NCBI GenBank assembly: GCA_020852855.1
Contig: JADZAA010000110.1
Coordinates: 1-32,403 of the forward strand
Source of the DNA: Bacteroidota bacterium
GTDB taxonomy: Bacteria > Bacteroidota > Ignavibacteria > Kapaibacteriales > UBA961
Length of the DNA: 32,403 nt
Reading direction: 5' to 3'
Numbering within the stretch: position 1 is the first letter of the stretch; the number at the start of each line of letters is the position of its first letter. Positions 1 through 32,403 of the stretch are shown one piece after another. The position numbers were made by a program, and so were the translations under genes. Under the pieces are notes generated by a model. That model was not told the origin of the DNA and made no database searches. It saw nothing but the letters and a program-made list of their open reading frames with translations.

Positions 1-276
1 GACTTGTCGGACGAAGCAAAACAAGTAATCGAAAAAGCCAAAACAGTTTACAAACTCTTTTATGCAAACCTTAACCAAATGGCAACCAACAAATGGAAAA
101 TTGACACTTGGGACGCAGGTTGGTATCAAGTTAGGCGTTGTTTGACAGAACATAACTTGGCGACAGACGAAATAAAAGAATTGAGCAAGGCAAACGAACA
201 ACTTGCAAACAAGATTTTACCACAAATAGAAGAGTTCGGCTTCTTAGACAAAGACGAAATATATTCTTTAAGGTAA
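1..276 (+). CDS. 3' end of an unrecognised protein gene (5' truncated by window)
   Basis: The reading frame is open from the first base to a TAA at 274-276. A TTG at position 4 could serve as a start, but there is no upstream sequence to judge it, so I treat this as the C-terminal part of a longer protein. The 91 visible residues are mostly helical and charged (Lys/Glu/Asp-rich), with a Trp-rich stretch (W30, W36 and W40 counted from the TTG) and a tail ending in FGFLDKDEIYSLR. There is no signal peptide, membrane segment or T9SS tail. I do not recognise the family. It lies on the same strand as the Omp28-like gene but is separated from it by 195 bp, so co-transcription is uncertain. Confidence 0.5.
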   Translation, partial: DLSDEAKQVIEKAKTVYKLFYANLNQMATNKWKIDTWDAGWYQVRRCLTEHNLATDEIKELSKANEQLANKILPQIEEFGFLDKDEIYSLR

Positions 277-471
277 AAAAAATAGGGTTTCTGCTATCGG
301 TATGCACGCAATACAATTCGGACGGCGTATTTACCGTGAGTATGTAACTTGTAAGTTTTAAGAAAAATCATTTTTACTCTCATAAGCAAATACGCCGAAT
401 TTTTGTAAGTTTACGGCAAATATTGGTCTTGGAATAATTTGTATTCAATAATTCAATGAGAGGTTGCAACA

Positions 472-2565
472 ATGCGTTTCTTTACTTTTGCTTTTGCAGC
501 ATTATCGGCATTTTACGCTACGGCTTCGGCGCAAATTCTAACAACGACCGCTCCGAAACTTCGCAATGCGGTTTTGGAAGAATTCACGGGTGTTCGATGC
601 GGCTACTGTCCCGACGGGCAAAAAGTGGCGGCTGGCATACACGATAAATTCCCCGACCGCACCGTGCTTATCAGTATTCATTCGGGGCCGTTCGCCGCAC
701 CGACTACCGGCTATCCCGACTATACAACTCAGTTTGGTGAGGTTATTGACCAAAATGCGAGCGTAGCCGGCTATCCAGCCGCCACGATAAATCGCAAATT
801 ATTCAACGGAGCTTCTACTTTATCTCTTGGCCGCGATAAATGGGTAGCAGCCGCTACCGAAATACGGGCAATGCCAAGTCCGGTAAATATCGGGTTAAAA
901 TCTGAATTCGACGCTTCCACGCGCCTATTAACCGTACAAGTGGAAACGTATTATACGAGCGACAGCCCTTCCCCCGAAAATTATGTGAATGTCGCTTTGC
1001 TTGAAAACAATGTAATCGGCTATCAATCAGACTACGCCAACGGCAATCGCAACGACTATTCGCATAAACATATGTTGCGTTGGCTTCTGTCGGGACAATG
1101 GGGGCAAAAAATAGAAAAAACCACAAAAGGTTCTAGTAATATTCAAACCTTTACATATACCGTACCTACAGGCTTTGCAGTTGCAAATTGCGATATTGCA
1201 GCCTTTGTTTCGGAAAAAGAAAAGTCTGATATCTATACCGGCGAGGTTGTGCCGGCCGACGGCGGAACAACTCAGCTTATAGCAGGCTTATCGCCCGAAA
1301 CAATGACATTTGCCGCGGGTAAAGCAGACGCGGCTCAAACATTTGAGTTCAAAACCCATAATTTCTACGACAAAGAGCAAGAAATGCGGGTAAGTATTGC
1401 AACCGATGCCCCTGCCGACTGGAAAATAAGCGGCTTGGCCGGAAAAACCGGCAATGTGGAATTTACACCTGAAAAACCGGCTGTTTTTGCAATGGAAGCC
1501 TCCGGAATTTATGATGCAAGGCTTTCGATTATTCCCGGGGCAACCGCGGCCGTAGCGCGAATTACGATAACTTTCGAGTCAGTTTCAATGCCCAATGCAA
1601 GGAAAAAACAAATAACACATTACGTTATTTCGGGTGTGCGCGATTTATTGGTTTCGCATGACGATGCCGTTAAATTCGACTCTAAATACTTGTCCGGACT
1701 GGCAACTACGGGCAAAACTGGAATAGCCGCCACAACGCAAAATATTTATGCGCAATTATCCGAAAACTCTTTGCTTAACGGAGTAAAAAACCTGTTTTTT
1801 AACGTCAGTTGGGCTTTTCCGGGTTTAACCGATGAATTAGTTGCCGAATTATCTCGTGCAATGGATAATGGAGTGAACGTAATGTTTGCCGGACAAGATT
1901 TGGGCTGGGACATTGCCTCGCTCGATGCAAGCTCAAACGGAACGCCGGCACAACGTGAATTTTACACAAAATATTTGCATGCAAAATTCATTGCAGATGG
2001 TTTGAAAGATAATTCTTCTGTTTCCGCAGTCGGCGACGATGCAGTTTACGGAGCAATTCCCTCGTTCAGCGTACTCGATGCCTACGGTACAGGCTCGAAT
2101 CTCTATCCTGAACTTATAGAACCGATTGCGGGCGGCAGAGCAATTTTCATCTATAATAACGACAACTCGAAAGTTGGAGCCGTTCGCGCCGAAACACCGC
2201 AATATAAAATGGCATATTTCGGTTTTGGTATGGAGCAGATAAACAACACGGAAACAGCACAAAGGATATTAAAACTTACTTCTGATTGGTTCGACGGAAT
2301 AATTAGCGGAGCAGAGTATGAAAATTCATTGCAAACGGCAACGGTATGGCCTAATCCGGCTCGCTCATCTGTAACCCTTTCGGCTTCCGATAATTGCGTT
2401 TCGGCAAGCATAATAAATTCTGAAGGAAAAATAATAGCCTCGTATCCGATTGTAAATAGAACGGTTATCGGTACGAATGAATTTCCGTCCGGTACTTACC
2501 GCGTTATATTCATAAATGCAAACGGTACAATAATCGGAAAAACGCAATTCGTAACAACAAAATAA
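472..2565 (+). CDS. Omp28-like secreted protein with T9SS C-terminal sorting domain
   Basis: A 697-residue exported protein. Residues 1-20 form a signal peptide ending in ASA before Gln21. The next ~100 residues resemble the Omp28-related/thioredoxin-like fold: EEFTGVRCGYCPDG carries a CxxC pair (Cys43, Cys46), followed by the PAATINRKLF stretch typical of Omp28 proteins. The middle contains beta-sandwich-like sequence and a segment (about 385-610) resembling a Rossmann or GATase-like fold of unknown role. The end (from about 620, with WPNPARSS and a terminal strand FVTTK) is a T9SS sorting domain, so delivery to the surface or outside the cell is inferred. ATG at 472 was chosen because GAGAGG at 458-463 lies 8 bases upstream and the signal peptide starts there. 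Whether the CxxC is redox-active is unknown. A terminator hairpin follows 21 bases after the stop. Confidence 0.85.
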   Translation: MRFFTFAFAALSAFYATASAQILTTTAPKLRNAVLEEFTGVRCGYCPDGQKVAAGIHDKFPDRTVLISIHSGPFAAPTTGYPDYTTQFGEVIDQNASVAGYPAATINRKLFNGASTLSLGRDKWVAAATEIRAMPSPVNIGLKSEFDASTRLLTVQVETYYTSDSPSPENYVNVALLENNVIGYQSDYANGNRNDYSHKHMLRWLLSGQWGQKIEKTTKGSSNIQTFTYTVPTGFAVANCDIAAFVSEKEKSDIYTGEVVPADGGTTQLIAGLSPETMTFAAGKADAAQTFEFKTHNFYDKEQEMRVSIATDAPADWKISGLAGKTGNVEFTPEKPAVFAMEASGIYDARLSIIPGATAAVARITITFESVSMPNARKKQITHYVISGVRDLLVSHDDAVKFDSKYLSGLATTGKTGIAATTQNIYAQLSENSLLNGVKNLFFNVSWAFPGLTDELVAELSRAMDNGVNVMFAGQDLGWDIASLDASSNGTPAQREFYTKYLHAKFIADGLKDNSSVSAVGDDAVYGAIPSFSVLDAYGTGSNLYPELIEPIAGGRAIFIYNNDNSKVGAVRAETPQYKMAYFGFGMEQINNTETAQRILKLTSDWFDGIISGAEYENSLQTATVWPNPARSSVTLSASDNCVSASIINSEGKIIASYPIVNRTVIGTNEFPSGTYRVIFINANGTIIGKTQFVTTK

Positions 2566-2586
2566 ATAGAATCCGAAAATAAAAGA

Positions 2587-2624
2587 AAAAGCGACTGCAC
2601 TTTACTGTAAGAGCAGTCGCTTTT
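2587..2624. terminator. Bidirectional intrinsic terminator
   Basis: AAAAGCGACTGC at 2587-2598 pairs perfectly with GCAGTCGCTTTT at 2613-2624 around a 14-base loop. The A-run on one arm and T-run on the other let it work on both strands. It sits between the convergent Omp28-like (+) and VWA (-) genes. Confidence 0.8.
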
Positions 2625-2655
2625 CTATTTAGCGCAGAAAGCAGTATTTTACTTT

Positions 2656-3264
2656 TCAAATTGTTTTATCGTCGCTGTCTAATCTTGCGCTCGCAACCAT
2701 AAACGACATTTTATTGTATGCCTGATGAATACCTTCTTCCGAAGCATCGAAGCATATACTTTGCGATGATGCAATTCCGAGTTTGCCACCTGTTTGAATT
2801 GCATCTTGATTTGCAGCAAGGAATATAAATTTCCAAGAATATACAGTCTGTTGATGTGTGATTTTCTCGAAGATTTGATCGCGAGTAAAAATACGGCTTG
2901 AATTTTCTTCACCGTCAGTCAGAATAGCAAGTATGACTTTACCCGGCCGCTCATTTTCCGGTAATAAATTAAGCGATGTTCCGAGTTCGTCAATTGCACG
3001 TCCTACTGCATCGAGTAGAGCAGTAAATCCGTCCGGGCAATAGGTTTCGTCGTTCAGCGGTTCTACCTTGTCCAGCGGTATACTATCACATATTTTCGCA
3101 TATTCATGATTAAAAAGAATTAGTGACAGTTCGGCGCGGCCGGGTAATTTTTTCTGATTTTCCAAGAAAGAATTAAACCCTCCTATAGCGTCGGATTTAA
3201 TACTTTGCATCGAACCCGACCGGTCAATAATACAAGTAATGTGAGAAAAATCTCCATTAGCCAT
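2656..3264 (-). CDS. Cytoplasmic VWA (von Willebrand factor A) domain protein
   Basis: A single-domain vWA protein of 202 residues. The MIDAS metal-ion site is complete: DRSGS near the N-terminus (Asp14, Ser16, Ser18), a Thr in the GFTALLDAVG segment and an Asp in the AILTDGEE segment. There is no signal peptide or membrane helix, so it is probably cytoplasmic. Related stand-alone VWA proteins are common in bacteria and phages and usually act in protein-protein interaction; the partner here is unknown. The frame extends to an ATG at 3276, but GGGAGG (rc of 3269-3274) sits ideally in front of the ATG at 3264 and overlaps the upstream ATG, so I take 3264. It shares the terminator at 2587-2624 with the convergent neighbour and appears monocistronic. 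Confidence 0.8.
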   Translation of the reverse strand: MANGDFSHITCIIDRSGSMQSIKSDAIGGFNSFLENQKKLPGRAELSLILFNHEYAKICDSIPLDKVEPLNDETYCPDGFTALLDAVGRAIDELGTSLNLLPENERPGKVILAILTDGEENSSRIFTRDQIFEKITHQQTVYSWKFIFLAANQDAIQTGGKLGIASSQSICFDASEEGIHQAYNKMSFMVASARLDSDDKTI

Positions 3265-3636
3265 AATACCTCCCATAAATAAAAAGTTAAACAGATAAAA
3301 TAAAGCCTTGCAAAGGCATGAAAAATATATTATTACGCTTAATTAATCTATAAATCTCCTATCATGGAAATTATACGGCAAATATAAAATATTTTTATCA
3401 ATTGCAAAGCAGTTATATTTTTACATAAGATATCGTATCTTTTTCAACCAATATCACCTCCACAAATAAAAATGCCCCCGCTTCCTTGCAATTTACATAA
3501 TTGCCGTTAAATAATCGCACAAAACAGTATTGTATCTGCTTAAAAAGATAATCAATTACAGAAAATTTGTGCAATTTATTGTTGAACTTTATGTAATTAC
3601 TCGGGAAACAGGGGCTTGTAAATATTTTTTTTACAA
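3265..3636. other. AT-rich intergenic region, 372 bp
   Basis: This gap lies between the VWA gene and the propeller gene, both on the minus strand. It is strongly AT-rich. It contains a possible promoter for the VWA gene (3379-3407) and no recognisable gene. An open frame on the minus strand (3413-3664) has no RBS and runs into the propeller gene's tail in another frame, so I do not call it. Confidence 0.5.
3379..3407 (-). promoter_or_regulatory. Possible Bacteroidota-type promoter for the VWA gene
   Basis: On the minus strand TATATTTG (rc of 3379-3386) fits the Bacteroidota -7 consensus TAnnTTTG. TTG (rc of 3405-3407) lies 18 bases upstream, close to the usual -33 spacing of about 19-21. The VWA start is about 115 bases downstream. 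In AT-rich DNA such a match can arise by chance. Confidence 0.3.
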
Positions 3637-5055
3637 TTATTTTATTACCGCTATCATTGTGCAATGATAATCGCTGCCATTTGCAACACGAAGCATATAG
3701 GCTCCCGTCGGAAGACCAGCAGGCTCTAATTCTACTGTGCCATGACCGCTCACCGCGTCTATTTGAACCTTATCCGTTACATCGGAAAGCAATTCACCCT
3801 GCAATGAATATACGCCCACCCGCAATGATGCACGAAGTGCAGGGTCGGCAAATATCTGCGCCCGCGCACTATGAATCACAGGATTCGGCGCAACAGAAAA
3901 TATCCACGTATGAGCAAAGGTATCGTCTACTGCTTCCGCATCCGTTACGCCGGTTGCCTCTCCTGTGTATACATCTACGCCCTCTTCACGTGTCCCTACC
4001 CAAACATTTCCCTTCCGGTCAACGCATAATCCGAAGTTAACGTAATTGAGGACACCCATCGAGGCGTAAAGACCGTCGGGCAACTGCATTTTCTTAGTCC
4101 ATTTCTTTAAACCGACATCAAACTTGGCTAAATAATCGGGATATAAGGTTGCCCATATATTGCCGTGCTTATCCTCGGCTAAAGCCTTGCACAGAATAGT
4201 GTGATTCGTATCATCATTACGGACAGACGGTATATCAAATTGTGTGTACATAGTCCATTGTGATGTTTCGGAATTGAAATTTAACATATAAAATGGTTGT
4301 ACACCGCACCACACCGTACCGTCACTCGCCGCCATAATACGCATGGCAGCCCCATCACCAATATTGATAATGCTATCGCCTATGCGCAATGTATCGAAAA
4401 GAGTCCATTCATTGCTTTGCGGTCGAAACCGAACAATGCCGCCGTAAGAACGATACCAAACAGTGCCGTCTTTCTGTATTTCCATACTCGGACTGCCACC
4501 CTCACCCGCAACAAAATACTTTGGACTAATTTCGGGCATACGATATTTTGTCCATACGCCGTCTTTTAATCGTGCAAGTTCAAAAGCATTTGACATACCC
4601 GACAGCCACAAACCGCCCGTACTGTCTAAGGCGATACATTTCACCATATTGTAGAATTGATTGTCGCCGGGTGGCTTAGACGGGTCATAAGCCCAAACCT
4701 TACCATTATAGTATTGCATATAGCGACCGGCTTTGACATCAAGATATCGTAAGCCATTAGTACTGGACATCCATAAATTACCAGCAGAATCAAGCAACAT
4801 GGACAAAGGAGATGCCGGCGGTAACATAGAAGTATCCGGATATGGATACCATTCCTTATCTTTAAGGATGTGAGCATACATTGCAGCATCAGAACAAATT
4901 ATATTACCGTCGGGCAATTCTTTGATGCACTTTAAAAAACCAAGCTGTTGTATATCAGGAGGATAATTTTTTGCAACTTTATAACGTATCCATTGGGCTT
5001 GGATACCGGCAAATGCTAAAGTCAGTATAAATATTGCCAAGCAAAGTTTTTTCAT
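3637..5055 (-). CDS. Secreted beta-propeller protein with T9SS sorting domain
   Basis: A 472-residue exported protein. Residues 1-20 are a signal peptide (MKKLCLAIFILTLAFAG, cleavage near IQA-Q). Residues ~30-380 are built of repeated propeller blades of the two-component-regulator-propeller kind, seen as recurring motifs such as DSAGNLWMSS, DSTGGLWLSG, ASDGTVWCGV, DKHGNIWATL and DRKGNVWVGT. Residues ~387-472 (starting SVAPNP) form a T9SS C-terminal sorting domain with a final strand CTMIAVIK. Unlike the kinase at 17012-20152 it has no transmembrane or kinase part, so it probably works as a surface or extracellular binding protein; its ligand is unknown. The ATG at 5055 fits the signal peptide. 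There is no close operon partner; the next minus gene begins 137 bp upstream. Confidence 0.85.
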   Translation of the reverse strand: MKKLCLAIFILTLAFAGIQAQWIRYKVAKNYPPDIQQLGFLKCIKELPDGNIICSDAAMYAHILKDKEWYPYPDTSMLPPASPLSMLLDSAGNLWMSSTNGLRYLDVKAGRYMQYYNGKVWAYDPSKPPGDNQFYNMVKCIALDSTGGLWLSGMSNAFELARLKDGVWTKYRMPEISPKYFVAGEGGSPSMEIQKDGTVWYRSYGGIVRFRPQSNEWTLFDTLRIGDSIINIGDGAAMRIMAASDGTVWCGVQPFYMLNFNSETSQWTMYTQFDIPSVRNDDTNHTILCKALAEDKHGNIWATLYPDYLAKFDVGLKKWTKKMQLPDGLYASMGVLNYVNFGLCVDRKGNVWVGTREEGVDVYTGEATGVTDAEAVDDTFAHTWIFSVAPNPVIHSARAQIFADPALRASLRVGVYSLQGELLSDVTDKVQIDAVSGHGTVELEPAGLPTGAYMLRVANGSDYHCTMIAVIK

Positions 5056-5191
5056 AAAATTATTGGAGTAAAATGTGGAAAAATAACGGAGCGAATAATA
5101 AATATTATTTACGAGTAAAAATTATCCGCCCCGCAAAATAAATTTAATGTGTAATTCGGCAATTATGCACGAATAACACAAAAATTACAGA

Positions 5192-5860
5192 TTAGTTACA
5201 AATTCGCAGGCATGGTACGGGTTGCCCTGATACATTGTTGGTAGTTGCGGGACAAGTAGCACCGTTATTGACTATTTCCACAAGTGTTTCGTTCAGATGA
5301 GGAGTGCCGTCAGGAAGTAATTCCCAGCATACGCGCCATGCTTCTTCGCAACGCCCGTTATTTCCGTTACCGCAAGGTGTTCGCACAATATTTCCGGTAT
5401 TCGGGTCAAAAAACGGTTCCGAATAGCAACTCGCGTGAAGTATTCTGTATATAAGGCGGCTAAGAGCCGGGCAGGGCGGTATTTCGGTATTTATTGTATG
5501 TCCCGCTCCGCCATCTATAGTTTCCCAAGGTTTCTCTACCACAATGACAAATCGTGCACAAACACGAATTAAGTCGTTTATATCATAAGGTCCGCAATTT
5601 CCCGAACGAGAAATTTTGCCTATGTAAATTTCAACTTCACCGCCATTATACGGTGTAGTGCGCCAGCACCATTCAAAAGTGGTAAAACAACCGCTACCCA
5701 ATGGGGTTTCAATCATGTCAGTATATACACCAAAGAACGGTTTATTCGGATAATCGTTTGGCGCAGGGGTAGGGCATTGTGCTGTTGCATTTGAGAAAGT
5801 TAAGAATGCACCGCTCAAAACTATGAGCAATGAAGCGAGAAAATGTGTAGTTGCTTTCAT
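5192..5860 (-). CDS. Exported cysteine-rich protein of unknown function
   Basis: A 222-residue protein with a clear signal peptide (residues 1-27, hydrophobic core LLIVLSGAFL, likely cleavage NATA-Q). The mature part has about 13 cysteines spread over its length, including a dense cluster near PCGNGNNGRCEEAWRVCWE, suggesting a disulphide-stabilised extracytoplasmic domain. No T9SS tail, lipobox or known catalytic motif is visible. I do not recognise a family. It is separated by over 130 bp from the genes on both sides. The heptamer array at 6035-6125 lies about 175 bp upstream of its start, so that array is in a position to affect its promoter. Confidence 0.7.
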   Translation of the reverse strand: MKATTHFLASLLIVLSGAFLTFSNATAQCPTPAPNDYPNKPFFGVYTDMIETPLGSGCFTTFEWCWRTTPYNGGEVEIYIGKISRSGNCGPYDINDLIRVCARFVIVVEKPWETIDGGAGHTINTEIPPCPALSRLIYRILHASCYSEPFFDPNTGNIVRTPCGNGNNGRCEEAWRVCWELLPDGTPHLNETLVEIVNNGATCPATTNNVSGQPVPCLRICN

Positions 5861-6034
5861 AAAACTTTAAATAAAAAGAAAAAAAACATTGTTAAGTATT
5901 TACATTACCGAAAGATTGCGAACAATCCCCCGTGCGGTTGCAATATGTTGTTTTTTCTCTTTTCGGAGGCGAGCGATCTTTTATGCTGTGCCGGTGACCG
6001 GCAAGATATGATTGGTAAGTCCATATATAATATA

Positions 6035-6125
6035 CGGGCTTCGGGCTTCGGGCTTCGGGCTTCGGGCTTCGGGCTTCGGGCTTCGGGCTTCGGGCTTCGG
6101 GCTTCGGGCTTCGGGCTTCGGGCTT
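6035..6125. repeat. Heptanucleotide tandem array, 13 perfect copies of CGGGCTT
   Basis: Counted directly: 91 bases made of 13 identical, uninterrupted units CGGGCTT (AAGCCCG on the other strand), flanked by TATATAATATA on the left and CGCATGATTT on the right. The absence of any unit variation suggests recent slippage-driven expansion. It lies between the Cys-rich gene and ccmE, not inside a convincing gene. Confidence 0.97.
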
Positions 6126-6212
6126 CGCATGATTTTTCCGTCGAACTTGAAAATATACAATTAAGCGTTTGCAAAATAGGGGAATTTATGCAGACTGCCA
6201 AATAAAAAAAAG

Positions 6213-6239
6213 CCCGACGGATTTTTTTAATCCGTCGGG
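6213..6239 (-). terminator. Intrinsic terminator downstream of ccmE
   Basis: CCCGACGGATT (6213-6223) and AATCCGTCGGG (6229-6239) form a perfect 11-bp stem with a 5-base loop. On the minus strand the stem is followed by CTTTTTTTATTT, a proper U-tract, so it stops transcription arriving from ccmE, whose stop codon is about 160 bases upstream. Confidence 0.75.
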
Positions 6240-6402
6240 AAAGAAAAGAGAGATTTACGGTTGATTTTCAGACTGAAAGAGATTGTTTAAGAACAATACA
6301 TTAATTCAAAATTTTCATACGAATTATATTATTTCCGAAAATTTATATATTTATTATTGCAGTTTTCGAAACAAACGACGTTTCAATAAATTATTGCAAC
6401 AT

Positions 6403-6780
6403 TTACATTTGTGCAGGCCCGGATTCATATTTTGAGGGACATTTTGTCAAAATTTCGCTTGCCTGCAAAGTATTGCCCACCACACGGCCTTTAACAACAA
6501 TGCTCTCGGCAATTTCAAAATTATTGGGACGTGCGCCATTGTATATCACGTCAATATTCTGGCCTGTTTCATCGGTCATCGTAAAAGTGAAAATATTTGC
6601 CGTATTATCGTAATTTGCACCCTTTTCTTTCAGCCATACGCCTTTCACCTGCACTTTACGGTCTGTGGCTTTGGCAGCAACTATATTAACATAATCAATT
6701 TTTGAACTGTCGAGCGCGTACAGTCCGAAAGCAAGAAAAGCGATGGCGATTACACCGCCTATAAGATAGCGAGTTTTCAT
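6403..6780 (-). CDS. ccmE: Cytochrome c maturation heme chaperone CcmE, CxxxY type
   Basis: A 125-residue periplasmic heme chaperone. Residues ~5-22 are an N-terminal membrane anchor, and residues ~40-110 form the OB-fold seen in CcmE (VQVKGVWLKEKG, FTMTDETGQNIDVIYNGARP, VVVGRVVGN-like segments). In the system I cytochrome c pathway, CcmE receives heme from CcmC and passes it to CcmF. The classic heme-binding motif is HxxxY; here the equivalent site is Cys114-Pro-Ser-Lys-Tyr118 (codon TGT at 6439-6441), i.e. the CxxxY variant known from some archaea and Desulfovibrio. No other ccm gene is in the window, so it stands apart from its pathway partners. It is divergent from the UDG gene with 111 bp between the starts. 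Confidence 0.88.
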   Translation of the reverse strand: MKTRYLIGGVIAIAFLAFGLYALDSSKIDYVNIVAAKATDRKVQVKGVWLKEKGANYDNTANIFTFTMTDETGQNIDVIYNGARPNNFEIAESIVVKGRVVGNTLQASEILTKCPSKYESGPAQM

Positions 6781-6891
6781 GATTTTTCGGCGAATTTTAT
6801 GATTTTACGTCCTTAATCGTATCAATCAGGTGGTAAACGTGTGCGCTTTTTGTAAATTGCATTTATTATTTTGCCAACAACACGCATCAAA

Positions 6892-7653
6892 ATGTCAGAA
6901 AACAACAATAAATCATTAGCCGAGTCTGAAGTTTCCGCGGAAGTTATGCAACGAATTGTGTCGCAGGCACAAGCCTTGATAGAGTCACAAGCCATATTCG
7001 GCACAACGCTTTATTCGTTGCCTACAGTAACCGAAATTACTCTGCAAAAATCGGTTGTGGCCGACTGGCAGACGCGAACCAATCTCTCCGATTTGGAAAA
7101 GGCTATACGCTCTTGTATGGAATGTCCTCTCGGCGCAACACGAACAAATTTTGTATTCGGCAGCGGCAATCCGAATGCCGACATTATGATTATCGGCGAA
7201 GCTCCCGGAGCCGACGAGGACGAGCAAGGCTTGCCTTTTGTTGGTGCCGCCGGACAGTTGCTTACAAAAATTTTGGCATCGGTCAATTTCAATCGTGATG
7301 AGGTATATATTGCAAATATCCTGAAATGCCGCCCGCCCGGCAATCGCCGTCCCGAAAAATCGGAAACGGACAAATGCGAGCCGTATTTACACAGACAAAT
7401 CGAGATTATTCGCCCTAAGTTTATTCTTGCTTTGGGGCTTACAGCCGCAAATACTTTACTTAAATCGCCGCATAAAATGGGCGATATTCGCGGTAAAGTA
7501 TTTAATTATCGCGGCGTAGAAATGCTGATTACATATCATCCAGCTGCATTGCTGCGCAATCCGAATTGGAAAGTGCATGTTTGGGAAGATGTAAAACTAC
7601 TGCGAAAAATGTACGACGCATGGAAAAATAACGGTGAAAATTCTGTTTCTTAA
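6892..7653 (+). CDS. Type-4 (family 4) uracil-DNA glycosylase with 4Fe-4S cluster
   Basis: A DNA repair enzyme that removes uracil from DNA, 253 residues from the ATG at 6892 (an in-frame TTG 21 bases upstream is less likely). The family 4 marks are all present: the active-site motif GEAPGADEDEQGLPFVG (residues ~102-118), the HPAALLR motif at 216-222, and four cysteines for the 4Fe-4S cluster (Cys75, Cys78, Cys146, Cys162). The first ~65 residues are a non-conserved extension ahead of the usual first cysteine pair. It is the only plus-strand gene between 2566 and 25610, convergent with the giant gene at 7665 with only 11 bp between the stops. Confidence 0.93.
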   Translation: MSENNNKSLAESEVSAEVMQRIVSQAQALIESQAIFGTTLYSLPTVTEITLQKSVVADWQTRTNLSDLEKAIRSCMECPLGATRTNFVFGSGNPNADIMIIGEAPGADEDEQGLPFVGAAGQLLTKILASVNFNRDEVYIANILKCRPPGNRRPEKSETDKCEPYLHRQIEIIRPKFILALGLTAANTLLKSPHKMGDIRGKVFNYRGVEMLITYHPAALLRNPNWKVHVWEDVKLLRKMYDAWKNNGENSVS

Positions 7654-7664
7654 CGCGATTTTTA

Positions 7665-10600
7665 TTATCGTGAAAGCGTAAAACCTGTCGTCATAATCGT
7701 ATTTCCGGCAAATATGCGCATACGATACGATCCGGGCGGCATATCTTCTATTGACAAATAAATTGCCCCTGTTTGCGGGGCGATTTCCAATCGTTCGCGG
7801 CGCACCATAATTCCGAGCGCATTGACTATTTCTATTCGAATATCGTCGGGTGCTTGTATGACAATTTCCGGCGGTAATTCCAATTTAAATTTTCCCGAAT
7901 TCGGATTTGGTACAACTCTAACCGTATAATTTACATACGCCTCTGTAATTCCATCAGGATTTTCGCCCGTTACGAACTCCCATATATCCGACCATGGGCT
8001 TTTTCCGGCCGTAGCGAATGCCCGCACCCGCCAAAAATACCGAGTCAATGGCTCAAGCGTCTTCATAGCCCTCGATACCGTAGGAAGCGTAGAGTCGTTG
8101 AATACCGGACTTATGAAATCCGGCTCTGAGGACAATTGCAGGTGATAATAAATAGCGTTAGGCACGGAATTCCACGAAATTGTGGGATTTAGATTTACTC
8201 CCGTAATGCCGTTTCCGGGCGAATCTTGTCGCGGAACGGCCACCGTAGTTGCAAAACTTCTCGCGGGCGACCAATCGCTTTCACCGTCGGACAACGCCCA
8301 TCGCACACGCCAAAAATAGATTTCACCGCTTTTGGGAAGTGTAACGGCATAAGCTGTGTCGCCAATATCACGCACATCTAACAGCAAGGTCTGAAAATCC
8401 GGACGATACGATACTTGCAATCTATATTTCAGTCCGGCCAGCGGCGGTGCCCACGAAAATGTTATATCGGTCGGCAAATTTTCTGCTTTGTCCGCGGGCA
8501 AATACAACAACGGCGAAGGAACCAATCGGCGAATACGCCAAACTTCCGACCATATTCCCATTTGCCCCGTACCGGTAAGTGCCCTTACACGCCAAAAATA
8601 TCGGCTGCTGTTTTCAAGAGAAAATTTCACTTGTGTTCCAAATACAAGCGTATCAAGCGAAGATGCGTAGAATAGAGAATCTTTGCTGATTTGCACCTGA
8701 TAAAGCGGCGCACCGATTACCGCGCCCCATTTGAACGCAGTATCGCGCCTTATTACGACGGATCCGTTTATGGGCGACACAAGCGGCGTTATCCCAAGTG
8801 CTTTTCCTCCTGTAGAGAACCAAAAGATACTTGACCACTCGGTAGTTCCGCGTGCATTTTTTGCCTGAACACGCCAATAATACACAGTAGTTGCAGCAAG
8901 TTCGGGAAGTGTCAGAATCGTATCGGAAGTATACGGCATATCCACAAGCAACGTATCGAAGCGAAAATCTTGTGCTAACTGAACACGATAAGACCTTGCA
9001 CGCAAGTCGCTTTTCCAAACAAGGCGCGTATTACGCGGCACATCGGCTGCAAGTCTTGGCGGAAAAACAAGTTCGGGGCGTTCAGGCAAAGCATCGGCCA
9101 CTTCTACGCTACGGAATGTCGAGCGTGCAATACGGGCTTCCGGAAATTGAGCCGAAAAATCTGCACGGATATAATACATTCCGTTAGATTTCGGAACGAA
9201 CGAGCCATGATAAATCGCCGGATTAAATTGGTCACGTTCTAAATCGAGCGGTATGCCAAGCCTCGAACTGTCAGGGTTTGCATCGTAATAAAGCGAGGCA
9301 GTTACTTTTAAATCGCTGAAAAAGAAATTGGGAAGCACAACATCAAATTTAACGCTGTCGCCGGTTGAAAACACGGAATCTTCGGTGGTTATGCGTAGCG
9401 ATAAATCGCTAAGAAACGACACGGCAAAACGCAAAGGTTGCACCGCCGTATTGCAGGCTATATTCCAAATTCCGGCCATCGGACGCGCCATGAAAAAGTA
9501 GGCTGCGCCGTCGGCTGCAAAACGTTCCGTACCACCGCCCGAATACTGCGGAACAGTAGAGGCATCGCCCTTAGCCTCGTCGAAACTCATGCCGTTAGGT
9601 GCTATAAGATTAAAACTTGCGGCAGCGGCACTTTGCAAGGGCTGCGTATTGTCAAGCGGCATTGCAATTACCAGCATCGTATCCATATACGGGTCAATTC
9701 TGAACGGTATCGTATCGCGCACGGACGCACGCTCCGTTTCAGAAAAAACGTACATTTCATGGCGACGTTCCCCGCCAGTAAGCCAAGCACCTGCTATCGG
9801 GTTCTTAAATTTTACAGTTCGCTCTACGGTTTGCATCGGATACAGGCGCAATACTGTCGGCTCGACTGAAACGGGAATGGCGCGTCGCCGGCGTGTAGTC
9901 GCTTGTTTATCAACAGGATAATGAATGTAATCAGCAAAGCGGACTGCATGATTTTGATTGATAAAGTCCCAACCAATTCCGCCGTCTCCGGTTCGACTTA
10001 CGCTGAAGTATCGTTCGCTTGACGGATTCCGCGTCATTCCGTAGCGTGATTCCGTTTCTAAAACGTCACTTTCGGGAAACAGAGTGATATTCGGGATATT
10101 TTTATCTCGAACTACCGAAAGACGCGGCGCGTTTAATGTAGGAACATTCCAAATTTCGATTGACGGCGAGCCGTAGAGGTAATTATCAGGCTTGATAATA
10201 TAACTCGGCAACACGGCAAAACTCGTAACCGCATCAAGCATTTTTTGAGCAGGCGAGCGCGGCGAATAATTTTCGCGCATAAATTCCGCGATAATTACAC
10301 TGCTGTTTTCAAGCAGATTTTTTCCCGTACCGGACGGTACTGCGGTCATTTGCGTTGTGGCGAGCGGTAAAAATTTATCGAACAGAGACACGCTTTGCAT
10401 AGCCGCCACACCGTCGTCGTAGCCTGTTATTTCATTATGCGGCCAATCAAGCGGCATATCCGTAAGACCGGCCACGCAAAGATATGAAGCGGCAAGGTCG
10501 TAGCCCGACGGCGTTAGCGAAGGAAACGGCGAAGAATTTATTCGCGCTAAAATCTCCGAACCGGGAGCAGCATCTTGCCAAAGAGGTGCGTTACGGTCAA

Positions 10601-11771
10601 GCCTGCGCACGTATTCACTTGCCGTAGCCGTAAATTCTTCCGTGTAAGCAAGTTTATAAGCGAAATACGAGCCGTGATTAGGTGTTCCCAACATCAGTAA
10701 TTTGCCTGCATTCCCGCCGTTAAGCGGCCCTTGAATATACGCTCGCACCACAAGCCCGCCCGTCCCATGAGCGGCCAGCCCGATTTTTTTCGTTCCGTAA
10801 ATCGAAGCAAGCCTCTTCATTGCATCAGCCAACAAGGCCGCGCTGGAATCAATCGGCGATTCGGCCGGATATAGCCATTGCCAAACGTCGTAGCCGGACT
10901 CTCTCAATTCAGACGGAACATTACCCCAAGAGGTATAGCCCGCACCGTGAATCAAAAGTACGGGAATCTTAGACGTATCAATAAGTTTCGTTTGTCCGCC
11001 GGGCGGAATTAATGCCGTTACGGGAATTTCATTTGCTCCGTAATAATTCCATTTCGGATAGCGTGATTTGGGAATGATGCGTTTGGGGTGAAAATATAGC
11101 AATAAATCGGTTCTTGGCCCGAAGGGCGGCACATCGGAAAAGCGATAATCGAATTGCAAATGCCCATATACGCCCGCACCATTTGCACGCAAAAAATCTA
11201 TTCGCCGCGTCGTAAACGGCTCGGCGTAGAGATACGGAAAATCTTCTTGACGATACAGTACAGTCGTGTCGCGGCGCAAAGTCTTCGTCTTGCTGTAAAG
11301 CAATCGCGTATCATAGTAATCGCGGCTGTTGAGTGCAACCAAAGCAAGCGAAGAGTCGGCATTAAAAAATCTCATCAATACAGCCTGTCCGTCGGGATAG
11401 CCGGTTCGGAATTGTTGCACCGGCGACCAACTGCTTTGCCCGTAATCGTTTACTGCGGCTACACGCCAATAATAATCGGCGGCGGCTTCCGGCGGATTAT
11501 TGACAATACTTGCAAAAAACACGTAGTTTGTTCCGACTATCCTTGTTTGGTCTGCGTCAAGCAAGCCCGTGAAATTCGGATTTCGTGCTATTTGAATATG
11601 ATAATACAAGGCACCGCCCGATGCATTCCACTCGAATTGTATGTTGTTCGGTGTGATGTCGGCAACGTTATTCGCCGGAGTAACGGGTTGCGGTGATTGC
11701 GGCGATTGCGCAAATACCGTAAGAAATGATGCAAAAAGGAGAATTACTCCCATTGATAAGATATTTTTCAT
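7665..11771 (-). CDS. Large T9SS cargo: Fn3-like repeats plus a lipase-fold domain lacking the catalytic Ser
   Basis: A 1368-residue exported protein. The start is set at 11771 because the signal peptide (MKNILSMGVILLFASFLTVFAQ) begins there; the frame stays open 50 codons further, to 11921. Order: an Fn3-like domain (~30-125), an alpha/beta-hydrolase of the PGAP1/lipase type (~265-480; VLLIHGAGYTSWG, then LGTPNHGS), a long central region, four Fn3-like repeats (~900-1275, each with a Y[FY]WRVRA strand), and a T9SS sorting domain (VVPNPNSGKF to the end). The nucleophile elbow, normally G-H-S-x-G-G, reads A-H-G-T-G-G: the serine is Gly336 (codon GGG at 10764-10766). An Asp is retained in GYDDG (~452), but no His follows for ~150 residues. 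I infer a non-catalytic binding role. Confidence 0.87.
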   Translation of the reverse strand: MKNILSMGVILLFASFLTVFAQSPQSPQPVTPANNVADITPNNIQFEWNASGGALYYHIQIARNPNFTGLLDADQTRIVGTNYVFFASIVNNPPEAAADYYWRVAAVNDYGQSSWSPVQQFRTGYPDGQAVLMRFFNADSSLALVALNSRDYYDTRLLYSKTKTLRRDTTVLYRQEDFPYLYAEPFTTRRIDFLRANGAGVYGHLQFDYRFSDVPPFGPRTDLLLYFHPKRIIPKSRYPKWNYYGANEIPVTALIPPGGQTKLIDTSKIPVLLIHGAGYTSWGNVPSELRESGYDVWQWLYPAESPIDSSAALLADAMKRLASIYGTKKIGLAAHGTGGLVVRAYIQGPLNGGNAGKLLMLGTPNHGSYFAYKLAYTEEFTATASEYVRRLDRNAPLWQDAAPGSEILARINSSPFPSLTPSGYDLAASYLCVAGLTDMPLDWPHNEITGYDDGVAAMQSVSLFDKFLPLATTQMTAVPSGTGKNLLENSSVIIAEFMRENYSPRSPAQKMLDAVTSFAVLPSYIIKPDNYLYGSPSIEIWNVPTLNAPRLSVVRDKNIPNITLFPESDVLETESRYGMTRNPSSERYFSVSRTGDGGIGWDFINQNHAVRFADYIHYPVDKQATTRRRRAIPVSVEPTVLRLYPMQTVERTVKFKNPIAGAWLTGGERRHEMYVFSETERASVRDTIPFRIDPYMDTMLVIAMPLDNTQPLQSAAAASFNLIAPNGMSFDEAKGDASTVPQYSGGGTERFAADGAAYFFMARPMAGIWNIACNTAVQPLRFAVSFLSDLSLRITTEDSVFSTGDSVKFDVVLPNFFFSDLKVTASLYYDANPDSSRLGIPLDLERDQFNPAIYHGSFVPKSNGMYYIRADFSAQFPEARIARSTFRSVEVADALPERPELVFPPRLAADVPRNTRLVWKSDLRARSYRVQLAQDFRFDTLLVDMPYTSDTILTLPELAATTVYYWRVQAKNARGTTEWSSIFWFSTGGKALGITPLVSPINGSVVIRRDTAFKWGAVIGAPLYQVQISKDSLFYASSLDTLVFGTQVKFSLENSSRYFWRVRALTGTGQMGIWSEVWRIRRLVPSPLLYLPADKAENLPTDITFSWAPPLAGLKYRLQVSYRPDFQTLLLDVRDIGDTAYAVTLPKSGEIYFWRVRWALSDGESDWSPARSFATTVAVPRQDSPGNGITGVNLNPTISWNSVPNAIYYHLQLSSEPDFISPVFNDSTLPTVSRAMKTLEPLTRYFWRVRAFATAGKSPWSDIWEFVTGENPDGITEAYVNYTVRVVPNPNSGKFKLELPPEIVIQAPDDIRIEIVNALGIMVRRERLEIAPQTGAIYLSIEDMPPGSYRMRIFAGNTIMTTGFTLSR

Positions 11772-11817
11772 TGTTTCTGTAAATGCCGACGAGAATGTAC
11801 GCCGTGCTATGCGGTAT

Positions 11818-11862
11818 GGAGAATAATCGCCTGCGTGCGGAATATTGGGAGAATAATCGCCT
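11818..11862. repeat. 15-bp direct repeat upstream of the giant T9SS cargo gene
   Basis: GGAGAATAATCGCCT occurs identically at 11818-11832 and 11848-11862, with start points 30 bp apart (about three helical turns). It lies 47-91 bases upstream of the chosen start. It could be a paired operator or leader element; in the long frame it reads as GDYSP twice, but that extension precedes the signal peptide. Confidence 0.8.
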
Positions 11863-12045
11863 TGCAACGATAAAATATTTGCATTAAATGCCCGATTAAA
11901 AAGTGCTTTCTCTATGGACAAACACCGTGCCTAAGAAATTCTTGGGAACGATATTCCGAATTACTGCACCGATTTTATAAAACCTTAAGAAATTCGACAG
12001 CCTCTAATTTACGCCTGCGAAAAGCTTATGGTTTAATAAACAAAA

Positions 12046-12066
12046 AGCCCGATTTTTCATCGGGCT
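12046..12066 (-). terminator. Intrinsic terminator of the beta-helix gene
   Basis: AGCCCGAT (12046-12053) pairs with ATCGGGCT (12059-12066) across a 5-base loop. On the minus strand the hairpin is followed by TTTTTG. It lies about 80 bases past the stop codon of the gene at 12148. Confidence 0.65.
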
Positions 12067-12147
12067 CGCCTTTATTGCTTATTTTTTCGTTTATTTCGAT
12101 ACGCCGTATACCGACAGAAGAAACAGCCGGCTAAATAAAGCCTTGTT

Positions 12148-13533
12148 TTACAAATAAATTACACGGCGCAATATGAGTCCGGCCGACTTTATTTCAACTG
12201 CCATTACACCGCTGTTTACACGTATTTCGCTTCTATCGGTTCCTTCGCCTTCAGCAAGCATACGTCCGTAAATATCCCAAATTTTATACTTAAAATTCCC
12301 CGGTATTTCTATACGCAATGTTCCGTTTTGCGCCGTAAAAAATGCAGGCAAAGTGTCGCATCTTTCCGCCACTTCATTTGCTTGCGCGAATTGATATGCT
12401 CCGGCAGAAAATACTGCTCCAAGCGGCGGCAAAATATCGCGTTTCCATGCAAGATGAACATATTCTTCGGTCGGTGTAAGGGAATATTCGCCTACGGGTT
12501 CTACTGTTGCCGCCGCGGCAATTGCGGGCGAACCTTCTGTTAAACGATAATCATAATTCAGCGCATCGGTAAAGCCGGCCGAGGCAAGTAAAGAACGAAT
12601 ATTACGGCCGCTGTCGAGAACATTTGTGCCGCCGCCGAAAACAGACCCCGCGCCGATTAGGAAATTATTGCGAATAATCGTTCGCAAAGTTCCGCTTTGC
12701 GTTTGTACGAATACGCCCGCCGGCCTCTCGTTTACGATTGTATTATTGACCACGTATAATTCGTTTCGCAGACTGTCGCTCAGACCCTCAAGCCCGTATC
12801 CTATAATATTCGAATTTTCGGCATTAATTCCCTGATGAATAATATTTCCCATTATTATCGAAAATCCACCGTTCGGCAGGTCAATTTCGCGGCTTGCGTG
12901 CCCGTTTTCATTACTTAATCGATTATATAAAATTTCATTGCGATGTGCTCGACTCTTACATTCATGTCCAATAAGCGCGTGATGCGAATAATTATAGCGA
13001 AAAATAAATCGGTAAATATGGTTTATGTAAATATTATGCGAATATCCGTCGCCGTACCCGCTGCGTTCAAATTCAGAATATTCAATCAATATTGTGCTTT
13101 TAATATTATTTCCGGCTAAAATTCCCATTTCATTGCGCCGAAAAGCGCAGTTTCGTACTACAAGATTCGTGCCTTCCTGACGAATTCCGGCACCATTATG
13201 GTCGGCTACCTTGCAATCTGAAAACTCTATATTTTCAATCGTACAATTATCGCCTTTAATCACCCAAATCGCTTTTTGTTCTGCGGACTTACCGCCTGCC
13301 GACAATTTTGCGCGTCCGCCTTCGCCGCGCAGCAATAAATTATTCGCACGCCACGAGCATACGTCGGCCGTATAATTTCCCGCATCAATTAAAACCGTAT
13401 CACCGTCTGATACAAGCCCAACTACCGCACTCGGTGTTGCATATTGCCGCCCCGCCCCTACGCGCCACACGGAGGATTGCAGCGATTCAAAAAACAAACA
13501 GAAAAATACAAGGAAAATAATTGTAGTTTTCAT
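12148..13533 (-). CDS. Exported right-handed beta-helix (PbH1-type) protein
   Basis: A 461-residue protein with a signal peptide (residues 1-20, MKTTIIFLVFFCLFFESLQS). Residues ~25-350 show the parallel beta-helix pattern of pectate-lyase-like proteins: short repeating strands with Asn/Gly turns (NCTIENIEFSDCK, NLVVRNCAFRRNEMG, STILIEYSEFERSG, FSIIMGNIIHQG, LYVVNNTIVNERP, RTIIRNNFLIGAG). This fold usually binds or cleaves polysaccharides, but no lyase catalytic set could be assigned. The last ~70 residues (KYKIWDIYGRMLAEGEG, ending ILRRVIYL) resemble a T9SS sorting domain, but the PNP motif is missing, so that part is less sure. The N-terminal VWRVGAGRQYATPSAVVGLVSDGDTV segment is typical of this class. 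A tandem 15-mer lies just upstream of the start, and a terminator follows the gene. Confidence 0.8.
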   Translation of the reverse strand: MKTTIIFLVFFCLFFESLQSSVWRVGAGRQYATPSAVVGLVSDGDTVLIDAGNYTADVCSWRANNLLLRGEGGRAKLSAGGKSAEQKAIWVIKGDNCTIENIEFSDCKVADHNGAGIRQEGTNLVVRNCAFRRNEMGILAGNNIKSTILIEYSEFERSGYGDGYSHNIYINHIYRFIFRYNYSHHALIGHECKSRAHRNEILYNRLSNENGHASREIDLPNGGFSIIMGNIIHQGINAENSNIIGYGLEGLSDSLRNELYVVNNTIVNERPAGVFVQTQSGTLRTIIRNNFLIGAGSVFGGGTNVLDSGRNIRSLLASAGFTDALNYDYRLTEGSPAIAAAATVEPVGEYSLTPTEEYVHLAWKRDILPPLGAVFSAGAYQFAQANEVAERCDTLPAFFTAQNGTLRIEIPGNFKYKIWDIYGRMLAEGEGTDRSEIRVNSGVMAVEIKSAGLILRRVIYL

Positions 13534-13564
13534 ATTTTCATGAAAATGAAAAATCGGCCGGCAG

Positions 13565-13594
13565 AATAATCAAGAAATAAATAATCAAGAAATA
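13565..13594. repeat. Two perfect tandem copies of a 15-mer
   Basis: AATAATCAAGAAATA is present at 13565-13579 and again directly at 13580-13594. It lies 32 bases upstream of the beta-helix gene start, in the short gap to the phosphodiesterase gene. It is AT-rich and may be simple slippage or part of the leader. Confidence 0.85.
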
Positions 13595-13630
13595 ATTATA
13601 CGTGCATATAACGTAATATTTATTCGGGAA

Positions 13631-14407
13631 TTATCGCGCCAAATTACAAGACCGTAATAATTCCATAATTTTCGCGGGAAAATCGCTGGCCAATGCCCGA
13701 ACGCCGTATCGCATGGCACGATGTAGATCATCTTCCGTATTTATCACATAAGCCCCTATATAAAGCCCCGATTTTTCCGCGTCGCTCATTTTGGCATAAG
13801 TAATCTCGCGAAGCCCATAGACAATTCCTTCGCAAGCAATTTCGGCCGCAATTTCCGAAGGCAAACGTTTGTCGCCGGGAATATTTATCGCCGCCGTATG
13901 CGATTCAGGATAGCGTCGTTTTATCTCACGAAGAGTAGCATGGTGAAACGAAGCAAACAATGTATAAGGAATCATTTCTGCCTCGTTCACAGTACGAAAA
14001 ATTATTTCAAATCTCGACTGATAGTCTTCGTCGGGCAACGGCGGCTTTATTTCTATGTTCAAATACGCTCTGTTTTTTAGCAAATCTAACGCTTCAGACA
14101 GCAAAGGAACACGCTCGGCACTGAAATCGCTGTGAAACCATGAGCCGGCATCAAGTTCGCGCAACTGTTCGAAAGTCATCGCCGAAAGCCGCCCATGGCC
14201 GCCGGTAGTACGGCCTACCACATTATCGTGCAGCAGAATAGCGCGATTATCGGCAGTAACATGCGCGTCGAGCTCTATCATTTGCACTTTGGCGGCAAGA
14301 GATTGACGAATGGCCGCAAGCGTATTTTCGGGAGCTGTGCCGGAGGCGCCGCGGTGCGCCACAACAAATCTATCAATGGAGGCTACGAAGTCTTTGAGTG
14401 GAAGCAT
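13631..14407 (-). CDS. Glycerophosphodiester phosphodiesterase
   Basis: A 258-residue GDPD-family TIM barrel that hydrolyses glycerophosphodiesters to glycerol-3-phosphate and an alcohol. The catalytic motifs are complete: HRG (His18, Arg19), APENT (Glu27, Asn28), IELDAH (Glu45, Asp47) for metal binding, LLHD with His60 as general acid, and NIEIKPP downstream. There is no signal peptide, so it is likely cytoplasmic, acting on phospholipid-derived head groups. The ATG at 14407 has AAAGG four bases upstream. The DUF2520 gene ends only 20 bp upstream, so the two are probably co-transcribed. Confidence 0.93.
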   Translation of the reverse strand: MLPLKDFVASIDRFVVAHRGASGTAPENTLAAIRQSLAAKVQMIELDAHVTADNRAILLHDNVVGRTTGGHGRLSAMTFEQLRELDAGSWFHSDFSAERVPLLSEALDLLKNRAYLNIEIKPPLPDEDYQSRFEIIFRTVNEAEMIPYTLFASFHHATLREIKRRYPESHTAAINIPGDKRLPSEIAAEIACEGIVYGLREITYAKMSDAEKSGLYIGAYVINTEDDLHRAMRYGVRALASDFPAKIMELLRSCNLAR

Positions 14408-14427
14408 ATTGCCTTTCGAATAAATTT

Positions 14428-15372
14428 CTATTCACCCGGACGAAACGCCGCAATTGCTTCGTCAAGCAGTTCGCGCATCGGACTGTATTGTTCGGTCGAA
14501 ATAAGCCCGCGTCTGCGGGCGGATTCGGCGGTAGCCCGCGCCATAAGAGCGTATTCAAAGCCTATATCGGGCGCAACTTCGGCAAATTGTTCGATATGCC
14601 GCTCGATAGTTTCAATATCGCCGCGAACTATCGGCCCCGTCAGCGGCACACTTTCATTTTCCGCCGCTTGCAAAGCGTTTTCGGTTGCCGTAGTGATAAT
14701 CGGCAGTAAAAATTCTTCGGCATCAATACCTGCGGCAGTTGCTATATCTTTTGCCGATGTAACAACAGCGACAATAAAGTTTGATGCACATACAGCGGCG
14801 GCATGATATAAACCGCGAAAGTTTCGCGTAAAGTTACTTAAAAATACAGATGAACCCCCAAAGCGTCGAATAATATTTTCCGCAATATCACGGCAATCAT
14901 CACTACATTCCACACCCCAAACTATACCGCGAAACGCTACATCAGAACCTGTGGCAAATGTTTGAAACGGATGCGCCGCAAGCGTAACAGCACCTTGTTT
15001 TTCGCATATCTCTAAAACTTCTCGTCCCAAAGCACCTGAGCAATGAATCACAACTTTTCCTGCAAGATACTCTCCCCAATGTTCGGCAAGCAAATTGGCT
15101 GTCAAAACAATAGATTTATCGGGAACGACAATCAATATAACGTCGGGCACATCGGAAATATGCTCAATATCAGCGACCGCCGGCACATTCCAATCAAATC
15201 GCTCGGCAATTTGTATAGCTGTTTCTTCGGTTCGGCACAGCACCCAGCCAAGCGATTTCTGCTTAAGTAATGCAGTAATAAAAGCAATACCTAATTTGCC
15301 GCTTCCGACAACGCCGAAAGTTAGCCCGTCACCGGGCGTTTCAAATACTCCTCCGCCTTGCAAACTATTCAT
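14428..15372 (-). CDS. Rossmann-fold/DUF2520 oxidoreductase-like protein
   Basis: A 314-residue cytoplasmic protein. Residues ~18-150 are an NAD(P)-binding Rossmann domain with the dinucleotide loop VVGSGKLG (Gly23 to Gly28), followed by IHCSGALG and AAHPFQTFA. Residues ~160-300 are the helical DUF2520 domain (LYHAAAVCASNFIVAV, LTGPIVRGD). This two-domain protein is widespread in Bacteroidota and resembles 6-phosphogluconate- and ketopantoate-type dehydrogenases, but its substrate is not known. It is followed after 20 bp by the GDPD gene, and cysS lies 109 bp upstream. GTG/ATG alternatives inside the first ~15 codons are possible; I kept the ATG at 15372. Confidence 0.85.
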   Translation of the reverse strand: MNSLQGGGVFETPGDGLTFGVVGSGKLGIAFITALLKQKSLGWVLCRTEETAIQIAERFDWNVPAVADIEHISDVPDVILIVVPDKSIVLTANLLAEHWGEYLAGKVVIHCSGALGREVLEICEKQGAVTLAAHPFQTFATGSDVAFRGIVWGVECSDDCRDIAENIIRRFGGSSVFLSNFTRNFRGLYHAAAVCASNFIVAVVTSAKDIATAAGIDAEEFLLPIITTATENALQAAENESVPLTGPIVRGDIETIERHIEQFAEVAPDIGFEYALMARATAESARRRGLISTEQYSPMRELLDEAIAAFRPGE

Positions 15373-15481
15373 ATCGCTTTATTAATGCCGATATTTCATT
15401 CGGACATTCTATTGTTTTTCGCATACTTGCTTATATTTTCGAGATAATTTCCATTATCGTACATATCATCGGCACCAAGGC

Positions 15482-16936
15482 TCAGATGTTCTCCAGCGTA
15501 TATGAATCCTTCCCGTCTTTCATCGCATATCCGGCTAACGTAATTTCTGCTCTTAATGCGTCTGCTTCGGCAAAATTACGCTCTTTTTTTGCTTGCCAGC
15601 GACGTTCGGCAAGAATTTTTACTTTTTCAGGAATTTCTCTTGAGGGACGCGGTTTTATTTCCCAAACGGCAAATATATCATTCATTTTACCAAAAACACC
15701 TAAAAGAGCATTGCGCGACGAAGCCGCAATGTTTATAGGACGATTTTCATTCATAAATGCAAATAACCGCTCTAAAGCTTTTGGGGTATGTAAATTATCT
15801 GCCAAAGCAGAGTATAATTGCTCTTGCAGTTCTTCGGTATTAACCACTGTATTACTTTCGGCAGTAGGCGGCTCGTGCAAATCATATATAAATTCCTGAA
15901 CGCGACGGCGTGCTTTTGCAGCTGATTCAATTCCGAAAAATGTAAAATTTAATACTGAATTATATTGCGCCGACATCATGGCGAATCTTATATCTAATGC
16001 CTCTAAACCGCGATTCATTAAGTCGCGTAATGTAAAGAAATTACCAAAGCGTTTACTCATTTTTCGGCCTTCGACTTCCAGAAATTCATTATGGCACCAG
16101 AAATTAGAAGTTTCGCAACCATAACCGGCCATACTTTGCGCTATTTCATCTTCATGATGCGGGAAACGCAAATCTACACCGCCTGTATGAATATCGAACG
16201 GTAATCCCAGAAGTGATTGCCCCATTGCCGAACATTCTATATGCCAACCAGGGCGACCGGGTAATGATACACCGTTAATATCAAAATCCCAATACGGCTC
16301 ACCGTCTTTTCGGGCTTTCCAAAGTACAAAATCACTTACACTTTCACGGTCATACTCATCGGCATCAATTCGCACACCTTGTTGAAAATTCTCTGCATCA
16401 ATAGTAAAAAGCCGGCCGTATTTTGCGTGTTTACGCCATTCATTCAGATTAAAATATATGCTTCCCTCCGATATATATGCAAAGCCTGCATCAAAAATAC
16501 GCCGAATTAAATCTTGCATTTCGGCTATATAATCCGTTGCACGCGGTATTGCAACAAAGTCGCTTTTTTGTATTCCTATGGCTGCCAAATCATCAAAAAA
16601 TGCTTTTGAATAATAGTCTGTAAACAAACGCAGGTTAGCGTTTGCATCGCTTGTTTGCCCACCCATTTCGGGAAGCCAAGTTTGGCTGCATAGCGCACTG
16701 CCGAGTATGGTTTTATCATCAACATCGGTTATATTCATCACCCAGCGAACATTGTAACCTCCAACCACACGCAAAACGCGCTGCAAAATATCCGTAAAGA
16801 GAAAGGCACGAAGGTTACCTAAATGAGCGAAGTTATAGACCGTTGGACCGCAAGAATATATTCGTACTGCTTTTCCGTCAAGCGGCACAAAAGGCTCTGT
16901 TCTTTTTGTTAAAGTATTGTATAAGCGTATGGTCAT
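15482..16936 (-). CDS. cysS: Cysteinyl-tRNA synthetase
   Basis: A class I aminoacyl-tRNA synthetase, 484 residues, that charges tRNA-Cys. The HIGH signature appears as HLGN (38-41), and KMSKR at 292-296 is intact. The zinc ligands that recognise cysteine are visible: Cys29, Cys235 in the WHIECSAM motif, and a His/Glu pair at 260-264. The C-terminal helical and anticodon domains are present. An extra loop of about 15 residues after DVDDKTILGS (80-105, containing CSQTWLPEMGG) is longer than usual. Notably, the whole leader between this gene and the upstream kinase gene consists of a heptamer array (16943-16998), leaving no purine-rich RBS directly before the ATG. Confidence 0.97.
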   Translation of the reverse strand: MTIRLYNTLTKRTEPFVPLDGKAVRIYSCGPTVYNFAHLGNLRAFLFTDILQRVLRVVGGYNVRWVMNITDVDDKTILGSALCSQTWLPEMGGQTSDANANLRLFTDYYSKAFFDDLAAIGIQKSDFVAIPRATDYIAEMQDLIRRIFDAGFAYISEGSIYFNLNEWRKHAKYGRLFTIDAENFQQGVRIDADEYDRESVSDFVLWKARKDGEPYWDFDINGVSLPGRPGWHIECSAMGQSLLGLPFDIHTGGVDLRFPHHEDEIAQSMAGYGCETSNFWCHNEFLEVEGRKMSKRFGNFFTLRDLMNRGLEALDIRFAMMSAQYNSVLNFTFFGIESAAKARRRVQEFIYDLHEPPTAESNTVVNTEELQEQLYSALADNLHTPKALERLFAFMNENRPINIAASSRNALLGVFGKMNDIFAVWEIKPRPSREIPEKVKILAERRWQAKKERNFAEADALRAEITLAGYAMKDGKDSYTLENI

Positions 16937-16942
16937 TATAGA

Positions 16943-16998
16943 GTGATTAGTGATTAGTGATTAGTGATTAGTGATTAGTGATTAGTGATTAGTGATTA
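16943..16998. repeat. Heptanucleotide tandem array, 8 perfect copies of GTGATTA
   Basis: Counted directly: 56 bases of GTGATTA repeated 8 times (TAATCAC in the cysS sense), with a partial unit GT after it. It begins 6 bases upstream of the cysS start codon at 16936 and ends 13 bases before the stop codon of the kinase gene at 17012, so it fills most of the intergenic space. Perfect repetition points to slippage. Confidence 0.97.
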
Positions 16999-17011
16999 GT
17001 TGTAAATTATT

Positions 17012-20000
17012 TTACGCTTTCGGAATTTCTATATAAAAAGTTGATCCTTTTCCGTATTCGCTTTCGCAACCTACCGTGCAACCCGTCGCTTCTGCCATTT
17101 TTTTGACGATAGATAATCCGAGTCCGGAAGAGTGTTCTCCGCCTGTAGGCTTTGCGGAAAGTTTGGCAAATTTTCCAAAGGCTTTCTTTTTATCTTCGTC
17201 TGTAAGTCCGGGGCCTTGGTCAATAACAACTATGCGCATTTTCCGCCCTGCATCAGAGTAAGAGATACGTATTTCCGAACCTAACGGCGAGAATTTAACG
17301 GCGTTTGAAGCCAAATTATCAAGAACGGCAGTCAAACAGTTTTTATCTGCCCTAACAACAGCCGAATCGGGCGGAATATCGGCGGTTACTTTAATATTTT
17401 TCATGGCAGCGGATTCGGAATATTCGGCTTTTACGCGCCCGATAATTTCTGCAGCTGCAATATTTTCAATATTTATTGCAATCTTACCTGTTTCAATGGC
17501 ATTAATATCGAGAATGTGCAAAATAATATCGCGCATTCTTTGCGCCGAATGTTCGATTTTCGTTATATAATCAACTATTTTTTGTTGCGGCAACATTGCA
17601 ATATACGCCGCTATATTTTGTGCGGTGAGTATAATTCCGGCAAGCGGATTTTTCAAGTCATGCGCCGCAATGCCGAGAAATGTTGTTTTTTCGTCGTTCA
17701 ACAATACGAGATTTGCATTAAGTTCTTCAATCTCACGTATTTTTGCAGCGAGTGCCGAGTTTGCTTCATGTAGCGAAGAATTTGCATCTGAAAGGTCTTT
17801 TGTGCGTTCGTCCACAACTTTTCGCAAGTGTATTTCCCGTTTTTTCAGTTGCCGAACACGCAATGCGAATAATCCGTAAATAGCGGCAAGGCCACCCAGC
17901 ACAAGCAGTGAACGGAACAACCATGTCTGATAGAAAAACGGCTCTACAACAAAGCGAATATTTGCACCGGAAGTATTCCACACGCCGTCATTATTACAAG
18001 CGGTAACAGTAAAATTATATTCGCCGGGCAGCAGATTTGTGAATCTTATCTCGCGCTTGCCGCCTATTTCAACCCAATTATTATCGTATCCCTCCAATTT
18101 ATATCTGAAGGTAACGTTTTCTGGTTTAAACAGACTTAAACCCGTATAGAAAATCTCTATTTTCTTCACCCCGGCCGGAACGATTACGGGCTCGCTAAGT
18201 TTAGCCTCAATACTATCCAACTGCACAGTTTCGATTATTACCGGCGGCTCGAGTGTATTAACCGGAAATTTTGCCGGGTCAACCCGCACTACTCCTTGTG
18301 TAGTCGGAAAATACATCAATCCGTTATCGGCACGCCAACCGGCCGGGAAGAAGCCGCTGTTGCACTCGCCCGACCTCATACCGTCCCGCACTCCGTATTC
18401 AGTTGATTTACAGCGCGCGGTATTGCCGTCAAGAACTGCGTTTAATTCGGACTTTGCAACGCGAAAAACCGCTTTTGGGCAACTCATCCAAAAATTAGCG
18501 CGACTGTCTTCGAGTATTCGATATATTGTGTTGTCATAAAGCCCTTCGTTCCACGTTAATCGCTTGCATTGTCCGTTTTTAAGACGAAAAAGCCCGTCGC
18601 CCGCAGTAGATATCCACAGTGTTCCGCCGTCGTCCTCGCGTAAATCGAAAATTTGGGTAGAGGTTAAGCCTTGCTTTGCCCCTATTTGCGAGCAATTTTC
18701 TCCGCGTATTACGGATAAACCTCCGCCGAATGTTGCCACATAAACATCGCCGTTTTTTGTGGGCAGAATATTGGCAATTAAACCTCTCGTTAAACCGTTT
18801 GCAGTGGTCAGGCGCAATATTTTTCCTTTGCCGAAGCGATATATAGCACGTGAAGTTCCAACCCACATATTTCCGTTTGCATCGTCAATTATGCAATAAA
18901 TTATTTCGTCGGGTTCTTTCCCGGCAAGCGGAATATTTTCAGATGTTCCGCCGTGAATTTTAGTGAGTGTGGTGCCGCCTATCCAAATTGCCCCGTCGCG
19001 CGATTTCCACAAAGCATTGACGGGTGTTTTAACCGACTGTGAGGCCTGCTCTACGGTAAGCCCGTTCATTTTATTGAGTCCGTTTGCCGTGGCGATAAGT
19101 AACGAGCCGTCGCTGTTTTCGATAATCGAGCGCGCATAATTATCGGCAAGCCCTTCTTTGGCAGAAATGGTAGTGAACGCGCCGTCGCGAAGGCGATGCA
19201 ATCCATTGGCGAATGTACCGATCCACAGGCTACCCTCGTGGTCTTCCGCCAACGATAAAATAGCATCGTTGGGAATAAGTTCTTTGGGCAAGGGCTGAAT
19301 TTTACCGTTGGTCAGACGACTTAATCCGTTTTTTGTTCCTATCCAAATATTTCCGTCGCGATCGCGCAAAAGAGCCGTAACTGCATTGTCTGCCGTGCCT
19401 ATTCGCATTGCGGACATTGCGCCGTTTCTATCGGTCAATAATACTGCACCGTTGTTAGTTCCGGCCCAAATTGCCCCGTCGGGTGCGGCTATCAATTCTG
19501 TAATGGCCGTTCGAACATCGGGTGCGGCAATACCCGCATTTACAAGAGAACCGTTATCGAATTTCATCAGTCCTTCGGGAGTTCCCAGCCAAATTCTCTT
19601 TTGTATGTCTTCTACAATTGTATAGCGATAACCGGGCGGTGCTTCTTTTGCGTAAATCGCCGTGAATGAAGAGCCGCTTTTACGGAAAACCCCGGAATTG
19701 GCGCATATCCATAAATCTCCGTTCGAAGAATAAAGAGTTTTGAATATACTCGGCTCGCCGCGCAATTTATCCGGCAGTTCTATTTTCTTCGCCGTATTTC
19801 CGTCAAAGGCAAAAAGTCCGCCGGCAAGTGTTCCCCAAAGCAATGCGCCCGTTTTATCCTCGCCTATGGCAAGAACTTGATGACTGCGCATAGCCGACGA
19901 ATTATTTCTGTCATAAACAGTAAATTTTGCACCGTCGAAACGCGCAAGACCTTGCAACGTACCTATCCATAAATAGCCGGACTTCGACTGCATAATTGCC

Positions 20001-20152
20001 GGAATAGTATTGCTTGGCAAACCACTCTCAACCAACCATGCGTCATGCACGTATTGCGACAAAAATTTATCGGGGTCTAATGCACTCGTACTACCGACGC
20101 ACAGCGAATGTAATACTATTGCAAGCAGAACCGTCCGTAATGATAGAAGCAT
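17012..20152 (-). CDS. Sensor histidine kinase: periplasmic propeller, Y_Y_Y domain, HisKA and HATPase
   Basis: A 1046-residue sensor kinase. The signal peptide (residues 1-24) is followed by about twelve propeller blades of the Reg_prop kind (to ~640; GLPSNTI, SGYLWIGTLQGL, DGNIWIGTKNGL, EGSLWIGTF), then a Y_Y_Y beta-sandwich (~650-725). One membrane segment lies at ~735-752 (LLVLGGLAAIYGLFAL), then a coiled coil (~760-820). The HisKA H-box is AAHDLKNP with His831. The HATPase has an N-box (~940-950), G1 DQGPGL (Asp978) and G2 GLGLSI (~1010). All key kinase residues are present. Unlike classical hybrid HTCS proteins it has no receiver or AraC output, so it must signal to a separate response regulator, which is not in this window. 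It likely senses an extracytoplasmic ligand, possibly a glycan fragment. Confidence 0.93.
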   Translation of the reverse strand: MLLSLRTVLLAIVLHSLCVGSTSALDPDKFLSQYVHDAWLVESGLPSNTIPAIMQSKSGYLWIGTLQGLARFDGAKFTVYDRNNSSAMRSHQVLAIGEDKTGALLWGTLAGGLFAFDGNTAKKIELPDKLRGEPSIFKTLYSSNGDLWICANSGVFRKSGSSFTAIYAKEAPPGYRYTIVEDIQKRIWLGTPEGLMKFDNGSLVNAGIAAPDVRTAITELIAAPDGAIWAGTNNGAVLLTDRNGAMSAMRIGTADNAVTALLRDRDGNIWIGTKNGLSRLTNGKIQPLPKELIPNDAILSLAEDHEGSLWIGTFANGLHRLRDGAFTTISAKEGLADNYARSIIENSDGSLLIATANGLNKMNGLTVEQASQSVKTPVNALWKSRDGAIWIGGTTLTKIHGGTSENIPLAGKEPDEIIYCIIDDANGNMWVGTSRAIYRFGKGKILRLTTANGLTRGLIANILPTKNGDVYVATFGGGLSVIRGENCSQIGAKQGLTSTQIFDLREDDGGTLWISTAGDGLFRLKNGQCKRLTWNEGLYDNTIYRILEDSRANFWMSCPKAVFRVAKSELNAVLDGNTARCKSTEYGVRDGMRSGECNSGFFPAGWRADNGLMYFPTTQGVVRVDPAKFPVNTLEPPVIIETVQLDSIEAKLSEPVIVPAGVKKIEIFYTGLSLFKPENVTFRYKLEGYDNNWVEIGGKREIRFTNLLPGEYNFTVTACNNDGVWNTSGANIRFVVEPFFYQTWLFRSLLVLGGLAAIYGLFALRVRQLKKREIHLRKVVDERTKDLSDANSSLHEANSALAAKIREIEELNANLVLLNDEKTTFLGIAAHDLKNPLAGIILTAQNIAAYIAMLPQQKIVDYITKIEHSAQRMRDIILHILDINAIETGKIAINIENIAAAEIIGRVKAEYSESAAMKNIKVTADIPPDSAVVRADKNCLTAVLDNLASNAVKFSPLGSEIRISYSDAGRKMRIVVIDQGPGLTDEDKKKAFGKFAKLSAKPTGGEHSSGLGLSIVKKMAEATGCTVGCESEYGKGSTFYIEIPKA

Positions 20153-20354
20153 AAAAAAACAGCGATGTATTCAATTTAACATATACGGAAACTGTACAAA
20201 TAAATACTGCACAAATCTTTTTATTGCAATAGATTACACCGTTTGCAAGATAAATTGACTGTGTAGGCAAAGGAAATTTGCGGACGTACTCGTTGCAAAA
20301 TTACAAACAACGGCGGCAAAATAAGCGAGAAGTAACGCCCTTTGCGGGCAGAGA

Positions 20355-21473
20355 TTATATGTCGTGGGTATTTTTCGGTGCGTTTACGATATGTTCTATG
20401 CGTGCAAGATATACATCGGCTATATTTTTTACCGAATGATATTTCTGCACCCAAGTCGCCGATTCGGATCCGCGGCGCGGCCAGCAGTCGCGTTCGTCGA
20501 GAGTGCGGCGCATATCCTCAATCAAGTTTGAGCGTCGAATATTATAGAAAGGAATTTGCCTGCTGCATTTATTTTTCAAAAATTCTTCAAAATCAGGTAA
20601 AATTTCCACGCAAGTCGGAATACTCATCCACGCCGATTCTACCGAGTTCAGACCATAGCCAAGATCGCCTATCTGGTCTATAAATAAATGGCATGACGCT
20701 TTTTGTCGCAGGGCTTCGCTGTGCGGCACATTTTCTATCAGAAGAATTTCTATCGGATAATCATGCGCCAGCGTTTCCAGTGCCGCCAAAATATCGTCTG
20801 TACCTTTTGCGGCACGATTTGTAGGCGCGTGACCGATAATAATCGGCGTATCGGGCGCGGGCAATTTGTAATCAACTTGCAAAGAATATTCGGGCGGAAT
20901 ATACGGATAGAACAGAAACTCTGCTTCGGGAAATAATAATGTATGGTCATGTTCAAACGTAAACGTGGCAATAGATTTACTTTGAACACCGGCGATTATG
21001 CCCCGTGAGCGCAAGTCCGAGCCATAATAAAATACGGCGGCGGGCGTTTTTGTTTTGGATATAATTTTCGGGAACCTTGTTAAATCATGCCCTCCGTCGG
21101 CTATAATTACATCATACTCTTCTATATTTCCAATTTCTTTAAGCGCCGAGTTTATACATGGTTGCCAAATAATATCGCGTATGTTGAAAAGTGCGGACTC
21201 AATGGAATTTGCAGGTTTCCAAATCTTGGCTGTTGCGTCAGTGCAGCGCACATTAGATTTCGACACGTTCTTTTTTCCGCGTAAAAAGCGTTTTGCATAC
21301 CGCATATAACCGGTATTTAAAAACGGTAGGTTTAATGCTATATCTTCTTCGTATTTTTGATGCGGCGACAGCAAAGTAATCAAGCGCGAATAATGTCCGC
21401 GGCGGCGCTCTTCTTGCACAAGGCGCATGGGTATTCCGGCGAAATTTTCTACGGCAATATGCAGTATTTTCAT
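20355..21473 (-). CDS. Glycosyltransferase-like protein (GT-B type)
   Basis: A 372-residue cytoplasmic protein. The N-terminus MKILHIAVENFAGIPMRLV resembles the first strand and glycine loop of GT-B glycosyltransferases. The C-terminal half has PIIIGHAPTNRAAKGTDDILAAL, the stretch seen in family GT4 where the second Rossmann domain starts, and GLNSVESAWMSIPTCVE near the donor-binding site (the usual E-x7-E is not complete). It probably transfers a sugar to a polysaccharide or surface glycan; substrate unknown. The ATG at 21473 was chosen because it starts at the conserved MKILHI and avoids overlapping the terminator at 21499-21539; the frame is open to 21503. A 202-bp gap separates it from the kinase gene, and no sugar-pathway neighbour is present. 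Confidence 0.65.
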   Translation of the reverse strand: MKILHIAVENFAGIPMRLVQEERRRGHYSRLITLLSPHQKYEEDIALNLPFLNTGYMRYAKRFLRGKKNVSKSNVRCTDATAKIWKPANSIESALFNIRDIIWQPCINSALKEIGNIEEYDVIIADGGHDLTRFPKIISKTKTPAAVFYYGSDLRSRGIIAGVQSKSIATFTFEHDHTLLFPEAEFLFYPYIPPEYSLQVDYKLPAPDTPIIIGHAPTNRAAKGTDDILAALETLAHDYPIEILLIENVPHSEALRQKASCHLFIDQIGDLGYGLNSVESAWMSIPTCVEILPDFEEFLKNKCSRQIPFYNIRRSNLIEDMRRTLDERDCWPRRGSESATWVQKYHSVKNIADVYLARIEHIVNAPKNTHDI

Positions 21474-21498
21474 TCGACGCTCAAAAATTCCATAAAAA

Positions 21499-21539
21499 TG
21501 CAAAAGCCGCCAAACGTAAGAGTTTAAACGGCTTTTGCA
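21499..21539 (-). terminator. Intrinsic terminator after the lysine-rich exported protein
   Basis: TGCAAAAGCCG (21499-21509) pairs with CGGCTTTTGCA (21529-21539), an 11-bp perfect stem around a 19-base loop. It lies 33 bases past the stop of the 66-residue gene at 21572. The stem overlaps the open-frame extension of the glycosyltransferase gene, which supports the shorter start of that gene. Confidence 0.65.
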
Positions 21540-21571
21540 AAATAATGACGGGTAAAACCCGCGTAGCCCGA

Positions 21572-21772
21572 TTATTCCGCTTTCTTTTCTTTTTTGTGAT
21601 GATGTCTTTTTACTGCCCTCTTCTCTTTTATTTCGGCCTTTTTCTCTTTTACCGCCGCTTTCATTTCGGTTTTCTTGGGCTCGACTTTAGTAGGCGTTTG
21701 CGCTGGAACTGTTACTATACCGATAAGGCTGACGAGCAAGCCTGCAATCAGAATTCTGCCGAACGATTTCAT
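21572..21772 (-). CDS. Small lysine-rich exported protein (66 residues)
   Basis: A short gene with a complete set of expression signals: GGAGG (rc of 21778-21782) six bases before ATG 21772, and a terminator just after it. The product starts MKSFGRILIAGLLVSL, a signal peptide with cleavage near VPAQ (around residue 25). The mature ~41 residues are almost entirely Lys, Glu, Ala, Arg and His, with KKAEIKEKRAVKRHHHKKEK, giving a strongly positive charge and a likely helical or disordered shape. Other Bacteroidota also encode small basic exported peptides, but I cannot name a function; binding to polyanions (LPS, DNA, polyphosphate) is a guess. It is 183 bp from the porQ-like gene. Confidence 0.7.
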   Translation of the reverse strand: MKSFGRILIAGLLVSLIGIVTVPAQTPTKVEPKKTEMKAAVKEKKAEIKEKRAVKRHHHKKEKKAE

Positions 21773-21955
21773 AATATCCTCCAAATTGATAAAGCCGCAA
21801 TTACAAGGGATTTTCAGATACTGCGCGGCATGCGATATCCGCCCGAATTTAGAGGCTTTGATGCAATTATCGAGATATTGGTTTTAATTGTGAATTCGTT
21901 TTCACGGCTCATTTATTTTGCGTTCATTACATGCCGAAGCCGTGATTCCGTTCGC

Positions 21956-22894
21956 TTAGAAGTTCATTCCTACCGAAAAACGGTGCAGAGATTCGGCCGA
22001 ACCTAACGACGATGCGCCGTAGTCAATCATGGCAAACGAAGTTTTAATTCCCACGCCGGCAGACATACCGGACATTCCTCGCCGCGTTTCTACCGATACG
22101 GCACTGCGCATTCTATTGTCGTAGCCCAATCGCAGTTGCACATATTTTCCTACATACAACTCGCCGCCTAATGAAAAATTGGCAAATTTTCCGAAAAAAT
22201 CATCTGTTTCATCGCCTAAATGATGAAAATTGAAATTTACCAAAAGCGGCAAACCGCGCAAGCGATGATTAATTCCCAAGCGTACATCGAGAGGTAAACT
22301 TTCGCTCACGCCGTTATACGAAGAAAGTTGCGCACCGATATTGAGAATTGAAAAGCCTATGTTCGATCGCGAGCGCGGCATTTGATATAATATTCCGGCA
22401 TCTAAACCTATGCCGGTTGAACTTACTTCGGCCAGCGTGGAATAAATCAGTTTAGCCGTTGCGCCCCAATACAAATTGGAGTCTAAATTATTGGAATACG
22501 TTGCTCCAATCGCGGTTTCGCCGCCGCCGAAAGTTTGCCCCGTTTTTTGTCCCGTTGCATCTGCACGAATAAACGAACCATACGACGTAAATTGCGCGGA
22601 AACGGCAAGTTTACCACCTGCTTTCAGCGGTGGAATATAAACAGCCAAACCGCTATTAATATCGGAAACATGTTTCAGGAATGTAGCGGAGAAGTTTTGT
22701 TCTTCAACTGTTCCGAGCACCGCCGGGTTTATGAATACGGCCGCCGGGTCGTCGCTCATCGCAGTAAACGATCCGCCGAGTGCGGCGGCACGTGCGCTTT
22801 GATTTAAGTGCAAAAACTGATACGGCAACTGAGCATACACGCCAATACAACCGCAAAGAAGCACGGCCAAAATGCAAACGGCGTAACGATTCAT
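21956..22894 (-). CDS. porQ: Type IX secretion system PorQ-like outer-membrane protein
   Basis: A 312-residue protein from the ATG at 22894, where the signal peptide starts (MNRYAVCILAVLLCGCIGVYAQ). The start of the mature part, QLPYQFLHLNQSARAAALGG, followed by DDPAAVFINPAVLG and FLKHVSDINSGLAVYIPP, matches the PorV/PorQ family of outer-membrane beta-barrels. The YxFLxLxxSARAAALGG pattern is closer to PorQ than PorV. The C-terminus ends in an outer-membrane-type strand (HRFSVGMNF). PorQ belongs to the T9SS attachment apparatus that moves sorting-domain cargo to the surface. The gene starts 37 bp after the stop codon of the thioesterase gene and seems to be the last member of a parA-parB-thioesterase-porQ run. 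No other T9SS machinery gene is visible. Confidence 0.8.
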   Translation of the reverse strand: MNRYAVCILAVLLCGCIGVYAQLPYQFLHLNQSARAAALGGSFTAMSDDPAAVFINPAVLGTVEEQNFSATFLKHVSDINSGLAVYIPPLKAGGKLAVSAQFTSYGSFIRADATGQKTGQTFGGGETAIGATYSNNLDSNLYWGATAKLIYSTLAEVSSTGIGLDAGILYQMPRSRSNIGFSILNIGAQLSSYNGVSESLPLDVRLGINHRLRGLPLLVNFNFHHLGDETDDFFGKFANFSLGGELYVGKYVQLRLGYDNRMRSAVSVETRRGMSGMSAGVGIKTSFAMIDYGASSLGSAESLHRFSVGMNF

Positions 22895-22931
22895 AAATAT
22901 AATAGGATTAAGAAAAAATCTCAAAATACGG

Positions 22932-23354
22932 CTATCGCTCCGTGCGGCTGTTCATAACATCAAGAAATATGCGCGGCGGACGAACTGCGCGGCGAGTTTC
23001 CGACGAAATAAAAGCATGAAGTGTATATCCTTCGGCTATCGCAATGCCCGCACGCAAAAGACGATAATTCATCTGTATTGTTGCCGCTGCATCTTGCCGA
23101 AAAGTCGTTTCTATGTCCAACAAGTCATCGTAATAAGCGGGAAGATTATATCGGACTTTGGCTTCGAGAACAGGCAACATATATCCGGCGCACTCCAATT
23201 CGGCATAAGGTAAGCCAATAGAACGCAATAATTCTGTACGGCCTATTTCAAAATAAGCGAGATAATTCCCGTTATACACAACGCCCATTTTATCGGTTTC
23301 GGCGTAGCGAACGCGAACGGAACTTGTGTGAACTATCGGTGCGGAATTATTCAC
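22932..23354 (-). CDS. YbgC/4HBT-family acyl-CoA thioesterase
   Basis: A 140-residue hotdog-fold thioesterase. The active-site region VRYAETDKMGVVYNGNYLAYFEIGRTELLR (split here only for reference) holds the catalytic Asp21; the common His of VVYHxxY is Asn here, a frequent variant. The start codon is GTG (23352-23354), overlapping the TGA of parB by four bases (GTGA), which indicates translational coupling. It probably hydrolyses short or medium acyl-CoAs in the cytoplasm. Its link to chromosome partitioning and to the following porQ gene is one of co-transcription, not known function. Confidence 0.9.
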   Translation of the reverse strand: MNNSAPIVHTSSVRVRYAETDKMGVVYNGNYLAYFEIGRTELLRSIGLPYAELECAGYMLPVLEAKVRYNLPAYYDDLLDIETTFRQDAAATIQMNYRLLRAGIAIAEGYTLHAFISSETRRAVRPPRIFLDVMNSRTER

Positions 23355-24412
23355 GGCATTTGCGAGCGTTCGATGATGGCGAACAAATCGAGGATTCGCT
23401 CCAATTCGTCGAGAGTAAAGAAATCAAACTCTATGGCACCGGCCGAAGAAGATTTGGTGCGGACTCTTACTTGAGTGGCGAACACTTGCCGCAAACGTGA
23501 TTCTATATCTTCGATAGTTTGAGCCACTTCCGGAGTTACCGCGTCGTTTTTCGCTTCTGCACGGACGGCACTTTCTGTTTTCACGGTCTTTTTGCGTCGT
23601 GGCACGGCAGCCGTTACGTCCGGCTCGGCTTCGGGCAAAGAGCCGCCGTTTTCAAGCAGTTTGGCTAATTGTTCGGTGCGGCGAACCGACAGCTCGTTTT
23701 GCACTACATAGCCGAGTAAGGCTATTTGCGAAGATTGATTGGACACCGAAAGCATAGAGCGGGCATGCCCCATGGCGATTTGCCGCGTGCGCAGACATTC
23801 CTGAATTGCGGACGGGAGCTTTAGCAGGCGCAAAAAATTTGTTATCGTCGTTCGGTCCTTGCCGACTTTTTCGGCGACTTCCTCTTGCGTCATACTGCAC
23901 TCTTCCATCAGCCGGCCATAGCCGCGGGCTACTTCAATCGGATTGAGGTTTTCTCGCTGAACATTCTCGATTATGGCTATTTCCAGCATTTGCCGGTCGG
24001 TTTCCACGTCAAGAATATAAGCCGGAATTTTGATTAACCCGGCTTCTATCGAAGCACGAACACGCCTCTCGCCCGCTATCAACTCATAGCCCGCACCCGA
24101 ACGCCGCACGGTTATCGGCTGAATAACGCCTTTTTCTTTTATAGAGCGTGCTAAATCCTCAAGAGCCGCCGGGTCAAAGTCTTGGCGAGGCTGGAACGGA
24201 TTCGGGCGCACCTTTGCAATGTCTATCATTGCCGTAACGCCTACCGTAACGCCGTCGTCGGACTGAAGCGTCTCGTTGTGTATACTCGACGGTGTAATAT
24301 CCGAATTACCCGACGGAATAAGCGCACCGAGTCCCTTGCCCAATCCCAAAGCCGATTTCATTTTCTTCGACACAGCCTGTATGTCCCCCATAAATTCCTT
24401 TGCATTCAGCAT
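23351..24412 (-). CDS. parB: Chromosome-partitioning protein ParB
   Basis: A 353-residue ParB/Spo0J family CTPase that loads at parS and spreads along DNA. The N-terminal arm contains LGKGLGALIP, typical of chromosomal ParB. Next come the CTP-binding boxes (NPFQPR, GVIQPITVR, ELIAGERRVRAS with the GERR box, and ENVQRENLNPIEVARGY) and a helix-turn-helix around MTQEEVAEKVGKDRTTITNFLRLL. The C-terminal dimerisation domain includes the segment IEFDFFTLDELERILDLF. Its ATG directly follows the parA stop codon (TAAATG). A second Met eight codons later, with AAGGA before it, is an alternative start. No canonical 16-bp parS site was seen in the window by eye. Confidence 0.95.
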   Translation of the reverse strand: MLNAKEFMGDIQAVSKKMKSALGLGKGLGALIPSGNSDITPSSIHNETLQSDDGVTVGVTAMIDIAKVRPNPFQPRQDFDPAALEDLARSIKEKGVIQPITVRRSGAGYELIAGERRVRASIEAGLIKIPAYILDVETDRQMLEIAIIENVQRENLNPIEVARGYGRLMEECSMTQEEVAEKVGKDRTTITNFLRLLKLPSAIQECLRTRQIAMGHARSMLSVSNQSSQIALLGYVVQNELSVRRTEQLAKLLENGGSLPEAEPDVTAAVPRRKKTVKTESAVRAEAKNDAVTPEVAQTIEDIESRLRQVFATQVRVRTKSSSAGAIEFDFFTLDELERILDLFAIIERSQMP

Positions 24413-25207
24413 TTAAGACGTTGCTGTGCGCGACGCTAGAAACGCTTGATTTTTAGTTAAAATCTCTTGTGCAAGTTCTAAATAATTCTGCGTTCCCAAA
24501 CATAAAGCGTCGTAAAGCAATACCGGCTTGCCATGGCTGGGTGCTTCCGACAGCCGAACATTGCGAGAAATAATGGTATTGCAAACTTTATCCTCAAAAT
24601 GCTTCCGCACTTCCTCGACCACTTGATTTGAAAGCCGCAAGCGGCCGTCAAACATTGTAAGCAATACGCCCTCTATTTCGAGAGTAGGGTTTAAGTGCTT
24701 GCGAACTATGGATATAGTCGTAAGGAGCTGCCCTAATCCCTCAAGTGCGTAATATTCACATTGCACCGGAATCAGTACGGAATTTGCCGCAGTAAGAGCA
24801 TTCAATGTCAGAAGTCCGAGAGATGGCGGGCAGTCAATTACGATAAACGAATACTTTTTACGAAGAGAAACCAGTATGTTTTTCAGAACTTTTTCGCGGT
24901 CTTTTACTTCAATCATCTCGATTTCCGCGCCTACAAGGTTGATATGCGACGGTATTAAATCAAGAAAAGGCATTTCGGTACGCACAATGGCGGCGGCCGG
25001 CGCGGCATTTTCCACCATTACCTCGTAAAGTGTAGTTTCGACTTCGCGAGAATCAAAGCCTACTCCGTGCGTAGCGTTCGCTTGCGGGTCAATGTCAATC
25101 AGTAGCGTTGGCTGCTCGGTAGCAGCAAGCGATGCTGCTAAATTTACGGCAGTTGTGGTCTTTCCCACTCCGCCTTTTTGATTTGCCACTGCAATTACTT
25201 TTCCCAT
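24413..25207 (-). CDS. parA: Chromosome-partitioning ATPase ParA (Soj type)
   Basis: A 264-residue ParA ATPase. The deviant Walker A motif KGGVGKTT (residues 11-18) with its signature lysine, the [10 protein letters not shown] (A' ) segment, and the Walker B stretch [11 protein letters not shown] are complete. The N-terminus has no extra HTH domain, which marks it as the chromosomal Soj-type rather than plasmid type Ia. It is the first gene of a run of closely spaced minus-strand genes (parA, parB, thioesterase, porQ). The start at 25207 ([13 protein letters not shown]) is the standard one for this family. A TAATTTTG sequence (rc of 25358-25365), matching the Bacteroidota -7 element, lies about 150 bases upstream, but without a clear -33 partner. 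Confidence 0.96.
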
Positions 25208-25610
25208 AGGAACTTACGAGATATGTAGCCTGCGCTGCGGCAGAAAGCGCGGACAATGTGAAAGATTTATTCCGCATAAAGCAATGCGCCGCCTGCAAAA
25301 AGCCGACGAACAACCAAGTCCCACTGCAACGGAAGATATTTTTTACTGCAATTACCGCAAAATTAGGTCTTTTTCGGCGAAGATAAAAATACAAGACAAC
25401 TATTTGCTTCGGCAATAGCGAGCAAAATATCGCTTTGAAATCTTCCGTAACTTTATCGGATATAAAAGGACAAGAAAATAAAATCTTTAATTCAAGTATA
25501 TTTTTGGAACTTTTGCGTACTTTGTTTAGTTTAAGAAGCAATTACCGTTAGTCGTATGTTTTTCCAACAAATGGAAACGGCAAACGGAAAAATAAATATA
25601 GGAGCATAGT
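25208..25610. other. Divergent promoter region between parA and the subtilase gene, 403 bp
   Basis: No gene is seen here. It must contain the promoters for parA (minus) and for the subtilase/propeller pair (plus). TAATTTTG on the minus strand (25358-25365) may be a -7 element for parA. A T-rich stretch with TACTTTG at 25518-25524 lies about 90 bases before the subtilase start, but is only a partial match to the consensus. Confidence 0.45.
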
Positions 25611-25613
25611 ATG
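25601..25613 (+). promoter_or_regulatory. RBS and upstream start codon of the subtilase, out of frame at present
   Basis: GGAG at 25601-25604 precedes ATG 25611-25613 by six bases, a good ribosome-binding arrangement. In the given sequence this frame encodes MKLLLRSSRARVSRNVG and then proline codons of the C-tract, and ends at TGA 25767-25769 after 52 codons. It would join the subtilase frame only if the tract lost one C (12) or gained two (15). It supplies the positively charged N-region a Sec signal peptide needs. Confidence 0.65.
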
Positions 25614-25653
25614 AAATTGTTGTTACGCTCTTCTCGCGCGAGGGTATCTCGCA

Positions 25654-28600
25654 ATGTCGGCCCCCCCCCCCCCAGTGTTATCTCTTTTTATCATTGCGAT
25701 AATCGCACTGCTTGCAGGCGGGACCGAAGCGTCGGGACAACCATGTTTAAAACTAGCCTTGCCCCATGACCCGGCAAACGGATATTTTAATCCCGATTCG
25801 GTAATGGTGGATAGTTGTGCTACCCCCCTTAGATATTATGCAAAAGAATGGTATAGGATAACATTTACAATTGACCCGTTTTTTATTCCAGAAGCACCCC
25901 GCGGCACCATAATAGAAAGAACGTGGCATGAAATTGACTCCAATTATTATACGCTAAAAATTGAAATGAGCATATTAGATTCGGCTTTCGGAAACTATAA
26001 ATTTAGGAAAGAATACCCGGATATAGTAGATAGTTCATCGGCCGCCAGCACCACCTATCTAATCAGATTCGACAGTTTGACAAGAATAGATTCTGTTGTT
26101 ACGCTTTTACGTGCAAGCACGTTCTGTCGAGAAGCGAATTATCGAAATCGTGCAGCAAAATTACTCGGGATGCCACTCAATGAGCCGGGTATGCTATTTG
26201 GCAATCCGCAGATGTACAACGGTACTAATTTTGAAAATTTTCGGAATAGTCTTACATTCACCAATACTTACCACAAACTTGGTATGCAATATCATCTATG
26301 GGCAATCAACGCTCCTATGGCATGGAAGATTACCGAAGGCAAACCGGATATTACAATTGCTGTTTATGATGGTTGGGATTCAAGAGACGTAATTTCAGAT
26401 ACCGGACATGGCACCGATGCTTCGGAGGATTTATATATGAGAATAAATAAGAAAGAAAATGGAGGTGTTAGTCAAGAGCCCAATACTGAAAATGGAAACT
26501 TTATTTTCAATCTGAAGAAAGATTTAAATAATAAATGGGAACGTGACCCGGGTGACGGCAGTATCCCACTGTGCCGACTAACTCACGGCCACGGCATGGG
26601 TTGCGCCAGCATTGCTGTTGCTGCAAAAAATGAGAAAGGAATGGTAGGCGTGGCACCCAAGTGTAGTGTTGTAGGCATCAACATAGGAAACGTGTCTTCA
26701 CTAATTGATGTAGACAACTCTAAAAAAGGAATTCAACCGCCGGACGTGTTTAGTTGCAGCGTCCATAATGTTGCTTTAGAAACCTCAGAGTTTCACATGG
26801 AAAACGGCTCGGTAGTCGTAGGCGTAAACTCAGCCGCCGGAAGTATAATTAAAAATGATGTAAAAGCATTGGCAATTGTACCAAATATCGGAGATGGCTA
26901 TACTTCCGCTTTTATATATAAACATCCTGGAAATAACGCAACCGAAGACGATGATGAAAGTTATGATCTTAAAAAATATAGGGTTTTCCCATTCAATAAT
27001 GGTAGCTCTACAGTAGAATGGGTTGATCCATGCATGCCTTTATGCACTCGCGAAAATAAAATACAGAAAATTGTACCTTTTGATTTTAAACTTCAATTCG
27101 GCTCAGGTATGATAGGTAGTTTCCAACACTATTATGACGGGGATTTTGAACATCAGATAACTGCTTGCGAAGAAATAGCAAAATTAAATAAGCATATTTA
27201 TTTCCCGAACAGAGAAACCTTATTATATCAAGACTTGAGATGGGATAACTTTACCAAAATAAATGAAGTGATACAAAAAAATAAAGCTACGATGGATATT
27301 GCCGCACCTTCTCAAGATATATTAATCGCCGGCTACGATGAAAAAGACTTAATGGGCAGATATTGGGTGTCAAGCGGGCCGTCTTTTGGTATTCCACAAA
27401 TTGCCGGCACAGTTGCATTGATAAAATCAGTTGATAAATATTTGGGAGTACCTCTCAACAATAATCTACCAACCAATCCTCTTTCTGTGTCCGGGAAAGC
27501 ATTCGATATCGTAACATTCACAGCAAAAAAGATTATTGCACCGTCGCAGTATGCTTATAACGGACAAAATGATAATATTGAAAAAGACAGTTTTAAAATT
27601 CGGATAGGTAATTCTTCTGCGGAATCTTCATTCGCTCAGAATAAAAATGAACTTTCATCTGCTTTTGACCCTCTCCAACGTTCTTTTTCGAACACTTGCG
27701 GTTACGGATTTCTCGATGCGTTCCGTTGTGTTGCTCACGCGATACCGGATAAAAAAGGTAGCACGGTAAATGTAAAATACAAATATGATGCAAACGATGC
27801 GCTTGACTGGGAAAATGCACATGTATTGGACGATAAGCAATTTCTCCATTTGGGTAAGTTTAAGAATGAAAATGATAGAGTTCTAGAAAAAGGCGGTAAT
27901 TTCTTTGATGAAGACGGCAACACCGAACCTATTTGGAAAAATAATCATGGCAAGACCGTAGTGAATACGGATTTATCCACCGGAGATAATCAAGTGCTTG
28001 TAATTGACGGTATAATGACTACTGACGGCACGGCAGGTCAGCACACAATCACTACAACCGACGAAGGAAAAATTCTGATAACCGGCTACTTAAAAAATGT
28101 TAATCTTGCAGGGAATATTTGCTTTGCCGACCTGAATGTGTATTCGATTTCCGTTCCTAATAACCCCGAGGCAGTTACTAACATCTCGATAAAGCAGACC
28201 TCAACGGAAAGCAATCAATCCGAGATATACGGCAAACTAACGCTGTTCGGCGGTACGAATCTGACGGTTGGAGAAGGTGCGAATCTAACGATTATGCCCG
28301 GCGGCTCGATTAATTTGAACGAAAAAGAAAACATTGTTGTGAAAAACGGCGCGACACTTACCATGGAATATGCTTCTTCAATAACGCAAAGTCCAATGAC
28401 AGGTACTACGCCAAGAATCATCATTGAAAATGGTGGCAAGCTTGTTGTTGAATCAAAAGCCCGTGCAGTAGAGTTGGTAGCTATGGTGCAGATTGAGGAA
28501 GGGGGAGAATTTATAATTAAAGATACTGTCGGCATTAAACTTTACGGCTTCAAAATTGAGAGCAACGGGACAATGAAGGTTGGCAAAGGTTCAGATATTG

Positions 28601-30879
28601 AACTAATATCCAATAAAGAGTGGTTTACCTATTGGAGCAAAGGAAAACTATTGTTGAATGACAGCACCATTTCAGACCCTTCTGCTAATCTGCCGTATCC
28701 TCATCCGAATAGAGTTACAATTTCTGGTAGGCGAGATAATTGTGGAAACGTCATTGAACCAGCAATAATATACTGCACTGGTGGTGTTGTAGAAAAAACA
28801 GGCGATGTTTTTACGTATCATGGTTTTCTAAGTGTTCGTAACACAGATTTTCTTGATGTGCGGCTATATCTAAGGAATATGAAAGTTCTCGGCGATGCCG
28901 AACACAACGGTAATACAATAGAAAACTGTGCCTTCTTTGCCAACTCTACTGCTAATCCCAACGTAGTTCGCCTTCAAAATTTAGTAAACCCAAGTACTGA
29001 AGATAAAGGCATAGGCATAGTGGGACCATTATTGCAGATTGATTTTGTACGACCATCTCCGTTCAGAGCATATTGGAATTTGCATCGAGCCGACATAGAT
29101 AAAATTACGGTCAAGGGTTGCACATTCAAAGACAATGCAGGTAGCAAAGAAAACCCTGCTGATTGGCAAAATGAAAATTCTACTAATAAGGAACGATACC
29201 ATGTGTCTGGCGTTGCGTTTAACGGTATGTACAGTGCCGTGGACGAGAATTCGACGCACGTTAATCTTCGGCACGGTGTCTATTCTGATATGTGTAGCGA
29301 CGTTTTGGTGCATCGCACCGGTACGCCAACGGGCAATAACTTTGAAACCTGCGACTTCGGCATATTAGACATGGCCTCGTCTGTCAAGGTCTGCAATAAT
29401 AGTTTCAACATAACCGGCGCAGCCATTTCATTAAACGGCTCGCATACAAGCGTTATCGTCGACAACTCTATCAATAACGTAGGCAGGGGAAGCGACCTCG
29501 AAAGTACGACCATACATCATCACCGTGCAAACAGCTTTAACAGTTACTTGCACGGCATTACTGTAAAAGCCGCCTACGCCAATCTTCGACCGATTTACAT
29601 CATTCCCGGCCCGTATAATTGTGCGGGCTGCCCGCCCCCAGTTCCCTATGATGTCATCTGGGGAAGGAATAAGTTTGATATAGAACCACTTCCATCAATT
29701 TCAAGCGAATGGCCAATATATACAGAAAAACATCCATTTTTGAAACAAAACAATTTTTTTGGTAGACAAGGCAATGCAGACTGCTATTTTGCAAACGATG
29801 AGACAAACAAGCCAATTGATGCCGCACAATTTTACATGAACTGTGGCTATAATGATATGGCGCAGTATAGTCAATACCATATTTCAAGTTTCTTTGACCG
29901 TACAGGGATTACTACTGTCGGTGTTGAGTACAACGAGATGAATCCTTCATGCAGCGTTAGGAATTATCAGGTAATAGTGAATAATCCCGTAAATTGCGAC
30001 AAAGAAGAAGCACCGGGCTGTACTGATATTATTGCCCCGCCAAACTCTTGCAGCACATTGCCGAATCCCGTCTGCCTCGATTCAATACCGAACGATGGCA
30101 GTTGGGCAAAATTGGATGCCGGCGGCTTTATGCTAACCCACTTGAATACGGTATCGTTACAGATGCTACACAATACATCGTTGGGCGTTGACTGCCGGCG
30201 GGTAAAAGCGTTCGACGCTCACCAAACTGCATTTTTGTTGATTGAGGACAGCACACGTGTGGCGATAGCCGCAGTCAGCAACGCCTTCGCTAATATTATC
30301 GCCGACACGTCCGAACCGGCCGCCTTGCGCTCGACGGCAATATTACTGAAAGCCGACATCCACGAACGCCTTGGAGAGTTTGACTCGGCAGTTACACTTT
30401 ATGCGCAACACGCCATTGAGTTCGACTCAACCGCTGATATGCATTACGCCTCGTGGCGGTCGGACGCGCTTGCCGCCCGCTTGACCGATACAACGCACGG
30501 TGTTGTCTATGATTCGCTTATGGGCGTGCTTCATGAGCGTATCTGCGTGGATAAATTCGGTGCATATTCTCCGCCGCTTGTCAAGCCCGGACACGATAAC
30601 TATCCTGCAACAGGTAAAGCCGCAACGTCGCTTACTGTGCATCCGAATCCCTTTGGCAATTCGACAACAGTGCAATGGCAACTTACTGAAAATGCCCATG
30701 TACGAATTGTTGTAACAGATGCATTAGGGCGCGTTGTTTCGCAAGTGTTTAACGGACAATGCAATACCGGTGTTTATAGTGCTTATTTCAACAGCACTGA
30801 ATTACCAGCTGGCGTGTATTATTGCCGACTTGAAACGATGGGAACTACATTAACGCGGCAAATAACACTTATCCGTTAA
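25654..30879 (+). CDS. Giant S8 subtilisin-like protease with beta-helix region and T9SS sorting domain
   Basis: A 1741-residue protease by the current frame. The catalytic triad is readable: Asp239 (IAVYDGWD), His313 (HGMGCASIA, matching HGTHVAGIIA) and Ser577 (SSGPSFGIP, matching GTSMAAP). The His-Ser distance of 264 residues is longer than in subtilisin (about 157), implying inserts. Residues ~30-200 may be a prodomain; ~780-1330 show beta-helix-like repeats (LTVGEGANLTIMPGG, NIVVKNGATLTMEY, RIIIENGGKLVVE). Residues 1660-1741 (VHPNPFGN, ending QITLIR) are a T9SS sorting domain, so a surface or secreted protease is inferred. From the ATG at 25654 (AGGG nine bases upstream) the N-terminus is MSAPPPPVLSLFIIAIIAL: a hydrophobic core without positive charge. 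The RBS-backed ATG at 25611 would add Lys and Arg residues but is one base out of frame because of the C-tract. Confidence 0.88.
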   Translation: MSAPPPPVLSLFIIAIIALLAGGTEASGQPCLKLALPHDPANGYFNPDSVMVDSCATPLRYYAKEWYRITFTIDPFFIPEAPRGTIIERTWHEIDSNYYTLKIEMSILDSAFGNYKFRKEYPDIVDSSSAASTTYLIRFDSLTRIDSVVTLLRASTFCREANYRNRAAKLLGMPLNEPGMLFGNPQMYNGTNFENFRNSLTFTNTYHKLGMQYHLWAINAPMAWKITEGKPDITIAVYDGWDSRDVISDTGHGTDASEDLYMRINKKENGGVSQEPNTENGNFIFNLKKDLNNKWERDPGDGSIPLCRLTHGHGMGCASIAVAAKNEKGMVGVAPKCSVVGINIGNVSSLIDVDNSKKGIQPPDVFSCSVHNVALETSEFHMENGSVVVGVNSAAGSIIKNDVKALAIVPNIGDGYTSAFIYKHPGNNATEDDDESYDLKKYRVFPFNNGSSTVEWVDPCMPLCTRENKIQKIVPFDFKLQFGSGMIGSFQHYYDGDFEHQITACEEIAKLNKHIYFPNRETLLYQDLRWDNFTKINEVIQKNKATMDIAAPSQDILIAGYDEKDLMGRYWVSSGPSFGIPQIAGTVALIKSVDKYLGVPLNNNLPTNPLSVSGKAFDIVTFTAKKIIAPSQYAYNGQNDNIEKDSFKIRIGNSSAESSFAQNKNELSSAFDPLQRSFSNTCGYGFLDAFRCVAHAIPDKKGSTVNVKYKYDANDALDWENAHVLDDKQFLHLGKFKNENDRVLEKGGNFFDEDGNTEPIWKNNHGKTVVNTDLSTGDNQVLVIDGIMTTDGTAGQHTITTTDEGKILITGYLKNVNLAGNICFADLNVYSISVPNNPEAVTNISIKQTSTESNQSEIYGKLTLFGGTNLTVGEGANLTIMPGGSINLNEKENIVVKNGATLTMEYASSITQSPMTGTTPRIIIENGGKLVVESKARAVELVAMVQIEEGGEFIIKDTVGIKLYGFKIESNGTMKVGKGSDIELISNKEWFTYWSKGKLLLNDSTISDPSANLPYPHPNRVTISGRRDNCGNVIEPAIIYCTGGVVEKTGDVFTYHGFLSVRNTDFLDVRLYLRNMKVLGDAEHNGNTIENCAFFANSTANPNVVRLQNLVNPSTEDKGIGIVGPLLQIDFVRPSPFRAYWNLHRADIDKITVKGCTFKDNAGSKENPADWQNENSTNKERYHVSGVAFNGMYSAVDENSTHVNLRHGVYSDMCSDVLVHRTGTPTGNNFETCDFGILDMASSVKVCNNSFNITGAAISLNGSHTSVIVDNSINNVGRGSDLESTTIHHHRANSFNSYLHGITVKAAYANLRPIYIIPGPYNCAGCPPPVPYDVIWGRNKFDIEPLPSISSEWPIYTEKHPFLKQNNFFGRQGNADCYFANDETNKPIDAAQFYMNCGYNDMAQYSQYHISSFFDRTGITTVGVEYNEMNPSCSVRNYQVIVNNPVNCDKEEAPGCTDIIAPPNSCSTLPNPVCLDSIPNDGSWAKLDAGGFMLTHLNTVSLQMLHNTSLGVDCRRVKAFDAHQTAFLLIEDSTRVAIAAVSNAFANIIADTSEPAALRSTAILLKADIHERLGEFDSAVTLYAQHAIEFDSTADMHYASWRSDALAARLTDTTHGVVYDSLMGVLHERICVDKFGAYSPPLVKPGHDNYPATGKAATSLTVHPNPFGNSTTVQWQLTENAHVRIVVTDALGRVVSQVFNGQCNTGVYSAYFNSTELPAGVYYCRLETMGTTLTRQITLIR
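25661..25673 (+). repeat. Homopolymeric tract of 13 C at the start of the subtilase gene
   Basis: Thirteen consecutive C bases follow GTCGG at 25656-25660 and lie between the two candidate start codons and the signal-peptide core. Tracts of this kind are classic phase-variation switches, because polymerase slippage changes the frame. They are also typical places for sequencing errors. Confidence 0.97.
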
Positions 30880-30891
30880 TTATTTTTATTC

Positions 30892-30924
30892 ATGGCGGGA
30901 ACGGTTGCAATCCGTTTCCGCCAT
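30892..30924 (+). other. Stable hairpin between the subtilase and propeller genes
   Basis: ATGGCGGGAACGG (30892-30904) pairs with CCGTTTCCGCCAT (30912-30924), a 13-bp stem with one G-U pair and a 7-base loop. No T-run follows on the plus strand, so it is not a standard terminator; it may weaken read-through or protect the upstream mRNA end. The next RBS begins eight bases later. Confidence 0.6.
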
Positions 30925-30944
30925 CTGATTGAAAGGATACAACA

Positions 30945-32403
30945 ATGCGAACTTTATTTCTTTTTATCGGTTGCTTATTTGCAGTTTGGTGTTTTGCTAT
31001 AACTGATGCTTATTGCACGGAAGATTTTTGGGAACGCGATACGCTGATAATGGGCGGTTCTCCTTCTTCTCTCTCCATTGCCTATGACAGTCGTGTTATG
31101 CTTGCACTACATACCGGAACGGCATATCTCTCTACCGACTACGGAGATATTTGGCAGCGGTTAAATTTCCCTGCACGGGTTATTGCAGTATCGGCTTCAT
31201 ATTCCGAATATATCTATATAGCAACAACTGATAGTTTGTACTATTCCGTTGACCTCGGCAGGACTTGGAAAACGCTTGCCGTTCCTTTTGTAACAAATAA
31301 ATTTTACAGCGATATAGATAATAGATGGCGCAAGAATACCTATGCGTCTCTATGTAGTGTTTATCCCCAACAGATTAGTATTTTCATTAACACAACCCTG
31401 CGTTACGAACCACAAGATTCATTGACAACTTCCATTTATTCAACAAATAATAACGGGGCAACTTGGGATTCGCTCATGTTTTTACCTTTATTTACGCCGA
31501 AAATTACTTTTAATAAAGATTATGGCACAGCTCTTCTGACAGGTTGGCGATTTGGCAAGCAGACTATGAGCGGGATTCAGGGAATTGTTATGTGCTCGAA
31601 AGATTCGGCCAAGACATGGCAATTACTAACGGACACCTTACCAAGTTACTTGGGTTCTGCTATAATGCTTGACAAAAATATCTATATGACCACTGTACAA
31701 GAAAAAGGTATCTTTAAGAGCATAGATTCTGGGAATACATGGAAATCCGTTAGTTCGCCGGTGCAAACAGTATGGAGTTTGGCCTGGCATAAAGGACAAC
31801 TGTTGGCCGGTACAGCCGAAAACCTCTACATATCTTCCGATACAGGCCGCACCTGGATTATATCGGATGCAACCCCTAAAATATTCTCTCTCGCTTCTAT
31901 TATTTCCAATCACGATGCAGTATTTATACTTTCATATACCGGCGTATTCCGCGACAAAGCGTTTCCGTCGGTATTCGAGGATATAGACAAACAATTTATT
32001 GCAGGATCAATAAGAAGCGCATCATGGTTCGATCGCTCTACTATGTTAGTATGTTATAATGGTGGCGCGTCAATAACAACCGACATGGGGAAATCATGGC
32101 GGAAAACAGGTTTGGTCTCCTACTTTGTTTCTTTGGTAGGGATTTCCTCTAAAAAAACATTGTTTGTAGCAACTTCCAATCGGTTTGATAATCAACTTTC
32201 AAATAAAATTACGTCATTCTTTATGCGCAGTACCGATAACGGTGCTACATGGCATGAAGTGTATGGTATAAAGTCGAACGGTAACACATATCCTATCTAT
32301 CCCGATTGTTTCCTTGCCGTCGGCGACACCATATTTGCCGGTGAAGGTGGCATTCTACGCTCCACCGACGACGGACAAACATGGAGGGCAATGCAAGGCG
32401 GAA
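30945..32403 (+). CDS. Exported Asp-box (BNR/sialidase-type) beta-propeller protein, 3' truncated by window
   Basis: The frame is open from ATG 30945 to the window edge (486 codons). AAAGGA at 30932-30937 lies 7 bases upstream of the ATG. The signal peptide is MRTLFLFIGCLFAVWCFA with cleavage near ITDAYC. The mature part has at least nine Asp-box motifs (S-x-D-x-G-x-T-W type): STDYGDIW, SVDLGRTW, STNNGATW, SKDSAKTW, SIDSGNTW, SSDTGRTW, TTDMGKSW, STDNGATW and STDDGQTW. This marks a propeller like those of sialidases, VPS10 and photosystem assembly factor YCF48. No sialidase catalytic Arg triad or Asp/Tyr/Glu set could be assigned, so binding rather than catalysis is more likely. A T9SS tail beyond the window is expected but not seen. 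It follows the subtilase after 65 bp and may be co-transcribed. Confidence 0.85.
   Translation, partial: MRTLFLFIGCLFAVWCFAITDAYCTEDFWERDTLIMGGSPSSLSIAYDSRVMLALHTGTAYLSTDYGDIWQRLNFPARVIAVSASYSEYIYIATTDSLYYSVDLGRTWKTLAVPFVTNKFYSDIDNRWRKNTYASLCSVYPQQISIFINTTLRYEPQDSLTTSIYSTNNNGATWDSLMFLPLFTPKITFNKDYGTALLTGWRFGKQTMSGIQGIVMCSKDSAKTWQLLTDTLPSYLGSAIMLDKNIYMTTVQEKGIFKSIDSGNTWKSVSSPVQTVWSLAWHKGQLLAGTAENLYISSDTGRTWIISDATPKIFSLASIISNHDAVFILSYTGVFRDKAFPSVFEDIDKQFIAGSIRSASWFDRSTMLVCYNGGASITTDMGKSWRKTGLVSYFVSLVGISSKKTLFVATSNRFDNQLSNKITSFFMRSTDNGATWHEVYGIKSNGNTYPIYPDCFLAVGDTIFAGEGGILRSTDDGQTWRAMQGG

Follow-up and report, generated by a model that had tools for sequence, protein, structure and literature searches.

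The locus comprises a long protease gene on the plus strand, two start codons and a signal peptide. The longest C/G run of the genome, 13 cytosines (C13), is placed exactly between the two start codons and the signal peptide. The window, the whole stretch of 32,403 nucleotides that was analysed, is contig C110 of a draft genome of 138 contigs and 2.805 Mb (99% complete). The cysteinyl-tRNA synthetase of the window is 59–60% identical to those of bacterium Co_bin.359 MAG and Candidatus Kapaibacterium sp. BIN8 and 53% identical to that of one Ignavibacteria MAG. The features of the locus are as follows.

25600–25604, plus strand: AGGAG, a Shine-Dalgarno-like site 6 nt upstream of the first start, ATG 25611; duplex energy predicted against the 16S tail, −6.5 kcal/mol.
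25611–25769, plus strand: leader ORF from ATG 25611 (MKLLLRSSRARVSRNVG-PPPP...), 52 aa at 13 C, stop TGA 25767–25769.
25633–25642, plus strand: CTCGCGCGAG palindrome inside the leader; a similar SR[A/T]R-coding stretch is found in tract leaders of relatives.
25640–25644, plus strand: second Shine-Dalgarno-like site, GAGGG, 9 nt before ATG 25654; predicted anti-SD duplex, −7.6 kcal/mol.
25654–30879, plus strand: protease ORF as assembled, from the second start ATG 25654; 1741 aa by translation.
25661–25673, plus strand: C13 homopolymer, proposed hypermutable switch (sequence, run counts, frame table).
25675–25722, plus strand: hydrophobic core of the signal peptide (VLSLFIIAIIALLAGG), by translation; hydropathy 3.2 in a 14-aa window.
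26575–27432, plus strand: Peptidase_S8 (subtilase) match, PF00082; E 1.7e-5, 24.7 bits, just over the cut-off of 21.8.
30637–30861, plus strand: T9SS C-terminal sorting domain (Por_Secre_tail, PF18962); E 2.6e-6, above the cut-off.

Two perfect heptamer arrays are present elsewhere in the window. CGGGCTT × 13.3 (6035–6127) lies between the minus-strand genes 5192–5860 and 6403–6780. AGTGATT × 8.4 (16942–17000) ends 5 bp upstream of the start of cysS (minus strand, 16936), so that it fills the ribosome-site region of this usually essential gene. The copy number of AGTGATT could be variable.

By domain match and alignment, the protein is a predicted S8 subtilase with Asp/His/Ser. Residues D239, H313 and S577, conserved in the family, are present in the alignment with relatives; D239 precedes the Pfam match. 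A C-terminal autotransporter beta-barrel domain is absent, Pfam giving S8 and Por_Secre_tail only. The T9SS translocon is encoded in the same genome (SprA_N match, E 1.2e-42, at C82), which holds 96 Por_Secre_tail matches, the tail of the protease among them. The assignment of the protein by the earlier note to T9SS-sorted proteases is thus borne out by the PF00082 and PF18962 matches, SprA and the 96 sorting-domain matches.

ATG 25611 encodes the Lys/Arg-rich leader MKLLLRSSRARVSRNVGPPPP and continues out of frame as far as TGA 25767. A protease made from ATG 25611 would contain MKLLLRSSRARVSR joined to PPPPVLS..., and one made from ATG 25654 would start with MSAPPPP. Both starts had been placed and translated correctly in the earlier note, and the GGAG it saw at ideal spacing before ATG 25611 is part of the AGGAG 6 nt upstream. 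It had overlooked that ATG 25654 is backed by a ribosome site as well: GAGGG precedes it, with a predicted duplex of −7.6 vs −6.5 kcal/mol for ATG 25611. GAGGG lies partly within a hairpin, which is weak and, compared with shuffles, without significance. Over the two ribosome sites the fold does not exceed shuffles in stability (z +1.6 and +1.0), and an RNA switch is therefore not claimed. As a genome-wide element, CTCGCGCGAG was rejected, being no commoner than its reversed control (41 vs 53, one mismatch allowed). No second copy of the leader DNA is present in the viral contigs searched.

In pattern searches of the entire 2.805-Mb genome, only two C/G runs of at least 8 are found, C13 and one C10. 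C13 is not a chance feature of the genome, because there are no more than these two. Within the window the second-longest C/G run is 6. The C10 run is intergenic and adjoins transposase-like remnants (L024 1501–1510; G000:C26:3084–3093).

On paper, the length of C13 modulo 3 determines which start codon, if any, is in frame with the signal peptide of the protease. When the tract is translated in silico at different lengths, ATG 25611 reads into the protease at 12 or 15 C (1755 or 1756 aa). With 10, 13 or 16 C, ATG 25654 is in the protease frame (1740–1742 aa). With 11 or 14 C, both starts are off; only products of 15–38 aa are made and the protease is not reached. C13 is far longer than the genome background of C/G runs and is placed where a change of length alters frame or initiation (10–16 C, three states), two of the marks of a contingency locus. 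That the tract separates the RBS-backed ATG 25611 from the protease frame, and that 12 (or 15) C bring this start into frame, had been proposed before and agrees with the coordinates and translations. The two-state switch proposed with it overlooks the third state, in which 11 or 14 C silence both starts.

The h-region is strong in both forms of the protease; the basic n-region is present in the 12/15-C form only. As had been noted earlier, the signal peptide from ATG 25654 carries no positive charge: translation gives zero basic residues before the h-region in this short form. A basic residue is present before the h-region in every homologous or neighbouring exported protein inspected. Export of the ATG 25654 form is perhaps weaker, because it differs in this respect from the homologues and window neighbours inspected. 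The mature Cys is about 31 aa from ATG 25654 and about 46 aa from ATG 25611.

Close relatives of the protease are absent from the genome contigs scanned; only divergent homologues are found within the order, with about 24–41% identity over the aligned parts. In the closest of these the N-terminus, where it is readable, lacks a tract and carries an ordinary signal peptide whose n-region is basic. The tract at the protease gene is therefore, as judged from these tract-free N-termini, specific to its own lineage.

Tracts of this kind recur in other genes of relatives, that is, of the order of Candidatus Kapaibacterium/Ignavibacteria-type genomes. C/G runs of at least 10 occur in 64 of 99 genomes searched, a few per genome. 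About 110 tract places were examined among the matches listed; with places near contig ends dropped, 82 were classified, C13 of the window included. A 5′ position in an ORF of at least 180 aa is found for 31 of the 82 listed tracts vs 14.6% of random positions in the same loci (binomial 2e-7), a hydrophobic h-region follows the run in 17 vs 4.2% (binomial 5e-8), and an SD-backed ATG out of frame with the downstream ORF is found in 17 vs 2.8% (1e-10); these P values count related and paralogous loci as independent, refer to listed (non-random) tracts and include the tract of the window, and are to be read as strong, not exact. In all, 20 of the 82 listed tracts have an SD-backed ATG that opens into the tract and a long ORF following it; in 3 of them the ATG is in frame. 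The strict pattern GGAG-N3-9-ATG-N15-45-C10/G10 matches 6 + 5 = 11 separate places across 123 genomes of the order, vs 1 + 2 = 3 places for the same pattern reversed.

In relatives, tracts recur after an SD-backed start and ahead of the signal peptide or N-terminus of secreted proteins; these are T9SS cargo, two other subtilases and YadA-like adhesins. Por_Secre_tail is matched at E ≤0.01 in 9 of the 20 tract-bearing ORFs tested, 4 of them above the curated cut-off. In the family of the window, the leaders before the tracts are MNTSVLPSRTREKL-(G10/11), MNTLVLSSRTREKL-(G10), MYKQFYGTPRARKT-(G10), MKMQNPLFADNSFAHARKTDLIVSTI-(C12), MQFLPNVRRSSAYMWNAVT-(C13) and MKHVTAVLPTSFLSRAKSV-(G15); that of the window itself is MKLLLRSSRARVSRNV-(C13). 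Several leaders of this family have an SR[A/T]R-like stretch ahead of the tract, which suggests a possible common descent of these leaders. Both other subtilases carry a T9SS tail and have the tract directly past the signal peptide, C14 and out of frame in L132 (G024), C10 and in frame in L138 (G068). They are related enzymes of a different family, which suggests more than one origin of tracts on subtilases. At L040/L088 (G003:C59 near 23374), a G15 leader ORF lies directly upstream of a 238-aa secreted-type ORF and of the S8 homologue of the C13 protease in G003. In one of three phases the G15 leader ends at an ATGA overlapping the following start, which suggests switching by translational coupling.

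Differences of tract length are found between near-identical copies; these comparative data come from loci in the genomes of relatives, C13 itself being known from one assembly, the only one of its genus among the genomes searched. G002 and G005 are 99.97% identical over 3,015 bp, and their sole difference is one G in the tract (G11 vs G10), by which the leader ORF is OFF in one and a 212-aa signal-peptide protein is ON in the other. A paralogue pair in G002/G005 (96.9% identical) has G10 and G9, and a one-base insertion upstream keeps both in frame. The G090 paralogues L126 and L129, which are YadA-head/Peptidase_S74 adhesins, are 91% identical over 292 bp, with near-identical leaders and runs of C13 and C11; both are out of frame as assembled. 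In principle, the length differences at the loci of relatives could be homopolymer miscounts; the placement of the tracts could not. The earlier note had proposed phase variation by the tract and a comparison of its length across related genomes as the check. Placement enrichment and G11/G10 in G002/G005 speak for the proposal; the closest protease homologues are tract-free and speak against it.

The C13 locus is probably a simple-sequence contingency (phase-variation) locus, acting by slipped-strand mispairing on a T9SS-exported S8 subtilase. When the DNA is replicated, slipped-strand mispairing would lengthen or shorten C13 by single Cs. At 12 or 15 C the gene would be fully ON, with a precursor of 1755–1756 aa from ATG 25611 and a strongly basic n-region. 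At 10, 13 or 16 C it would be ON, perhaps with weaker export, the precursor of 1740–1742 aa starting from ATG 25654 with its own SD and no basic residue. At 11 or 14 C it would be OFF, with no protease. A population would then hold mixed tract lengths, its cells displaying different mixtures of secreted proteins.

Comparable switches are described in other bacteria. NalP is a subtilisin-like enzyme. Neisseria nalP (AspA) has a poly-C tract in the coding sequence, of 6–15 C, and is ON at 7, 10 or 13 C (PMC3723659); it is thus a surface protease switched by a coding poly-C tract, as is proposed for the C13 protease. NalP is an autotransporter, whereas the C13 protease has a T9SS sorting domain and its tract separates two alternative starts from the signal peptide. 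By analogy, the C13 protease would work like NalP, but is not a NalP-type autotransporter protease. In Neisseria, frameshift toggles an exported protein through poly-G in the signal-peptide region of pilC and through CTCTT in the leader of opa (PMC5354566). As at the C13 locus, these repeats lie at the 5′ end of the coding sequence, in the part for the signal peptide; the proteins, phylum and secretion route differ, and C13 precedes the hydrophobic core and follows two SD-backed starts. For Haemophilus influenzae lic2A, the title of Dixon et al. 2007 (cited in PMC3938747) names a repeat tract with alternative initiation codons. As far as the title conveys, repeat length selects among initiation codons with graded expression potential, as is proposed for C13; the repeat there is tetranucleotide, the product is an LOS biosynthesis enzyme and no signal peptide is affected. 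In the open-licence literature, no report was found that joins T9SS with homopolymeric phase variation or Kapabacteria with phase variation, and nothing relevant was found for Ignavibacteria.

Assembly miscount is an unlikely explanation of C13. The true tract would then be a stable 12 C, with the protease always translated from ATG 25611 and the second start incidental. Homopolymers as long as C13 are error-prone, and in draft genomes such errors could turn 12 into 13, here in an assembly of 138 contigs, and yield the one-base difference of G002/G005. The basic n-region of all inspected homologues is likewise given only by the 12- or 15-C form. However, a miscount shifts the length by 1–2; it does not create C12–C13 where only one other C/G run of at least 8 exists, and does not account for the runs recurring at this position in relatives. 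A one-base assembly error, the alternative named in the earlier note, leaves the recurrence of the runs at one position in the secreted genes of relatives unexplained; the recurrence points to a real slip-prone switch rather than a single sequencing error. The exact length of C13 may be miscounted (13 or 12).

Slightly less probable again is a stable gene with 13 C, in which ATG 25654 with GAGGG is the real start, ATG 25611 is there by chance or opens a short upstream ORF, and a basic n-region is not needed for the signal peptide to work. The SDs of ATG 25654 and ATG 25611 are equally strong, and the distance of about 31 aa from ATG 25654 to the mature Cys matches the homologues better than the distance of about 46 aa from ATG 25611. 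Against this, the signal peptides of all inspected homologues and window neighbours have the basic residue that this form lacks, an SR[A/T]R-type leader also stands before the tract in tract genes of relatives, and a run of 13 C would remain unstable. Slippage in expression is very improbable. RNA polymerase or the ribosome would shift on the C run and give a fixed mixture of in-frame and out-of-frame products per cell from constant DNA; a +1 shift on CCC CCC out of the first frame does enter the protease frame. Tract length nevertheless differs between near-identical copies in relatives, and the runs are of either C or G, hence of different codons, which favours DNA slippage.

Phase variation through slippage of C13 thus remains the preferred reading. 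A set of such loci appears to be present in bacteria of the order, on proteins of the surface and secreted proteins, so that cells of one population would differ in their mixture of secreted proteins. A broader reading has about an even chance of being right. It comprises a lineage-wide phasome (C/G runs of 10–15 that separate an SD-backed start from the signal peptide or N-terminus of T9SS cargo and other surface proteins), a recurring SR[A/T]R-type leader in the family of the window, perhaps a portable leader-plus-tract module, and a three-state switch here from two SD-backed starts. In such drafts, automatic annotation will report many tract-bearing secreted genes as truncated or wrongly started.

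The best-described cases of homopolymer phase variation come from host-adapted bacteria such as Neisseria, Haemophilus, Campylobacter and Helicobacter. Kapaibacterium/Ignavibacteria-type bacteria are uncultured and mostly environmental. The C13 switch may be of biological benefit; phage predation, grazing and the sharing of secreted enzymes are possible drivers, as guesses only. Phase variation on T9SS proteases and adhesins of an uncultured lineage suggests that bet-hedging with surface and secreted proteins extends well beyond the host-adapted group.
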